A stretch of 64,000 bases of DNA, taken from Bryobacterales bacterium. Its GTDB lineage: Bacteria; Acidobacteriota; Terriglobia; Bryobacterales; Bryobacteraceae. The DNA lies in the NCBI GenBank assembly GCA_003163855.1, contig PLRJ01000236.1, forward strand, positions 6,035 to 70,034. Reading direction: 5' to 3'. The notes beneath the pieces were generated by a model, which did not search any database, was not told the origin of the DNA, and worked only from the letters and a program-made list of their open reading frames with translations. A program made the translations under genes and the position numbers. Positions 1-64,000 of this stretch are shown here, piece after piece (position 1 is the stretch's first letter; every line of letters starts with the position of its first letter).

Positions 1-51
1 GCGGACGTCGGCGGGGTTGTCTTCGATGATAAGGATGTGTCGCTGGTTCAA
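1..51 (-). CDS. response regulator, N-terminal fragment (runs off left edge)
   Basis: The minus strand from a TTG at 49-51 reads MNQRHILIIEDNPADVR, which is the first beta strand and acidic pocket (E-D) of a CheY-like receiver domain of the 'EDNPADV' type found in stand-alone Rcp1-like or hybrid regulators. A stop codon lies two codons upstream of this TTG, so it is probably the real start. Only 17 codons are in the window, so the phospho-accepting aspartate and any output domain are outside it. The gene diverges from the LRR gene with about 30 bp between the starts, so both promoters must overlap. The receiver identity rests on a short but very characteristic motif. Confidence 0.6.
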   Translation of the reverse strand, partial: MNQRHILIIEDNPADVR

Positions 52-80
52 GATTCAGGCTACATCAGCGGGGATGAGGG

Positions 81-1307
81 GTGGGTGAAGTGAGTTCAGG
101 GCAAAAGCTGCCTTACGAGATCGATGCGCAAGAGAATTGCCTCACTGTGCGCGGACCGCAATCGCAGGAGGGTTGGGAGGCGATTTTTGCGCTGATGAGA
201 GAGCGGCGCATCGCTGGGTTGAAGGCAGATGGTATCACGGACGCAGCGATGAAGGGATTGTCGCACCTGGGTGAATTGAGGCGCTTCCAGTGTTGCTGGG
301 CGAGCGGGATCTCGGATGCGGGGGTTGTGAATCTGGAGGGTTGCCATCGGCTGGAGAGCGTGAATCTGATGGGCACGGAAACGGGTGATGGATTGATTCG
401 CGCGATGGCCGGGAAACCTCTTTTGCGACACCTTAAGACGGGACGCTGCGTGAGCGATGCGGGGATCAGGCTGTTGCATCAGATTCCGGCGTTCAAGAAT
501 TGGTTAGGTGGGGAGATTCGGCTTGGACTGATGAGTGCGGAGGCGCAGCCTAATCACTTGCTGGTGGATGGGCCCTTCACGGATGCCGGGCTGGCTGATC
601 TTGTTGGGTTGGAGGGGATTTTTGGGCTCTCGCTGTTTTGGCATAGCGAAGGGTTTAGTTCGGCGGGACTGGCGCATTTGCGGGGTCTTCCGAGACTTGG
701 TTTTTTGGGATGCGAAGGTGCGCGTTGCGACGACGAGGCGATGCGAGAGATTGCGGCGATGCCGCAGTTACGGATGTTGATGGGACAGCGCGCGGTGGCT
801 AGCGATGTTGGATGGGAGGCGCTGAGTCAGTCGGAATCTATCGAGTATATCTGGGGCCGCGAGTGTCCCAATCTTACCGGCCGCGGTTTCTCGAAGCTGG
901 CTGAGATGCCGGTGCTGCGAGGTTTGGGAGTGAGCTGCAAGAACGTGGATGATGCGTCGCTGGCGCTGCTGCCGAGTTTTCCGGCTCTGCGCGAGATTGT
1001 CACGATGGATGTGAACGATGCGGGATTTCGTCATGTGGGGCGATGCGAGAAGCTGGAGCGGCTATGGTGCATGTATTGCCGGGATACTGGTGATGCCGCT
1101 ACGGAACACATTGCCGGGCTGCGGCATTTGAAGAGTTATTACGCCGGGAAGACACAGATTACGGATACCAGTTTAGAGATTCTGAGCCGGATGCAGTCGC
1201 TGGAAGAGGTTGAGCTAAAAGGGTGTTCGCGGGTCACGGAGAATGGAGTGGCGCATCTGGCTGGTGTGCTTTCTGCCAGGGGCGGCTGCGTGACGTACTC
1301 GCAGTAA
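81..1307 (+). CDS. leucine-rich-repeat (RNI-like) protein
   Basis: The 408-residue product is built of degenerate repeats of roughly 24 residues, with units such as SDAGVVNLEGC, SDAGIRLL, TDAGLADLVGLEG and TDTSLEILSRM. This is the pattern of cysteine-containing, ribonuclease-inhibitor-like LRR proteins. There is no signal peptide, membrane segment or catalytic motif, so it is probably cytoplasmic and binds another protein; the partner is unknown. The start is a GTG at 81, and a second in-frame GTG at 90 is equally possible. It lies head to head with a response-regulator gene. The call is safe at fold level only. Confidence 0.75.
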   Translation: MGEVSSGQKLPYEIDAQENCLTVRGPQSQEGWEAIFALMRERRIAGLKADGITDAAMKGLSHLGELRRFQCCWASGISDAGVVNLEGCHRLESVNLMGTETGDGLIRAMAGKPLLRHLKTGRCVSDAGIRLLHQIPAFKNWLGGEIRLGLMSAEAQPNHLLVDGPFTDAGLADLVGLEGIFGLSLFWHSEGFSSAGLAHLRGLPRLGFLGCEGARCDDEAMREIAAMPQLRMLMGQRAVASDVGWEALSQSESIEYIWGRECPNLTGRGFSKLAEMPVLRGLGVSCKNVDDASLALLPSFPALREIVTMDVNDAGFRHVGRCEKLERLWCMYCRDTGDAATEHIAGLRHLKSYYAGKTQITDTSLEILSRMQSLEEVELKGCSRVTENGVAHLAGVLSARGGCVTYSQ

Positions 1308-1374
1308 TAGGACGTTAGATTTTGCGGCGTCATTTGCAAGCGTTTCGCTTTGTCTGTAAGATTGGGCCAGTTAT

Positions 1375-1683
1375 ATGACAATCAAACACATTGGGCCGTT
1401 ATCCTGCGCCAAGATTGCAGGCGTGACTTACGCATGCTTGGGGCTGATTTTTGGAGCATTGATCTCTCTATTCGCGGCGATTGGGATCGCTTTCGGGGGC
1501 GCACAACAGGGCTTCGGTCAACCGTCGGTACCACCCCTGATCGGGGCTTTTGTGGGTGTTGGCGCCGTTATTTTCCTGCCTATTTTTTATGGCATCATCG
1601 GTTTTATTTTTGCGCTGATTGGCGCCTGGCTATACAATGTTGTGGCGTCGAAGGTCGGCGGCATCGAGATCGATATCTCTTAA
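1375..1683 (+). CDS. small integral membrane protein of unknown function
   Basis: The 102-residue protein has two long hydrophobic segments (about residues 14-38 and 55-90) separated by a glycine- and proline-containing loop. It opens MTIKHIGPLS and ends in a short polar tail. Similar small proteins with an 'IGPLS-AKI' N-terminus are, to my recollection, annotated as hypothetical or DUF3566-like in several phyla, but I cannot confirm a family. Its TAA stop shares the palindrome TTAA with the stop of the convergent esterase gene, giving a 4-base overlap. No function is proposed. Confidence 0.6.
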   Translation: MTIKHIGPLSCAKIAGVTYACLGLIFGALISLFAAIGIAFGGAQQGFGQPSVPPLIGAFVGVGAVIFLPIFYGIIGFIFALIGAWLYNVVASKVGGIEIDIS

Positions 1684-2813
1684 ATGGTGGGTTGCGCGGC
1701 TGGTTTTTGGAACAACAGCGGGGCGAAGTGGATGAGGTTGTTTCGCCAGACCATCCAGGTGTGCATGCCTGGGGTTTCGATCTGAGTGAGCGTTACGCCC
1801 TTCGATTTGAGCCACGCGATGAGCTTGCGGTTGGAATCGATGAGGCGGTCTTCGGTACCGCAGGCCATCCATAAGAGATGGAGTTTCTGGTTCATTTCCT
1901 CGCCGGCTTGCGGGAAGGCGGCGGCGAAATCGTCGCCGGCTCCGCCGGCGCTGAAGGAGCCAACCCAGGAGAATTTGTCCATCCGGTTGAGGCCGGTGAG
2001 AAGCGACTCGGCTCCACCCATGGAGAGGCCGGCGATGGCTCGGGAGTTGCGATCGGTGTCCATTTTATAGGCGCGCTCGACAGCGGGCATCACTTCGTCG
2101 ATAAGTGCAGTGCGGAAGTTGGCTATGTTCCGCTCGCGCAGATCGGGGTTGCTGGTGGGAGGGCCGGTGCGATGTAGGATCTCGGGCGCGCCGTAGCCGA
2201 GCGGCATCACGACGATCATGGGTTTGGCGAGATTTGCATCGATCAGGTAGTCTAGGATGAGGTTGGCTTTCCCGACGGAGGTCCAGCCGCTGGCGTCGTC
2301 ACTGAAGCCGTGCAGCAGGTAGAGAACCGGATAGGTGACCGAGGCGGCGGGGTTGTAGTTTGGCGGTGTGTAGACATAGAAGTCGCGGTTGTCTCCGACG
2401 ACGGTCGAGTGATAGAAGTGATGGTGCACTTCGCCGTGGGGAATGGCGGCTTGATCCCAAGACATGGGTGCGGGGCCGGGCACTTCAACGGCGTTGCTGA
2501 GGCTTAAGAGGTTGGGTTTGATTTGGGTGTTGGAAGGGTCGATGATGTGCACGCCGTCTTCGGTGAAACTGTAGCCGTAGATGTTGGGAGTGAGGACGGG
2601 ACTGGTGGCGCCCCAGATGCCTTGTTCGTCCTTCTGCATGGGGAATGGCGAGGGTTGGCCTTCTATGCTGACGGAAACCTTTTGGGCATAGGGCGCGAGC
2701 AGGCGGAAAGTGATGCGCCCGTCGGTTTGGACTACAGGGGAGTGGACGGCGGGTGGTGGTTGCTGGGCGAAGGTTAGGGTTGCGGCCAGGGTAAATAGGG
2801 ATAGCTTGTGCAT
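1680..2813 (-). CDS. secreted CE1/esterase-D type carbohydrate esterase
   Basis: The 377-residue product starts at the ATG at 2811-2813, which gives a clean signal peptide (MHKLSLFTLAATLTFAQ). The frame stays open upstream to 2969, but those residues lie within the pseudogene relic. Residues about 25-110 form an early-set/CBM48-like beta domain, followed by an alpha/beta-hydrolase esterase domain (about 130-370). The likely catalytic triad is Ser264 in GLSMGG, Asp322 in CGTEDR and His351 in PGMHTW. This matches the feruloyl/acetyl-xylan esterase relatives often annotated as enterochelin esterase-like. It is predicted to be exported and to cleave ester decorations from plant polysaccharides. 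The substrate is inferred from family only. Confidence 0.85.
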   Translation of the reverse strand: MHKLSLFTLAATLTFAQQPPPAVHSPVVQTDGRITFRLLAPYAQKVSVSIEGQPSPFPMQKDEQGIWGATSPVLTPNIYGYSFTEDGVHIIDPSNTQIKPNLLSLSNAVEVPGPAPMSWDQAAIPHGEVHHHFYHSTVVGDNRDFYVYTPPNYNPAASVTYPVLYLLHGFSDDASGWTSVGKANLILDYLIDANLAKPMIVVMPLGYGAPEILHRTGPPTSNPDLRERNIANFRTALIDEVMPAVERAYKMDTDRNSRAIAGLSMGGAESLLTGLNRMDKFSWVGSFSAGGAGDDFAAAFPQAGEEMNQKLHLLWMACGTEDRLIDSNRKLIAWLKSKGVTLTQIETPGMHTWMVWRNNLIHFAPLLFQKPAAQPTI

Positions 2814-2860
2814 GGAAATCTCCAACAGAAGCGTATCAGGAACGGCGCCGGTGTTGGGGC

Positions 2861-3694
2861 TTATGGTTCGATGAAGGTGGCGTCGGGCGAAGCGTATTGA
2901 TTGCCGGAGGCGTAGGTGCTGATCGATTGGCAATTCACGGTGCCGCTGTTGATAAACAACAGGGCGCATGTTGGCGCGGTGGTGAGGTTCGTCAGCGGGT
3001 AGTAGCCGTTGTAGTTTCCTGCGCTGGCCGAGGTCGTCCTACACGTAGATCTGGCTGGTTACTGGATTCACTGCCAGGTCCCACAAAAAGTATCCGACAG
3101 CCAGAGTACTGGTGCTATTCGTTGCGCCATCGATAACAGTGACATTTGTTCTGGCATGCCACATAGATTTTGTTGGTGATCGGGTTGACGGCTACTATCG
3201 TCGGATTGGTTGCCACGTTTACGGTGGTGGTGCTGTTGGTAGCACCGTCGATAATGGTGACATTGTTTCCAGGCACATTCACCACATAGACTTTGTTGGT
3301 CGCCGGGTTCACAGCAAGCGAATATGGATACAGACCTGTAGCGATGGTAGTGGTGGAGTTCGTTGCGCCATTAATGACTGTGACGCTGTTGCTTGTGCTG
3401 TGTACTAAGTACACCATGTTCGTCAGCGGATTCACGGCTACCGGAGTAGGAAGGGTGCCTGCTGCTACCTGCGTCGCCGTGTTGGTTTGACCATCAATAA
3501 CCGTGATGTTGCTGGAATTGCCGTTGCCCGCTACGAATAGCTTGTTGGTTATGGGGGTTCACCACCATGTCGCTTGCCCAGGCTCCGGCCGAAATGGTTG
3601 TCAGATACGTTTGCGCAAGCGACGAGTGGGGAAGGGCAAGAGCCTATAGAAAGATTGCTACGACCCGAGGGCTGAAGAAGAGGTTGATTAGCAT
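2861..3694 (-). pseudogene. decayed YVTN beta-propeller repeat protein
   Basis: The minus strand carries YVTN/YncE-like propeller repeats (VNPxTNKxYVxxxxxxxVTVIDGxTN) broken across all three frames. A start at 3694 opens a signal-peptide-like stretch with an in-frame TAG at 3644-3646. The frame then shifts by one base at a G5 run (3553-3557), again at about 3145-3147 (an extra base in the AACAAATG context), and again between about 3012 and 3040. After that a final frame gives a typical C-terminus ending at the TAA at 2861-2863. Repaired by eye, it would encode about 277 residues of secreted seven-bladed-propeller type. Four independent lesions support a true pseudogene, although the homopolymer lesions alone could be assembly errors. 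It fills what would otherwise be a gene-free kilobase. Confidence 0.85.
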
Positions 3695-3783
3695 GTGTAA
3701 AACGGGCGAGCCAAAAGCGCCGCACGCAGCGGCAGAGGCCGTCAAGGAATAGAGGTTACGCTTGGACTACTACTTTAAAGCGA

Positions 3784-4665
3784 ATGTCTATGCAGCAGGC
3801 TGATGAAATTCTGAAGACCCTGATGGAAGCCGTGGCTGCAGGTGCAGCCGAAGTGTTGGCGACTAAGCTGGCGCACTCGGTCGAAGCAGAGTACAAAGAT
3901 GCGAAAGAGTTAGTGACAACGGCGGACAAGCGATCGGATGCGGCGATTTCGAGTGTGTTTCGCCAGCGTTTCAGCGTTCTTGATTCAACCATTGTTTTTC
4001 AGCTGGAAGAGTCGGGTTTTTCCAATGTTCCGGGCTCGAGAATTGCAGGGGCGGACCCGCTGGATGGCACCAACCATTTTGCATGTGGTGGAAATATGTA
4101 CTCCATCCAGGCGCACTATGTGCAAGATGGCGTGCCTCATGTTGGCGTTGTGTTTCAGCCAGAGGTGTACCTTCCCTTGGATGAGGACGTTCACTGTGTG
4201 GGCCGGGTCTCGTACGCTACTCGTGGCGGCGGCGCTTTCGTCCGGCGTTCACTCTTTAACGGAAAAGGCTTCGAGTTTGAGGCTGCGCGCCCACTTAAAA
4301 AGCTTGACAGACCGAGTACGAGGAGTTATGTGGCTTGTGTGCCGATAAGCACAAAGATGTCGCCGCAAGAAAGAGCCCGCGCCGTTAAGGTTCTCTGTAG
4401 TGGATTGATGGCAACAACCACGGGAACTGGAGGCGCCGGCGGGAACATCCTGATGGCGATTCATGGCGGTCAGCATGTTTATGCGAATTTTGGGGCGGGC
4501 GAAGATCTGGACCTGATTCCGCCGCAGGTGATTGCGGAAGAAGCGGGGATGACGGTCTGGGGAGTTGGACGAGTTCCGCCCGTTTGGCATTGCAGGAAGC
4601 AACCCGTAGTGGTAGCGCCAACGACCGAAATTGCGGAGCTTTTCCTGAAGGCAGCAGGTCTGTGA
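3784..4665 (+). CDS. inositol-monophosphatase-family phosphatase
   Basis: The 293-residue protein carries the metal-binding signature of the IMPase/FBPase/CysQ superfamily: Asp48 in TTADKRSD, Glu75-Glu76 in QLEES, Asp91 and Asp94 in DPLDGT, and a late acidic motif in GAGEDLDLIPP followed by AEEAG. It should be a Mg2+- or Li+-sensitive phosphatase of a small sugar or nucleotide phosphate. The usual late motif WDxxAG is not intact (EDLDLIPP), so the substrate could differ from inositol phosphate or PAP. There is no signal peptide. It lies between the YVTN pseudogene (divergent) and a convergent F420-reductase-like gene, with only 16 bp between the stops. Confidence 0.8.
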   Translation: MSMQQADEILKTLMEAVAAGAAEVLATKLAHSVEAEYKDAKELVTTADKRSDAAISSVFRQRFSVLDSTIVFQLEESGFSNVPGSRIAGADPLDGTNHFACGGNMYSIQAHYVQDGVPHVGVVFQPEVYLPLDEDVHCVGRVSYATRGGGAFVRRSLFNGKGFEFEAARPLKKLDRPSTRSYVACVPISTKMSPQERARAVKVLCSGLMATTTGTGGAGGNILMAIHGGQHVYANFGAGEDLDLIPPQVIAEEAGMTVWGVGRVPPVWHCRKQPVVVAPTTEIAELFLKAAGL

Positions 4666-4681
4666 GTTTTGGGTTGACTGT

Positions 4682-5302
4682 TTAAGCAGATTCAAGCAGC
4701 TTCTTGGCTTCGCTTACGGTCAACGGTCGGTTGAACAACAACTTTCCCGGTTGTTGCAGCGTACCACCCTCTCGAAGTGTGCCAATATCCAGCGGCGCAA
4801 AGCCGCAGTCGGAGATTAGCTCCGAAACAGTGGCCTTTGCCACTACATCATTGCCTGCAAGCGGGACGATGAGGCGGTGAGCGAGATGCCTGGTTCCGCG
4901 CGTGGCGAGTGTCTCCCAGTAAAGGGTATTAAATGCTTTCACAACTCGGGCAGAAGGAAAATGTCGGGCGACTATTTCGCTGGAAGTGCACTCGCCCAGG
5001 TCAAGAACTTCGAACTCATGTGAATACGGATTGGTAGTGTCCACCAAAATTACGTCCGCAAACAAGAACCTGTCGGACAGAGTTTGCAGATTGGTCCAGG
5101 GGACCGCCAGGAAAGTCACGTCACTGCACTCCGCGGCGATTGAGACTGGAACGGCGCGTGCTGAGGATCCCAATTCCTGCACTAAACAAACGAGTGAGTC
5201 GGGTCCACGAGAGTTGCTGAGATTAACATGGTGGCCGGCCCTTGCCAGCAGTCGAGCGATGGTGGCGCCAATACGTCCTGCTCCGATAATCCCAATTTGC
5301 AT
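4682..5302 (-). CDS. NAD(P)-binding F420-dependent oxidoreductase-like protein
   Basis: The 206-residue protein begins with a Rossmann dinucleotide-binding motif (IGIIGAGRIGATIA, residues 3-16) followed by LARAGHHVNLSNSRGP. It continues with the FLAVPW and VDTTNPY segments and VKAFNTLYW typical of the F420-dependent NADP reductase / YrrC-like family (PF03807). It is slightly shorter than usual (about 210-220). It is the last gene of a minus-strand operon with the isochorismatase-like gene, 29 bp downstream of it. F420 use cannot be decided; many members use NADPH only. Confidence 0.75.
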   Translation of the reverse strand: MQIGIIGAGRIGATIARLLARAGHHVNLSNSRGPDSLVCLVQELGSSARAVPVSIAAECSDVTFLAVPWTNLQTLSDRFLFADVILVDTTNPYSHEFEVLDLGECTSSEIVARHFPSARVVKAFNTLYWETLATRGTRHLAHRLIVPLAGNDVVAKATVSELISDCGFAPLDIGTLREGGTLQQPGKLLFNRPLTVSEAKKLLESA

Positions 5303-5331
5303 GCTGGAGGGCCGCTATCTGGCAGCGATGC

Positions 5332-5904
5332 CTACTTGGCCATGGCAAAGATGATTCCAATGGCCTGCTGGGCCTTTGCGTCGCGGAAATCGCCGGCCAG
5401 TTCACCCGCCAGCGTGATGACAGGCACAGTTGATCCGCCGTGAGCCAGGATGCGGTTCAGTGCCGCCTGCTCAGTTCGCTCACTGGTACCTCCGCAAGCG
5501 TCGACAACGACGAATGTGCGGAAGCCCAGATCAATGCCAGTCAACGCCGGCAATTGAACTGCGAGTTCGGTGGCGACGCCCGAGATGAGGATGGTTCTTC
5601 GCCCGGATGTCTTAACGGCATCCACGATCTTGCCATTCAGAAATGAGTCGGCCGTGGATCGGTAATGTGTGGGCAAATCGCCAAGTTCCTCGCCAATTTC
5701 TGGCATAATTGTGGCGGTGCCGTTCTCGCCGGGGATCGCGGAAATGATGACTGGAATGTCAAACAGCTTAGCCAATTTGGCGAGATGGCGGACGCCCTTT
5801 CTTAGTCGATCGGGTGTGACGGTAAGCGGCAGATTGGCGATACCTTCCTGAAGATCGGCGAACAGGATGAGGGTGTCGGTGGCCACGATGCGTGCTGTGT
5901 TCAT
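5332..5904 (-). CDS. isochorismatase-like hydrolase fold protein lacking the catalytic cysteine
   Basis: The 190-residue protein has the isochorismatase/YcaC fold: the first-strand aspartate in LILFADLQEG (Asp17), the VIISAIPGENG segment, and GRRTILISGVATELAVQ followed by FVVVDACGG. In YcaC-type cysteine hydrolases the motif reads TEVCV; here it is TELAV, so the nucleophilic cysteine is replaced by alanine. The hydrolase chemistry is therefore doubtful, and the protein may be non-catalytic or use another mechanism. It sits between a DUF2490-like gene (21 bp upstream) and an oxidoreductase gene, probably in one transcript. The fold assignment is firm and the activity unknown. Confidence 0.8.
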   Translation of the reverse strand: MNTARIVATDTLILFADLQEGIANLPLTVTPDRLRKGVRHLAKLAKLFDIPVIISAIPGENGTATIMPEIGEELGDLPTHYRSTADSFLNGKIVDAVKTSGRRTILISGVATELAVQLPALTGIDLGFRTFVVVDACGGTSERTEQAALNRILAHGGSTVPVITLAGELAGDFRDAKAQQAIGIIFAMAK

Positions 5905-5925
5905 AGAATTCTCCTTTGTCGGTTT

Positions 5926-6594
5926 TTAGTTTTCGCCATGTTCGGCGCTTTCAGCCTTCTTGCCTGTCAGGTTCACTTCGAGCATCAGGCCCAGGGCATG
6001 AACGTCATTTGCCTTGGTTATTAGGTCGCTGCGCAGAAGAAAAAATGTGTTCAGTTTTACGTGCGGATTGAGCCGCAGTCCTATTCCAAGTTGCAGGCGA
6101 TCCTGTGTCCAGGCGGATTGGGAAAAATCGTAGAAGATCTCGTTAGTGACGAATGGAGTCCAGCGGTCCGAGGCCGAGTGAACATCAAACGACACTTTAT
6201 TCCTATACCGAATGGGAGACTTGGGAAGACCGAAGAGTTTTTCAGCGCGATTACGATCGCTCACTTCAAAACGGCCCAGTTTGTGCCGGATGGTGATTGC
6301 AGCAAGTGGAATGTTTGACTCATAGCCTTTGCCGGTGTTGGGAAGTCCGACGAAGAGATAACCCGCCGTAAGTGTGAGATCCTTCATCACTGAAAAGTCC
6401 ACAATGCAGCCGACTCCACCTAACTGAGGGTTAGCCAGATCAAAACTGTTGCGCATGACTAACGGAAAGGTGAAACGTAACCCGGAAGTTGGGGAAGCCA
6501 GCAAATCAACTTCGCTCAATAACTGGGAGTTAGCCGCTGATGCATCTCGTGTGAGCGAGGTGACAAGGACGAGTACCAATAGAGTGATTCTCAT
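5926..6594 (-). CDS. DUF2490-like predicted outer-membrane protein
   Basis: The 222-residue product has a signal peptide (MRITLLVLVLVTSLTRDASAA). It is then rich in alternating amphipathic strands with aromatic ends (LTLTAGYLFVG, RYRNKVSF, WTPFVTNEIFYDFS, LQLGIGLRLNPHVKLNTFFLLR), the pattern of a small outer-membrane beta-barrel. The RYRNK..FD and FVTNEIFYD motifs resemble DUF2490. Its ATG overlaps the stop of the Bcr/CflA exporter gene as ATGA (6591-6594), indicating translational coupling. Function is unknown. Confidence 0.65.
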   Translation of the reverse strand: MRITLLVLVLVTSLTRDASAANSQLLSEVDLLASPTSGLRFTFPLVMRNSFDLANPQLGGVGCIVDFSVMKDLTLTAGYLFVGLPNTGKGYESNIPLAAITIRHKLGRFEVSDRNRAEKLFGLPKSPIRYRNKVSFDVHSASDRWTPFVTNEIFYDFSQSAWTQDRLQLGIGLRLNPHVKLNTFFLLRSDLITKANDVHALGLMLEVNLTGKKAESAEHGEN

Positions 6595-7820
6595 GCCAAA
6601 ACCAGCCGGCTGGATAGGATGCGATTGCGAAATGGAAGTAAGGCAATGTAAGCGGCGAACAGAGACAGCGCCGAGGTTATGGTGAGAATGACTGCAACCG
6701 GGGTGATGGTGGGTGAACTGAAAAAGCCAATGGTTAGGCTGCCCAAAGCGCCGGTTACGATTTGCATTGCGCCCAGCAGTCCCGCGGCCGAACCGGCTAT
6801 CTCAGGATGACGTGAGAGCGCACAAGCGGCACTCATGGGAATGACTATGCCCATCCCAGCCGTGAACACGATCATCAGACCAATCACCCCCTGATAAGAG
6901 TTCGCTTCCGGAGCAATGAGCTTTAAGAAGATACTCGCGGACAGAGCGAGCGCCATTCCGGTGTAAACCACAGCCGGAGCAGCAAGCCGTTTTGATAGCT
7001 GGCCACTCAAGATAGTGCCAGCCAAGTAGCCGGAACCAATCAGCAGAGCGATGTTGCCATATTGGGTTGGGACAAAGTGATATTGACTTCTGAAAATAAA
7101 GGGGGCCGCGGCAGTCCAGGCGAAGTTGCCGGCCGTTAACATCCCCCCGCATGTCAAGGCGGAAATATATTCACGATCCCAAAGCAGTGTGAGATAGTTG
7201 CTTGCGATTGCCGTCAACTGTAATCGCTGAGGTGGACCAGGCGCGTGTGTTTCCGGCAACCAGCAATAAATGGAGAAGAGAAGCGCCGCGGCGGCCAAGG
7301 TCAGGAAAATGAAATTGGAACGCCAGCCAAAGGCAGTTTGAAGATATCCGCCGATAACCGGACCCAGCATGGGCGACAACGCGACTGCCGCGGCTACGGC
7401 AGCGAGCGACCGAGTCAGCTTTTCGCCCGCATACAGGTCGCGCAAAATGGCACGGCCTAAGGCCGGCCCGGCTCCTGAGCCTAAGCCTTGAAGCATGCGC
7501 GCCAGGATCAGCCAGGATGCGTTCATGGCACTGGCGCAAGCAACGCTGCCTGCCAGGTAGATAAAGAGTCCGACAACCACCGGCGGCTTGCGGCCAAAGC
7601 GGTCTGACAGCGGTCCATAGATAAGTTGAGAGACCGCAAAGACAAACAAAAATAGCGTTAGTGAAAGCTTGACCGAGGCTGATGTCGAGTGGAGAGACGT
7701 TGCCAGGTTGGGCAAAGAGGGCAGGTAGATGGAGACCGAGATGGATCCAAGCGCAGTGAGCACTGTAAGAAGCGGGAGGACCAGCGAACTCGTTCCCGCA
7801 ACTTTGGGTTCGGCGCTCAC
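6591..7820 (-). CDS. Bcr/CflA-family drug-resistance MFS transporter
   Basis: The 409-residue protein has twelve predicted membrane helices. It shows the Bcr/CflA hallmarks: SIYLPSLPNLATSLH in helix 1, FAVSQLIYGPLSDRFGRKPPV (the MFS motif A region, DRFGRKP) between helices 2 and 3, and RMLQGLGSGAGPALGRAILRD in the helix 4 region. It should export a small hydrophobic compound by proton antiport across the inner membrane. Start and stop codons overlap with both neighbours by ATGA, so it is translated together with the upstream 85-residue protein and the downstream DUF2490-like protein. Confidence 0.9.
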   Translation of the reverse strand: MSAEPKVAGTSSLVLPLLTVLTALGSISVSIYLPSLPNLATSLHSTSASVKLSLTLFLFVFAVSQLIYGPLSDRFGRKPPVVVGLFIYLAGSVACASAMNASWLILARMLQGLGSGAGPALGRAILRDLYAGEKLTRSLAAVAAAVALSPMLGPVIGGYLQTAFGWRSNFIFLTLAAAALLFSIYCWLPETHAPGPPQRLQLTAIASNYLTLLWDREYISALTCGGMLTAGNFAWTAAAPFIFRSQYHFVPTQYGNIALLIGSGYLAGTILSGQLSKRLAAPAVVYTGMALALSASIFLKLIAPEANSYQGVIGLMIVFTAGMGIVIPMSAACALSRHPEIAGSAAGLLGAMQIVTGALGSLTIGFFSSPTITPVAVILTITSALSLFAAYIALLPFRNRILSSRLVLA

Positions 7821-8074
7821 GCTGACGCCCTACTGCTAACGATCTTCGCAATCGTTAACTCAAGCTGGTCTTCAATCAGAGACGCCGATGTCTGATCAGG
7901 ATCTACTGCCTCGGGCAAAGATAGTTGGGACAACACTTCAACACCCTCCCCATGTAAGAAGCCGACGAACAGGACGCTGTATTTCGTAACTATCGAGATA
8001 ACCTGCGAAAACACTGAGGCATTGACTTGGCAGCGCACCAGGAATCCGCCATTCAAATTCTCCAGTGTCGCCAA
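7817..8074 (-). CDS. small protein of unknown function heading the exporter operon
   Basis: The 85-residue product starts at a TTG at 8072-8074, about 12 bases after a GAGGA ribosome-binding site. It has no signal peptide or cysteine cluster. Alternating strand and helix (GGFLVRCQVNASVFSQVISIVTKYSVLFVGFLHG) vaguely suggests a small ACT-like sensory fold, but I do not recognise a family. Its TGA overlaps the ATG of the MFS gene (ATGA at 7817-7820), the best evidence that it is translated. It could be a regulator or accessory of the exporter; that is inference from position. Confidence 0.5.
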   Translation of the reverse strand: MATLENLNGGFLVRCQVNASVFSQVISIVTKYSVLFVGFLHGEGVEVLSQLSLPEAVDPDQTSASLIEDQLELTIAKIVSSRASA

Positions 8075-8199
8075 ATGATCTAGTCTTCCTCGAATTTCAA
8101 AGATAGAGGAATTTAGCGCTTTGCCGAATCACTCCTTGGTTGCTGGTGTTGAGCCAAAAAGTTGAAGCCTTCCTCAACTTTTGAGTGAGACGCACCCGG

Positions 8200-8835
8200 C
8201 TAGCCGCGCAGAAAGCCGCGTTTTACAGCCAGCAGAGCAGCCTCTGTTCTGCTAGTGGCTCCGAGTTTTGCGATTAAGGCGGCGACGTGCGTCTTGACTG
8301 TACTTTCCGAGATGTTCAGGGCGAAGCTGATTTCCTTGTTGGCTTTACCCTCCGCCAGAAGCTTGAGCACGGTGCGTTCGCGATCGGTCAACGGCGGAGC
8401 AGTTTGTGAGTCGGCTAAAATGGCGCCGATGGGTGGTGACAGATAACGTGCGCCAGAAGCCACGGTGCGTATCGCCTGAACCAGTTCCACGCGCCTGGCA
8501 TCCTTAAGGATATAACCGCGTGCGCCTGCGTGCATCGCCCGGTGAATATCTTCGTCGCCGTCATAGGTGGTGAAAAGGAGAATCTGCGCGTCTGGAAATT
8601 CCTGCCGCAACCTGGTGGTGACGCCAAACCCGTTGAGCTTGGGCATCTGAAGATCAAGAATCAGCACGGTGGGCAAAAAGCGGCGATAGAGTTCCACCGC
8701 TTCCAACCCGTCGTCAGCCTGCCCTAAAACAACGAACTGGCTTTCGGTGCTGAGGATAAGCGCGAGCCCATCCCTGGTGACAGGGTGATCGTCTGCAATC
8801 ACCAGCGTGATTGGCTCGTGATCAGGACTGTTCAT
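8200..8835 (-). CDS. NarL/FixJ-family response regulator
   Basis: The 211-residue protein has an N-terminal receiver domain (residues about 8-125) with the acidic pair DD at 15-16, the phosphoacceptor Asp61 in LILDLQMPKLNG, the conserved Thr in LLFTTYDG and the Lys in YILKDA. A C-terminal LuxR-type helix-turn-helix follows (about 148-205, PLTDRERTVLKLLAEGKANKEI and STVKTHV). It should bind DNA when phosphorylated by the kinase encoded 3 bp upstream, with which it forms a standard two-component pair. Targets cannot be read from the sequence. Confidence 0.93.
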   Translation of the reverse strand: MNSPDHEPITLVIADDHPVTRDGLALILSTESQFVVLGQADDGLEAVELYRRFLPTVLILDLQMPKLNGFGVTTRLRQEFPDAQILLFTTYDGDEDIHRAMHAGARGYILKDARRVELVQAIRTVASGARYLSPPIGAILADSQTAPPLTDRERTVLKLLAEGKANKEISFALNISESTVKTHVAALIAKLGATSRTEAALLAVKRGFLRG

Positions 8836-8838
8836 ATC

Positions 8839-11800
8839 TCACCGAATCTCCTTCAGCGGCAGCCGCAATCGAATGGAGGTGCCGAGGCCCGGCTTGCTTT
8901 CAAGGACAAGTTCCCCGCCTATGCGTTTTGCTCTTGTCTGCATGCCGCTAAGGCCGAAACCCAACTCGGCAGCGCCATCCGTCGCAAAGCCGCTTCCGTT
9001 GTCTTTGATGGTCATTAGGAATGCTTCGGGTTCAAAATCGAGCACGACAGAAATCAGTTCCGCGCCCGAATATCTTTGCGCGTTACTCAAGGCCTCCTGA
9101 CAGATTCGGAGAACATTGGCGGCGACGATAGCGTCGACGGGCCGGACTTGACCGTTGACGATTACTTCTGATGCGGTAGCGGTATCGGTGAGAGAGCGTT
9201 CCACAGCGGAACGGATGCGATCGACCAGGTCCATCTGCGGTTCCTTCGGAGAAAGCGCCAGTACCGAGGCACGGGCTTGAATCAAGCCGTCGCGGGCCAT
9301 GCTTTCCGCCCGATCTATACAGGCCGCAGCCACTTGCTGGTTCACTTGCGAGTAGGCACTGGCGGCCTGCAACTGCATCAGTATTCCTGTAAAGCTTTGC
9401 GTCAGCGTGTCGTGAATCTCGCGTGCGACACGCGACCTTTCCTCGGTGAGGGTCTGCTCCCTTTCAAGCGATAGGGCCGAGCGTTTGCTTTCTTCATTCA
9501 AGCTGGTCAGCTTCAGAGCGACTGCAAGCTGGCTGTTCAGTGCACCCAAGGTCTGGATGACCAAGTCACTGGGAACCTCCAAGGTTCGAAAGGCCAGTGC
9601 GATGGCCCCTTCCACTCTCTCATCCACAGAGAAGGGAAATTCCCAGACGGCCCGGTGGCCGTGCTCGCGGTGATATTGCAATGCAAGCGGCGGGCAACAT
9701 TCATCCGGCTCTTCCGTTCGCCACGAAGAGATGTTACCTTTCATTAGGGCGGCGAAGTAGCCCGCCTTGTCTTCACGCGAGACCTGCCGTTTCTCAATGG
9801 CGCAAGGGAGCGTTTCCAACTCACTCGGAGGAACCGCTTTACCGTCCTGTACTAAAGCGGCAAATATAAGCTCCGTTTCCCCGACTCGCCGGAAGATTGC
9901 CCCCGCGGATGCCCCAGCCAGATTGATGGCTTCCTGCAAAAACACACCCAGAAATCTTTCAGGCACAGCGTCCTGGGTTAATTTGCCGGCCGCCTTCTGT
10001 AATACCTGATTGGCCTTGCCTAATTCAACAAGCTTCTGCCTGCCTGCGCGCTCCTGCTCCTGCGCAACGGCCGTAGCAACTAACTGCACTTCGCGCCGAA
10101 CCCGTTCAAGATGACGCTGATAGAAAAACCATGCGCATGTCCCGACGCCGAATAAGAGCGTCATCCGAAACCACCATGTCTGGTAGTAGAACGGCTCTTT
10201 TCGAATCGCAATTCGAGCATCTTGGCCGGTCCAGAGTCCATCGCCAGTGGAGGCCTTCACGCGAAATTCGTAATCGCCTGGCGGCAGGTCTGTGTAGAAC
10301 GCCGAGCGCCGAGCCTGCGCGTCAATCCAGTCTGAATCGAAGTTCTGAAGCATATAGGCAAAACGAACTTTCTCAGGCAGTTTGAGGCCCAGCCCGGTGT
10401 ATTGAATCTCAAGCCGGTATTTTTTAGCCGGGATCAAAAGCGCGTCACCCTGATGGGCAGCAATCACCGGCTTATCGTCGGCAAGAACAGCCTGAATATA
10501 GACGTTGGGTTGAAAGCTATTGCGTTGGATCATGCTTGGATCAACCGATAGCAGGCCTTTGGTTGAGGCAAACCACAGACGCCCGTCGCGGCTTTTTAGT
10601 GCGGTTGGTGAAGCGTAGCCAACGAAGTTCACCCCTTTTGCGCCGTCCACCGATCCATAACGCACAAGAGTGTGTTGCGGCAACTGGCCACGCTCAAGCC
10701 CCAATAGATCTGAACGGCCGACCTGATAAATGCCGCGACCTGAACTTATCCAGTAAAAGCCATGTCCATCATCCAGCAAGTTGTAAAGAGCATCGTCGGC
10801 CAGCGGAGTACCGGCCAGCGCCAGGACGTGCAGGTTGCCACTTTGAATATGCGCGAGCCCGTGCTCCAGCACAACCCACATGGATTTATCGGTATCGCGA
10901 TCAAAGCTGATCGGCCGCGATGCTTCCGAGCCTAAATCGTACCGATTGACTCTGCCATCGGGCGTTAGGAACATGACTCCATAGCCCAGGGTCCCAATCC
11001 ACAGGCCATCTGATCCGCCAAGAATGGACATGACGTTTGTGACCTCAGGTATCGCCGCATGAGGAACCCACGCTCCAGCGCGAAACTCTGCCAGGCCTGC
11101 ACCAAAGGTGGCTGCAAAAAGACGCGCATTGGCCAGTTCCGCGATAGCGTTCACCTCAACGAAACGGTTTCCCGCCGCCAGCGCGTACCGCGCCAGCGGT
11201 CTGTCTGCGCGTCGCCGGAGGATAGTTCCTCCGGCGCAGCCTAGCCAGAGATCACCATCGTGGCTTTCATAGGCTGCTAAGGGAGAACAGTTTTCAATTG
11301 GTGTGCGTTCGGGCTTGATGGGCCGACCGTTTTTGAGTAGCCGCACTAATCCCTGATCGTAGGTGCCAGCCGACAAATCAAGCTGTTTGTTTTCGAAAAC
11401 AATTCTGACTTCATCTTCGGGAAGACCTTGACGCGTGCCTATGACTGAGAAAGGCTGATCGCGCAGCCGGGTAATGCCGCCGCTGGTGGCAAGCCATAGA
11501 TCTCCTTCTGTGTCTTCCGCGAGGTCAAGCACGTTCATGTCCGCCAGACCATCAGCTGCCGTGAGAGTGGAGAAGCGCCCGCTGTCCAGCCGGCTCAACC
11601 CACCACTTGCCGATGTCGCCCAAATATTGTTCGAGTGGTCTGCAAACACATGCGTGACGCTGTTGCCAGGCAATCCCGACGCCTTGCTGAAAATTACCGG
11701 AGCGGTGTCCTCGCTGCTGTTGAACTTGCATAGGCCCTGAAAGGTTCCGATCCAAACATGGCCCACGCGATCTTCGTCAATCGCCCAAACCTGGTTGCTT

Positions 11801-12489
11801 GGCAGGGTTGGCTCTGCAATGCGTTTAAAGCGGCCGTTCTGAAACAACACCGCTCCGGCATCAAAAGTGGATATCCATATCCTGTTGCCGCCTGACCAAT
11901 GTATGTTCGAGACGCCATTGCTGGGCAAACCGTTGGCGGTTGTAAAGGTATCGACATGGCCATTCTGAATGCGGCCAATTCCACTGCCGACTACAGCGAA
12001 CCAGACAGTGCCTTGATGATCGCCCGTGATGGCGCGCAACTGACCGGGGGGTATTGCCTGATCTTTGCCATAACAAGTGAAGCCCCCCGACTGCAGACGG
12101 CACAACCCACCTGGCATGAATCCCACCCATAGAATGCCCGGTGTATCCTCCCAGAGACTCGCAATGGAATTCGCGCCGATTCGGCTGTTCGACATGGAGT
12201 AGGTGTCAAAGCGGATTCCATCAAACCTGGTGAGGCCGCTATCGGTTCCCAGCCAAAGGTAACCGTCATGCGTCTGCAGCACCGCGTTGACTTTGATAGA
12301 CGGTAATCCGTTGCTCTCAGTCCAACTAGTGACGCCATATTCAGTAATCGACTTCTGCGGATTGAGTGCGCGCAGTGCTTGAGCGCACGAAAGCAAACAC
12401 AGCCCCAAGTACAAGAATTTCGACCAGCAACAAACCCATGACGCAGGCAGGCATTCAGCATCGGGTAAGGGCGTTTCGCTCACAAGCAC
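8839..12489 (-). CDS. giant beta-propeller sensor histidine kinase
   Basis: The 1216-residue protein has an N-terminal signal or anchor (about 24-42). About 650 residues of two-component-regulator propeller repeats follow (LWLGTDSGLTRFDG, LWVGFMPGGLCRL, VWIGTFQGLCKF and so on). Then come a Y_Y_Y domain (LEIQYTGLGLKLPEKVRFAYML), a membrane helix (WWFRMTLLFGVGTCAWFFY), a short coiled coil, a GAF-like domain and a HisKA_3 dimerisation domain with the phospho-accepting His in REIHDTLTQ. It ends in an HATPase domain with N-box NAQRYS, DNGSGF and GFGLSGM. The periplasmic propeller should sense an extracellular ligand, possibly a carbohydrate as for Bacteroidota relatives. The cognate regulator gene lies 3 bp downstream. 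Alternative starts within the first 30 codons are possible. Confidence 0.93.
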   Translation of the reverse strand: MLVSETPLPDAECLPASWVCCWSKFLYLGLCLLSCAQALRALNPQKSITEYGVTSWTESNGLPSIKVNAVLQTHDGYLWLGTDSGLTRFDGIRFDTYSMSNSRIGANSIASLWEDTPGILWVGFMPGGLCRLQSGGFTCYGKDQAIPPGQLRAITGDHQGTVWFAVVGSGIGRIQNGHVDTFTTANGLPSNGVSNIHWSGGNRIWISTFDAGAVLFQNGRFKRIAEPTLPSNQVWAIDEDRVGHVWIGTFQGLCKFNSSEDTAPVIFSKASGLPGNSVTHVFADHSNNIWATSASGGLSRLDSGRFSTLTAADGLADMNVLDLAEDTEGDLWLATSGGITRLRDQPFSVIGTRQGLPEDEVRIVFENKQLDLSAGTYDQGLVRLLKNGRPIKPERTPIENCSPLAAYESHDGDLWLGCAGGTILRRRADRPLARYALAAGNRFVEVNAIAELANARLFAATFGAGLAEFRAGAWVPHAAIPEVTNVMSILGGSDGLWIGTLGYGVMFLTPDGRVNRYDLGSEASRPISFDRDTDKSMWVVLEHGLAHIQSGNLHVLALAGTPLADDALYNLLDDGHGFYWISSGRGIYQVGRSDLLGLERGQLPQHTLVRYGSVDGAKGVNFVGYASPTALKSRDGRLWFASTKGLLSVDPSMIQRNSFQPNVYIQAVLADDKPVIAAHQGDALLIPAKKYRLEIQYTGLGLKLPEKVRFAYMLQNFDSDWIDAQARRSAFYTDLPPGDYEFRVKASTGDGLWTGQDARIAIRKEPFYYQTWWFRMTLLFGVGTCAWFFYQRHLERVRREVQLVATAVAQEQERAGRQKLVELGKANQVLQKAAGKLTQDAVPERFLGVFLQEAINLAGASAGAIFRRVGETELIFAALVQDGKAVPPSELETLPCAIEKRQVSREDKAGYFAALMKGNISSWRTEEPDECCPPLALQYHREHGHRAVWEFPFSVDERVEGAIALAFRTLEVPSDLVIQTLGALNSQLAVALKLTSLNEESKRSALSLEREQTLTEERSRVAREIHDTLTQSFTGILMQLQAASAYSQVNQQVAAACIDRAESMARDGLIQARASVLALSPKEPQMDLVDRIRSAVERSLTDTATASEVIVNGQVRPVDAIVAANVLRICQEALSNAQRYSGAELISVVLDFEPEAFLMTIKDNGSGFATDGAAELGFGLSGMQTRAKRIGGELVLESKPGLGTSIRLRLPLKEIR

Positions 12490-12585
12490 AATCTCTAAGC
12501 ATGTCGCAGTCGCTGGCAGAATGGTATCGGCAAAAAGTTGAGAAGTGCCGTCGCAAACAGGTTCCGCGATGCTAGCCTGGAACCA

Positions 12586-13353
12586 GTGCGTCGATATCTA
12601 TCTTTTTTCTCCCTAATGCTGCTGGCCCAAACGTCGCTTTTGCGGGCCCAGACCTCAACCACAACGCCGGCTAAGCCTGCGACTTCCAGCGCCGCAAAGC
12701 CCTCAACCGCTGCCAAATCAGCCGCCAGGAAACCCGTAACACCAGCCAAACCTGCTCCTATGACCGAAGAACAGAAGACCATCTACGCCCTTGGGCTGTC
12801 GATCGCCCATTCCATCAGCCGGTTCGATCTCTCTCCCGCTGAACTCGACATTGTGAAGAAGGCCATGACCGACGCGGCTGCCGACAAGCCGGCAGTGGAT
12901 ATTGAAACCTACGGCCCCAAGATTGCAGATCTGCAGAAGGGTCGAGCCGAACGCGTCGCTGCGAAGCAAAAGGCAGAGTCCGAGGCCTATCTGGCCAAGG
13001 CGTCTACCCAGCCGGGCGTTGTGAAGACCGATTCCGGCCTCCTGTATAAGGAAACGCAGGCCGGAACAGGCGATTCACCCAAGCCCACCGATTCGGTGAA
13101 AGTTAACTATAAAGGCACGTTTGTTGACGGCTCAGTGTTCGACAGCTCCGAAAAAGGCGGCCCTATTTCGTTTCCGCTGAACGGTGTTATTCCCTGCTGG
13201 ACGGAGGGTCTACAGAAGATGAAAGTGGGCGGCAAAGCGACGCTGGTATGCCCGTCGAAGATTGCCTACGGCGACGCCGGCAACCGCGGCATTCCGGGCG
13301 GCGCGACACTGGTGTTTGAAGTCGAGTTACTGGGCATCACGCCGGCTAAATAA
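12586..13353 (+). CDS. secreted FKBP-type peptidyl-prolyl cis-trans isomerase (Mip-like)
   Basis: I choose the GTG at 12586, which gives the signal peptide VRRYLSFFSLMLLAQTSLLRAQ; an ATG at 12538 is in frame but adds a polar, charged leader. An Ala/Lys/Pro-rich linker follows, then an FKBP_N-type helical dimerisation region (KTIYALGLSIAHSISRFDL to about residue 150), and a complete FKBP domain. The FKBP domain contains VKVNYKGTFVDGSVFDSS, GVIPCWTEGLQKMKVGG and YGDAGNRGIPGGATLVFEVEL. The product (about 255 residues) should assist folding of exported proteins in the periplasm. A hairpin terminator candidate follows at 13384-13408. Confidence 0.9.
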   Translation: MRRYLSFFSLMLLAQTSLLRAQTSTTTPAKPATSSAAKPSTAAKSAARKPVTPAKPAPMTEEQKTIYALGLSIAHSISRFDLSPAELDIVKKAMTDAAADKPAVDIETYGPKIADLQKGRAERVAAKQKAESEAYLAKASTQPGVVKTDSGLLYKETQAGTGDSPKPTDSVKVNYKGTFVDGSVFDSSEKGGPISFPLNGVIPCWTEGLQKMKVGGKATLVCPSKIAYGDAGNRGIPGGATLVFEVELLGITPAK

Positions 13354-13383
13354 GGGTGTCAACTGTGTTATTCTTCTAGCGTC

Positions 13384-13408
13384 GGGGCTGCGCGAAGTCG
13401 GCAGCCCC
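13384..13408 (+). terminator. hairpin after the FKBP gene
   Basis: GGGGCTGC (13384-13391) and GCAGCCCC (13401-13408) form a perfect 8-bp GC-rich stem with a 9-base loop, starting 31 bases after the FKBP stop and before the tRNA pair. The downstream tract ACTTCTTCGTCC is only moderately T-rich, so intrinsic termination is likely but not certain. Confidence 0.55.
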
Positions 13409-13455
13409 ACTTCTTCGTCCATAGACAGATTGTTGGCGGGTCGAAGTTGTAGTTT

Positions 13456-13543
13456 GGACAGGTGGGTGAGTGGTTAAAGCCAACAGACTGTAAATCTGTC
13501 ACTCTTAAGAGTTACGAAGGTTCGAATCCTTCCCTGTCCACCA
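13456..13543 (+). tRNA. tRNA-Tyr (GTA)
   Basis: The acceptor stem GGACAGG (13456-13462) pairs with CCTGTCC (13533-13539). It is followed by A and an encoded CCA. The anticodon loop ACTGTAAATC contains GTA. A long variable arm (CACTCTTAAGAGTTACG region) gives the class II structure expected of bacterial tRNA-Tyr, and the T arm is GGTTCGAATCC. It lies 10 bases upstream of tRNA-Thr and is probably co-transcribed with it. Confidence 0.97.
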
Positions 13544-13553
13544 GTTCTAAAGC

Positions 13554-14007
<454 letters not shown>

Positions 14008-14011
<4 letters not shown>

Positions 14012-14766
14012 ACCTTATGCCTTTTCTCGAAGACGTCCTTCACTACCGGTAGCGCGGAGAACGCGTTCGGCCAACCAGAGTAGAAAGCAAGATGGGTCAG
14101 CATCTCCGAAGCCTGCTCTTGTGTCAGGCCGTTGTCCATGGCGCGGTTCAGGTGATAGGTGACCTGCGCCACCTGGCCGGCGGCGATGAGAGCACTAACG
14201 GTGACAAGGCTGCGGTCGCGCGGGGTGAGGGCCGGGCGCAGCCAGAGGTCACGAAATAGAAGGTCCGTCGTGTTCTGGACAAGGCCCGGACAGATGGCGC
14301 CGAAGTTGTTGCTGACCTGAGTGGCCCGCTGCTTCTCGGCCTCTTCGTTTAGCAGCAGCAGTTTGTCCTTTGCGGGCGGCAGCTGATCGATGCCGATGCC
14401 GCGCTGATGAAACGTGTCTTTGGCCACGGCTACGGCAGACATGGCGTTCGCCCAGCCTGAGTAAAAGGCGAGGTGAGTGATGATCTCAGATAGTTCGGCT
14501 GGCTTCACGCCGCTGTCAAGCGCCAGGGCAAAGTGGAATGGCATCTCGACTGTCTGCATGCGGGCGATCAATGCGGCTACCGTCACAACGCTCCGGTCAC
14601 GCGGCGCCAGTCCGGGGCGCTTCCACAGTTCCTCCAGCAGCAAAACTTTGGTGTAGTGCTCTAGAGCCGGTGAGACTGCGCGGACATCGTCGTAGTTCAA
14701 CGTTTTCTCTTTCATTTTGCTTTGTTGGGCAGTGCCAGGCGCGGCGATCATCAGTGACAACAACAT
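14008..14766 (-). CDS. tandem carboxymuconolactone-decarboxylase-family protein
   Basis: The 252-residue protein contains two CMD/AhpD-like domains in tandem. Each has the block xPRDRSxVTVxALIA followed by H (PFH / TYH) and EMLTHLAFYSGWPNAFSAL or IITHLAFYSGWANAMSAV. The CxxC of peroxidatic AhpD is absent from both, so an alkylhydroperoxidase role is unlikely. Related proteins are annotated as 4-carboxymuconolactone decarboxylase-like. The short hydrophobic start (MLLSLMIAAPGTAQQ) may be a poor signal peptide; an in-frame TGA just upstream excludes a longer one. It is second to last in the operon. Confidence 0.85.
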
Positions 14767-14810
14767 TTTTCAGAACGTCTCGCCGGTCATCCCGAATCGC
14801 TTCCATATTG

Positions 14811-15578
14811 CTAGCGCATCACGAATCCGCCGTCCACCGAGATGGATTGCCCAGTGACATAGCTGGCGGCTGAACTGCAGAGCCAGAGCACTGCATCTGC
14901 AATCTCTTCCGGTTTTCCCAGCCTTTGCATTGGCACGTAAGTTTTCATCATTCGGTCCAATTCCTCACCTTGCCCGGCGGCGATCATCTGGTCGGACATA
15001 GGCGTCTGGATCATCCCCGGACATATGGCATTTATGCGAATACCCCGCGTTGCATACTCTAGCGCCGCGCTTTTTGTGAATCCCAGCACGCCGTGTTTTG
15101 CGGCATGATAAATTCCGCGCCGGGCGCCGCCGAGCAGGCCTCCAAGCGAGGAGCAATTGACGATGGCTCCGCTACCCTGCTGGCGCATCTGCTGCAATTC
15201 AAATTTCATACAGCTCCACACACCGCGCAGGTTAATCGCCATCACCTTGTCGTAATCATCGCGCGGCGAGTCGGCCGTTTCGGCCAGGACATTCTGTATG
15301 CCGGCATTGTTGTAGGCAGCGTCAAGTCTGCCGAAGGCGTCGACCGTCTGCTTCACCATTGCCTCAACCTGCGCGTCATCTGAAACGTCGCAGGCGACGG
15401 CCAGTGTCTTGTGGCCCTTATCGGCGATCTGTTTGGCTGCCGCTTGCACAGCCTTTTCATTCCAGTCGGCCAGCACCACGGATGCACCTGCCTCTGCGAA
15501 GGCCTGAGCTGTGGCTAGACCCAATCCCGAGGCGGCGCCAGTAACGAGTGCAACTTTGTTTTCAAATGAGATGTTCAT
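14811..15578 (-). CDS. short-chain dehydrogenase/reductase (classical SDR)
   Basis: The 255-residue protein shows all classical SDR motifs: TGAASGLGLA cofactor-binding (residues about 14-23), ACDVSD, NNAG, the catalytic Ser in NCSSLGG, YHAAK with the Tyr/Lys pair, and the PGMIQTP segment. It is a cytoplasmic NAD(P)-dependent alcohol/ketone oxidoreductase. It lies 18 bp downstream of a cupin gene and 44 bp upstream of the CMD gene. An operon of cupin, SDR, CMD and DUF2255 suggests a redox conversion of one small molecule, but the substrate is not visible. Confidence 0.92.
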   Translation of the reverse strand: MNISFENKVALVTGAASGLGLATAQAFAEAGASVVLADWNEKAVQAAAKQIADKGHKTLAVACDVSDDAQVEAMVKQTVDAFGRLDAAYNNAGIQNVLAETADSPRDDYDKVMAINLRGVWSCMKFELQQMRQQGSGAIVNCSSLGGLLGGARRGIYHAAKHGVLGFTKSAALEYATRGIRINAICPGMIQTPMSDQMIAAGQGEELDRMMKTYVPMQRLGKPEEIADAVLWLCSSAASYVTGQSISVDGGFVMR

Positions 15579-15596
15579 AATTTCCTTATTGGGTTC

Positions 15597-15965
15597 TTAC
15601 CTATTCAGCCGGTACTGTTCGTCGGTAACGTTCTCCAGCCAGTGAACGGCTAAGCCGTCGGCTTGCTCCTGCAGTGCGATGTGAGTCATCGAGGTCGTAG
15701 GCGTGGCGCCGGGCCAGTGCTTTACGCCAGCCGGAATAGAAACAACGTCGCCTTTGCGTATCACCTGCACTGGTCCACCCCACTGCTGAATCCAGCCGAC
15801 GCCATCTGTGACGATCAAAATCTGGCCAAGCGGATGTGTGTGCCAAGCCGACCGCGCCCCTGGTTGAAAGGTGACTTCACCGCCAGTAGACCGCGCTGGC
15901 GGATTGGCGTCGAAGAGCGACCGTACGCGCACGGAGCCTGTGAAACGATCGGGAGCCCCCGTCAT
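15597..15965 (-). CDS. cupin of the (R)-mandelonitrile-lyase-like family
   Basis: The 122-residue single-domain cupin has the metal-binding set His42-x-His44-x3-Gln48 (WHTHPLGQ) and His83 (GVKHWPG), with a further His95 (MTHIALQE). This arrangement and the segment [15 protein letters not shown] are those of the small Mn-dependent cupin group that includes the hydroxynitrile lyase of the acidobacterium Granulicella tundricola. Most relatives have unknown natural substrates, so cyanohydrin lyase activity is only a possibility. An in-frame TGA a few codons upstream fixes the ATG start. It is first in its operon and diverges from the AraC regulator. Confidence 0.85.
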
Positions 15966-16101
15966 TTCCGTTTTTCAAGCCGGGGGTGTAATGGTGATCT
16001 GCATCTTGTCAGTGTGGGTAAAAGTCAGAAAAGCAACGCAGGTTGAAAGCAGTTCTCGCACTTCTTCAGGCTATCCGGCGGAACCCTGCTGCGCTTTCCC
16101 G

Positions 16102-16132
16102 ATCCTGCCAATTGTTTGCCTAATCCTGTTTG
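16102..16132. promoter_or_regulatory. candidate operator: direct repeats between cupin operon and AraC gene
   Basis: The 219-bp divergent intergenic region contains ATCCTG at 16102-16107 and again at 16123-16128, exactly 21 bp apart. TGTTTG also occurs twice, at 16113-16118 and 16127-16132. Direct half-sites two helical turns apart are typical of AraC-family operators, and the AraC gene starts 50 bp away. The match is short and could be chance. Confidence 0.3.
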
Positions 16133-16184
16133 ATCTTTTGCTTTCGTGCATACAGGGGTTACGCTGGTTTCGAGGAAATCACGA

Positions 16185-17132
16185 ATGAAAAGAGGAGTTA
16201 GAGTAACGAAGCAAGCCGATCCGGCAGTTCTCGAGATGAGGCATTTGTTGGCGCAGCGAATTGTGGCCATAATGGGTAAGGCCGGAGAACACATAACCGC
16301 GATACCTGGACTGTCGCTTTACTGCCGGACCGCTCCCACAGCCTGCTTTCGCGCGTCGTATGAGCCGGGCCTCAGTATTTTTGTGCAGGGACGAAAGCGT
16401 ATCCTGCTTGGGGACACCGAATATCTGTGCGACTCATCGTCTTTTCTGTTGTCGTCCATTGACGTGCCGGCGCAAAGCCAAATCATCGAGGCCTCGGACA
16501 AGACTCCGTTGCTTTCCATGTTTCTGACACTCGATTTGCCGACCGTGCGTGAAGTCCTCAACCGCGAAGATGTTCCCGAGGCTAAGACTTTGTCACACCG
16601 GCAAGGATTGGCGGTTGGTGAGACAACGGTGGGCTTATTGAGCGCATGTATCCGGCTGCTTGAGCTTCTTGATGCACCGGAAGACATGCCGTTCCTCAGC
16701 CAATTGATTGAGCGCGAAATTCTATATCGCATCCTGCGGACACCGCAGGGGGAACGATTACGCGCCATCGCGACCAATGGAGATTTAAGTCAACGTACAA
16801 CCAGAGCCATCGCCTGGCTGCGGGCTAATTTTGCGAAGCCTCTGCGGATGGATGAGCTGGCGTCAACCGCCAGGATGGGAGTGTCCACGCTGCATCACCA
16901 ATTCAGAGCGCTGACTGCGATGAGCCCGCTGCAGTACCAGAAGCAGATAAGGCTTCAGACTGCTCGTGAGCGGATGCTAATGGACCATTTAGATGCTACC
17001 ACCGCGGCGTTCGAGGTCGGCTATGAGAGCGTAAGTCAGTTCAGTCGCGAATACAGCCGATTCTTCGGCCAGCCACCCATTCGCGACATCAAGACGTTGC
17101 GAGACGGTCCGATAGCTGCCGGAGTGCGCTAG
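16185..17132 (+). CDS. AraC-family transcriptional regulator
   Basis: I choose the ATG at 16185 because a GAGGA site at 16172-16176 lies 8 bases upstream; an in-frame ATG at 16146 has no such site. The protein (about 315 residues) has an AraC_N-type cupin-like ligand domain (residues about 30-180, GLSLYCRTAPT, FVQGRKRILLGD). It ends in a double helix-turn-helix domain (RANFAKPLRMDELASTARMG, FEVGYESVSQFSREYSRFFG, QPPIRDI). It diverges from the cupin-SDR-CMD-DUF2255 operon and is its most likely activator, responding to that pathway's substrate. Confidence 0.92.
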   Translation: MKRGVRVTKQADPAVLEMRHLLAQRIVAIMGKAGEHITAIPGLSLYCRTAPTACFRASYEPGLSIFVQGRKRILLGDTEYLCDSSSFLLSSIDVPAQSQIIEASDKTPLLSMFLTLDLPTVREVLNREDVPEAKTLSHRQGLAVGETTVGLLSACIRLLELLDAPEDMPFLSQLIEREILYRILRTPQGERLRAIATNGDLSQRTTRAIAWLRANFAKPLRMDELASTARMGVSTLHHQFRALTAMSPLQYQKQIRLQTARERMLMDHLDATTAAFEVGYESVSQFSREYSRFFGQPPIRDIKTLRDGPIAAGVR

Positions 17133-17145
17133 ACTGGGCATTCCG

Positions 17146-17520
17146 ATGCATCGCAGTGTGGCCTTAATCCTGATGTTGCTGTTTAGCTGGCTGCTTGTTC
17201 AGCCGCTTGTTGCATCATCCAACGAATTGAGCCTTCCATCATGCTGCCGCAAGGGCGGCAAACATCATTGCATGATGACGCGCGCAGCCCAAGCGAACGA
17301 TACTGGGCTTGGCATCAAAACCATTGCGGCAAAATGCCCTTGCTGTCCGCACTTTACAACCGCGTCGCAGGTGCAGTCAGTTCCACCCGGCGTAGGAAAG
17401 GCAGTCTTTGCCGGCTTAGTCAGCCACCCGGCCGTTTGTTCCCAAACCGAGGCTGGCTATCGCGTATCCCGTTCCCGCTCGCAGCACAAGCGGGGTCCAC
17501 CCGTCCTGATCTTCTCCTAA
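17146..17520 (+). CDS. small exported cysteine/histidine-rich protein (CCxxxGKHHCMM type)
   Basis: The 124-residue protein has a signal peptide (MHRSVALILMLLFSWLLVQPLVASS). The mature part carries PSCCRKGGKHHCMM (Cys33, Cys34, His40, His41, Cys42) and KCPCCPHF (Cys64, Cys66, Cys67), then a basic tail. Such clustered Cys/His pairs are typical of metal-binding periplasmic proteins. Similar hypothetical proteins recur in Acidobacteria beside TonB receptors, from memory rather than a search. It starts 13 bp after the AraC gene and 73 bp before a TonB receptor gene. A copper-related role is inference. Confidence 0.65.
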   Translation: MHRSVALILMLLFSWLLVQPLVASSNELSLPSCCRKGGKHHCMMTRAAQANDTGLGIKTIAAKCPCCPHFTTASQVQSVPPGVGKAVFAGLVSHPAVCSQTEAGYRVSRSRSQHKRGPPVLIFS

Positions 17521-17593
17521 ATACCCCTTTGTTTTCGGCGAATCAAGCAGCTTGCGCGCTTGATGAGCAGTGTATTTCAGTTCAGGAGGATTC

Positions 17594-20428
17594 ATGCGGT
17601 CTCAAATTCTGTCGCGAAAGGCATGCGCCCTCGCGTTGTTTTCTCTTTTAGTTCCCGCTTCCTACAGCCAGGAAACGGTGAATAATGCCAGTGTCGGAGG
17701 GCGTGTCACAGATCCATCCGGCGCGCTTGTCCAGAATGCCCAAGTTACAGCCCGCCAGGTGGAAACGGGCATCGCAACAGTCACCGAAACAGACCGTGAT
17801 GGCCGCTTTCGCTTTCCCTATCTAAAAGTTGGCCGCTATGAAATTGTGGTCCGCCATCCAGGCTTCGCGGATCTCACCGAATCGCTGGATCTGGGGGTCG
17901 GCTCCGACTTCGATCTCCCCCTTTCCTTGCAGGTAGCGAGCAGTTCCACCAACATCACGGTTGCCGGCCAAACGACGCCGCTCGAGACGGCCAGGTCCCA
18001 GATCGCGGGTACCGTCACTCAGACCGAAATCAACCAACTCCCGCTAAATGGGCGCAACTTCCTTGATATTGCTCTGCTGATTCCCGGCGTGTCACCCACC
18101 AACACTGCGGCCAACCAGTTATTTGCTGAGACTTCGGCGGTTCCAGGGCAGGGAATTTCGGTTGATAGTCAGCGGAACTTCTCCAACAGCTTCATCGTGG
18201 ACGGACTTTCAGATAATGACGATGCAGCGGGTGTCACCGGCGCGTTCTATGGTCTGGATGTCGTCAATGAATTTCAAGTGGTTACCTCCGGAGGCCAGGC
18301 GGAATTCGGGCGCGCCCTGGGCGGATATGTCAACGTGGTGACTCGAAGCGGCACTAACAAACTTCACGGCGATGTGTATGGCTACTTCCGGAACAGCCGT
18401 TTCGACGCCGCCAATGCCCTGTCGCATACCGTTCTTCCGTTGACTCAGGCGCAATACGGCGCAAGTTTGGGCGGTCCCATCGTTCACGATCGCACGTTCT
18501 ACTTCGCAAACTTCGAACAGCGCGAGTTGAATCAATCGGGCCTCGTGACCATCTCTCCCGTCAATGTCGCATTGATTAATGCCAAACTCGCGTCCGATGG
18601 TTACCCAGGCTCGCAGATCTCTACCGGCTTGTATCCCAATCCGGTGCATTTGACTAACTTCTTCTCCAAAGTTGACCATCAGTTCAGCGGCAAAGATCAA
18701 TTCAGCGTGCACTACAGCCTGTACAACGTAAGCAGCACGAATTCGCGAGGCGCCGGAGGTTTAAGCGCGCCCACTGCTTCGGCGAACTTGTATGACAACG
18801 ACCAGGTGATTGCAATCAGCAACATCGCCACGCTTTCACCGCATCTTGTGAATGAGACGCGCGCACAGTTCTGGAACAGCAATCTAAAGGCGCCACCAAG
18901 CGATCCAATCGGTCCCGCGGTTAGCATATCGGGCGTCGCTTCATTCGGCACGCTTTCCGGCTCGCCTACAGCACGGCTCAACAGACTTGCTGAAGGAACC
19001 GATAACGTGTCGTATCAAGCCGGCGCACATGCTATCCGCTTTGGAACCGATTTCCTTTACAACGACGACACCATCACGTTCCCCCGAACCATACGCGGCA
19101 GCTATGCGTTCTCCTCATTGGCGAGTTTCCTGAATGGTACGTACAACAATTCGGGTTTTACGCAAACATTCGCTAACAGCGTGATTAACCAAACCAACCC
19201 GAATGTCGGTTTTTATGGACAGGACGAATGGAACGTCAATAGCCGGCTCACCCTTAACATCGGCGTTCGTTACGACCTGGAGTTCCTGAAGACCATTAAC
19301 ACAGACACGAACAACGTGTCGCCGCGCGCCGGTTTTGCATGGTCGCCTTTCGCATCAAGGAAGACGGTTATTCGCGGCGGATACGGAATCTTTTACGACC
19401 GCGTTCCTTTGCGCCCGTTGGCCAACGCGCTGCTCTCGGCTAACAACACCACAAATCCAGCCGACCTAAGCCAAATCAGCATCAGTCTGTCGCCAACGCA
19501 AGCCGGAGCGCCGGTGTTTCCGAACATCTTGAACAGCTTGACGCTTCCGTCCGGCGTTCTATTCAACTTTTCGACCATGCAGCGGAATCTGCAGAACGCC
19601 TATTCCGAGCAGGCAAACTTCGCAATTGAGCAAAAACTCGGAAGCAAAAGCACGCTAGAGGTAGGATACGAGCATCTCCGAGGTCTTCATCTCATCATCT
19701 CGGTAAATCAGAATGTACCCACCTGCATAGCTGCCGGCAGCAACGACGGCTGCCGCCCGAATCTCAGCTATGGCAACGACAGCCAATACTCATCCCAGGC
19801 GGATTCCAACTACAACGGTCTGCACGTCTCATTCACCGAGCGGCCGGTGAAGTGGGGCAATTTCCGCGTTTCGTACACCTATTCGAAAGCGCTCGACGAT
19901 GTGAGTGAGTTCTTCTTCAGCGCACCTATCAACAACTTTAATATCTGGCAAGATTACGGCCGGTCGGATGATGATCAACGAAATCGGCTGGTATTCGACG
20001 GCACGGTTCACACATCGGCAGCGACTGCCAACACGTTGTGGGAACACCTGACGCACGGCTTTCAGTTGACTACGATGTTTCAGTATTATTCGCCGCTGCC
20101 GTTCAACATAACGACGGGAGCGAATACCATTCAGGGCACCACCGCCCGCCCCACCATTAATGGTGTATTCATCAACCGGAACGCTGGTTCCGGCTTCGAT
20201 TTCCTGAATCTTACGGGGAGGCTCAGTCGCAGCTTTCGACTAAGCGAGCGGTTGCGGATGGAAGCTATTGCAGAAGGATTCAACTTAACCAATCACGTAA
20301 ACGGAGTGACGCTGAACGGAGTATTCGGAACAGGAGCTTATCCGACGAATCCGTCTCCCACGTATAAGCAGATCACTGCGGTAGGCGACCCTCGGGCGTT
20401 TCAATTTGCGCTTCGCTTTGCGTTTTAG
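17594..20428 (+). CDS. Oar-type TonB-dependent receptor with carboxypeptidase-regulatory domain
   Basis: The ATG at 17594 follows an AGGAGG at 17584-17589 and opens a signal peptide (MRSQILSRKACALALFSLLVPASYSQ), so the upstream in-frame start at 17570 is not used. The mature protein begins with a CarboxypepD_reg/Cna-B-like domain (SVGGRVTDPSGALVQNAQV). A plug domain follows (TQTEINQLPLNGRNFLDIALLIPGV), then a large beta-barrel ending in FALRFAF with the terminal aromatic needed for outer-membrane insertion. About 944 residues in all. It should import or bind an unknown large substrate. The neighbours are a Cys-rich exported protein and a BNR protein, 22 bp downstream. Confidence 0.92.
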   Translation: MRSQILSRKACALALFSLLVPASYSQETVNNASVGGRVTDPSGALVQNAQVTARQVETGIATVTETDRDGRFRFPYLKVGRYEIVVRHPGFADLTESLDLGVGSDFDLPLSLQVASSSTNITVAGQTTPLETARSQIAGTVTQTEINQLPLNGRNFLDIALLIPGVSPTNTAANQLFAETSAVPGQGISVDSQRNFSNSFIVDGLSDNDDAAGVTGAFYGLDVVNEFQVVTSGGQAEFGRALGGYVNVVTRSGTNKLHGDVYGYFRNSRFDAANALSHTVLPLTQAQYGASLGGPIVHDRTFYFANFEQRELNQSGLVTISPVNVALINAKLASDGYPGSQISTGLYPNPVHLTNFFSKVDHQFSGKDQFSVHYSLYNVSSTNSRGAGGLSAPTASANLYDNDQVIAISNIATLSPHLVNETRAQFWNSNLKAPPSDPIGPAVSISGVASFGTLSGSPTARLNRLAEGTDNVSYQAGAHAIRFGTDFLYNDDTITFPRTIRGSYAFSSLASFLNGTYNNSGFTQTFANSVINQTNPNVGFYGQDEWNVNSRLTLNIGVRYDLEFLKTINTDTNNVSPRAGFAWSPFASRKTVIRGGYGIFYDRVPLRPLANALLSANNTTNPADLSQISISLSPTQAGAPVFPNILNSLTLPSGVLFNFSTMQRNLQNAYSEQANFAIEQKLGSKSTLEVGYEHLRGLHLIISVNQNVPTCIAAGSNDGCRPNLSYGNDSQYSSQADSNYNGLHVSFTERPVKWGNFRVSYTYSKALDDVSEFFFSAPINNFNIWQDYGRSDDDQRNRLVFDGTVHTSAATANTLWEHLTHGFQLTTMFQYYSPLPFNITTGANTIQGTTARPTINGVFINRNAGSGFDFLNLTGRLSRSFRLSERLRMEAIAEGFNLTNHVNGVTLNGVFGTGAYPTNPSPTYKQITAVGDPRAFQFALRFAF

Positions 20429-20450
20429 AAAGGCACTTGGAAAGGAAATC

Positions 20451-21515
20451 ATGGTCTTCTTTTTTGCAGCAGCTTTACTCACTTCAATCTCACCTGGACA
20501 ACCTGCGGGAAGCAATCGGCAGCCGCAACTGGCTTCCGCGCCAGGTTTGACTGCGATGGTCTTCGGCAATGGCAATTCAATCTGGTTCTCCGCTTCCCGT
20601 GACAATGGCCAGACATTTTCAGCGGCAACGGAGGTGGCTAAAGTACCGGTGCTGGCGCTCGGTCGCCATCGAGGTCCCCGCGTTATTATCGAAGGAAAAA
20701 CGATCGTCGTTAGTGCTGTTTACGGCGAGAAGCTTGCCACCGGTCAGCATGCGCACGGCCTGCCTGAAAACGGCGACCTGGTCGCCTGGAGGTCCACTGA
20801 TGAGGGACACTCCTGGTCGAAGCCGGTTGTTATCAACGATGCTCCAGGTTCGGCCCGCGAAGGGCTCCATGCCATGACTGCCGGAGGACAGCATGAGTTG
20901 GCTGCTGCGTGGCTGGATCTGAGAGCGACTGGGACGCGCCTCTATGGCGCTTATTCCACAGACGATGGCGCTACGTGGTCCAAGAACGTTCTGCTGTATG
21001 AGGCACCGGGCGGAACCATCTGTCAGTGCTGCGATCCTTCGCTTGTTTTCTCCGACAAACATCAGGTGCAGGTAATGTTTCGCAATGTCAATGATGGGTC
21101 GCGCGATATGTATCTCGCAGCTTGGAATCTGAGTGGACAGGTTTCGCCGCCGCTGAAATTGGGCAACGGTTCGTGGCAGATTAACGCCTGTCCTATGGAC
21201 GGTGGCGGCATGGTCCGCGTCGGAAGCAACACAGTAACCGTATGGCGCAGGCAGGAGACGGTGTACCTGGATGAACCGGGACACCCGGAAGTCGCGCTAG
21301 GTAATGGCAAGGACGTGGCCATTACTAAGTCCGCTAAAGGAATTTATGTGGCCTGGAGCGGCGCATCCGGCATCGAGATTCATCAACCTGGTGCCAAGGA
21401 GCCAATCTGCGTATCGCCGGCGGGAGGTTTCCCTGCATTAACCGGCCTTCCAAACGGCTCGCTGCTTGCTGCCTGGGAACAAGACGGCGCTATTAAACTG
21501 ACGGTTCTGCAATAG
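20451..21515 (+). CDS. exported BNR/Asp-box (sialidase-like) protein with CQCC motif
   Basis: The ATG at 20451 follows a GGAAAGGA site and opens a short signal peptide. Three Asp boxes (SRDNGQTF 49-56, STDEGHSW 115-122, STDDGATW 169-176) define a six-bladed BNR propeller, the fold shared by sialidases. I see no clear arginine triad, Tyr/Glu pair or FRIP motif, so sialidase activity is not supported. The protein has Cys191-x-Cys193-Cys194 (TICQCCDPS) and Cys247 in NACPMDGGG, unusual for sialidases and suggestive of metal or heme handling. It overlaps the convergent aquaporin gene by 23 bp. Confidence 0.8.
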   Translation: MVFFFAAALLTSISPGQPAGSNRQPQLASAPGLTAMVFGNGNSIWFSASRDNGQTFSAATEVAKVPVLALGRHRGPRVIIEGKTIVVSAVYGEKLATGQHAHGLPENGDLVAWRSTDEGHSWSKPVVINDAPGSAREGLHAMTAGGQHELAAAWLDLRATGTRLYGAYSTDDGATWSKNVLLYEAPGGTICQCCDPSLVFSDKHQVQVMFRNVNDGSRDMYLAAWNLSGQVSPPLKLGNGSWQINACPMDGGGMVRVGSNTVTVWRRQETVYLDEPGHPEVALGNGKDVAITKSAKGIYVAWSGASGIEIHQPGAKEPICVSPAGGFPALTGLPNGSLLAAWEQDGAIKLTVLQ

Positions 21516-22326
21516 CGTTGTTCTCCTTCAAAAATCGCCCTATCGCCTGGTCATACACGAACACGCCGATGAGCCCGCCAACGATGGGCCCCACAATGGG
21601 AACCCAGAACTCGTTGGTGCCGTCAGTGAGGCCGTTATGCGAGAAGCCCGCGACCACCGTAAAAAGTCTTGGACCGAAATCGCGCGCCGGGTTGATGGCG
21701 TAACCGTGCATACCTCCAAAAGCCATGCCGATAGCCACCACTGTTAAGCCAACCAGCATGGGCGCAATCCTGGTGGATGGTCCTGAACTGCGCGCATCGG
21801 TCACCGCCATGATGCAAAGCAGTAACAACGCCGTTCCAATCGTCTGGTCCAGCAGGCCTGCTTGCGGCAGATTGGGGAACGCGGGAAAAGTTGTAAAGAT
21901 TCCCGCCGTGTGATCGCGCAGCGGGTCCACCTTATCGAACTGAGGACGGTAATTCCAGAAAACCAGGGCCGCTCCACAAAAGCCTCCGGCTACTTGCACA
22001 ACGATGAACGGAATGACTCGCTTTAGCGGAAATCCGCGAAACGCAGCTACTGCAATGGTCACGGCGGGGTTCAAATGAGCGCCGCTGATTTTTGCGGTCA
22101 GGTAAACGCCCAGTGTTACCGCGATGCCCCAGCAGAATGTAATGTTGGTGTATCCGCCGTTTACTACTTCGCCCGGGATATTTTTCCCGAAGAGCATCAC
22201 CATAGCCACGACACCGTCGCCGAAAAGCAGAATCAACATGGTGCCGAGAAATTCGGCTATTAACTGCGCGAGCAATGACGGTTCGGCGGACACTGGAGAC
22301 TTGGACACTGCGCTAGAGGATATCAA
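21493..22326 (-). CDS. MIP-family channel, glycerol-facilitator type
   Basis: The 277-residue protein has six membrane helices and two half-helix NPA motifs (SGAHLNPAVTIAV and GYAINPARDFGPR). The aspartate directly after NPAR in the second motif is diagnostic of glycerol-conducting (GlpF-type) rather than water-only channels. It opens AEFLGTMLILLFGDGVVA as in other MIP proteins. It would allow diffusion of glycerol or small polyols across the inner membrane. It lies near a glycerophosphodiester phosphodiesterase gene that could release glycerol phosphate; a functional link is inferred. Confidence 0.9.
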   Translation of the reverse strand: MISSSAVSKSPVSAEPSLLAQLIAEFLGTMLILLFGDGVVAMVMLFGKNIPGEVVNGGYTNITFCWGIAVTLGVYLTAKISGAHLNPAVTIAVAAFRGFPLKRVIPFIVVQVAGGFCGAALVFWNYRPQFDKVDPLRDHTAGIFTTFPAFPNLPQAGLLDQTIGTALLLLCIMAVTDARSSGPSTRIAPMLVGLTVVAIGMAFGGMHGYAINPARDFGPRLFTVVAGFSHNGLTDGTNEFWVPIVGPIVGGLIGVFVYDQAIGRFLKENNAIAEPSV

Positions 22327-22376
22327 AGTAACCTGAAAACAGAACTCTGCTGGTTGAATCCGCGTATAAATATCAT

Positions 22377-23825
22377 GTGAGCCTCGTTTCGCGGATCGCC
22401 CTTGCTTTGCTCTCGGCTGTTCTGTTCTGGTTTAGCTTCAATCTGAATCCACTTTGGGCCGCGGCCTGGGTCGCTCCCATTCCGCTTCTGGTAGCCGCCT
22501 ACTATTCGCGCACGCTTGTGGCCGTCTATCTCACCTGGCTTGCTGTTGGCATTGGACTAAGTTCAAACTTCACTTACTATCTGACAACCACTGGTCCCGT
22601 GGCCACCGTGCCTTTGCTCGTGCTGCAGGTTCTAGTCTGGGGTTTTTTCGTGGCACGGGCGCGCGCGGCTGTGGTTGCGTCGCGAAGTTGGTGGTGCGTC
22701 TTTGTCTATCCGCTCCTGCATGCCGCCCTCAGCACGCTGCTGTCGGCATTCTCGCCGCATGGCACTTGGGGCAGCTTCGCCTACACACAAATGGATGTCA
22801 TTCCGGTCATCCAAATCGCATCGCTGGCTGGAGCACCCGCCATCACCTTTGTCATCGCGCTATTTGCTTCTACCGTTTCTGTGGCCATTTACCGCGGGGG
22901 CAGCATCGGCCGGCCACTGCTGGCCTATGGGCTTCCCGCGCTCGTGATAGCCGGCGTACTTGGCTACGGAGAGATGCGCATTGGCACTGCTCCGCCTGGA
23001 CGCACCGTCCGTATCGGCCTGGCCTCAGTGGACGATTTTATCGGCCCTCGCATGCCCGCTCAATTGAACACTGCCGTCTGGCAGCGTTACGCCAAGATTA
23101 TCGCCGAGCTTTCAAAAGATGGCGCGCAGATCGTGGTGCTGCCGGAAAAAATCAGCCAGCTTTCGGGCGATCAGATCGCCAGCCGGAAACGGCAACTTGC
23201 CTTGCTAGCGCAGCAAAACCATGTCTATCTTGCCGCCGGTTTGCAGTTGAACCGAGGCGACCGAAAAGACAATGCACTCTGGCTTTTCAGCCCGGCCGGA
23301 GAGACGCTCAAAGAGTATCACAAACAGCACCTGGTCCCGCATTTGGAGAGCGACCTCGCACCCGGAAATGAGAATATGGTTCGAACTATCGACCATGTGC
23401 CCTTCGGACTTGCCATCTGCCGCGACCTGCTTTTCAGCGATTTTGGACGCGATTATGGCCGCCTAAACATCGCAGCCATGCTTGCGCCTGCCTGGGATTT
23501 CTATCGCGATGCCTGGATGGCTTCAAGCGTCGCCGCGCTCCGCGGGGTCGAAAGCGGTTATACTGTGGTGCGTGCGGGCCGCGAGAGCTACTTGAATGTC
23601 AGCGATCGCTATGGACGCACCATTGCGCGCAAGCGCAGCGACAATCTGCCGGGTTCCTTTCTCATCGCCAATCTGCCGCTTGGTCCCGCTGTGCCCACTT
23701 TCTACGCACTTCATGGAAATGTCTTCGGCTGGACCTGTGTGCTGCTTTCTCTGCTGTTCTTAATTAAGGGTGCAGGTCGCGCTGCCTCAAGTAAGCCAGC
23801 AGAGCGGCTGGATCGTCAGAAATGA
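22377..23825 (+). CDS. apolipoprotein N-acyltransferase-like membrane nitrilase-fold enzyme
   Basis: The 482-residue protein starts at a GTG at 22377. Residues 1-200 form about six membrane helices. A CN-hydrolase domain follows (about 210-440) with the expected triad: Glu257 in VVLPEK, Lys316 in EYHKQHLVP and Cys348 in LAICRD. A last helix lies near 450-470. This is the architecture of Lnt, which N-acylates the amino-terminal cysteine of lipoproteins. The start of the periplasmic region is less Lnt-like than usual, so it may be a second, specialised paralogue. Its 3' end overlaps the convergent GDPD gene by 62 bp. Confidence 0.85.
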   Translation: MSLVSRIALALLSAVLFWFSFNLNPLWAAAWVAPIPLLVAAYYSRTLVAVYLTWLAVGIGLSSNFTYYLTTTGPVATVPLLVLQVLVWGFFVARARAAVVASRSWWCVFVYPLLHAALSTLLSAFSPHGTWGSFAYTQMDVIPVIQIASLAGAPAITFVIALFASTVSVAIYRGGSIGRPLLAYGLPALVIAGVLGYGEMRIGTAPPGRTVRIGLASVDDFIGPRMPAQLNTAVWQRYAKIIAELSKDGAQIVVLPEKISQLSGDQIASRKRQLALLAQQNHVYLAAGLQLNRGDRKDNALWLFSPAGETLKEYHKQHLVPHLESDLAPGNENMVRTIDHVPFGLAICRDLLFSDFGRDYGRLNIAAMLAPAWDFYRDAWMASSVAALRGVESGYTVVRAGRESYLNVSDRYGRTIARKRSDNLPGSFLIANLPLGPAVPTFYALHGNVFGWTCVLLSLLFLIKGAGRAASSKPAERLDRQK

Positions 23826-24609
23826 TGGCATCCACTTTCGCCGCAATCAAAAGGTCCCACTCAGCCGGCGTGTTCACCGTCCACGGCACAACCTGAATGC
23901 CGGCCGTGTGCGCCGCCTCTACTTTGCCGGGCGTGACCAGTTTCGAGTTCGGCGAAATGATCTGTGCATCGCCTGCTTCTTTGGCTATAGTCACAAAGTC
24001 GCGCTCGTCTGTCTCGGTTAACGCCGAGCGCCGAATGTGCGGATCCAGCTTCTGCATCGCGCGCAGCGTCCGAAAATCGAACGACTGCAGAATCACTCGC
24101 TTTTCCAGTTTGTAACGTCGCACTTGTTCCAGCACCATGCGTGTGAAAACCTCGGGCGAGGGCGTGTACTGCGGCTTGTCAGCGAAGCTTTTGGTCTCAA
24201 TGTTGAAATCGAAAGTGCCCTTCGGCGCCAGCGAAAATACTTCTTCGAGCGTCGGCATCCGCGTGCCGGGAATCGCTTGTTGTGTAGGAAAACGCGGGTT
24301 CTGTTGCGTGCCGCAGTCCCATTGGCGCACCTGCGCCAAAGTGAGTTCGTGAATCACCACGCTCGGCTGTGTTCCATGGCAGACTGGCGGCTCGAGTATG
24401 GGGTCGTGCGAGATGACGATCACATTATCTTTCGTCACCGCCATGTCCAATTCAAGCGCGTCGACACCCGCATCAATGGCGTACTGGAACGCGGGCGAGG
24501 TATTCTCGGGCCGCTGAGCGCGCGCGCCGCGATGGCCGTGAACCAGAATCATCTGCGTGGCAGGTTCAGACAGGAGAAAAGCCATGATCAAAACTTGTAG
24601 GAACCGCAT
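23764..24609 (-). CDS. glycerophosphodiester phosphodiesterase
   Basis: The 281-residue protein has a signal peptide (MRFLQVLIMAFLLSEPATQ) and a complete GDPD TIM-barrel: the catalytic first motif VHGHRGARAQRPENT (His and Arg), ALELDMAVTKDNVIVISHDP with the metal-binding Glu/Asp and second catalytic His, and FNIETK. It should cleave glycerophosphodiesters from phospholipid turnover in the periplasm into sn-glycerol-3-phosphate and an alcohol. It diverges from the esterase that begins the ATP-grasp operon (22 bp between starts) and overlaps the Lnt-like gene. Confidence 0.92.
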   Translation of the reverse strand: MRFLQVLIMAFLLSEPATQMILVHGHRGARAQRPENTSPAFQYAIDAGVDALELDMAVTKDNVIVISHDPILEPPVCHGTQPSVVIHELTLAQVRQWDCGTQQNPRFPTQQAIPGTRMPTLEEVFSLAPKGTFDFNIETKSFADKPQYTPSPEVFTRMVLEQVRRYKLEKRVILQSFDFRTLRAMQKLDPHIRRSALTETDERDFVTIAKEAGDAQIISPNSKLVTPGKVEAAHTAGIQVVPWTVNTPAEWDLLIAAKVDAIISDDPAALLAYLRQRDLHP

Positions 24610-24630
24610 TCTTTAACATAAAGGAACGCA

Positions 24631-25341
24631 ATGCGACGCGATTATCACAATTGGTACAGCACCCGGTTAGGCAGACATATGGAACTGCTGGCCTATGGTC
24701 ATGCAGGTTTTCCGGTCCTTGTCTTCCCCAGTTCGCGAGGACGTTTTCACGAATATGAGGACCACGGCATGATCCACACCCTTTCCGGCAAGATTGATGC
24801 GGGTCATCTGCAAGTTTTTTGTGTCGATAGCGTGGACGGCGAAAGCTGGTATAACAAGCGCATACATCCGCACGACCGGGTTGCCAGGCACGTGGCCTAC
24901 GAAGACTACATTTTGTATGAGGTTGTTCCACTTATCAAGGGAACCAACGGCGCCCCGACAATCAGCGTCACTGGCTGCAGCTTCGGCGGCTACCATTCGC
25001 TGAATTTCGCGCTGAAGCATCCTGACCTGGTGAGCAACTGCGTCTCCATGAGCGGCGCTTTTGACATGCGGTCGTTTATGGATGGCTATTACGACGACCT
25101 GTTCTATCTGAACAATCCCGTGGATTATGTGCCTAACTTGAGCGATCCGTGGTTTTTGGATCGCTATAAGCAGATGCGGATGGTGCTTGGCGTAGGCGAC
25201 CACGATATATGCCTGGGCGAAAATTTCAGGATGGCGGATATCCTTGGACGCAAGGGCATACCGCATTGGCTGGATGTTTGGACCGGCGGAGAGCGTCACG
25301 ATTGGCCGCTGTGGCAGCGCATGGCGCTAAAATTCTTGTGA
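24631..25341 (+). CDS. COG4947-like alpha/beta-hydrolase (esterase), first gene of the ligase operon
   Basis: The 236-residue cytoplasmic protein has the alpha/beta-hydrolase nucleophile elbow Gly-Cys-Ser-Phe-Gly-Gly (VTGCSFGGYHSLN, Ser at about 113), a candidate Asp in VLGVGDHDICL, and a His in GGERHDWPLW. The start MRRDYHNWYSTRLGRHMELLAYGH and the PSSRGRFHEYED segment are those of a small conserved family usually annotated only as 'putative esterase'. It lies 31 bp upstream of an ATP-grasp gene. It may hydrolyse an ester, thioester or amide of the product or substrate of the ligases. Confidence 0.85.
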   Translation: MRRDYHNWYSTRLGRHMELLAYGHAGFPVLVFPSSRGRFHEYEDHGMIHTLSGKIDAGHLQVFCVDSVDGESWYNKRIHPHDRVARHVAYEDYILYEVVPLIKGTNGAPTISVTGCSFGGYHSLNFALKHPDLVSNCVSMSGAFDMRSFMDGYYDDLFYLNNPVDYVPNLSDPWFLDRYKQMRMVLGVGDHDICLGENFRMADILGRKGIPHWLDVWTGGERHDWPLWQRMALKFL

Positions 25342-25372
25342 ACTCATTCGACGCGGGCGGAGGCTCATATTC

Positions 25373-26332
25373 ATGGCAAAAATAGGAATCATATACGGGA
25401 TGGAGAATACCTTCCCATCAGCCCTGGTTGACAAAATCAACGGGAAGAACGTGGCCGGCGTGACGGCGGAGCATGTCAGGCTTGGCGGCATCAAGATGGC
25501 GGAACCAAGCGGCTACCGCGTGATTGTAGACCGCATTTCCCATGACATTGAGTTCTATCGGGCTTATTTGAAGAACGCTGTGCTGGGCGGAACTATCGTC
25601 ATCAACAATCCGTTCTGGTGGAGCGCCGATGACAAATTTTTCAATTATGCGCTGGCATCAAAACTGGGTGTCGCCATACCACCCACAGTGATTCTGCCGC
25701 AGAAATCACACCCGCCTGGAACCACCGTTCAATCGATGCGCAACCTCATGTTCCCGCTCAACTGGGATGAGGTTTTTGACTACGTGAAGTTCCCCGCTTT
25801 CTTAAAACCCTACAATGGCGGGGGCTGGAAGAACGTGTTCCGCGTCACGTCGCCGGACGATTTCTTTAAAGCCTACGATGAAACCGGCACCTTGTGTATG
25901 ACGCTTCAGGCCGAAGTGAAGTTCGAAGAATACTATCGCTGCTATGTGGTCGGCCAGGAAAAGGTGCGCGTCATGAAGTACGACCCTAAACAGCCGCATC
26001 ACCTGCGCTATGTCGCCGATGGCAAAGCCAGTTCCGAGGCACTCCAGGAACGCATGGTGAACGATGCGCTTACGCTTTGCCGCGCGCTTGGCTACGATTT
26101 AAATACAGTGGAATTTGGTGTCGAAAACGGCATACCGTTTGCCATTGACTTTTTGAATCCCGCTCCCGATGCCGATGTTTATTCGGTCGGCCAGGCGAAC
26201 TTCGATTGGGTTGTGGACGCAGTTGCCGATTTGGCGATTGCTAAGGCGCTTAGCGACCAGCAAGGCAATGAGGATTATCATTGGGCGCGCTTTCTGGGCG
26301 GCAAAACTAAGTCGGCGACGGTGTCGAACTAA
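25373..26332 (+). CDS. ATP-grasp domain ligase
   Basis: The 319-residue protein starts MAKIGIIYGMENTFP and has an N-terminal Rossmann-like half. An ATP-grasp domain follows: a nucleotide-binding Lys in FPAFLKPYNGGGWKNVFRV (about residues 140-158, Lys plus a Gly-rich loop), the EVKFEEYYRCYVVG strand pair, and the metal-ligand segment FAIDFLNPAPD. The distal motif has D-x-x-N in place of the common E-x-N. ATP-grasp enzymes join a carboxylate to an amine, thiol or alcohol through an acyl phosphate. It is 9 bp upstream of the GCS2 ligase, so the two ligases are probably made together. The substrates are unknown. Confidence 0.85.
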   Translation: MAKIGIIYGMENTFPSALVDKINGKNVAGVTAEHVRLGGIKMAEPSGYRVIVDRISHDIEFYRAYLKNAVLGGTIVINNPFWWSADDKFFNYALASKLGVAIPPTVILPQKSHPPGTTVQSMRNLMFPLNWDEVFDYVKFPAFLKPYNGGGWKNVFRVTSPDDFFKAYDETGTLCMTLQAEVKFEEYYRCYVVGQEKVRVMKYDPKQPHHLRYVADGKASSEALQERMVNDALTLCRALGYDLNTVEFGVENGIPFAIDFLNPAPDADVYSVGQANFDWVVDAVADLAIAKALSDQQGNEDYHWARFLGGKTKSATVSN

Positions 26333-26341
26333 AGGCCGATT

Positions 26342-27478
26342 ATGAAACCTAGCCTGAATATTGGGATTGAGGAAGAGTACCAGACAATCGATCCGCAAAC
26401 GCGCGACTTGCGTTCGCACATCGATACCGAAATCATTTCTGAGGGCAAGCGGCAGTTGAAAGAGGCCGTAAAGGCCGAAATGCATCAATCGGTGGTGGAG
26501 GTGGGGACGGGCATTCACGCCAACGTAAAAGATGCTGCCTCGGAATTAAAAGCGTTGCGGAGCTATATCGTGAACGCGGCGAAGGCCAACAACCTTCTGG
26601 TAGCTTCGGCTGGCACCCATCCCTTCGCCGACTGGCGCAAGCAGGACATTTATCCCGATCCTCGCTACAACACCATCGTGCAGGATTTAAAAATGGTTGC
26701 GCGGGCGAACCTCATCTTTGGTCTCCATGTGCATATAGGCGTGGAGGATGAGGAAACACGCATCCACCTGATGAACGCGGCTCGTTATTTTCTGCCGCAC
26801 ATTATGGCCCTGTCAACCAACTCGCCCTTCTGGCTAGGCATGGACACGGGTTTGAAGTGTTATCGCTGCAAGGTTTTCGATAAATTCCCGCGCACCAACA
26901 TCCCCGATTATTTTCCGAGCTGGGGCGAATACGAGAACTTCATAAAGCTGCTGGTGAAAACCAATTGCATCGACAATGCGAAGAAGATATGGTGGGATAT
27001 CCGGCCGCATCCAAACTTTCCCACGCTCGAGTTTCGTATTTGCGATGTGCCGATGCGGATTGAAGAGACCATTGCCATTGTTGCGCTCATTCAAGCCACT
27101 ATTGCGAAACTGTATAAGCTGCATGCCGCGAACCAGGGCTTCCGTTTATACCGGCGCGCGTTGATTATGGAAAATAAGTGGCGCGCCGCCCGCTATGGCC
27201 TTGACGGAAAGCTGGTAGATTTCGGGAAACAGACAGAAGTTCCGGTGCGGGATTTAATCTACGAGTATCTACACTTTGTGGACGACGTAGTGGATGAGCT
27301 GGGCTCCAGGGACGAAATCAACTATATTCATCGCATTCTGGAGAATGGAACAGGCGCCGACCGCCAGTTGAAAGTTTTTCAGGAAACTAACGATCTAACA
27401 AAAGTGGTGGACTATATGGTGCAGGAAACACAGCACGGATTGAGCGAAGAGGTGCACGCAGGCGCTGGCGTCGCGTAA
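26342..27478 (+). CDS. GCS2/YbdK-type carboxylate-amine ligase
   Basis: The 378-residue protein has the glutamate-cysteine ligase family 2 signatures: NIGIEEEYQTIDP (residues 6-18), IFGLHVHIGVEDEE, STNSPFWLGMDTGLKCYR, PRTNIPDYFPSW and HPNFPTLEFRICDVPMRIEET. These enzymes use ATP to couple a gamma- or alpha-carboxylate to an amine. E. coli YbdK has weak gamma-glutamylcysteine synthetase activity, but most members have other, unknown substrates. The stop and the next start overlap as TAATG at 27476-27480. It lies between an ATP-grasp ligase and an aminopeptidase. Confidence 0.92.
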   Translation: MKPSLNIGIEEEYQTIDPQTRDLRSHIDTEIISEGKRQLKEAVKAEMHQSVVEVGTGIHANVKDAASELKALRSYIVNAAKANNLLVASAGTHPFADWRKQDIYPDPRYNTIVQDLKMVARANLIFGLHVHIGVEDEETRIHLMNAARYFLPHIMALSTNSPFWLGMDTGLKCYRCKVFDKFPRTNIPDYFPSWGEYENFIKLLVKTNCIDNAKKIWWDIRPHPNFPTLEFRICDVPMRIEETIAIVALIQATIAKLYKLHAANQGFRLYRRALIMENKWRAARYGLDGKLVDFGKQTEVPVRDLIYEYLHFVDDVVDELGSRDEINYIHRILENGTGADRQLKVFQETNDLTKVVDYMVQETQHGLSEEVHAGAGVA

Positions 27479-28497
27479 TGAGTATCGACTTGGCGGAAAT
27501 TACATTTGATCCTGAATTGGCGCAAGGCGCCTATAACGCTGTGTTTGTGTGTTTGAAGGTTCAGCCGACCGAAAAAGTGACGCTGATAACCGACCATGAG
27601 AGTGCGGAAATAGCAGCCAGTATAGTAGCGGAACTCCGGAATAATGGATGTTCGTTCCGAACTTTCATCCTGGAAGATTATGCTCCGCGGCCGCTGGTTG
27701 ACATGCCCGCGCCGGTGCTGGAAGATCTTGCATCCAGTCAGGTCAGTATCTTTGCAGTAAAGGCGCAGCCCAACGAACTGAAGACCCGCATGCAAATGTG
27801 TGATGTCGTCAACCGCAACAAAATTCGGCACGCACACATGGTGAATATCGAAAAGCACATCATGATGGAGGGCATGCGCGCCGACTTCAACCTGGTGGAT
27901 GAGTTGACGCTGCGTGTGATGAACATTGTTAACAAGGCACACGTGATTCGCGCGGTGACTAAAGCGGGCACCGATATTCGCGCTACGCTTTCGCCCGAAT
28001 TTAAATGGTTGAAGACTAGCGGCATTATCAGCCGTGACAAGTGGGGCAACCTGCCGGGCGGGGAAACCTTTACTTCACCGCTGGAAGTGAATGGAACATT
28101 CGTCGTAGACGGCGTTGTAGGCGATTACTTGTGCGCCAAGTATGGCGATCTGAAAGACACTCCGCTTACCTTGACGGTTGAAGGCAACAGACTAAGAAGC
28201 GCTAGCTGCGAAAACAAGGAACTTGAGGCCGATTTCTGGAGCTACACTCATCGCGATGCAAACAGCGACCGCGTCGGAGAGTTCGCCATTGGAACCAATC
28301 TGGCGCTGACCCGAGTGGTGGGAAACATCCTGCAGGACGAGAAAATTCCCGGTGTTCACATGGCTTTTGGCGATCCTTACGGAACTCACACAGGGGCCGA
28401 CTGGACTTCGTCAACCCACATCGATGTTGTAGGGCGCGAGTTCGATATTTGGGCCGATGAACAGCAGATTATGAAAGCCGGCAGGTTCTTGGTGTAA
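27478..28497 (+). CDS. M29-family aminopeptidase-like metalloprotein
   Basis: The 339-residue protein resembles thermophilic aminopeptidases (M29, AmpS/PepS). Candidate metal ligands are Glu in LPGGETFTSP, Glu in DRVGEFAIGTN, His in GVHMAFGDPYG, and the His/Asp pair in SSTHIDVV. It is shorter than typical M29 enzymes (about 370-410) and lacks part of the usual N-domain. In an operon with two ligases it could trim or proofread the ligated product rather than act in general protein turnover. Start ATG 27478 overlaps the ligase stop by one base. Confidence 0.82.
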   Translation: MSIDLAEITFDPELAQGAYNAVFVCLKVQPTEKVTLITDHESAEIAASIVAELRNNGCSFRTFILEDYAPRPLVDMPAPVLEDLASSQVSIFAVKAQPNELKTRMQMCDVVNRNKIRHAHMVNIEKHIMMEGMRADFNLVDELTLRVMNIVNKAHVIRAVTKAGTDIRATLSPEFKWLKTSGIISRDKWGNLPGGETFTSPLEVNGTFVVDGVVGDYLCAKYGDLKDTPLTLTVEGNRLRSASCENKELEADFWSYTHRDANSDRVGEFAIGTNLALTRVVGNILQDEKIPGVHMAFGDPYGTHTGADWTSSTHIDVVGREFDIWADEQQIMKAGRFLV

Positions 28498-28507
28498 GCT
28501 TTGCTAC

Positions 28508-29695
28508 GTGATTCCAGAACTGCGTAAAGTGTTCAATCAACGCTGGACTCCGGCTAAATACATGGAGTTCCTGTCGCTTTTAAAGCACGATGCCGCCGGC
28601 CCGATGGAGTTCCGTTGCAACGAAACTCCCCTGTTCCTGCCAAACGATCTGTTGGACAAAATGGTCCGTTACGGACAGGAACTTTATGCTCAGCTTGCCG
28701 CCGACAGCAGCTACTCCGAGCGGGCAGACGCCGCCATTCCGGCCCAATTCAAGGCGCCGAATGAAAACGCCCATCCGTTATTTGTGCAAGCCGACTTCGG
28801 TCTGGTGAGATCGCAAGACGGCAAAATAGAGCCCAAGCTGGTTGAGATTCAGGGCTTCCCTTCATTGTACGCGCTGCAGCCCAATATCGCGCGCCAATAT
28901 CGGCGCGCCTATGATATTCACGATCACTTGACCACATTTCTAAGCGGCTTGCGCGAGACCGGATACGCTGCGCTGTTGAAGAAAGCCATTGTCGGCGACC
29001 AGGATCCCTCTGAAGTCGCCCTGCTCGAGATTGATCCCTACTCACAGAAGACGCTGCCTGACTTTTTACTCACCGCAAGGCAGTTCGGAGTGCGCATCGT
29101 TGATATTACTCATGTGAAAAAAGAAGGGCGCAAGCTTTTCATCGATGGTGTCCCCATCAAACGCATCTACAACCGGGTGATTGTAGATGAACTGCTCCGG
29201 CGCGACGTGAAAGCTGGTTTTGCCTTTAGCGATGACTTGGATGTTGAGTGGGCAGGCCACCCAAACTGGTTTTTCAAGTTGAGCAAATTCTCGCTGCCCT
29301 TTTTCAAGCACGAATGCGTTCCGGAGTGCTGGTTTCTGAGCGACCTCAAGAAATTGCCGGATACTTTCCAAGATTATGTGCTTAAGCCACTCTACTCATT
29401 CGCGGGCCTTGGAGTAAAAATCAATCCTTCCAAAGAGGAGGTGGCCGCCATACCGGAAGACCAGCGGAGCCAGTATCTGATCCAGCGCAAGATGGATTTT
29501 GTTCCAACCCTTGAAACGCCCCACGGTCCCACCAAAGTGGAAATCCGCATCATGTACATTTGGGACGGCGAACAACTTAAGGCGGTAACCACACTTTTGC
29601 GTACGGGGCGCGGCAAGATGATGGGTGTTGATTTCAACAAAGGTCAGGAATGGGTGGGTGCCTCGGCCGGCTTTCATTGGAAGCCGCGAGCATAA
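28508..29695 (+). CDS. ATP-grasp-like protein, possibly circularly permuted
   Basis: The 395-residue protein starts at a GTG at 28508. An acidic segment [18 protein letters not shown] (about residues 107-124) looks like the metal-binding strand that closes an ATP-grasp active site, yet it precedes the nucleotide-binding part. That part is [17 protein letters not shown] (about 295-311, Lys plus a Gly-rich loop), with [20 protein letters not shown] and RTGRGKMMG after it. This order is that of the circularly permuted ATP-grasp / glutathionylspermidine-synthase-like group. I do not recognise the exact family. It ends the operon 10 bp after the aminopeptidase and is probably a third ligase. Confidence 0.65.
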
Positions 29696-29732
29696 CCAGC
29701 CCGGGTTCTTGATAGGGGGAGATTTTGAAACT

Positions 29733-31385
29733 ATGGGTGTAAGCGAAGTAGCCGGAAAGCTGGCCGACCCGGCCGAGTTGGTAAATATTCCGCGGCTGAT
29801 TGCCAACTACTACACTTTGAAGCCGGACGTAGCTCTAGCGAGTCAGCGCGTTTCGTTTGGAACGTCAGGACACCGCGGATCATCTCTGCGCGCGTCCTTC
29901 AATGAGAATCACATCCTGGCCATTACGCAAGCCATCTGCCGCTATCGCTTGCAACAGGGCACCACAGGCCCTTTGTTCCTCGCTGCTGATACCCATGCGC
30001 TGTCCGAACCCGCCTTCATGTCTGCGTTGGAGGTGCTGGCCGCCAACAACATTGAGACGATGATCGACCAGGACGGTGGCTATACGCCAACTCCTTCCTT
30101 GTCGCACGCCATCCTCAGCTATAACAAGGGGCGAACTGACTGCTTGGCGGATGGCATTGTTATTACTCCCTCGCACAATCCACCCGAGGATGGAGGTTTC
30201 AAATACAACCCGCCCACTGGAGGCCCGGCCGATACGGGCGCCACTAAGTGGATTGAGAACCTCGCAAATAGTCTGCTGGCCGATAACTTGAACGGCGTCG
30301 AGCGCATTTTGTATTCGCGCGCGCTGACCGCAGCCACCACGCATCGCTTTGATTTTGTCTCCAGCTACGTGAACGATCTGGCCGCTGTTATTGATATGGA
30401 CGCTGTGAAGGGGGCAGGCCTCAAACTCGGAGTTGACCCTCTTGGTGGCGCCGGCGTTGCTTATTGGCCGCGTATCGCTGATCGTTATGGCCTGAACCTG
30501 GAAGTTGTGAACAAGCTGGTCGATCCCACGTTTCGTTTTATGACGCTCGACTGGGACGGCAAAATTAGAATGGACTGTTCGTCGCCGTATGCGATGGCGA
30601 GCCTTATCGCGTTGAAAGACCGGTTTGATGTCGCTTTCGCCTGCGATACCGATCACGACCGGCATGGCATTGTGGCGAAAAGCGTGGGATTGCTAAATCC
30701 AAATCACTATTTGGCTGTGGCCATCGATTATCTCTTTAGCCATCGGCCCCAATGGGCTGCGGATGCTGGCATTGGCAAAACGCTGGTCAGCAGCAGCATG
30801 ATTGACCGAGTGGCGGCGGACTTGAAGAGGCGCTTGGTAGAAGTACCAGTGGGATTTAAATGGTTTGTCGATGGCCTACTAGGTGGCAGCATGGGTTTCG
30901 GCGGCGAAGAGAGTGCGGGCGCATCCTTTCTGCGGTTGCGGAGTGGTGCTTGGAGCACCGACAAAGACGGTCTAATACTCGGACTCCTCGCAGCCGAGAT
31001 CACGGCCAAGCTAGGCAAAGATCCAGGCACTCGCTACCAGGAACTGACACAGCGGTTCGGAGATCCGGTGTACGAACGCATCGACGCGCCAGCCAATGCT
31101 GAACAGAAGGCTGTTCTTGGCAAGTTGTCGCCAGAACAGGTGCCGGCAACCGAATTGGCGGGTGAAAAGATTGACGCAAAGCTTACTAAGGCGCCAGGCA
31201 ACGGTGCGCCCATCGGTGGTCTAAAAGTCGTGACAAAGAACGGGTGGTTCGCGGCCCGGCCTTCCGGCACGGAAGACGTTTACAAGATATACGCGGAGAG
31301 CTTTCTTGGCACCCCGCACCTGCGACGGATTCAGGAAGAAGCTCGTAAGGTCATTTCAGAAACGTTTCAAGCGGCCGGAGCGTGA
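29733..31385 (+). CDS. pgm: alpha-D-glucose phosphate-specific phosphoglucomutase
   Basis: I choose the ATG at 29733 after an AGGGGGAG site; the frame is open back to 29625 but would add a tail inside the previous gene. The product (550 residues, the usual length for this type) has [11 protein letters not shown], the phosphoserine loop [12 protein letters not shown] (Ser147), the metal-binding CDTDHDRHG, and the sugar-binding [13 protein letters not shown] phosphate-binding [14 protein letters not shown] closes the protein. It interconverts glucose-1- and glucose-6-phosphate and so supplies nucleotide sugars for the polysaccharide locus downstream. It follows the ligase operon by 37 bp. Confidence 0.95.
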
Positions 31386-31623
31386 CTGCTAAGAAGAACT
31401 TCGCGTTGCGCACCTGGAGGCGATTTTAATAGGCTCGTTTAAGAGGGCGCAATTCTCTGTGGGTAATCCCTCCTTTGTGGTTACCTGCGGCAGCTTTGCT
31501 CTAGTATCTTTTCCTGAAACCTCGGAAAGTCGGTAAGGTCTAAATATCTTCTATCACTTAGTCGCTTAGTGCGGCCGGAAAGAATCCTCCCCACAAGCAC
31601 TATTTTTCAGACGACTTAGACTT
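31386..31623. other. intergenic region upstream of the GH51 gene
   Basis: This 238-bp stretch has no open frame worth reporting. A short inverted repeat GGTAA...TTACC near 31460-31484 is the only structure I notice. It separates pgm from the arabinofuranosidase gene and presumably holds the latter's promoter. Confidence 0.4.
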
Positions 31624-33225
31624 ATGCCCCTTATCCACAGGCGAAGTTTCATCGCAACCAGTGCGGCCCTGCTTCCGGCGTTTGCACGTTCAAGCCGCGC
31701 AGAGACAGCCCGAATTGAAATACTTCTGGATGAACCCATAGGGGGAGTGAACCCTAATCTTTTCGGCCACTTTACGGAGCACATTGGAGGTGTCATTTAT
31801 GACGGAGTTTGGGTCGGAGAAAAGTCCCGCGTCCCCAACGTTAGCGGCATCCGTAAAGCGCTTGTGGATGCGCTGGCGCCTCTGAATCCCCCGGTCATCC
31901 GCTGGCCCGGCGGTTGTTTTGCCGATAGCTATAACTGGCGTGACGGCGTCGGACCGCATCGCGCGAAACGGACCAATTTTTGGGCCAATGAGATGCCCTC
32001 AGTTGCGGGCGGTGATCAAAAGTACGATCCTAATGCGTTCGGAACCCACGAGTTTATGCGCTTCTGCAGGCTGGTTAAAGCCGAGCCGTACTTTGCGGCA
32101 AATGTCAGAAGTTTGCCCGCTATGGCGTTTCGCGACTGGGTGGAATATTGCAATATGCCCGCAAATCTAACCAGCCTTGGGGAAGAACGTGCGCGCAACG
32201 GCGATCCCACGCCCTTTGGCGTTAAATATTGGGGCGTGGGAAACGAGCCGTGGCACTGCGGCGGCAATTTTAGCGCGTCGGAGTATGCCAGCGAGTTCCG
32301 CCGCTTTACGGCGGCGGCGCCCGCAACTGATGTCCCCCTGAAATTGATTGCCGCGGGTCCGAACGCCGGCGACGAGCAATGGACGCGACAGTTTTTTCGA
32401 TCGATGGGCGATAAAACGCCGCAGGGGCAGTCTGTTTTCGACGGCTTTTCTCTGCATTATTATTGTGCAGCGACTGGGAAAGGTGACGCCGTAGATTTCA
32501 CAAATGACGATTGGTACGAACTATTAAGCCGCGCACAATTCATGGACGGCCTCATCGCTAAGCACTGGAACGCGATGGGCGACTTCGACCCGCATCACAA
32601 AGTGAAACTGGTAGTAGATGAGTGGGGAGCATGGCACCACCCGGGAACTGAGATTGATCCGAGTTTCCTGTTCTGCCAAATGCCTACTCTCCGTGATGCA
32701 TTGGTTTCAGCACTCACCCTGAACATCTTCATCAAAAATGCCGAGAAGGTTCAGATGGCGAATGTGGCTCAGCTGATTAATAACCTGCATTGCCTGTTTC
32801 TCGCTCATGAAGATAAATTTACGGTGACACCCAACTACCACATCTTTCGTATGCTGGCAGGGCATAGCGGCGGTACCTCGCTCCGCACGGCATGCGTCGC
32901 GCCGCCGGTGTCGTGGCACTATCTCTCCGATGATTCGTCTATGCCTAGCATCTCCGCTGCTGCCAGCATAAAGGGCAAAGTAGTTACTCTCAGCGTAGTG
33001 AATGCCAGTATCTCCGAGGCGCATTCCACACAGGTAATCGCCGAATCCGCAACCATCGCCAGCGCGTGCTCTGTCACTCTTACGTCTACTGACATTCACG
33101 CTCACAATACATTCAAAGATCCTGATTCTGTTAAGCCCAATTCACAGAATCTCGCCGTGAGTCAGCCCTGGGTCGTTACGCTGCCCCCCGCATCGGTGAC
33201 AGTATTCACTATAAAGCTGGCTTAA
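31624..33225 (+). CDS. Tat-exported GH51 alpha-L-arabinofuranosidase
   Basis: The 533-residue protein has a twin-arginine-type signal (HRRSFIATSAALLPAFA). The GH51 TIM barrel starts VNPNLFGHFTEHIGGVIYDGVWVG and carries RWPGGCFADSYNWRDGVGP. The acid/base is Glu208 in GVGNEPWHCGG and the nucleophile Glu333 in VVDEWGAWH. A C-terminal beta-sandwich runs from about 430. It releases terminal arabinofuranose from arabinan or arabinoxylan outside the cytoplasm. Export of an already folded enzyme by the Tat system is inferred from the signal. Confidence 0.93.
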   Translation: MPLIHRRSFIATSAALLPAFARSSRAETARIEILLDEPIGGVNPNLFGHFTEHIGGVIYDGVWVGEKSRVPNVSGIRKALVDALAPLNPPVIRWPGGCFADSYNWRDGVGPHRAKRTNFWANEMPSVAGGDQKYDPNAFGTHEFMRFCRLVKAEPYFAANVRSLPAMAFRDWVEYCNMPANLTSLGEERARNGDPTPFGVKYWGVGNEPWHCGGNFSASEYASEFRRFTAAAPATDVPLKLIAAGPNAGDEQWTRQFFRSMGDKTPQGQSVFDGFSLHYYCAATGKGDAVDFTNDDWYELLSRAQFMDGLIAKHWNAMGDFDPHHKVKLVVDEWGAWHHPGTEIDPSFLFCQMPTLRDALVSALTLNIFIKNAEKVQMANVAQLINNLHCLFLAHEDKFTVTPNYHIFRMLAGHSGGTSLRTACVAPPVSWHYLSDDSSMPSISAAASIKGKVVTLSVVNASISEAHSTQVIAESATIASACSVTLTSTDIHAHNTFKDPDSVKPNSQNLAVSQPWVVTLPPASVTVFTIKLA

Positions 33226-33246
33226 TACTAGCCTGTTTACAGTTGC

Positions 33247-34476
33247 ATGACCAGCGGAGTCACTCCTAATCCCAAGCAGATGCCTGTGCCCTCCGCCAAG
33301 CACATTTCTGAGCTAGATGGCGTGCGGGGCCTTGCCATCCTAGCCGTGATGTTCCATCACTTCCGCTTCATCCTCGAACCTGTTCACAGATCGCAACGGT
33401 GGTTGCTTCTGCTTTTCGATGGAGGATGGTGCGGAGTTGAAATCTTCTTTGTTCTTTCAGGCTTCCTCATCACCGGAATCCTTTTGGACACCAGAAACTC
33501 TCACGGTTTCTTCAAAACTTTTTACGCACGGCGGTTTCTCCGAATTTTCCCTCTCTATTTTGCCTACCTGGCTGTGGTGTTTCTGGTCCTGAGTCGATGG
33601 TGGCTCTCTCACTTCGGTTTCAATCCGTGGGCGCACGTGCAACCCTGGCCCTATCTCCTGTATCTCGAAAACTTCAAAGTACCCACAATGTTCAACGATC
33701 TGTTCCTGGGGCATCTCTGGAGTTTAGCGGTCGAGGAGCAATTTTACTTAGTGTGGCCGCTAGTGGTGGCGTTGCTGCCCAGAAACCTTGTTGGGTGGAC
33801 CACTTTGTTGCTGATAACGGCAGCAATCGCCGACCGCTTCCGGTTCGCTGGCAAGAGCCTCGAGATGAGTTTCCTGTTGAACACCTCCACCTGGGCATCT
33901 TTAGATTCACTGGCGCTGGGAGCTTTGGCTGCTATTCTATTGCGCTCCGCCACTTCGCTGCCTGGATTCCAACGAACAATCAAGCTTATAGGGCTCTCTT
34001 CAACTTGCCTCTTCCTACTGTGCTGCTTTCGTGAAGGTGCGTTTCTTTACTATCGGCCTGTTCACGTATGGGGTGTCCTGGCTTTATCCATAGCTTCTGC
34101 CTGCCTGGTTCTTCATTGCGCTACCCGGCCCCTGTCAGTCGTCTCGAAGGGTTTCTCACTCAGGCCAATGCGAGAGTTCGGAAAAGTAAGTTACGGTCTG
34201 TATGTTTGGCATCCATTGGTAATAGCCGTCATACTACCAAGAATTCATCCGCTCGCACCTGGCATTCCGCCACTCGAGCAGGTCACTGTGAAGGTATTGG
34301 TAATGCTCATACTCGTCGCGTTCACCTACGCAACTGCGTTGTTGTCTTGGACGCTTTTTGAGCACCCCATCCTTAGATTCAAGAAATATTTCGGGTATAA
34401 TCAGCTGCCCTCTGACGCGCTCTATACCGTAGCATCTGTAAATGAAGAGCAAAGGTTGGAAAAGTCGTTGACTTAA
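33247..34476 (+). CDS. acyltransferase 3 family membrane protein (OafA-like)
   Basis: The 409-residue protein has about ten membrane helices and the acyltransferase-3 signatures: SELDGVRGLAILAVMFHH with the catalytic His, FFVLSGFLITGILL, FYARRFLRIFPLYF (R-R-x-R-I-x-P), and SLAVEEQFYLVWP. It transfers acetyl or another acyl group to a sugar at the inner membrane. It starts 21 bp after the GH51 gene and precedes the exopolysaccharide locus, so it may decorate the polymer made there. Confidence 0.9.
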   Translation: MTSGVTPNPKQMPVPSAKHISELDGVRGLAILAVMFHHFRFILEPVHRSQRWLLLLFDGGWCGVEIFFVLSGFLITGILLDTRNSHGFFKTFYARRFLRIFPLYFAYLAVVFLVLSRWWLSHFGFNPWAHVQPWPYLLYLENFKVPTMFNDLFLGHLWSLAVEEQFYLVWPLVVALLPRNLVGWTTLLLITAAIADRFRFAGKSLEMSFLLNTSTWASLDSLALGALAAILLRSATSLPGFQRTIKLIGLSSTCLFLLCCFREGAFLYYRPVHVWGVLALSIASACLVLHCATRPLSVVSKGFSLRPMREFGKVSYGLYVWHPLVIAVILPRIHPLAPGIPPLEQVTVKVLVMLILVAFTYATALLSWTLFEHPILRFKKYFGYNQLPSDALYTVASVNEEQRLEKSLT

Positions 34477-34587
34477 CGATTAGACTCTTTCTCTTCTTCT
34501 CCGTCTGGCATGTCTCCCCTTTTTGGAGGAATCAGGGGCTAGGCCGCCGGGCATTCCATAGTTGGGTTTTCATAACAATAGCCGTTC

Positions 34588-34610
34588 GCGGTAGTGCGGC
34601 AGCTTTGCCT
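34588..34610 (+). promoter_or_regulatory. ops-like element in the leader of the NusG-paralogue gene
   Basis: GCGGTAG at 34588-34594, followed by TGCGGCAGCTTT, resembles the core of the ops element (GGCGGTAGCnT) that recruits RfaH-type NusG paralogues to paused polymerase. It lies about 30 bp upstream of the NusG-like gene at the start of the locus. A seven-base match in GC-rich DNA can be chance. Confidence 0.3.
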
Positions 34611-34621
34611 GAAAAGTTGAT

Positions 34622-35206
34622 ATGTCGCCGGTAGAAAACACAGGAAACGTGAATAATACAATCCCTAAACATCTCTCGTGGTTTGCGGTCCAGGTAACTC
34701 CTGGCAAAGAGAAGCAGGTTTCGGATAACTTGCAAATGAAAGGTTATAAGTGCCTTTTACCCATCCAACAGACTAGAAGGCATACCTCCTATGGCGTGAA
34801 AGAAGTAAAGGCGCCTCTCTTCGCTGGCTATTTGTTTTGCCTGCTCGATCTGGCCGACAACCGCATGCCAATGCTGACTACTCCGCATGTGCGCAATCTG
34901 GTCAGCTTCGGAGGAAAACCGACCCCTCTAAGAGAGACGGAGGTTAAGATTATCCAGCGCGTGGTCGACACGGGAGTTGTTGCACAGAGTTGGCCCTATC
35001 TCAGAGAGGGTAATCCGGTCGAGCTCGTCTCAGGTCCACTTGCAGGTTTGCGCGGCCTTCTTGTCTCCGTTAAGGAGGACTCGCATTTAGTGGTAGCCAT
35101 CGAAATGCTGCAGCGCTCAATTGCAGTCAAAATCCATCCTGAGTGCGTCAGTCTGCCGTTGGAAAAAGGGTGTTCGCAAATGCTTTCTTCAAGGCCGAGA
35201 GCGTAG
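34622..35206 (+). CDS. NusG-paralogue antiterminator (UpxY/RfaH-like) of the polysaccharide locus
   Basis: The 194-residue protein opens with a NusG N-terminal domain (HLSWFAVQVTPGKEKQVSDNLQMKGYKCLLP) with the hydrophobic contact surface to RNA polymerase, GYLFCLLD, and ends in a KOW domain (GNPVELVSGPLAGLRGLLVSV). Such specialised paralogues (UpxY in Bacteroides, RfaH in enterobacteria) load on polymerase near the start of long polysaccharide operons and suppress Rho termination. Its place as first gene of a ~29-kb locus fits this exactly. It should act on nascent transcription in the cytoplasm. Confidence 0.92.
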   Translation: MSPVENTGNVNNTIPKHLSWFAVQVTPGKEKQVSDNLQMKGYKCLLPIQQTRRHTSYGVKEVKAPLFAGYLFCLLDLADNRMPMLTTPHVRNLVSFGGKPTPLRETEVKIIQRVVDTGVVAQSWPYLREGNPVELVSGPLAGLRGLLVSVKEDSHLVVAIEMLQRSIAVKIHPECVSLPLEKGCSQMLSSRPRA

Positions 35207-35223
35207 TCAACTCCATAAACATA

Positions 35224-37530
35224 ATGTCCAATCTGCGCATAGACAAAGTACCTCCTTCACCGACAACGCTGGAGTTGAAGCCCCGCACTGTGGGCGCGAA
35301 TACGAGTGTTTACGTTCCCGTGCCCTATAATCGCCCCGTCCAACAGGGTTCAGGGAGTATCATTCTTGAGTTTTGGCAGACCGTCAAACGTTACCGCAAA
35401 TTGATTCTCGCTTTAGCCCTTGTCGGCTTTGCTATCAGCGGGATTGTGACGCTATTCCAGACGCCGACGTATCGCGCTTTTGCTCTGCTGGAGATCCAAA
35501 GTCTAAACGAAGATTTCCTGGATATAAAGTCGGTTGATCCGAACGCATCCGGCGGCCAATATCCGGTTGAGAGCACGGTCCAGACCCAGATCAAAATCAT
35601 ACAATCGCAACCGATAATGATTCGTAGCCTTGATCGGATGAATCTTTACACGGCCAAACGAGAATCGCAGACCGACACCGTTATTCAGGGGTTACTGGCG
35701 AAAGTTGGTTGGATGAAGCCTTCCCAAATTCCCTCAAAGTCACTGGTTCCAGCGGCAGAGGATTCGGTTCGAGTCAGACCTATTGGACCCACCCGGATTA
35801 TCGAGGTCACCGCAGACTCTCCCGATCCGTTCGTCGCGACACTGTATGTGAATACAATCGCCGACGAATATATTGCTCAGACGGCCGCGGCCAGAAACAT
35901 TAGTAGTGAGAAGACCAGCGTATGGCTGCGCTCGCAGTTGGAAGAACTGCGCCTTCGCCTGGAACAAGCGGAAAACAACCTCGAATCGTATGCGAGGCAG
36001 TCGAACCTGCTATTCCCGGAGAGCAGCGATGCATCCACAGGTCCAAGTGTTGAGCAGCAAAGAATGGCTCAATTGCAGGAAGAACTTTCGAAGGCGGAGG
36101 CAGACAGGGTAGCCAAACAATCGAACTATGAGCAGAGCCAGTCGCAGGATCCTGATGCGCTTCCGCCTGTGCTCGACAACGGTCCTATTCGCGATTACCA
36201 GTTGAAGCTGGCGGATCTTAAACGCCAGCGTGCTGAGCTTGAGGCTACCCTGAAGCCCGGCCACCCAAAGGTTATGCGCGTACAGCAGCAGATTGACGAT
36301 CTGCAAGCCACAATCGATCACGAAAGATCGAATGTGCTGGCTCGCATGCGGAACGAATACGATTCCGCCAAGCGCCGCGAAGACCTGCTCAAGTCGGCCT
36401 ATCAGTCGGAGTCTTCCATTGTCGGAGGTCAGGAAGCGAAGAGAGTACGTTACGACACTTTGAAGAGGGAAGTCGACTCAGATCGTCAACTGTTTGAGGC
36501 AATGCTGCGAAAGGTGAAGGAAGCCGATTTTGCGAAAGCACTGCAAGCCAGCAGCGTCCGTATCGTGAATCCGGCCTTGATTCCGAAGGAACCGGTCACG
36601 CCAAAAATACCATTGAATCTTGGCCTTGGTTCTGCCCTAGGCCTCTTTTTCGGAATTGGCTTGGCTATTTTCAAGGAAAACTCTAATCGGCCGCTTCGTT
36701 CTCCCGGGCAGTCTGCCGCTGAGCTGCAAACACGAGAGCTGGGAGTAATTCCGAGGCTGCTGGCCAGCCAACTTCCCGAGGCCACCAATCTTGCAGCGAG
36801 TGCCGTTAATCCTCCTACGCTAGTTAAATCGCCGGTGTTTGGCCTTCCGGCCATACCAAAGACGAGGCCCGGCAGCACTTTCGTAAGCGAATCGTTCCGC
36901 AGCGTCCTGCAGTCGATAATGTTTGCTTCCCAACAGGGCAAACCGACCAGGCTAATAACCATAACGAGCCCGGAGCCGGGTGATGGCAAAACGATGATTG
37001 CTAGCAATCTGGCCATGGCAATGTCAGAACTTCGCCAAACCGTCTTACTGATCGACTGTGATATGCGCCGGCCCCGCTTGCACAAAGTGTTCAACATACC
37101 GAATGGCCCTGGCATCAGCGACCTTCTGGAAGATGGTCAAGCAAAGGACACGGGCTTGTTGACCCGAGCCTTGCGTGAAACTCGCTTCCCGGGATTGGCC
37201 GTGATTCCCAGTGGCGAGCCGGGTGAAAGTATCCCCTATCTCCTGAATTCTGATCGTCTAAACCACCTGTTGCAATCGTTCCGTGAGCAATTCGACATGG
37301 TGATCATAGATTCCCCTCCGATGTTATTCAGTCCCGACGCTCGAATCCTTGGCAAGAACTCAGACGGCGTGCTCTTGGTAGTGCGCGCCGGAAAAACTTC
37401 TTCCTCTGTAGCTCATTCCGCAAGGGAATGTCTGGCCGAGGACAACATTTCTCTCATTGGAACGGTTCTGAACGATTGGAATGCGAGTGAGAGCAAGAGC
37501 TACAAATCGTATAAACAGTACTATTCCTAA
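35224..37530 (+). CDS. polysaccharide co-polymerase / BY-type tyrosine autokinase (Wzz-Wzc like)
   Basis: The ATG at 35224 lies 18 bp after the NusG-like stop; an earlier in-frame ATG at 35143 would overlap it by 64 bp. The product is about 768 residues. It has a first membrane helix (KLILALALVGFAISGIVTLF), a Wzz domain with long coiled coils (about 270-430), a second helix (LNLGLGSALGLFFGIGLAIF), and a cytoplasmic BY-kinase. The kinase has Walker A SPEPGDGKTMIA, Walker A' LLIDCDMRRP and Walker B VIIDSPP. The C-terminal tail (SKSYKSYKQYYS) is the tyrosine cluster that is autophosphorylated. It controls chain length and export of the polymer. Confidence 0.95.
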   Translation: MSNLRIDKVPPSPTTLELKPRTVGANTSVYVPVPYNRPVQQGSGSIILEFWQTVKRYRKLILALALVGFAISGIVTLFQTPTYRAFALLEIQSLNEDFLDIKSVDPNASGGQYPVESTVQTQIKIIQSQPIMIRSLDRMNLYTAKRESQTDTVIQGLLAKVGWMKPSQIPSKSLVPAAEDSVRVRPIGPTRIIEVTADSPDPFVATLYVNTIADEYIAQTAAARNISSEKTSVWLRSQLEELRLRLEQAENNLESYARQSNLLFPESSDASTGPSVEQQRMAQLQEELSKAEADRVAKQSNYEQSQSQDPDALPPVLDNGPIRDYQLKLADLKRQRAELEATLKPGHPKVMRVQQQIDDLQATIDHERSNVLARMRNEYDSAKRREDLLKSAYQSESSIVGGQEAKRVRYDTLKREVDSDRQLFEAMLRKVKEADFAKALQASSVRIVNPALIPKEPVTPKIPLNLGLGSALGLFFGIGLAIFKENSNRPLRSPGQSAAELQTRELGVIPRLLASQLPEATNLAASAVNPPTLVKSPVFGLPAIPKTRPGSTFVSESFRSVLQSIMFASQQGKPTRLITITSPEPGDGKTMIASNLAMAMSELRQTVLLIDCDMRRPRLHKVFNIPNGPGISDLLEDGQAKDTGLLTRALRETRFPGLAVIPSGEPGESIPYLLNSDRLNHLLQSFREQFDMVIIDSPPMLFSPDARILGKNSDGVLLVVRAGKTSSSVAHSARECLAEDNISLIGTVLNDWNASESKSYKSYKQYYS

Positions 37531-37549
37531 TCGTCAGCACCGCACTCCA

Positions 37550-38875
37550 ATGCTTTTGTTCTTGATTGTTTTGATGGCGCTGCTGTTGGTTGGCGCCATG
37601 GTGTTGAGTTATCTCCAATCCCGGGATGTCTTTCATCCGGTCATGCTCCTGGGGCCGATATTACTCTTCATTTACGTGTGGATGCCGCTGAAGCTTCATG
37701 ACTCTGGCGTCCTCTACCGTTATTTTTACCCCGAGCAGCTATTGTTCGTCCAATCTGTAAATTGTCTGGCCGTAGCCGCTTTAATGGCAGGCGCACTGTT
37801 TAATACCCAGCGCAGGTTCGAAGCCACAACTCAGCTTGCCCTCGCTGAGAACAGTGAGAGACGCCTCATCATAGGCAGTATTGTTACAGGTCTAATAGGC
37901 TTCTCGGCCTGGTTGATCAGCATAAGAAATGTAGGCGGCGTGTCGGAGGCTTTCAGCCATCCCTATAGCGGAGGATGGGATGACAGTGGCTACATCCGGG
38001 ATGGTTCCCTTGTGATGTTTGCTGCCGTTGCCATCGCGATGCCGATATTTGCCTTCGGCAGGCGCAAACTTAGTGCCTTCCTTGTTATCGCGGCGTTCAT
38101 TCTTCCATGGATGATACAGGCGCTATTCACGTCCCGGCGCGGCCCGACATTCATGATTGCCGCCTTCCTGTTCATCGGTTATTGCATTTGCAAGCAGGTA
38201 AGGCCTCCCATTTTACTGGTGTTGATAGGCGCGGCAGCTCTTGGTTATGGAATTCTATTCCTCGTTGTCAATCGGAGTGAACTTTACATTGGATCCCATT
38301 TCAACCTGAAAGCCGATGTGAGTTCCTTCTGGAAACAATCCGACACGGGTAACGAATACCTTTACGGATCGGGGGCAATGATTGGCGCTCATTATACGGG
38401 CAATTATTTCTGGGGGCGCCGCTACATTGCTCAGATCTTGATTCGTCCCATACCGAGTTCCATCTGGCCGACTAAATACGAAGACTTCGGTGTCGCCGAG
38501 GTCCTGCAAAACGCTGGTACCGGTTCAACCATCCGTGAAGCTCTTGGTTGGGATGGCGCACCTGGTTCGGCGCCCGGTGTCGTGGCGGATGTATGGGTCG
38601 AATTCTCATGGCTTGTCATACCTGTGCTATGGCTGATTGGACGCGCGTACGGACTCGTCTGGAGCTGCGCTCTGCAGCGTAACGGGATGTGGGCCTCCCA
38701 GTACACGGTTCTGTGTGCCCTCTCGCTTTACCTTGTAATGCAGACACTCGAGGCAGTCATCTTCAGGTTCTTGCTGATGTCCATTCCAATTTGGCTGACC
38801 TGGTATTGGGCGGACCGCTCGAATGTGGCGCATCTAGAACAAGTCACTTGCCTGGCAGTCGGCGAAACCGTCTAG
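37550..38875 (+). CDS. Wzy-like polysaccharide polymerase (predicted)
   Basis: I choose the ATG at 37550, 19 bp after the kinase gene, which opens a membrane helix at once (MLLFLIVLMALLLVGAMVL). The ~441-residue protein has about eleven helices and one large periplasmic loop near residues 240-340, as in O-antigen polymerases. Wzy proteins have little sequence conservation, so topology and position are the evidence. It should link lipid-carried repeat units in the periplasm. Confidence 0.75.
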   Translation: MLLFLIVLMALLLVGAMVLSYLQSRDVFHPVMLLGPILLFIYVWMPLKLHDSGVLYRYFYPEQLLFVQSVNCLAVAALMAGALFNTQRRFEATTQLALAENSERRLIIGSIVTGLIGFSAWLISIRNVGGVSEAFSHPYSGGWDDSGYIRDGSLVMFAAVAIAMPIFAFGRRKLSAFLVIAAFILPWMIQALFTSRRGPTFMIAAFLFIGYCICKQVRPPILLVLIGAAALGYGILFLVVNRSELYIGSHFNLKADVSSFWKQSDTGNEYLYGSGAMIGAHYTGNYFWGRRYIAQILIRPIPSSIWPTKYEDFGVAEVLQNAGTGSTIREALGWDGAPGSAPGVVADVWVEFSWLVIPVLWLIGRAYGLVWSCALQRNGMWASQYTVLCALSLYLVMQTLEAVIFRFLLMSIPIWLTWYWADRSNVAHLEQVTCLAVGETV

Positions 38876-38914
38876 ACACCGCGCTGCACTCTATCTAAAG
38901 ACTAAAACCATCTA

Positions 38915-40378
38915 ATGCCACCGGCTATCGTCCTCTCTCTAGTCGCATGCGTACTTTGCCTATGCGTCACACCATTTGTACGCGATGCATGTTTACGCCG
39001 GAATTATATTGATCATCCCGATGTGTTTCGGAAGCGGCATAAAAGGGCGGTACCTCGTCTTGGCGGCGTAGGCATCGTCTTCAGTTATTCACTATGCCTC
39101 GTTCTAAGCAGTGTGTTTTTCATTAGGGATTCTCTGTTCGCACGCGGATTTGCTACTGGTTCCGTGGCCGTAACAATCATTCTTATTCCCATGTCATGCA
39201 TTTTTGCTGTCGGCCTTTATGATGATCTGCGCGGCTTGACCGCAGTGCGCAAGCTAGCACTCCAACTGGCGGTGGCGGTGATTGCGGTTGCGGCCGGATT
39301 TCGATTTTCGTTGTCCGGCGGACATTGGGGGCTTCTAATGGCCGCTCTCAGCACCTTCTGGCTTGTTGCCTGCATGAATGCGTTTAATCTGATCGATGGC
39401 TTGGATGGCCTCGCCTCCGGCGTAGGCGCCCTGATGGCGGCAGCTACCGCTCTAGCCGGTCTGTTCCTTAATAATGCGGGATTAACCATTTCCGCCGTCC
39501 TGCTCTGCGGAACCCTGGTTGGGTTCCTGCGTTACAACATAAATCCTGCATCTATATTTTTGGGAGATTCAGGAAGCTTAAGCTTGGGTTTAACGCTAGG
39601 ATGCATGTCGGTCGTTTGGAGCAACCAAGCGTCAAGTGGCGGCCCGAGTTTGGCGCCTGTCTTTATTTGGACCGTTCCGTTGTTGGACCTTGTATTGTCG
39701 GTACTTCGCAGGTCGCTGCGCGGCGTCCCGCTTTTCTCAGCAGATCGGGGCCACATTCACCATCAACTCCTGGAGCGGGGGTTCTCTACTACCGATGCGG
39801 CATCGAATCTCTGCATAGCTACCGCGTTCGCGGGCGTAGCGGGTCTACTCGTCAGTTTCGCATCCGCCCCCTTGGCTTTGTTCGCTTCACTCATGCTGTT
39901 TATTGGCGTTCTGTGGGGCGTTTGGAAGCTTAGGTATGCCGAGTTCGGGGCCGTATCCAGCTTGATGAACCAGATCTCTTGGCGCAAGGTTACACTCGCT
40001 CACATCACTTTAACCAACTTCACTCAGGCCATTGCTGGAACCGAGGATGTGGAAGAGTATTGGAAGCTTTTGAAAAATGCCTGCCGGGAATTTGGATGCT
40101 TTCACATCCACCTAATGTTGAACGGGCAGGTATTCGAAGAGGAATTGCAGGCTAGGAGTTTGCATCCCTACTGGACGCTTACCTTTCCAGTAAGCGGGAA
40201 AGACCTGCTGACAATCCGAACCAATATCACTCTTAAGACGCAAAGCCCTTCTTTCTCGTTGTTTCTGGAGACGGTCCAAAACGACTTGTCGGCGCGTTAT
40301 CAGCGAAGACGCTCCATGCCGTCCACCGCCGCTGCGCTATCAAAAGTGCAGACTCGGTCGTTGGCAGCGAATACGTAA
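38915..40378 (+). CDS. WecA/MraY-like undecaprenyl-phosphate sugar-1-phosphate transferase with extra C-terminal domain
   Basis: The 487-residue protein has eleven membrane helices and the family motifs PRLGGVGI, YDDLRGL (Mg-binding DD), AFNLIDGLDGLASG, IFLGDSGSLSLG and the loop DRGHIHHQLLERG. It should transfer a sugar-1-phosphate (GlcNAc-1-P in WecA) from UDP-sugar to undecaprenyl phosphate, starting the repeat unit. Beyond residue about 345 there is a ~140-residue soluble extension (VEEYWKLLKNACREFGCFHIHL and following) not present in WecA. It could be a GAF-like or PilZ-like regulatory domain, but I cannot name it. Confidence 0.9.
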   Translation: MPPAIVLSLVACVLCLCVTPFVRDACLRRNYIDHPDVFRKRHKRAVPRLGGVGIVFSYSLCLVLSSVFFIRDSLFARGFATGSVAVTIILIPMSCIFAVGLYDDLRGLTAVRKLALQLAVAVIAVAAGFRFSLSGGHWGLLMAALSTFWLVACMNAFNLIDGLDGLASGVGALMAAATALAGLFLNNAGLTISAVLLCGTLVGFLRYNINPASIFLGDSGSLSLGLTLGCMSVVWSNQASSGGPSLAPVFIWTVPLLDLVLSVLRRSLRGVPLFSADRGHIHHQLLERGFSTTDAASNLCIATAFAGVAGLLVSFASAPLALFASLMLFIGVLWGVWKLRYAEFGAVSSLMNQISWRKVTLAHITLTNFTQAIAGTEDVEEYWKLLKNACREFGCFHIHLMLNGQVFEEELQARSLHPYWTLTFPVSGKDLLTIRTNITLKTQSPSFSLFLETVQNDLSARYQRRRSMPSTAAALSKVQTRSLAANT

Positions 40379-40386
40379 TAGTCGCG

Positions 40387-42126
40387 GTGAAACACCTACT
40401 GTCATCCAACGCGGTGTTTGGGCTGCTTGAGCTGTCTGTGCTGGCCCTTGCAGTGGTTGTCGCTTGGCTATTTAGGCCATCCTCAAGCCTTCTCCGAGTG
40501 GAGCGAGTAGTCAAGGCACTTTCCAACAGACCGCTGTTGGTGGTCGCCATACCGGGTATATTGACCATCTCCGGGCGCTTGGCGTTGTTGTCCGTTTCAC
40601 CGGCGCCGGTGCCGGGTGTTCATGACGAATTCAGCTACCTGTTAGCAGCGGACACGTTCGCCCATGGACGGATGACCAATCCAACCAACCCGATGTGGAC
40701 TCATTTGGAGACGTTTCACGAACTCCAGCAACCCTCGTACGCATCCATGTACCCGGTGGGTCAAGGACTGTTCTTGGCCGCAGGAGAGTTGCTTGGTTCA
40801 CCTTGGATCGGAGTATTGCTAAGCGTTGCCCTTATGTGCAGTGCGATTACCTGGATGTTGTGCGGCTGTTACCCAGCTAGCTGGGCCCTTGTAGGAGGCC
40901 TTCTCGCGGTCTGTCGATTTGGCCTCTTCAGCTACTGGGTTGACAGCTACTGGGGTGGCGCTGTGGCGGCGTTAGGCGGCGCGCTCGTGTTTGGCTCGGC
41001 AATCCGTCTGTTGGGCGTTCTTAACTCCGTAAAGCGCATGGCGGCGCTGCTGCTGTCCTTCACATTCGGCCTTCTATTGTTGGCGAATACCAGGCCATTC
41101 GAGGGGCTTATGTTCAGTTTGCCCGTTCTGGTCGTACTGCTGCGCCGCCTTCTCACTGCTTCGCCAAAATGGCCGGCAAAATGGCTGCTCAAAGCTTCCA
41201 TTCCTTCCATCGCGACGGCTGCCTCAGTAGTCGCATTGATGGGGGCCTATTTCTGGCACGTTACAGGCTCGCCTATCGTGATGCCGTACCAACTTCACCA
41301 ACAACAGTACAGCACGACACAGCCTTTCATATGGCAGCCGATGTTGCCGGAACCGCATTACAGGCATGTTGTGTTTCAACATTATTACGAACCGCAGGCT
41401 GCCTTCTTTCGCCAGGCACACACGCTTTCTGGCTGGGCTCACGAGACTCTCCTCAAATCTATCTCCATCGTGATGTTTTATCTGTGGCCGATGGGTTTAA
41501 TCATCTTACTCATGTTCCGCAGTCTATGGCTCACAGATCGTTTCTTCCGTCTCGCGATCTGGACGTGCCTCGCGACATTTGCTGGCCTCAGTCTCGAAAT
41601 ATGGCCAATGATGCTGCACTACGCCGCACCCTTGACCTCAGTGGCCATCCTTATTTCGGTAGCGGCACTCAGGAGCCTCCGGCGAATTACCTGGAAGGGC
41701 AGACAGGCGGGCTTCTACCTATCCTGGGCGCTTCCCTTGCTGTGCCTCGCCATGCTCACCCTGCGAGCGAGTGCCGCTGCTTTGCACATTGCTGTTCCCG
41801 ACCAGGGAATGCTGCCTTGGTTTACCATCAGGCGGGGAAATGTCGAGCGTTTAAGAGTCGAGCACCGCCTCGAACAGATTCCAGGCAAACACCTTGTCGT
41901 TGTTCGCTACGGTTCGCACCACAATCCAAGTAACGAGTGGGTCTACAATCCCGCCCTTATTGGATCAGCCAAAGTCGTCTGGGCGAGAGGAATGACTCCA
42001 GCCGAAGACGCAGGGCTCATTCACTATTTCAGCGACCGTGAAGTATGGCTGTTGGAGCCAGATAAGAACCCAGTCCGGCTGGTTCCTTATAACAGCTTTT
42101 CGCTTTCTTCTTCCTCTAACAGATGA
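40387..42126 (+). CDS. GT-C-like membrane glycosyltransferase (paralogue A)
   Basis: The 579-residue protein starts at a GTG at 40387, 8 bp after the transferase gene. It has about ten membrane helices. The first periplasmic loop carries VHDEFSYLLAADTFAHGR, with the acidic pair (DE) expected of GT-C transferases, and LQQPSYASMYPVGQG. A C-terminal soluble domain has VVVRYGSHHNPSNEWVYN, VVWARGMTP and SDREVWLLEPD. The same blocks occur in the protein at 43872-45617. It should use a polyprenyl-phosphate sugar donor at the periplasmic face. Donor and acceptor are not known. Confidence 0.75.
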   Translation: MKHLLSSNAVFGLLELSVLALAVVVAWLFRPSSSLLRVERVVKALSNRPLLVVAIPGILTISGRLALLSVSPAPVPGVHDEFSYLLAADTFAHGRMTNPTNPMWTHLETFHELQQPSYASMYPVGQGLFLAAGELLGSPWIGVLLSVALMCSAITWMLCGCYPASWALVGGLLAVCRFGLFSYWVDSYWGGAVAALGGALVFGSAIRLLGVLNSVKRMAALLLSFTFGLLLLANTRPFEGLMFSLPVLVVLLRRLLTASPKWPAKWLLKASIPSIATAASVVALMGAYFWHVTGSPIVMPYQLHQQQYSTTQPFIWQPMLPEPHYRHVVFQHYYEPQAAFFRQAHTLSGWAHETLLKSISIVMFYLWPMGLIILLMFRSLWLTDRFFRLAIWTCLATFAGLSLEIWPMMLHYAAPLTSVAILISVAALRSLRRITWKGRQAGFYLSWALPLLCLAMLTLRASAAALHIAVPDQGMLPWFTIRRGNVERLRVEHRLEQIPGKHLVVVRYGSHHNPSNEWVYNPALIGSAKVVWARGMTPAEDAGLIHYFSDREVWLLEPDKNPVRLVPYNSFSLSSSSNR

Positions 42127-42206
42127 GTGGCTTTGCCACCAATCTGCCATAGCCTAAGCATCGTGTTTCACTCATTCAATTAAGACTTCCTAGGGAGATA
42201 CAACAC

Positions 42207-43826
42207 TTGAAAAAAGCAATTATCATGGGGGCTGGTCCAGCTGGTTTAACCGCTGCGCTTGAATTCCTGAACAAGACGAACATCATGCCTATTGTTCTCG
42301 AGAAAAGCGATTACATGGGCGGAATTTCCAGAACTCTGAATTATAAAGGCAACCGCATGGACATCGGCGGACATCGGTTCTTTTCCAAGTCGGACAGAGT
42401 GATGAAGTGGTGGCTTGACATCTTGCCCATCGAGAAGGGCGCAGAGGGCCCTCAGGAGATCGCTTATCAAGGAAAGCGGCACCTGATGAACGGCATAGGC
42501 GATGGGCCGTGCCCGGACAAGATCGATAACGTCATGTTAGTCCGGCATCGCAAATCCCGCATCTACTTCCTTGGCAAGTTCTTTGACTATCCCATAAGCC
42601 TCAGCCAAGACACGTTGATGAAGCTTGGATTCTTCCGCACGCTTAAGATCGGTCTTAGCTACATGAAGAGTGCGATGTTCCCCATTAAGAACGTCACCAA
42701 CTTGGAGCAGTTCTTTATCAACCGTTTCGGTAAAGAACTGTATCTCACGTTTTTTAAGGAATACACAGAGAAGGTGTGGGGAATCGCCTGTTCAGAGATT
42801 AGTTCCGAGTGGGGCGAGCAGCGGATCAAGGGCCTATCCATAACTAAAGCGATTTCGCATTTTCTCAAGACCAAAATGGCCAGCAGGAAAATCAACGACA
42901 TCTCGCAAAAGTCCACGGAGACATCACTGATCGAAAAGTTTCTCTATCCGAAGCTCGGTCCAGGACAGATGTGGGAAGAAGTGGCGCGGCAGGTTCGCAA
43001 GAAGGGCGGACTCATCCTCACCGACATGGAAGTGGTCAGCCTCGACGTCGACGGAAAGCGAGTTCCAAGGGTCACCGCGAAGGACACAAAAACGGGCGAT
43101 ATACGTGTATTTGACGCTGACTATGTAATATCCACCTTGCCCGTAAAAGAGTTGATCCGGTCGATGAAGACCGAGGTGGAACCGGAAATCAAGGACATCA
43201 GCGACGGCCTGCTCTATCGTGACTTCATCACGGTCGGAATACTACTGAACAAGTTGAAGGTTAAGGACTCCAGCCAGGCGGCCGGTCCACTTGTAACCGA
43301 CAACTGGATTTATATCCAGGAGCCGGGTGTATTGGCCGGGCGGCTGCAGATCTTCAATAACTGGAGCCCGTACATGGTCAAAGACTCGGAGAAAGTCTGG
43401 ATTGGTGTCGAATACTTCTGTAATGAATCCGATGCAGTTTGGACGTTCTCTGACAAGGACATGGCTGATCTTGCAGTAAAGGAACTTCATAAGATTGGAA
43501 TTCTTGATAGCGAGGAAGTGCTCGACACGTATGTCTATCACATGCCAAAAACCTATCCAGCCTACTTCGGTACATATGACCGATTCGACCAGTTGCGCGA
43601 TTACATCGATCAGTATGAAAATCTTTTCCTGGTGGGCAGGAATGGAATGCACAAATATAACAATCAGGATCATTCTATGCTGACAGCAATGCTGGCAGTG
43701 GAAAACATCAACGCCGGCATAACGGATAAGTCAAACATTTGGGCCGTCAATACGGAGATGGCTTATCATGAGCAGAAAGAAGAAGCCGCTGTGAAAGAAG
43801 AGACAGCCGAGGCAGTCAGTGCGTAA
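42207..43826 (+). CDS. UDP-galactopyranose-mutase-like FAD/NAD(P) flavoprotein
   Basis: The 539-residue protein starts at a TTG at 42207 after an AGGGAGA site at 42192-42198. It has an N-terminal FAD-binding motif ([17 protein letters not shown]) and the acidic end of the next strand ([10 protein letters not shown]), then [10 protein letters not shown]. The middle part matches the protoporphyrinogen-oxidase / UGM-like group ([29 protein letters not shown]). The C-terminus has [19 protein letters not shown], in the place of the FAD-binding C-motif, then a Lys/Glu-rich tail. In a sugar locus it may isomerise or oxidise a nucleotide sugar, for example to a furanose form. The exact reaction is unknown. 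Confidence 0.85.
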
Positions 43827-43871
43827 GTCGACCTGCAACCTTGCTGTTATGGGTCGGGGAATTAGCTGCCC

Positions 43872-45617
43872 TTGAAGCCGTTCCACTTCTTTCTTTACGA
43901 AACGACACGCTTCATTTCCCCACTCGGCATAGCAGCCGAGTGGGTATTTGTGGCGATTGCTTTAGCTATTGTTGCTGTTTTTCCGCGGGCGTTTGTAGCT
44001 CTTGTAGAGCAAATAAGCAGCGGTTTCAAGGCTCTCGCACAGCGCCGAACTGCCGCGGTTATCCTGGCCGGTGTCTTCCCGGTAGCGGTTCGGTTGCTAA
44101 TGCTACCCATAGTTCATGTTCCTGATCCCAGCATTCATGACGAATTTAGTCACCTCTTATTAGCAGATACCTTGTCATCGGGCCGCCTAGCTAATCCACC
44201 GCATCCATTCTGGCAGCACTTTGAAACCATCCACGAGATTCAGCAGCCCACTTACAGCTCTATGTACCCTCCCTTGCAAGGCATCTTCCTTGCCTTGGGG
44301 GAGAAGTGTTTTCATCTGCCTTGGGCGGGTGTCGTTCTTAGCGTCGGCCTGATGTTCATGAGCATCTGCTGGATGCTGCAAGGCTGGATCCCTGCGGAGT
44401 GGGCCCTCTATGGCACCCTCCTCGCCATTCTCAAGATCGGCATTGTGGGCTTTTGGATGAACAGCTATATGGGCGGTGCCGCGCCTGCTATAGCCGGAGC
44501 CCTTTTGTTAGGAGCCGTGCCTCGTATTGTTCAAGCAGCCACGACGCGCAGCGCTCTGCTAATGGCTTTGGGCATCATCATGCTGTTGAACAGCCGGCCA
44601 TTTGAAGGTGGAATCCTGACGGTTTGCGCTCTGATTTATCTGCTTCGTTACCTGTGGCCTCAACTATCGCGCAACTCAGGTGCTTTATTGAAGCGCGTAG
44701 TGGCGCCGGCACTAGCCGTGGTGCTATTCGGATTTGCGTTTACGGCGTACTACGACTTCCGGGTTACCGGTTCTCCTCGTCGCATGCCTTATGCGGTGAA
44801 CCGCGACACATACGGCTGGCCTGAGAACTTGGCTGTCTTGCCTCCGAAGAAAATCCACTCCATCCATCCAGTACTTCAAGCGATGTATGAAAAAGAGATC
44901 GATAATAGGAGCCATTACAGCTCGCCGGCAAGAATCATCGATAGCCTTGTTACCCGGTTCTTTGATAGTTGGGCTTTCTACGTCGGCCCCGCGCTCTCGC
45001 TGCCGCTTCTTGTACTGCCGTGGGTGCTTCGGTGGAAAAATGCAAGGCTATTATTTGGCTTCGCCGCCATCATCGCATTTGTAAATCTTTTCCAACTACT
45101 TCTCTATCCGCAGCACCTCGCCCCGCTTTGCGGCGTGATCGTGGCGCTCCTGACGCTCGGTATAAAGTACCTCTACGAACTAACCAGGAAGTTCGCCCCG
45201 GTGCGGGCAGTCTACTTACTGGCAGTTCTGCCTCTGCTCCTGGCTAGTGTCGCGGTATTTAAATTAGAGGCCGAGCCGCTCGGTATCTCGCTCTCCTATT
45301 GGGAGAGAGCTTACGAAATCCACCGCGATTATCGCGCCGCGCTAATCAAAGATCTGAATCAGAAGCCAGGCAAGTTCCTGATTATCGTTCGTTATGCGCC
45401 GTGGCACTCCCCCGATCAGGAGTGGGTTTATAACGCGGCTAATATTGACGCGTCAAAGATCGTTTGGGCTCGTGAAATGGATCCTGCCTCTGACGCAGCA
45501 CTCATCCACTATTTTGCCGATCGCGAAGTCTTCTTATTGGACCCCGATCGCTTTCCGATTCAGCTGACTCCCTACCATGCTTCCTCCGCAGTCAGCTTGA
45601 CGCCATCCAGCCATTAG
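43872..45617 (+). CDS. GT-C-like membrane glycosyltransferase (paralogue B)
   Basis: The 581-residue protein starts at a TTG at 43872 and has the same topology and the same blocks as the protein at 40387-42126: IHDEFSHLLLADTLSSGRL, IQQPTYSSMYPPLQG, and a C-terminal domain with LIIVRYAPWHSPDQEWVYN, IVWAREMDP and ADREVFLLDPD. The two genes flank the UGM-like flavoprotein gene and clearly derive from one duplication. They probably add two different sugars, or the same sugar to different acceptors, from lipid-linked donors. No donor can be named. Confidence 0.75.
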   Translation: MKPFHFFLYETTRFISPLGIAAEWVFVAIALAIVAVFPRAFVALVEQISSGFKALAQRRTAAVILAGVFPVAVRLLMLPIVHVPDPSIHDEFSHLLLADTLSSGRLANPPHPFWQHFETIHEIQQPTYSSMYPPLQGIFLALGEKCFHLPWAGVVLSVGLMFMSICWMLQGWIPAEWALYGTLLAILKIGIVGFWMNSYMGGAAPAIAGALLLGAVPRIVQAATTRSALLMALGIIMLLNSRPFEGGILTVCALIYLLRYLWPQLSRNSGALLKRVVAPALAVVLFGFAFTAYYDFRVTGSPRRMPYAVNRDTYGWPENLAVLPPKKIHSIHPVLQAMYEKEIDNRSHYSSPARIIDSLVTRFFDSWAFYVGPALSLPLLVLPWVLRWKNARLLFGFAAIIAFVNLFQLLLYPQHLAPLCGVIVALLTLGIKYLYELTRKFAPVRAVYLLAVLPLLLASVAVFKLEAEPLGISLSYWERAYEIHRDYRAALIKDLNQKPGKFLIIVRYAPWHSPDQEWVYNAANIDASKIVWAREMDPASDAALIHYFADREVFLLDPDRFPIQLTPYHASSAVSLTPSSH

Positions 45618-45670
45618 ATCGACCAAGGTTCCCGTCACACATTTAAAAGCTTTTATAGCAGGAGCGAACT

Positions 45671-46708
45671 ATGAGCAATTATCTAGTAACCGGCGGTGCC
45701 GGGTTTTTCGGCGCTGTACTGAAACGCGAGCTTCTAAGCCAGGGACACTCCGTTACCAGTTTTGACCTTCATAACGACGAAGACACTCATCCCCGGTTGA
45801 CCTCTGTTGTTGGTGACTTGCGGGATAAGACGAAGCTGTCGGAGGTTTTCTCAGCGGCCAAATTCGACGGAGTGTTTCATTGCGCTGCTATGCTGGCCCA
45901 TGGCGCATTAGATGACAAACTTCTGTGGACGTCCAATGTCGACGGAACCAGACTCCTGTGTGAGTGCCTCAAAGAGAATGGGGTCAAGCAGCTTGTATTT
46001 ACATCTTCCAACTGTTTGTGGGGACACAACCTTGGGCGCCCGGTTGCTGAGGATGATGTCCCAAAACCGGTTGAACTATATGGACAATCGAAGTGGGAAG
46101 GTGAAAAGATTCTGCAGGAGTTCGCCGGATCGTTTAATTCGGTCATAATTCGCTGCCCGACCATCATCGACTCAGGTCGCCTTGGACTGCTCACTATACT
46201 GTTTGAGTTTATCGACGAAAATCGCCGTGTGTGGGCCGTCGGCGGAGGCCGCAATCGATATCAGTTTATCTACGCCCAGGATTTGGTGGACGCTGCCATT
46301 CGCGCCATTACGTATCCGAAAACGACGGTTTTCCATATTGGTTCCGATAACGTAAAGACAATCCGCGAGGTGTACTCGTATGTCATCGAAAAAGCCGGAA
46401 GCAAGGCAAAAATCGCCACATTGCCGCGCCGCGCCACGCTCTTTCTCATGCAGCTTGCCTACAGTATGAAGATGTCTCCGCTTGGGCCCTACCAGTACAA
46501 TATGATAGCCGAAGACTTTGTCTTCGACACGACCAAGATAAAAAAGGAACTTGGCTGGCGCCCTACTATTACTAATGAGGAGATGTTACTGCGTGCCTAT
46601 CAGTACTACTCCCGGAACCGCCGTGCGATCGAGGAACGTAAGAATGTTTCGGCCCATAAGCAGGCTGCGAAGATGGGAGTCATTCGCCTCCTCAAATGGG
46701 TTTCTTAG
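45671..46708 (+). CDS. NAD-dependent epimerase/dehydratase (extended SDR)
   Basis: The 345-residue protein begins with YLVTGGAGFFGAVLKREL (the TGxxGxxG motif, residues 4-21), then VFHCAAM. The catalytic block is TSSNCLWG followed by YGQSKWEGEK with the Tyr/Lys pair. It is a cytoplasmic nucleotide-sugar epimerase, dehydratase or reductase; the exact type cannot be read. The ATG follows an AGGAG site at 45660-45664. It overlaps the next gene by 13 bp. Confidence 0.88.
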   Translation: MSNYLVTGGAGFFGAVLKRELLSQGHSVTSFDLHNDEDTHPRLTSVVGDLRDKTKLSEVFSAAKFDGVFHCAAMLAHGALDDKLLWTSNVDGTRLLCECLKENGVKQLVFTSSNCLWGHNLGRPVAEDDVPKPVELYGQSKWEGEKILQEFAGSFNSVIIRCPTIIDSGRLGLLTILFEFIDENRRVWAVGGGRNRYQFIYAQDLVDAAIRAITYPKTTVFHIGSDNVKTIREVYSYVIEKAGSKAKIATLPRRATLFLMQLAYSMKMSPLGPYQYNMIAEDFVFDTTKIKKELGWRPTITNEEMLLRAYQYYSRNRRAIEERKNVSAHKQAAKMGVIRLLKWVS

Positions 46709-48174
46709 TCAGTCGACCAGCTCGTAAGACGGTTTTGGCCTCTGCAGTCTGGCTTGTGTACTGCATCATTCTGCTCTCGACCGTGCCTAGGCATGAGCCA
46801 TGGTTTGACGAGGCACAAGCCTGGCTACTCGCGCGCGACGCCAGCTTCCCCCAATTGATAAGTCACTACCTGCGGTACGAGGGCTCACCTGGCTTATGGC
46901 ATAGCATCCTGGCCGTACCTGCCAAGATGGGTGCTCCCTATCTGGTGCTGAACTACATCTCTGCAGCCATCGCCATAGCCGGCATTGGGCTGCTCCTCTT
47001 TTTTTCGCCCTTTCCCAGCCTGCTAAGCGTCGCTTTACCTTTTACCTTCTTCCTGCTCTATCAGTACGCGGTCGTAGCCAGAAGCTACGCGCTTTTCCCT
47101 CTTCTCCTGTTTTTGTTGGCTCTTGTTTATCCTTTTGCCCAGCAGAAAACCCTCCTCTTTGGTCTTCTTCTGGTACTGCTAGCAAATGTCAGCCTGCATG
47201 GATTCTTTATTGCTCTCGCAATCCTGGCATCCTATACCTGGGAATCTCGTTTGAACTGGCAGCGTTGGGATACGAAAACACGTAATCGCCACTTAGTTAC
47301 CTTTGCAGGGATAGCCGTGGTGTCGCTTCTGCTGATTTGTCAACTGATACCTCCGTCCGATATCACCGGTTATACGTCGCCTAACTTCAGCGTGCGGCAC
47401 CTGGTAGCTGTAAGTGCATTGAAAGTCTCTGATGCATTGACCGGTAATCTCGCCGCATCCTCGGTAGTCGTTCTCGTTAGCTGTTGGTGGTTCTGGCGAA
47501 CAAACACGTTGTTTTTGTTTAGCGTCGGAGTAGCCGCGCTTTCGCTTATTGCTGGTATTATCTATTCCCACGTATGGCACGAGGGCTTGGTCTTTGTCTT
47601 TTGGCTGTTTGTACTCTGGGTGAGTTTCGACCGCGCCCGGCGAATCGGCATTAGAATACCAGTGGCGGTCATGTGCGCCGTCCTATTCGTCGCCGGTGTG
47701 CAAATCTATTGGTCTGTGCGTACTGTTCGTTTTGACTTCGGTCATTCGTATTCAGGCAGTCGCCAACTTGCTGAGTATCTGCGGCAAAGTCACCTGGACC
47801 AATACAGCATTTTTGCCTACGGATTCAAGTCCATTTCAGTCCTGCCTTACTTTAAGGCTAATGTTTTCGATAACTACCATCGCGGGCGCGCCCCCTCCTT
47901 TTGGTTGTGGTCAAGGCAAAATGATATGAATCACGATATGGAAGCGCTAGCCGTTGCACGTCCGCAGAGCGTGGTCTTGTCTGTTGTTAGTGATGCCGAT
48001 CCTTTTGTAATCGCCCTCAAACAAAAGCTCGCCAGGAGCGGCTACCAACCCGTCCGGCGTTTTGATGGATCCATTTACTGGAAAGACAGAGTGCTTGAGG
48101 GAGATTCTTATGAGTTATGGGAACCCAAATTACTCACAGGTGGCTCTAGCACAGTTGCTGCTGCTCGCAAGTAG
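46696..48174 (+). CDS. polytopic membrane protein, GT-C-like
   Basis: The 492-residue protein has about nine membrane helices. An early loop EPWFDEAQAWLLARDASF contains the acidic DE pair, and LRYEGSPGLWHSIL follows, as in ArnT/PMT-type GT-C proteins. A soluble C-terminal part has YGFKSISVLPYF and SIYWKDRVLEGDSYELWEP. It is probably another transferase using a lipid-linked sugar. It overlaps the epimerase gene (13 bp upstream) and, convergently, the minus-strand glycosyltransferase gene (29 bp). Confidence 0.7.
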   Translation: MGFLVSRPARKTVLASAVWLVYCIILLSTVPRHEPWFDEAQAWLLARDASFPQLISHYLRYEGSPGLWHSILAVPAKMGAPYLVLNYISAAIAIAGIGLLLFFSPFPSLLSVALPFTFFLLYQYAVVARSYALFPLLLFLLALVYPFAQQKTLLFGLLLVLLANVSLHGFFIALAILASYTWESRLNWQRWDTKTRNRHLVTFAGIAVVSLLLICQLIPPSDITGYTSPNFSVRHLVAVSALKVSDALTGNLAASSVVVLVSCWWFWRTNTLFLFSVGVAALSLIAGIIYSHVWHEGLVFVFWLFVLWVSFDRARRIGIRIPVAVMCAVLFVAGVQIYWSVRTVRFDFGHSYSGSRQLAEYLRQSHLDQYSIFAYGFKSISVLPYFKANVFDNYHRGRAPSFWLWSRQNDMNHDMEALAVARPQSVVLSVVSDADPFVIALKQKLARSGYQPVRRFDGSIYWKDRVLEGDSYELWEPKLLTGGSSTVAAARK

Positions 48175-49321
48175 TAAAACTCAGCGCCGCCCTTAAGGCT
48201 TTCTGCATTGTGAGCGACCGCACTTCCCATGTTCCCTCGTGGCTAGCCACCCACCTCATTCTCTCGTATCCGTCTCTAAAACCCGCTTGTCTTAATGCCG
48301 CCAGGCTACCCGAGAGTTCATCCGGCGTGTCAACCAGTTTGAGTAGGGGTTCTTTGTGAAGCAGTTCTTCAAAACCGCGGGTAGCCAGAATCGGCCGTAT
48401 GGCTGCGAGATGCTCGTAAAAGCGAGTAGAACTGCCCGAGTAGGTGGGTTCGCGCCTCATGTAAGGAAGCACCGCCACATCAAATGCACGCGCGTAGCTT
48501 TGAAGTTGACCATAGGGTTTTGATCCTGTAAACCGAACCCTCCTACCCATTCGCATTACCTCGTCTCGTGCATCCGACTGTGTCTTGGCAGCAATGGGCA
48601 TGCTAGTCGGACCAACCATTGTCCACTGTAACCAAGGGGTGGCGCGAATTGTTTCGCGCAGTAAAACCCAATCCAGATTACCAGCTAGATTGCCAATAAC
48701 TCCTGCAATCGGACGGGGCAGATCCGCAAGATCCGCAGGAAGCTCATCAGGAGTTTCTATCAGGTATTCGCGAATATTTGCCGCCCGCGTGGCATTCGGA
48801 ATTACCGTGATCTTAGATCTCTCGCATCCCGCTTCATGAACGTAGTAATCGGAAATCCTGCGCGAGTTCGGGCAAATCACCGTGGCTCTAGCACACAATT
48901 TACTATCCAGCCGCCGGACTTGCTCCCGGTCCACGCCATCGTACTCGGCAGTTAGATCAGTTGAATAATAGACTACGGGCCCAGGCCACTCTTCCGCCAG
49001 CGGAGCGTAGAAGGGTGCGGTACAAACCAGCGCGCTAGTCGCCGGATCGGAAAGTTGATTAATCATATTGGTCGCTACCGCTCCACTTAGTGGTTTGAGC
49101 CAGCGGACCGGCGCCGTCGCGTATCCTCGTTGCAGTGGAAAGTGGATTGCATCGAACGGTGGATCGCTCTGCGTCGTTCTCTCAAACCGATGTCTCAGCA
49201 GGCCGATCCAACTATACTTCGGTATCCATCCCAGCGTAGGTGCGGTCTTGCTCAGCGCTGACGTAAATTCACGCATCCAGGGACTTGAAGCATCTAAAAC
49301 ACTCCAACTTGTCAAAGCCAA
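48146..49321 (-). CDS. glycosyltransferase, GT-B fold (TuaH-like), on the opposite strand
   Basis: The 391-residue protein has the GT-B plan: an N-terminal half with DAIHFPLQ and VVYYSTDLTAEYDG, VICPNSRRISDYY, ITVIPNATR, then VIGNLAGNLDWVLL, LQWTMVGPT, VRFTGSKPYGQLQSYARAFDVAVLPYM and STRFYEHLAAIRPILAT with the E-x7-E-like donor site reduced to a single Glu. It resembles TuaH-type GT1/GT4 proteins. It is the only plus-to-minus switch among the sugar-assembly genes, so it has its own promoter, within the 207 bp before the export gene. Confidence 0.8.
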   Translation of the reverse strand: MALTSWSVLDASSPWMREFTSALSKTAPTLGWIPKYSWIGLLRHRFERTTQSDPPFDAIHFPLQRGYATAPVRWLKPLSGAVATNMINQLSDPATSALVCTAPFYAPLAEEWPGPVVYYSTDLTAEYDGVDREQVRRLDSKLCARATVICPNSRRISDYYVHEAGCERSKITVIPNATRAANIREYLIETPDELPADLADLPRPIAGVIGNLAGNLDWVLLRETIRATPWLQWTMVGPTSMPIAAKTQSDARDEVMRMGRRVRFTGSKPYGQLQSYARAFDVAVLPYMRREPTYSGSSTRFYEHLAAIRPILATRGFEELLHKEPLLKLVDTPDELSGSLAALRQAGFRDGYERMRWVASHEGTWEVRSLTMQKALRAALSFTTCEQQQLC

Positions 49322-49528
49322 CCCTGCTTGTAAGCAAATATAGTCATCGGAACACTACCGATTAGATTGGTTGATCGTCCAATCCAGATCAGCATATCTG
49401 CCGGTTCACGAAAAACTTCTGGTCCCAGCGGTTTCCTCCAATACACAGGACAAACATGGCTCCTCCAAAATGAAATGAACAGACAACTTCTGAATGAATT
49501 CTCCTGTAAACGGTGTCTAACGTTAGAA

Positions 49529-50530
49529 ATGACTTTACTCTTGCGCTTTGTCTGTGTCTTTTTCTGTCTTTCCCTGTTGGCGTCTTCCAGCGACACCGAT
49601 ACTAAGAGAACTGATGACCTCAAGACTAGGGAAGCGGCAGTGGATGAGTCCGGCCGTCTTCGCTATGAATATAAGCTCGGCGTGGACGACGAGATCACCG
49701 TTACTGTATCGGAGGAGGAGGAGTTTACCGGAAAACCCATCCGAATAAACTCGGAAGGTTACATCAAACTGCCTCTCGTGGGTCGGGTAGAAGCGGCAGG
49801 CCGTTCGGTATATCAACTTGAGGACGATATCACGAAGAAACTCGACCCTTATATTCAGAAGCCCATAGTATCCGTGAACATTACCGAATATCGCAGTCAG
49901 CCTGTAACGGTCTTGGGTGAGGTAAACAAGCCCGGAGTCGTGAACCTGAACGGAAATAAAACACTGGCCGATGTAATTGCTATGGCTGGCGGTCTCAAAG
50001 AGGACGCGGGTTACTCGCTAATCCTTACGAGGGAAACCAAGTGGGGAACCATACCGCTTGATGATGCGGTCACCGACCCCTCTCATCGAGTAAACACCGC
50101 CAAGGTGCCCCTAAACCTGATCACTGACGGGACCCATCCTGATGACAACCTGACCATTCGCCCTCATGATGTAATTTCCGTGCCCAGAGGGCAAATGGTC
50201 TACGTCATGGGCGAGGTAGAAAAAGCAGGGGGATTTATTCTGCATGACCAGGAGTCAATATCGGTGCTCCAGGCTGTTTCTCTTGCGGGTGGATACAAAA
50301 ACAACGCTTGGCCCAGTCATGCGCGTATCTTGCGAGCAAGCGAAGGACAAGCGAATAGAACCGAAGTTGCCGTTAACATCAACGCAATCTCCAACGGTAA
50401 GGCGGAAGACATGCATTTGACGCCAAACGACATTTTGGTAATTCCTAACAACACCAAAAGGATGATTGAGACCAGGATCATCGAAACCTCGATTGCACTG
50501 GGAACCGGCATTTTGATCTGGCGGCGATAA
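49529..50530 (+). CDS. polysaccharide export protein (Wza-like, SLBB)
   Basis: The ATG at 49529 gives a signal peptide (MTLLLRFVCVFFCLSLLASSS); a frame open from 49367 would add 54 polar residues before it. The mature ~315-residue protein has a Poly_export domain (YKLGVDDEITVTVSEEEEF, INSEGYIKLPLVGRVEAAGR) and two SLBB domains (VTVLGEVNKPGVVNL and VYVMGEVEKAGGFILHD). It ends in a hydrophobic helix (SIALGTGILIWRR), like the outer-membrane helix of Wza. There is no lipobox cysteine, unlike Wza. It would form the periplasm-to-surface channel with the BY-kinase. Confidence 0.9.
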   Translation: MTLLLRFVCVFFCLSLLASSSDTDTKRTDDLKTREAAVDESGRLRYEYKLGVDDEITVTVSEEEEFTGKPIRINSEGYIKLPLVGRVEAAGRSVYQLEDDITKKLDPYIQKPIVSVNITEYRSQPVTVLGEVNKPGVVNLNGNKTLADVIAMAGGLKEDAGYSLILTRETKWGTIPLDDAVTDPSHRVNTAKVPLNLITDGTHPDDNLTIRPHDVISVPRGQMVYVMGEVEKAGGFILHDQESISVLQAVSLAGGYKNNAWPSHARILRASEGQANRTEVAVNINAISNGKAEDMHLTPNDILVIPNNTKRMIETRIIETSIALGTGILIWRR

Positions 50531-50772
50531 CTGAATTACCGGCTTAACAAAAGTGGTGACAGCACCGACTAACAGCGTTTCTCATTCAGCTTCTACTTAC
50601 CTAGCGGTGTATCTTCTAATTACATTGCTGCACTCATGTAACGTCAAGAAAAGCATCTACTTAGCTGCGTTATCATACTCCCGTCGCGCTGGTAGAAATC
50701 CTGAGACGATGCCCATCAAGCGGCCACGAAGTTGTCAGGAAAGCTATAGAAGCTTCCAAACCTGCTTGGAGT
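50531..50772. other. intergenic region before the first hydrolase-like gene
   Basis: The 242 bp hold no supported gene, repeat or terminator-like hairpin. It presumably carries the promoter of the gene at 50773. Confidence 0.35.
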
Positions 50773-53310
50773 ATGATGATGAAAGTTTTCCGCGTGAACA
50801 TCCCGAGGTTGAGATCATTCTTGATCTCGCGTTGTATGTTCACCTTTGTGTTTTTGCTAGCGTTTTTTGCCGTCAGAGCAAAAGCTAGCGGATCCGGTCT
50901 GCAAGTGTTATTCGGCAGCAACGGCATCCAGCAGCTTACATACAACGGAGTTGTTCTAGAAAATCTTGCCCTTAATCCGTCGGATGCGTTTCACATCTGG
51001 CATATGAAAACAACCGACCTGCAGGGCAACGTATTAAGTGGTAGCCAATACGATTGGGGCGAAGTAAATAATGGCCGCTCTTTCGACCCCAACAGCAACA
51101 CTTGGACTTACAACTTTATCTGGGGTTCGATTGCCTTGCAATTTGCTCAAGCTGGCGACACTCTTAACATGAACGTAACTGTGACTAACTCGAGTAACTC
51201 AGGAGTTATCTTCGACGGAGCCACCATCTATCCGTTCGTGCTGTACTTCCCCAGCTTGCCCGCCGGATTTAGCGACCCCACTTACAACCAGCTCGCCTTC
51301 AACACCACGGCGCCCAGCGTTACGCTCGCCGATTTTGCCCAAGGTGAAGTGGCGGCAGTTTACGCCAGCGCGGCGTTGCCGCTGTATACCGGTTTCCAAC
51401 CGGCAGGTGTTACAAATTCGTATACGCCTATCATCAGCGGTACGGCTCCCGATTCTCTGGCTTCCTATTACCCACACAATGATCGACCGCTTTCGCCGGG
51501 GCAGGTCGACACATACACCGTCTCACTTCGTTTTGCCCCTTCCGGTACTGCCTCGTCTGCCTTAGCTTCGGATGCCTATCAAAACTGGGCTCAAACCTGG
51601 CCCCCTGTTCTAAATTGGCCCGACCGCCGCATTATCGGCACTGTTTACCTGGCCAGTTCCGCAGTCGGCAATCCGAATTATCCCGCTGGCTACTCTAACA
51701 ATCCACGCCGTTATTACAATGACTCCAATCCAGCCGACTTTGACGTCACTACGCCGGCGGGCCTGGTCCTATTTCAGAACAGAATTCTTCAGCAAGCTGC
51801 GAGTAACGTTCAAAATCTACAGCAGTTGAATGCCCAGGGCGTAATTACCTGGGACATTGAGGGTGAGCAATACCCGCAAGATACAAGCTACGTCTGCGAA
51901 CCGGACGAGATTGCTCAAGCCGCTCCCGAGATGGAAACGATAATCAGCGATCCCACTTCGCCTTACTTTGGCCTGAAACTGGACGACGCCTATTTCCAGA
52001 TAATGCGCAATGCAGGCTTCAAGTTGGGTGTTTGCGTCCGTCCACAGCACTTCACGATGAATGCCGACGGAACGGCCAGCCAGGTCCAGCTAACGAACGC
52101 ACAAGTTCCGGCAGAACTCATAAGAAAAATGCAGTATGCTCACGATCGTTGGGGCGTAACCCTGTTTTACATCGATTCCACTGTCGATGCAAACGGTTAT
52201 GCTCTTGATCCGAGCATCTTTCAGCAGGTGGGTGCGGCCTTTCCCGATTCCCTGTTAATTCCCGAAGAAACCACGCCCAAAGATTACGCCTACACAGCAG
52301 CGTTTCAGAGCTTCCTCTTTCACACCGACTTAGGGACACCCCTGGATGTCTACAATTACTATCCGAGCGCTTTCAGCGCCAATCTGGTAAATGACGTCGA
52401 TCCTGCTCTGCTGGCGCAATACACGCCTCAATTAACTGCGTCCGTGCAGCGCGGCGATATTTTGATGGTGCATGCCGATTACTGGCAGGCGAATAATCCT
52501 ACGGTCGTTCAGATCTACCAAAATGCCGGGGTGACGGGACCCGCACCAACTCCGACGCCAACACCAACTCCGACGCCAACACCGACCCCGACGCCCACTC
52601 CGACCCCGACGCCCACTCCGACCCCGACGCCAACACCAACTCCGACGCCAACACCGACCCCGACCCCGACGCCCACCCCTGTCGCTCCCGTTTCGGTGAC
52701 GAGTCCAACCGCTGGTCAAACTGTCTCCGGCACAATCGTGGTCTTAGGCCAGATAAACGCAAATCTCGACGCCGCCGGCTCTTACCTTATGGTTGACGGG
52801 AACGAGATTGGTACCCAACGTGTCACGGGCGCTCCCTTTGCCTATAGCCTGGACACAACTACACTTCCCGACGGCACACACAGCCTGCAGATCTGGGCTC
52901 ACGATACCAATAACGACACTCTAGTATCGGCGGCTGTTGCTGTTACGGTGAGCAACGGAAGTGCTTCGCCGACGCCAATCCCCACACCCGTTCCGACTCC
53001 TACACCTGCACCTCCGCCGGCGCCAGTGATCACCGGCTTTCCAATTTCTATTACCTTTCCGACGAGCGGGCAAAGCGTCTCCGGTGTAATCTCCGTTACC
53101 GGAGTGATAACCCAACCACTAGACGCCGCAGGCTCCTACTTGATGGTGGACGGTTGGGAGGTAGGAACCAATAGGGTTACTGGCGCACCCTACCTTTACC
53201 AACTGGACACCAGCACGCTGACGTCAGGGCAGCATACGCTTCAGATCTGGGCGCACGACATTAGCAACGATTCGTTACTGTCCAATCCAGTGACAATCAC
53301 TGTGCCTTGA
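50773..53310 (+). CDS. secreted putative glycan hydrolase with PT linker and two Ig-like domains (family member 1)
   Basis: The 845-residue protein has a signal peptide (to about residue 39). An N-terminal beta domain follows (40-275), then a TIM-barrel-like domain (about 285-585) with ITWDIEGEQ (Asp361, Glu363, Glu365), CVRPQHF, LFYIDS (Asp468) and LLIPEE (Glu498). A (Pro-Thr)n linker (591-637) leads to two near-identical Ig-like domains of about 90 residues, each with VSGxIxVxGxI, [11 protein letters not shown] and HxLQIWAHD. I know no family with exactly this set; the barrel motifs resemble unclassified or DUF4015/GH-like proteins. Two shorter relatives follow at 53297 and 54335. It is probably surface-exposed and may trim the polymer of this locus. 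Enzyme activity is unproven. Confidence 0.8.
52543..52680 (+). repeat. Pro-Thr coding tandem repeat
   Basis: About 138 bp of imperfect 6-, 12- and 18-bp units (CCGACGCCAACA, CCGACCCCGACGCCCACT) encode the flexible PT linker of the hydrolase-like protein. Higher-order copies of the 18-bp unit suggest growth by slippage. A shorter PT stretch recurs at about 52975-53025 before the last Ig-like domain. Confidence 0.9.
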
Positions 53311-54238
53311 TCCTGGCTTGCCGGCAAATCTGTTTGACAATAGCGTTGGCCGGGTCGGCAAACCAACTCCGAAACATCAGGATGTCGCCGCGGTCCGCCG
53401 CGGCGACTAGTTCGGAAAAGTTATCTTTAATAGCGCCGTCGGCTGTGTCAATTACGCTGAAAGCTTTTGGATATAGAAATCGCACAAGTCCAGGCGTTGA
53501 GTAAACTCCTTTTCGCAACCGGCTGTAAAGAGCTGTCTCGGCATAGTAAAAAACGTTCTTATCTTCCGGAATCAGCAGCACATCTGGATACCTGCGAGCT
53601 ACCTGTGTAACGATCTCCGCACCGAGCGGCCACCCCGGGTAGCCATTCGAATCTATATAGAAGAGTGTTGCGCCCCAGCGTTGCCTTGCATACCCTATCT
53701 TCCTCATTAATTGCTCAGCGGGATTTGAAACGTTTTGTTGTGTCCCTCCGGACAAAGTGCGTCTGAACTGCTGAGGCCTTACGGTCACACCGACTCGAAA
53801 GCCGGCATTGCGGAAACGTGCGAAATATTCGTCAACCACCCCGGCCATCTCAGGTGCGAGTTGCGTGCACAGTGTCGGATCTCCGACATACGTGATGGGG
53901 TGAGGAAATTGTTCACCCTCGATATCCCAAGTGATCATCCCCTGTGCATCCATATCCTTTAAAATGCCGATGCTTCTGTCCGCCCATGCAAGTAGCCGAT
54001 CGTGGAAGCGAGCCAAACCGTTCGGTGTATAGATATCGATTGACGGATCGAGTAACCACCCCCTGGGATTAGTTCTCCAGTTAGTGGCTGCGGTCGCAAT
54101 AATTAGACTTCCTATGGGTTTACGGTCCGTCCATCTAAGCGAGTACTTCGGCGCACCTGGAAACTTTCCCAGAACGCCCGCCTGAAAACACCCGTAAATA
54201 ATCAGCACAATGCAAACTGCGGCGCGTCGCTTGCGCAT
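53297..54238 (-). CDS. single-domain putative glycan hydrolase (family member 2)
   Basis: The 313-residue protein has a signal or anchor (AAVCIVLIIYGCFQAGVLG) and only the barrel part of the family: ITWDIEGEQ (Asp105, Glu107, Glu109), VGVTVRPQQF, LFYIDS (Asp196) and LLIPEDK (Glu225). The N-terminal beta domain and the linker are absent. It lies on the minus strand between its two larger relatives and overlaps the 3' end of the first by 14 bp. This shows that the barrel is an independent module and that all three acidic motifs are conserved in a divergent copy. Confidence 0.75.
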   Translation of the reverse strand: MRKRRAAVCIVLIIYGCFQAGVLGKFPGAPKYSLRWTDRKPIGSLIIATAATNWRTNPRGWLLDPSIDIYTPNGLARFHDRLLAWADRSIGILKDMDAQGMITWDIEGEQFPHPITYVGDPTLCTQLAPEMAGVVDEYFARFRNAGFRVGVTVRPQQFRRTLSGGTQQNVSNPAEQLMRKIGYARQRWGATLFYIDSNGYPGWPLGAEIVTQVARRYPDVLLIPEDKNVFYYAETALYSRLRKGVYSTPGLVRFLYPKAFSVIDTADGAIKDNFSELVAAADRGDILMFRSWFADPANAIVKQICRQARIKAQ

Positions 54239-54334
54239 TAAACGCAGTTCCCGAAGTTCTTACGGGCCAGTACCTCCCCGACCTTCAACACTTCTTCTTG
54301 CAGGAAAGAAGAAGCTGGTTTCCGCGTCCACAAA

Positions 54335-56116
54335 ATGAACGTGCAACTAAGAGCATCAAGTGTAAAAGTAATCCTGCCTTTTCTCTCCCTCATGTCTGGG
54401 GTTATTACGTTAAGTGGAGATGCTCGCGCTGCAGAATCAGCTCTACAGGTAATTTACGGGGCGAAGGGAATTGAAAAGCTCTCCTTCAACGGCGTGGTTC
54501 TCCAGGATCTCTCCTCAAACCCGGCCGGTGCCTTCCACATCTGGCACATGAAGGTCACGGATCAAAGCGGCAACGTCCTGCATGGCTCTCAGTATGACTG
54601 GGGCGAAAACAACAATGGCAAGTCTTGGGATATCGCTAGCCATACCTGGGTTTACAGGTTCAATTGGGGCTCCATTTCCCTCCAATATGTGCAGTCCGGA
54701 AACACGTTGAACATGAATGTGACCGCCAGGAATCTGGCGGATTCGAAGATAATCTTTGACGGCGCAGCCATCTATCCTTTAGTCCTGCAATTTCCTTCAT
54801 TACCCCGCAATTTCAAAGATCCCTCCTACCAGCAGCTTGCATTCAACACCTCCGCTCCTAGTGTCACCCTCGCCGACTACGGCCAAGGAGAGGTAGCCGC
54901 GGTTTACCCAAGTGCTGCAAAACCCCTCTACAGCGGCTTTGCGCCGGCAGAGCCGAAAGGAGCCTACACAACCATCATTAGTGGAACTTCGCTTGATGGC
55001 ATGCCCACGTTTTTCCCGCGTAATGACAGACCGCTGGGTGCTGGGCAAACCGACACGTATACAGTGTCCCTGAGGTTCGCCAGGGCAGGCACGCCCCTGT
55101 CTGAGTTGGCCGCCGATGCCTACAGCAACTGGGCAAGAACTTGGCCGCCTTCGCTGAACTGGAGCGACCGTCGCATTATCGGCACGGTCTACCTCGCTAG
55201 TTCTCCGTCCGGCAATCCTAGTGTTGCTGCTGGATACCCGAATAATCCGCGACGCTACTTCAATGACGGTAATGCTGAGGATTTCGATGTGGAATCACCT
55301 TCCGGTCTGACGAAGTTTCAGCATAGGGTTCTTCGACAGGCCGCGGCAAATGTTGAGAATCTGAAGCATTTGAACGCCCAGGGGGCAATCACATGGGATA
55401 TCGAGGGCGAACAATACCCTCAAAGCACAAGCTATGTTTGCGAGCCGGATGCCATTGCGCAGGAATCGCCAGAAATGGAGAGCGTTGTGACTGACCGCAG
55501 CTCTCCTTACCATGGCATGAAACTGGATGACGCTTATTTCAAAATCATGCGAGATGCGGGCTTTCGCGTGGGTGTGTGCGTCCGTCCCCAGCACTTCGAC
55601 AAGCACGCTGATGGCTCTGCCAGCCAGGTGCAGTTACCAGACGATAAGGTTGGGGCGGAACTGATCCGAAAGATGACCTACGCGCACGGCCGATGGGGTA
55701 CCACGCTGTTCTATATCGATTCAACCGTCGATGCGAATGGCGCCCCGCTTGCCGCCAGCATCATTCAGCAAGTGGCAGCTGCTTTTCCCGACTCTCTTCT
55801 CATTCCCGAAGAGAGCACAGCGAAGTATTACGCCTACACGGCGCCTTTCGCTACCTTCATCTTCCACGGGGACCTGGGAACTCCCCCAGATGTCCGCAGG
55901 TACTATCCCAACGCCTTCAGTGCGAACTTAATCAATGATGTTGACTCCAGCAAACTCGCATACTACCGTTCCAAGCTCATCGAGTCCATTAGTAAGGGCG
56001 ATCTTCTTCTAGTTCACGCTGACTACTGGCAGGCCAATAATGCCGCTGTCCTGCGAATGTATCAGGAAGCTAAGAGAACTGCAAACAATACGAGGGAACT
56101 TGGCAAAAACAAATAG
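54335..56116 (+). CDS. secreted putative glycan hydrolase (family member 3)
   Basis: The 593-residue protein has a signal peptide (to ARAAE, about residue 34), the same N-terminal beta domain as member 1 ([37 protein letters not shown]), and the same barrel with ITWDIEGEQ (Asp355, Glu357, Glu359), CVRPQHF, LFYIDS (Asp462) and LLIPEES (Glu492). It stops where member 1 enters its PT linker, so it lacks the Ig-like domains. It shares long identical blocks with member 1, indicating a recent duplication. Exported; substrate unknown. Confidence 0.8.
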   Translation: MNVQLRASSVKVILPFLSLMSGVITLSGDARAAESALQVIYGAKGIEKLSFNGVVLQDLSSNPAGAFHIWHMKVTDQSGNVLHGSQYDWGENNNGKSWDIASHTWVYRFNWGSISLQYVQSGNTLNMNVTARNLADSKIIFDGAAIYPLVLQFPSLPRNFKDPSYQQLAFNTSAPSVTLADYGQGEVAAVYPSAAKPLYSGFAPAEPKGAYTTIISGTSLDGMPTFFPRNDRPLGAGQTDTYTVSLRFARAGTPLSELAADAYSNWARTWPPSLNWSDRRIIGTVYLASSPSGNPSVAAGYPNNPRRYFNDGNAEDFDVESPSGLTKFQHRVLRQAAANVENLKHLNAQGAITWDIEGEQYPQSTSYVCEPDAIAQESPEMESVVTDRSSPYHGMKLDDAYFKIMRDAGFRVGVCVRPQHFDKHADGSASQVQLPDDKVGAELIRKMTYAHGRWGTTLFYIDSTVDANGAPLAASIIQQVAAAFPDSLLIPEESTAKYYAYTAPFATFIFHGDLGTPPDVRRYYPNAFSANLINDVDSSKLAYYRSKLIESISKGDLLLVHADYWQANNAAVLRMYQEAKRTANNTRELGKNK

Positions 56117-56243
56117 CCGGTATCAACACTCTAACGGAGCAATAGGAGGATCTCGGAGGAACTGCCCTCCCCGCCGGAACTCTTCACTTCTGTGATCTGG
56201 CTGCTCCATCAGTGTGTTTACTGTTAGGATTTCTTAAATTCGA

Positions 56244-57872
56244 ATGACGACTGACATTGATCGGCAGGAGACGCAGGCAAGTGCATTGGATAGGGCCCGC
56301 GCAGGCTTTGTCATTCCCCGAAGCGTGGCAAGGAGCTTGGTGGGGGGGACCTCGGCCCTTGGACTCGGCGTCATCATTGAGCGAGGCTTCGGCTTTCTAT
56401 CCAATCTTTTAGCAGCCCGTTTAGGCGGAGCATCCACCTTTGGTGCTTACTCTCTGGCTATCACAACTGCCAGTAACATCTCGACCTACGCCGCCGGAGG
56501 AATTGGATCGACTGCTGTAAGATTTTCTGGCAAATACCCGCATGACAGCGTTGGATATCGAACTCTGTCCAAGGCACTGCTCATCATCTCCTTAGTATCA
56601 GCTGCCCTTGCCGCCGCAGGTCTTTGGGCCGGCGCCCCTGCTATCGCTCATCTCCTCGGAAAAAACAGCTTAACTGGCTTGTTGCACTGGGCGGCGCTGT
56701 CGGCCGCCGGAATGATCATGCTCGAATGCTGTCGCGGTTTCCTGGTAGGCCAACGCATTGTAGGGGCGATCCTGGTACTTTCCTCTGCCGTTGGAATTGG
56801 CATGATTTCGCTCTTGCCAGCCGCATCTCGTATCGGCCCGGTTCGTATGATCACGAGCCAAGGCTGCATTACCTTGGGAGCCGTCCTGCTGTGCCTTTTA
56901 CTCTACAAGCCACTAGGGCTTGCGCCTTCACCCACCGCCGCAACTAGCAGGCAACCTCTAGGCCCTATGCTCCGCAATGTTTGGTCGTTCGGAATCATTC
57001 AGCTCGCAGGCATGATCGGTATGAACGCTGCTGGCTGGTGGCTTACGTCGCTCATCGCCAAAGCCGATACCACGATGGTGCAGGTGGGTCTCTTCGCCAT
57101 AGCCAACCAACTGCGAAACATGGTTTCTCTAGCACCGGGACTGCTGAGCGAGAGTGGCCTTGCCGTCATGGCTCATGGTGAGAATGACGAGGCCAATATG
57201 GCTGGACGGGTAATGGCGCTGTGTACTTTCGCAACCGTCTTTAGTTCCCTGCTTATCGCAGGTCTCGTGATTACCATCATACCGTGGGGATTGACCGCTC
57301 TTTATGGACGTTCTTACGCGCCCGCTGCCGCAGCGTGTTGTATTTCACTTGCCACTGCTGTCGTTCACATGGGCAGCGCTCCGGCATCCGCCCAGTTGAC
57401 CATCGTATCCATCCGGTTCACGGGAGTTATTAATACCATCTGGGCTGTGTTGGTTGCGAGTTCCGCTACTCTGCTGTTCCTCGGACATAAGGTGGCCAGT
57501 GGAAACCTTGCGTGGATAGCCGCCCTCATCTACCTTGGCGCTCATCTTGTGTCGGCGCTCCTGGTTATCGCCGCCCTCTCGAGGAGGAAGGTATTGCCGG
57601 GGGGCGTCGCAAACATTTCCGTTCTCGGTTGGTCGGTCGCTGTGGTGTTGGCAGCGCTGGCCCTCATCCGGCTGCTCCATCCTGATATAACCATTCCCAT
57701 TAGTCTGCTCATGTTGGCTGTCTGCCTTGTCTCAAGCGCGTTGATGCTGCGAATGGGCCACCTGCATCATTGGGTTCCAAGCGTGGCGGTCATCAAAGAA
57801 GTATTAAGAACCAAGGGATTGCTACGTTCGCTAGCGGTCGAGCCTCCCACCTCAGGCGGTTTCGATGCTTGA
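56244..57872 (+). CDS. Wzx-type oligosaccharide flippase
   Basis: The 542-residue protein has about fourteen membrane helices and a start typical of the polysaccharide-biosynthesis flippases: SVARSLVGGTSALGLGVIIERGFGFLSNLLAARLGGASTFG, with the acidic/aromatic first-helix residues and GGIGSTAVRF. It should move undecaprenyl-linked repeat units across the inner membrane. It overlaps the following glycosyltransferase gene by 8 bp. Confidence 0.9.
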   Translation: MTTDIDRQETQASALDRARAGFVIPRSVARSLVGGTSALGLGVIIERGFGFLSNLLAARLGGASTFGAYSLAITTASNISTYAAGGIGSTAVRFSGKYPHDSVGYRTLSKALLIISLVSAALAAAGLWAGAPAIAHLLGKNSLTGLLHWAALSAAGMIMLECCRGFLVGQRIVGAILVLSSAVGIGMISLLPAASRIGPVRMITSQGCITLGAVLLCLLLYKPLGLAPSPTAATSRQPLGPMLRNVWSFGIIQLAGMIGMNAAGWWLTSLIAKADTTMVQVGLFAIANQLRNMVSLAPGLLSESGLAVMAHGENDEANMAGRVMALCTFATVFSSLLIAGLVITIIPWGLTALYGRSYAPAAAACCISLATAVVHMGSAPASAQLTIVSIRFTGVINTIWAVLVASSATLLFLGHKVASGNLAWIAALIYLGAHLVSALLVIAALSRRKVLPGGVANISVLGWSVAVVLAALALIRLLHPDITIPISLLMLAVCLVSSALMLRMGHLHHWVPSVAVIKEVLRTKGLLRSLAVEPPTSGGFDA

Positions 57873-59058
57873 GACGTTGCCTGGATGCGGTACCGATATG
57901 CCGGAGGGACGTGCGGGCTCACAGAAACATCTAAATCTGCTGGCCTACGTTCACCTCCGAAATATCCATGGCTCCACCGGCGCGGGGCGAGTTGCGCGCC
58001 AAATGACCGAGCACCTGGCGATGCGGACCGATATCAACCTGCACGTCTTGGCTGATGCTGCCGATCATCGGCGAGTCGTTCCCTTGGTCGATCGGCCATG
58101 GAGTGAATTCTCCTACCACTTTCTGGAGGCCGAAACATCCCGGCAGCAGGCGAAATGGTTTCTCCTCGATCGTCCGCGCGCCGAACGGTACTGGGCGGAA
58201 GCCGATATTCTCTACTGTACCGCAGAATCGTACGTACCCGTTAAGACCGCAAAGCTGGCAGTCACTCTGCACGACGCCGCTTACCTGGAAGAAAACGCGC
58301 ATTCACGAAATGTGTCGTTTCAGCGGCAAAAACTAAAGTGGCGTTTGTTGTATGGGAAATTGGCGCGCTCAGCCGACATGTTCCACACCGTCTCGCATTT
58401 TTCGGCCGAACGGCTGGCGTATTTTTATCCGCAGATAAAAGATCGGCTGCGCGTCGTGCACAATGCCGTTGCTCCCCATTTCTTTCAGCCGGTAATGCCT
58501 CCTGGAGTATCGTACCTTGAGTCCGCGGGCCTCTCGGACGAACCCTTTATCCTCGTTCCCGGCGGTTTGCATTATCGCAAGAACGCCGACCTAATACTTG
58601 AGGCATGGCCCTTGTTGCGGCAACTCCGCCCGGAACTAACGCTCGCCATCGTCAATCATTCAGACCCCATCTACAGGGATAAAGCACGGTCGCTCGGTAG
58701 CTCTATCCGCTTGCTTGGCTTCGTTCCCGACCACGCCTTGCGCGCGCTTTATTCGGCTGCACAACTGGTTTGGTTTCCTTCCCGTTACGAGGGATTTGGG
58801 TTGCCAGTCATCGAGGCTATGGCTTGCAGCGCCGCCGTGGTTGCGAGTGATTCATCCTCATTGCCCGAGATAACCGGCGAGGCCGCGCTACTAGCCTCTC
58901 CGACAAACCCTTCCGATCACGTCGACGCCATAGATGCGATTTTGTCCAAAGCGCCATTCCGCGACGACCTGCGGGCTCGGGGCAAGGCCCGTGCAGCCAA
59001 CTTCACATGGACGAACTCAGCCGCCAAGCTAAAGGGCTACTTCGATCAGTTGTTCTAA
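57865..59058 (+). CDS. GT4 glycosyltransferase 1
   Basis: The 397-residue GT-B protein starts with an N-terminal half (LLAYVHLRNIHGSTGAGRVARQM) and ends in the donor site FPSRYEGFGLPVIEAMACSAAVVAS, with the E-x7-E motif of GT4. VVHNAVAPHFF and FILVPGGLHYRKNADLILEAW are also typical. It adds one sugar to the lipid-linked unit in the cytoplasm. The nucleotide sugar is unknown. It overlaps the flippase gene by 8 bp. Confidence 0.9.
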   Translation: MLETLPGCGTDMPEGRAGSQKHLNLLAYVHLRNIHGSTGAGRVARQMTEHLAMRTDINLHVLADAADHRRVVPLVDRPWSEFSYHFLEAETSRQQAKWFLLDRPRAERYWAEADILYCTAESYVPVKTAKLAVTLHDAAYLEENAHSRNVSFQRQKLKWRLLYGKLARSADMFHTVSHFSAERLAYFYPQIKDRLRVVHNAVAPHFFQPVMPPGVSYLESAGLSDEPFILVPGGLHYRKNADLILEAWPLLRQLRPELTLAIVNHSDPIYRDKARSLGSSIRLLGFVPDHALRALYSAAQLVWFPSRYEGFGLPVIEAMACSAAVVASDSSSLPEITGEAALLASPTNPSDHVDAIDAILSKAPFRDDLRARGKARAANFTWTNSAAKLKGYFDQLF

Positions 59059-59065
59059 GGAAGGA

Positions 59066-60367
59066 ATGATGTCGCCTGGAGCTAGTAGAGGAAAGGTTAA
59101 GAAGACGGTCGTAGTTCACCGCGGAGCCCGTGACGCTTACCAAGTGGCCGCGGCGCTGGCGGAGGCTGGATTGCTCGAGTGTCTTGTTACAGATCTCTAT
59201 TGGCCTGGTGATCGCCGCTGGGCCGAAAAGATCACCCTCCAAGTTGGTGACGGCATTCGTCAGATGCTGCAAGCCCGCTACAGTCCTTCTCTCCCTTCAA
59301 GCCTTGTGGCTCAAACGCTCTTCAGCGGGATCATTTCACACCTCCTGGATAAATGGTCTGCGAGTCCATTCTCCTGGCGGCGTCGTGCCACCCGTTGGAC
59401 TGATCGGGTTATGGGCCAAACTGCTGGTGAACGGGCCCTTGAAACTGATTCCCATCTGCTTAGCTATAGCTACTACGGCTATCACGCATTCTCCAGCTTC
59501 AACCGGCCAGGCATACTCTTCCAGGCACATCCCCATCCGCTAAGCGTGCGCCGCCTCTTACAGCGGGAATTGGACGCCCATCCGGATTGCTCAGAGTCTT
59601 TGCTGAAGGAATGGGAACTGTCACTGCCGCCGGAGGATTTCGACCGTTTGGTCGAAGAGACCAGGATGGCCGCCTGCACGCTGGCTGCATCTTCCTTCAC
59701 CCGACAAACCTTGGAAGAAAACGGCATTGATGCAGGCTCGATTAATGTGGTTCCGTACGGAATCGATCGATCTCGCTTCAAACCATCTAAAGTCAGGCCC
59801 AGTACCGGCGGCAAGCTAAAGCTCCTGTTTGTCGGCACAATCAGTCAGAGAAAAGGAATCAAGTATCTCCTGGAGGCGTTGCGACTAGTTGGCCCGGCAA
59901 ACGTCGAGTTAACTGTGTGCGGACGCGTGGTGGACAGTCTTCCTTTGTTTAAGTCTTTTGGTTCTGAGGTGACAGTGCAGCCGTCTGTTAGCGCAGTGGA
60001 ATTGTTGCAGGCTTACCGGTCAGCTGATTTATTTGTCTTTCCGTCTGTAGTTGAGGGTTTTGGTCAGGTGTTGCTCGAGTCGCTGGCCTGCGGGCTTCCT
60101 GTGCTGACTACAACCCGGACAGCGGCCCCCGATCTCATACGCCCCGGTATCGAGGGATTCATTGTTGAACCATGCCGATCTGACGCGCTTGCGGAACGGA
60201 TCGAATGGGCACTCGCAAACCGCAGCCAACTCATCGATATGCGCCAGGAAGCCCGCCGAACCGCTGCCACATTTACTTGGGATCGTTTCAGAAAGGGCAT
60301 TGTTAAAGCGGTACTTTCTTTCCAATCGAGGCAGCAAGCAGATAGGAGGGTTTCGCAGTATGCGTGA
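59066..60367 (+). CDS. GT4 glycosyltransferase 2
   Basis: The 433-residue GT-B protein has VVPYGIDRSRFKP, LKLLFVGTISQRKGIKYLLEAL and the donor site FPSVVEGFGQVLLESLACGLPVL. Two consecutive ATGs mark the start, after a GGAAGG site. The gene overlaps the next by 8 bp and follows the last by 7 bp. It is a cytoplasmic transferase of the same repeat unit. Confidence 0.9.
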   Translation: MMSPGASRGKVKKTVVVHRGARDAYQVAAALAEAGLLECLVTDLYWPGDRRWAEKITLQVGDGIRQMLQARYSPSLPSSLVAQTLFSGIISHLLDKWSASPFSWRRRATRWTDRVMGQTAGERALETDSHLLSYSYYGYHAFSSFNRPGILFQAHPHPLSVRRLLQRELDAHPDCSESLLKEWELSLPPEDFDRLVEETRMAACTLAASSFTRQTLEENGIDAGSINVVPYGIDRSRFKPSKVRPSTGGKLKLLFVGTISQRKGIKYLLEALRLVGPANVELTVCGRVVDSLPLFKSFGSEVTVQPSVSAVELLQAYRSADLFVFPSVVEGFGQVLLESLACGLPVLTTTRTAAPDLIRPGIEGFIVEPCRSDALAERIEWALANRSQLIDMRQEARRTAATFTWDRFRKGIVKAVLSFQSRQQADRRVSQYA

Positions 60368-61553
60368 CACTGTGCTCGAGGCAGTTGTCCCTCAATCTTG
60401 CACTTCAGCTCTAGCGCAACCCAGTGTGGTGGTTATCTGGATTGATTGGTATGCCTACCATGTAGCCCGGTTCCAGGCATTACTTCAAAGCTCTGACCTG
60501 GCAGGCAAAGTAGCGGGTATCGAAATGGTCGGAGGCATCGGCGTTCACAGCGGCTTGAAGTTCCGAGGAGACCTCCCATCGAGCTTGCCGGTTACTACGC
60601 TGGTGCCGAATGGCAATTGGAGCGATGTCGGAAAGTGGCACCTAGCCCGCCTTTTGTGGAACAAGCTGAATCAGCTAAGTCCTTCTGTCGTCTTCATACC
60701 CGGCTACTATACTCTTCCGGCACTGGCCGCAGCCATTTGGTGCAAAGTAAGACGCCGAAAGGCAGTACTAATGACGGAGAGTGGCGCCCTTGACCACGTG
60801 CGTATCTGGTGGCGCGAGGTGTCAAAACGCCTGCTGATCCTAAATTTGTTCGACTGGGCCGTCGCGGGCGGCAAAGCCCACACCGGCTATCTGCGGCAGC
60901 TCAGGTTTCCGGCTGACCGTGTGGCTGGCTTCTATGACGTGGTGGACAACTCCTTCTTTCAAGATCGATGTCGGATTTTAAGGACATGTCACAATGCTCC
61001 TGATTTCGGGCTTCCTGCTAAATACTTTCTCTATGTGGGCCGCGTATCGGAGGAGAAAAACACGTGCGCGCTGTTATCGTCGTTCTTCAAATACCGCGAA
61101 CAAGGTGGTCAATGGAGGCTGATTATTGTCGGCGATGGGCCGCAGTTAGCTGAACTCCGTTCCATGGCGGCAAGCTCCAACTGCACCTGTGAGATCTACT
61201 TTGCCGGCCTCCAGCCGACGTCACAATTGCCAATTTACTATGCGTTTGCTTCTGCCTTCGTTTTACCCAGCACTCGCGAACCCTGGGGGCTAGTGGTCAA
61301 CGAAGCAATGGCTGCTGGCCTGCCGGTTCTGGTGTCTAATCGGTGTGGGTGTGCAGAGGATCTGGTCGTTAACGGAGAAAACGGCTTCACCTTCAACCCT
61401 TGTGACGAAGATGCTTTGGCCGACACTCTCATACAGATGAGCAGGGTGAGCGCACAGAGGTTGCAACAAATGGGTCAGCGTTCCTCGGAAATCATCTCAC
61501 GCTTTTCACTGGAAGCATGGGCGGCTGAGATAGCTCGAATTGTAAAGTCATAG
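60360..61553 (+). CDS. GT4 glycosyltransferase 3
   Basis: The ATG at 60360 follows an AGGAGG site at 60344-60349; the frame is open back to 60162, but that part is in another frame of the upstream GT gene and is not used. The 398-residue protein has YFLYVGRVSEEKNTCALL, WRLIIVGDGPQLAELR and the donor site LPSTREPWGLVVNEAMAAGLPVL. The Asn-Glu in VVNEAM is common in GT4 members that use GDP- or UDP-sugars. Cytoplasmic. Confidence 0.9.
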   Translation: MRDTVLEAVVPQSCTSALAQPSVVVIWIDWYAYHVARFQALLQSSDLAGKVAGIEMVGGIGVHSGLKFRGDLPSSLPVTTLVPNGNWSDVGKWHLARLLWNKLNQLSPSVVFIPGYYTLPALAAAIWCKVRRRKAVLMTESGALDHVRIWWREVSKRLLILNLFDWAVAGGKAHTGYLRQLRFPADRVAGFYDVVDNSFFQDRCRILRTCHNAPDFGLPAKYFLYVGRVSEEKNTCALLSSFFKYREQGGQWRLIIVGDGPQLAELRSMAASSNCTCEIYFAGLQPTSQLPIYYAFASAFVLPSTREPWGLVVNEAMAAGLPVLVSNRCGCAEDLVVNGENGFTFNPCDEDALADTLIQMSRVSAQRLQQMGQRSSEIISRFSLEAWAAEIARIVKS

Positions 61554-61556
61554 CTC

Positions 61557-62786
61557 ATGCCGTTTCCTTCCACATCCACCACCTCCGACGGCGCTTTGGA
61601 CGTCCGCTGTCAACCGTCCGAGTGGATAAGCGTAGTGGCGCACCTCGATCCGAGATTCGGAGGAATTAGTGCCGCCGTGCCCTCACTAAGCGCCTCTACA
61701 AGCAGCATTGGTCAGCACAAAGTCTCAGTTGCCGCCTTTGTTTCTCCTGGCGAAAGGGTTGCATCCAAAACCGCAGTTCACAAGTTCCCATTGGGCTTTC
61801 GGCATTGGTGTTTCGATAAAAGCGCACGCGAAGCGTTTAGATCTCTTGTGAATGCTTCCACAGGACTGCACATTCACGGCCTGTGGGAACTTAGCACTCT
61901 CATTGCGGCTCGCTGCGCCCAGCGCTTCGCCAAGCCGTACGTCGTCTCGGCTCATGGGATGCTGCAGCCTTGGGCTCTGCGAAATAAACGGTGGAAAAAG
62001 TCGCTCTATAGTGCCCTGCTGGAGCGGCCGAATCTCCATCGCGCAAGTTGCCTTCACGCGTTGACGCCCAGCGAAGCGCAAGACTACAGATCCTATGGCC
62101 TGAACAATCCAATAGCCGTCATTCCAAACGGTGTGAACATACCAGAAACCATCGACCCGGATGTCTTCTTAAACGACTTTCCGCAACTCCGCGGCAAACG
62201 TCTGGTTCTCTTCTTAAGCCGTATCCACTACAAGAAGGGGCTCGACATCCTCTCTAAAGCCTGGATCTCCTTTGCTAAACGCTTGCCCGAAGCTCACCTG
62301 GTACTTGCTGGCCCCGACTTTGAAAATACGCAGAGGTCAATCGAGACTATGGTCGCCGACGCCAAGCTCCAGGATCGCGTCACCTTTACTGGAATGCTGA
62401 ATGATCGACTTAAATGGAGCGCGCTGCAGGCGGCTGAGTGTTTCGTTCTCCCGTCTTACTCGGAGGGGCTCAGCATCTCCGTGCTGGAGGCATTGGGTGT
62501 AGGTATTCCAGTCATCGTTACCAGGCAATGTAACTTACCCGAGGTTCGGGACCACGGTTGTGGTTGGGTTATCGAACCAAACTCACAGGACCTTGAGTCT
62601 GCCTTGAACGACTGTCTCAATTCATCCAAAGCAGCTATCTACCAGATGAGCCTGCGAGGCCGTGGTTTGATTCGCGAAAAGTATAGCTGGGAAGTAATTG
62701 GAAGACAAATGAGCGCACTGTATACCTGGATGGAAGGCGGACCTGCGCCGGACAACGTGGTTCTCCATCTCGGAGGTAAAGGGTGA
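61557..62786 (+). CDS. GT4 glycosyltransferase 4
   Basis: The 409-residue protein, 3 bp after the last, has an N-terminal acceptor half (HLDPRFGGISAAVPSLSAST), HIHGLWELS, VSAHGMLQPWALRNKRWKK, VIPNGVNIPE, VLFLSRIHYKKGLDILSKAW and the donor site LPSYSEGLSISVLEALGVGIPVI. It is close to the WcaA/WcaL-like GT4 group that precedes WcaF in colanic-type clusters. Its stop overlaps the acetyltransferase GTG start (GTGA at 62783-62786). Confidence 0.9.
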   Translation: MPFPSTSTTSDGALDVRCQPSEWISVVAHLDPRFGGISAAVPSLSASTSSIGQHKVSVAAFVSPGERVASKTAVHKFPLGFRHWCFDKSAREAFRSLVNASTGLHIHGLWELSTLIAARCAQRFAKPYVVSAHGMLQPWALRNKRWKKSLYSALLERPNLHRASCLHALTPSEAQDYRSYGLNNPIAVIPNGVNIPETIDPDVFLNDFPQLRGKRLVLFLSRIHYKKGLDILSKAWISFAKRLPEAHLVLAGPDFENTQRSIETMVADAKLQDRVTFTGMLNDRLKWSALQAAECFVLPSYSEGLSISVLEALGVGIPVIVTRQCNLPEVRDHGCGWVIEPNSQDLESALNDCLNSSKAAIYQMSLRGRGLIREKYSWEVIGRQMSALYTWMEGGPAPDNVVLHLGGKG

Positions 62787-63382
62787 GTCAGGTGCGGCTG
62801 CGAGATTACGATAAGTCGTGGTATCGTCCGGGGCGCTCAAAGCTCTGGCAGATAGCTTGGTTTGTCATCGGCGCTCCCGTCGTGCGCTGTTCTATTCTTC
62901 CTTCCTCATCGGTCAGGGTACACATACTCAGAGCGTTTGGCGCTCAAGTGGGATCGCGCGTCGTCATTAAGCCTGGCGTGCGGATCAAATACCCTTGGCA
63001 TCTTTATGTGGGAGACGACGTTTGGCTCGGCGAGAGCTGCTGGATCGATAATCTCACCACCGTACGGATCGGCAATGACGTTTGCATCTCGCAAGGCGCC
63101 TATCTGTGCACCGGCAACCATAATTGGTCCGATCCTGCCTTTAGGCTGCAGACCGGGCCAATCGAACTCGCAGACGGTTCCTGGGTTGGAGCTAAAGCAT
63201 TTCTTTCTCCTGGCGTCGTTGTGGCGGAAGGTGGCGTAGCGGCCGCCGGAAGTGTCATCACGAAGAGCATCGGAGCCTATGAGATTCATGCCGGTAATCC
63301 GGCCACTTTCGTTCGGCTTCGCCGCTTCGTTACTAGCACACAGCCTGATCCTGCTCCTTTGCAAAAACACGCAACAGCATGA
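62783..63382 (+). CDS. wcaF: WcaF-like colanic-acid-type O-acetyltransferase
   Basis: The 199-residue protein starts at a GTG at 62783. It has a left-handed beta-helix of hexapeptide repeats (IKPGVRIKYPWHLYVGDDVWLGESCWIDNL, VRIGNDVCISQGAYLC), the active-site His in CTGNHNWSD, and the closing LAVHAGNP-like segment YEIHAGNPATFV. The N-terminus (RLRDYDKSWYRPGRSKLWQIAWF) is that of WcaF. It uses acetyl-CoA to O-acetylate a sugar of the repeat unit. It overlaps both neighbours by 4 bp. Confidence 0.9.
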   Translation: MSQVRLRDYDKSWYRPGRSKLWQIAWFVIGAPVVRCSILPSSSVRVHILRAFGAQVGSRVVIKPGVRIKYPWHLYVGDDVWLGESCWIDNLTTVRIGNDVCISQGAYLCTGNHNWSDPAFRLQTGPIELADGSWVGAKAFLSPGVVVAEGGVAAAGSVITKSIGAYEIHAGNPATFVRLRRFVTSTQPDPAPLQKHATA

Positions 63383-64000
63383 AGGTTCTATTACTCAACC
63401 AGTTCTTCTGGCCGGACTCCGCCGCCACCAGCCAGCTTCTTACTGACTTGGCAACAGGCTTGAAAGATCTCGGCCATGAGGTTCATGTGATCTGTGCTGC
63501 TGAAGGCTATGCGCTTGCCGATTCGTCGGCTGATGATCCGGGCGTCGTTATTCATCGCGTTCATGCGCTACCGTTCGTTCGAGGCAAACTGGGCCGTGCG
63601 CTCTCGTATATCTCCTTTTTTGTAGCCAGCGCCCTGCGCGGGTTGCTGATACCGGGTGTGGATCTTGTCATTACACTTACTACTCCGCCCCTGTTATCAA
63701 TCATTGGTACCGCTATAAAGTCACTGCGTGGCTGCCGGCACTTTATCTGGGAGATGGATGTTTATCCTGATGTCGCTGTGGACCTCAAGTACATCAAGCC
63801 CGGCGGTCTTGTTGAGCGGTTAGCCGGCTTCCTTCTGGATCTCTCTCGTTCCAGGTCCGATGGCATCTTAGCGCTCGGTGAGTGCATGCGGAAGCGGCTC
63901 TTAGCGCGCGGTGTTCTGCCCTCCAAGGTGCACATTGCCGACAACTGGGCCAACGGCAAGCTGATTCGCCCCGTTCTTCGTTCACCCTCGTCCAAGGCTC
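63379..64000 (+). CDS. WcaI-like GT4 glycosyltransferase, N-terminal part (runs off right edge)
   Basis: The frame from the ATG at 63379 (overlapping the wcaF stop as ATGA) is open to the window end, 207 codons. It reads MKVLLLNQFFWPDSAATSQ, then LLTDLATGLKDLGHEVHVIC, VITLTTPPLLS and FIWEMDVYPDVAVDLKYI. This is the N-terminal GT-B half of WcaI-type glycosyltransferases, which follow WcaF in many clusters. The donor-binding half lies outside the window. Confidence 0.85.
   Translation, partial: MKVLLLNQFFWPDSAATSQLLTDLATGLKDLGHEVHVICAAEGYALADSSADDPGVVIHRVHALPFVRGKLGRALSYISFFVASALRGLLIPGVDLVITLTTPPLLSIIGTAIKSLRGCRHFIWEMDVYPDVAVDLKYIKPGGLVERLAGFLLDLSRSRSDGILALGECMRKRLLARGVLPSKVHIADNWANGKLIRPVLRSPSSKA

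Follow-up and report, generated by a model that had tools for sequence, protein, structure and literature searches.

Organization of the gene cluster

We analysed a window of 64,000 nucleotides from a Bryobacterales bacterium (contig PLRJ01000236.1, positions 6,035 to 70,034 of the forward strand), which contains a compact cluster of five genes, g1–g5 (Table 1). The ORF coordinates agree with the preliminary description of the cluster as five same-strand genes between 24631 and 29695, with spacings of 31 (g1/g2), 9 (g2/g3), −1 (g3/g4) and 10 bp (g4/g5). No precursor-peptide gene of a graspetide or other RiPP was found within the operon, and with gaps of at most 31 bp the window has no room for one between g1 and g5. 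Scans for promoter and terminator consensus sequences found fewer sites than in shuffled sequence and are therefore uninformative. A plasmid search using g2 as the query returned no match. None of the five proteins matches a known defence family in PADLOC, and a role in anti-phage defence was therefore dropped.

Table 1. Genes of the cluster and the adjoining downstream gene
Gene	Position	Strand	Assignment
g1	24631-25341	+	PF00756 esterase, alpha/beta-hydrolase, 236 aa
g2	25373-26332	+	predicted ATP-grasp ligase, D-Ala-D-Ala ligase/LysX/RimK fold, 319 aa
g3	26342-27478	+	predicted GCS2/YbdK-type carboxylate-amine ligase, 378 aa
g4	27478-28497	+	M29-type metallo-(amino)peptidase-like protein, 339 aa
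g5	28508-29695	+	predicted permuted ATP-grasp ligase, GTG start, 395 aa
pgm (phosphoglucomutase)	29733-31385	+	match to TIGR01132 (919 bits) across the ORF that opens at 29625

The pgm gene, whose likely start was picked by alignment with homologues, begins 37 bp after g5 on the same strand. It adjoins g5 in most loci of this genus, and in no other. In this genus it is probably co-transcribed with g1–g5; it lies outside the conserved core.

Three carboxylate ligases of different design

The clearest family assignment is that of g3, which matches GCS2 in Pfam (PF04107, 6.9e-60), the carboxylate-amine ligase PRK13515 in NCBIfam (548 bits against a cut-off of 371) and YbdK in the PDB (1r8g, 3e-63). 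The GhExE metal/ATP signature appears as G8-I-E10-E-E12 and is invariant across 84 homologues. Profile and signature place g3 in the GCS2/YbdK family; its predicted activity is the ATP-dependent formation of a gamma-glutamyl amide, with glutamate assumed as donor from this membership.

In contrast to this, g2 has no Pfam match, and its weak NCBIfam match to the RimK family (1.1e-5) is far below the cut-off, which leaves it without a named subfamily. The predicted model resembles D-Ala-D-Ala ligase, LysX and RimK, with the best PDB matches from E 2.1e-14 onward, and K145, R189, E247, D259, N262 and D266 are invariant across 108 homologues. Model and conserved positions indicate an ATP-grasp fold with the residues for ATP and Mg.

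The g5 protein of the window has no Pfam or NCBIfam match, and sequence searches against the PDB gave nothing usable; one relative only, in locus L118, has a sub-threshold match to PF03738 (E 0.0048). Glutathione synthetases, YgiC/YjfC and glutathionylspermidine synthetase are permuted ATP-grasps, and these are the Foldseek matches of the g5 model (pLDDT 95.5), with E-values of 1.3e-16 to 1e-9, TM-scores of 0.46–0.63 and 11–16% identity. The model therefore predicts with high confidence a permuted ATP-grasp fold of the glutathione synthetase/YgiC/GspS kind, as the preliminary description had thought probable. E113-x-Q115, K293, E345-x-R347 and R365 are invariant. Matches of g5 to 'DNA primase' were weak and judged to be chance, and an apparent fusion that extends g5 to 986 aa in L106 runs across unresolved (X) residues of the translated sequence, so that it is likely to be an artefact of assembly.

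Two hydrolases

The g1 protein matches the Pfam esterase family (2.9e-12), to which S-formylglutathione hydrolase also belongs. It has no obvious signal peptide, and the residues of its putative triad, S117, D192 and H223, are kept in 64, 65 and 66 of 67 homologues, respectively.

The g4 protein matches Peptidase_M29 (PF02073, 2.6e-12, 46.7 bits against a cut-off of 27) over residues 146–306 only, and its alignment with AmpS (1zjc) extends as far as residue 302. E196, E268, H294, Y301, H314 and D316 are all invariant across 66 homologues; from family knowledge, E196, E268, H294, H314 and D316, together with Y301, are the putative dimetal ligands. The profile match and the conserved metal-ligand positions make g4 an M29-type protein, with a putative aminopeptidase activity. 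The M29 fold can serve other chemistry, as in the M29-like dioxygenase NicX, which has F at the position of g4 E196.

Conservation and co-occurrence of the five genes

The gene set recurs in at least seven phyla (Acidobacteriota, Verrucomicrobiota, Bacteroidota, Ignavibacteriota, Chlorobiota, Calditrichota and Cloacimonadota), and at least 580 g2-bearing stretches were confirmed among 84,980 species genomes. The order g1-g2-g3-g4-g5 is kept from Acidobacteriota to Verrucomicrobiota; further lineages again show g2-g3-(g4 or a thiol protein)-g5. In 100 related loci, no other family comes near the five in frequency (94, 75, 66, 61 and 59 loci; 25 for the next family), so that their grouping is not due to chance. 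The preliminary description had allowed that the five genes might co-occur only here, which the distribution rules out. Its proposal of three distinct carboxylate ligases in one unit is borne out by the families, the folds and the conserved order across phyla, and our data support a conserved functional unit of these ligases with two hydrolases.

The coupling extends beyond the cluster itself. Among 247 Acidobacteriota, 30 have g5, and 28 of these also have g2 (odds ratio 66, p 1.6e-16). About 12 of the 28 have the pair at separate sites, showing that g5 tracks g2 through genomes even without linkage. In a set drawn mostly from phyla other than Acidobacteriota, g5 is present in 23 of 26 g2-bearing genomes. 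The g3 gene occurs in 29 of 38 genomes having g2 and lacking g5, compared to 2 of 20 genomes without g2. The five proteins have correlated pairwise distances (r 0.81–0.90, with 0 of 999 permutations as high), which may partly reflect vertical inheritance. In some lineages g4, g5 or g1 is absent or elsewhere in the genome, g1 and g2 stand alone in G276 and L141, and some genomes have g2-g3 without g5. The existence of these partial sets suggests that not every function needs all five genes.

Exchange of the M29 enzyme for a thiol protein

The M29 gene is present in 25 of 57 carrier genomes and a glutamine-amidotransferase-like (GATase1-like) thiol protein in 23, with both in one genome and neither in about 10; the p-value for this exclusivity takes no account of shared ancestry. 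The thiol protein has an invariant C-H-E triad, and at several loci its gene occupies the slot of the M29 gene. Which of the two is found differs even between two species within one genus, and the g5 tree requires at least three to four switches but forces no more than that. The two proteins are thus almost mutually exclusive, and the best reading is that they are interchangeable amide hydrolases acting at the same step. Natural replacement of a metalloenzyme by a thiol enzyme at one step constrains the chemistry to amide hydrolysis. The cluster had been proposed to contain built-in hydrolases; the unit does hold two, but one of them, the M29 enzyme, is swapped for the GATase1-like protein in about half of the tested carriers. 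The neighbours of solitary thiol-protein genes and solitary g5 genes show no shared partner. The exchange is a new observation of this analysis. The five-gene set, its distribution and the exchange were not found described in the literature searched; the 2009 amidoligase survey (doi 10.1039/b917682a) could contain part of them.

A possible route to a peptide-like metabolite

The gene unit, the folds, the intact catalytic positions, the genome-wide coupling and the hydrolase exchange are the basis for reading the cluster as a ribosome- and tRNA-independent route to a small peptide-like metabolite by successive ATP-driven amide ligations, a reading to which we give roughly even credence. The product would probably be a small peptide of the gamma-glutamyl type. 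In such a route, g3 would phosphorylate a carboxylate, the likeliest being the gamma-carboxyl of glutamate, and couple an amine to give gamma-Glu-X, g5 would join a second amine to the free carboxylate of this product, and g2 would attach one more amino acid. One amide would then be cleaved by g4, or elsewhere by the GATase1-like thiol protein, either to strip a transient (gamma-)glutamyl group or to recycle the product, and g1 might take off an ester or thioester group, which is the least certain step. We infer the whole order of steps (g3, g5, g2, g4, g1).

There are precedents for parts of this logic. In ergothioneine biosynthesis, the glutamyl part brought in by the gamma-glutamylcysteine ligase EgtA is removed by the glutamine-amidotransferase-type EgtC (PMC10805701), and GS-fold ligases beside GATase-like thiol peptidases are predicted makers of peptide metabolites (PMC2588565). 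The latter belong to the amidoligase–peptidase operons predicted by Iyer, Aravind and colleagues, in which carboxylate ligases of several unrelated kinds likewise stand beside peptidases in conserved neighbourhoods, including a GS-fold ligase adjoining a GATase-like thiol peptidase. The cluster g1–g5 fits this general kind, with at least two ATP-dependent ligases and a peptidase in an order conserved across phyla. The Anbu operon (permuted ATP-grasp, alphaE, transglutaminase and Anbu; PMC6376114) also has a glutathione-synthetase-like ATP-grasp with a hydrolase, but alphaE, transglutaminase and Anbu are absent from g1–g5 and from those recurrent neighbours that were identified.

Comparison with osmolyte, protein-modification and thiol systems

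The NAGGN osmolyte operon (PA3459–PA3461) resembles the cluster in combining ligase genes and an aminopeptidase gene in one operon with a dipeptide product. The two have no ligase family above cut-off in common, and the NAGGN peptidase is presumably of the M42 family, compared to M29 in g4. It is possible, though unlikely, that the ligases build a compatible solute or nitrogen reserve, which g4 or the thiol protein degrades when unneeded. The combination of asnO, a GNAT-family synthetase and a glutamyl aminopeptidase in the NAGGN operon (PMC8070244), the Peptidase_M42 gene adjoining the thiol-protein gene at locus L129, and a hydrolase replaceable by a non-homologous one, as befits a simple degradative step, are consistent with such a role. 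However, the genes conserved with the cluster in the 100 related loci include neither an osmotic regulator nor a transporter, the hydrolase gene lies mid-operon between ligase genes, and the NAGGN synthetase (TIGR03103) is above cut-off in 0 of 19 carriers, so that the NAGGN pathway itself is not supported.

It seems improbable that the ligases tag a protein with amino acids which g4 or the thiol protein takes off again, as in RimK glutamylation or the Pup ligase and depupylase. While g2 shares the RimK/LysX fold and g3 has the GS fold, from which the Pup ligase PafA also arose (PMC2588565), three ligases exceed the needs of known single-residue tagging, g5 resembles enzymes working on small peptides, and no gene for a small tag or target protein is conserved beside the cluster in the 100 related loci.

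Glutathione biosynthesis is comparable in that g3 is a member of GCS2, a family of gamma-glutamyl ligases, and g5 has the fold of eukaryotic-type glutathione synthetase. In contrast, g5 lies outside all glutathione synthetase sequence families, the cluster adds a third ligase and two hydrolases, and GshB (PF02955) has no match in this genome (89% complete; control genomes positive in 9 of 14). The ergothioneine genes egtA–egtE share the GCS2-class ligase, a hydrolase that could remove glutamyl and the logic of a transient gamma-glutamyl handle, but there is no egtB or egtD within the cluster; egtD is on another contig in this genome and above cut-off in 9 of 19 carriers, which does not support this pathway. 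The cluster thus fits neither known pathway, a match that would have undone the earlier claim of a new system. A new glutathione-type thiol, with g3 making gamma-Glu-Cys, g5 adding a third residue and g1 acting like S-formylglutathione hydrolase, is very unlikely: GCS2 with a glutathione synthetase fold, the missing GshB, and three Verrucomicrobiota carriers and G130 without BshC fit it, but there is no sequence evidence for cysteine as acceptor, egtD is present here, and 29 of 33 carriers, this genome among them, have the bacillithiol gene bshC, so that a thiol is probably already present and a glutathione substitute is not needed.

Extending the proposed nonribosomal route, we tentatively suggest, as somewhat less than an even prospect, an undescribed peptide cofactor, solute or signal common to the phyla above, including major soil and freshwater lineages, with the hydrolytic step filled several times by a metal-dependent or cysteine-type enzyme. 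A unit this conserved in abundant soil bacteria and without a known product suggests an overlooked common metabolite. The metalloenzyme/thiol-enzyme exchange offers a direct genetic test of the hydrolysis step, and cultured carriers, including Bryocella elongata and Silvibacterium bohemicum, put the product within reach of metabolomics.

Conservation and predicted folds of the cluster

The five plus-strand ORFs, g1–g5, lie in a 6.3 Mb draft genome, and their strand and spacings (31, 9, -1 and 10 bp) match the preliminary description exactly. The nearest named relatives of the window are Acidobacteriota. A g2 alignment was scanned against 84,980 species genomes and gave at least 587 confirmed stretches, the best 80 loci of which include Acidobacteriota, Verrucomicrobiota (Opitutia), Bacteroidota, Ignavibacteriota, Chlorobiota, Calditrichota and Cloacimonadota. 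The five families are the commonest genes of 100 loci (94, 75, 66, 61 and 59 loci), and the sixth-ranked, a second PF00756 esterase, occurs in 25. In genomes of the same family g4 and g3 precede g5 with almost no exceptions, and two Verrucomicrobiota loci (L105 and L108) have the identical order g1-g2-g3-g4-g5. The set recurs in other Acidobacteriota and in other phyla, and is not found here alone.

Pfam families were found for g1, g3 and g4, and none for g2 or g5. The g3 protein retains the GhExE signature and scores over the NCBIfam cut-off for PRK13515 'carboxylate-amine ligase', a family name that states chemistry only. All putative metal-ligand positions of g4 are retained in 66 homologues, and as the position of E196 is kept in g4 and lost in the M29-like dioxygenase NicX, g4 looks like a putative dimetal hydrolase. 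An AlphaFold2 model of g5 (55 homologues as input; mean pLDDT 95.5) matched glutathione synthetases from yeast, human and plants, the E. coli ligases YgiC and YjfC, and glutathionylspermidine synthetase in the PDB, at E values of 1.3e-16 to 1e-9 with a sharp fall-off after these. These enzymes are permuted ATP-grasps, and the earlier reading of g5 as permuted ATP-grasp-like is borne out by structure prediction and the PDB matches. The g5 sequence matches that of YgiC weakly and collinearly, and E113, Q115, R219, K293, E345, R347 and R365 are invariant across 75 homologues. The g2 protein is predicted to fold like the standard ATP-grasps of the D-Ala-D-Ala ligase/LysX/RimK group.

Features of the cluster and its surroundings
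Feature	Location	Description
g1	window 24631-25341	PF00756 esterase
g2	window 25373-26332	predicted ATP-grasp
g3	window 26342-27478	GCS2 ligase
g4	window 27478-28497	M29-like protein
g5	window 28508-29695	predicted permuted ATP-grasp
Upstream gene	window 22377-23825	apolipoprotein N-acyltransferase N-terminal domain and CN_hydrolase domain
Phosphoglucomutase	window 29733-31385	~37 bp downstream of g5
Candidate polysaccharide genes	window 34622-37530	NusG/RfaH-like protein, then Wzc-like tyrosine kinase/chain-length protein (from sequence reading)
Extra ligase	L040:10368-11567	PF13535 ATP-grasp after g5
Type 2 protein	L117:11011-12372	circularly permuted ATP-grasp type 2 (PF14403) between g2 and g3
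Distant g2	G118:C1:101739-102578	distant g2 subfamily
Deaminase	L043:3444-4517 (G057)	adenosine-deaminase family, after g5, same strand

Coupling and hydrolase exchange

Orthologues of g2 and g5 occur in 66 and 30 of 247 Acidobacteriota genomes, respectively, and 28 of the 30 with g5 also carry g2 (p 1.6e-16). About 12 of these 28 carry the two genes on separate contigs or over 30 kb from each other, so adjacency does not account for the association. Among g2-bearing genomes mainly of non-Acidobacteriota phyla, 23 of 26 have g5. In a separate comparison, g3 is present in 29/38 genomes with g2 but without g5, against 2/20 without g2. Pairwise protein distances of the five proteins correlate at r 0.81-0.90, to which vertical descent contributes.

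In loci without g4, its slot is often occupied by an unrelated GATase1-like protein (thiol protein), giving the orders g2-g3-thiol protein-g5 (L043, L147 and L148), g2-thiol protein-g5 (L118) and g2-g3-thiol protein (L103). Six divergent copies of this protein all keep the Cys, His and Glu that make up the class-I glutamine amidotransferase triad, and Pfam GATase was assigned to one of the two copies tested. Genome-wide, 25 of 57 carriers (genomes with cluster genes) have a g4 orthologue, 23 the thiol protein, one both and ten neither, an exclusivity with a Fisher p of 3e-7, ancestry ignored. Within one genus, G226 has esterase-g1-g2-g3-g4-g5 (L145), while G166 (L146) has the same block minus g4 and carries a gene for the thiol protein some 2.5 kb past g1. 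Mapped onto the g5 tree, the presence of one hydrolase or the other requires at least four changes, three of them forced by the starred branches by themselves. The simplest inference is that g4 and the thiol protein share one function, and the chemistry possible for both families would be amide hydrolysis, for instance at a (gamma-)glutamyl linkage or at the peptide bond of an N-terminal residue.

Proposed pathway

The cluster had been proposed to make a small peptide-like metabolite or a modified glutathione-like compound. We suggest a sequential ligation, with both step order and substrates putative, in which g3 would form the first amide, of gamma-glutamyl type judging by its family, g5 would extend it at a free carboxylate in the manner of glutathione synthetase, g2 would add another unit, g4 or the thiol protein would remove one residue, and g1 may hydrolyse an ester or thioester. 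Ergothioneine synthesis, where EgtA adds a glutamyl group that EgtC later removes, is a precedent for such addition and removal (PMC10805701). Alternatively, the hydrolase could serve turnover of an NAGGN-like osmolyte (PMC8070244), or the cluster could modify protein. A further alternative, synthesis of a new thiol, is weakened by the presence of bshC in 29 of 33 carriers, this genome included.

Gene neighbourhoods that combine ligases with peptidases are already an established type of prediction (PMC2588565; PMC4431377), to which we rate the cluster as belonging, as a variant of its own. Its distribution, coupling beyond linkage and hydrolase exchange are undescribed as far as checked, and part of the set may have been mentioned earlier.

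Neighbouring genes

The phosphoglucomutase gene keeps its place in most same-genus genomes and not in other families. The candidate polysaccharide genes are likely, from their reading, the start of an exopolysaccharide cluster. The second esterase adjoining the cluster is mostly divergent and upstream of g1 (L038, L040, L041, L048, L082, L105, L108, L121 and others), and is apparently secreted; the L038 copy seems to carry a signal peptide. The PF13535 gene, which lies directly or almost directly behind g5 in L040, L041 and L076, is a fourth ligase in some Acidobacteriota. The type 2 protein was seen in one genome, in which g5 was not found. Some Acidobacteriota (G118, G092, G305 and others) have a distant g2 subfamily, which scores 135-166 bits and whose open frames are 415-476 aa long.
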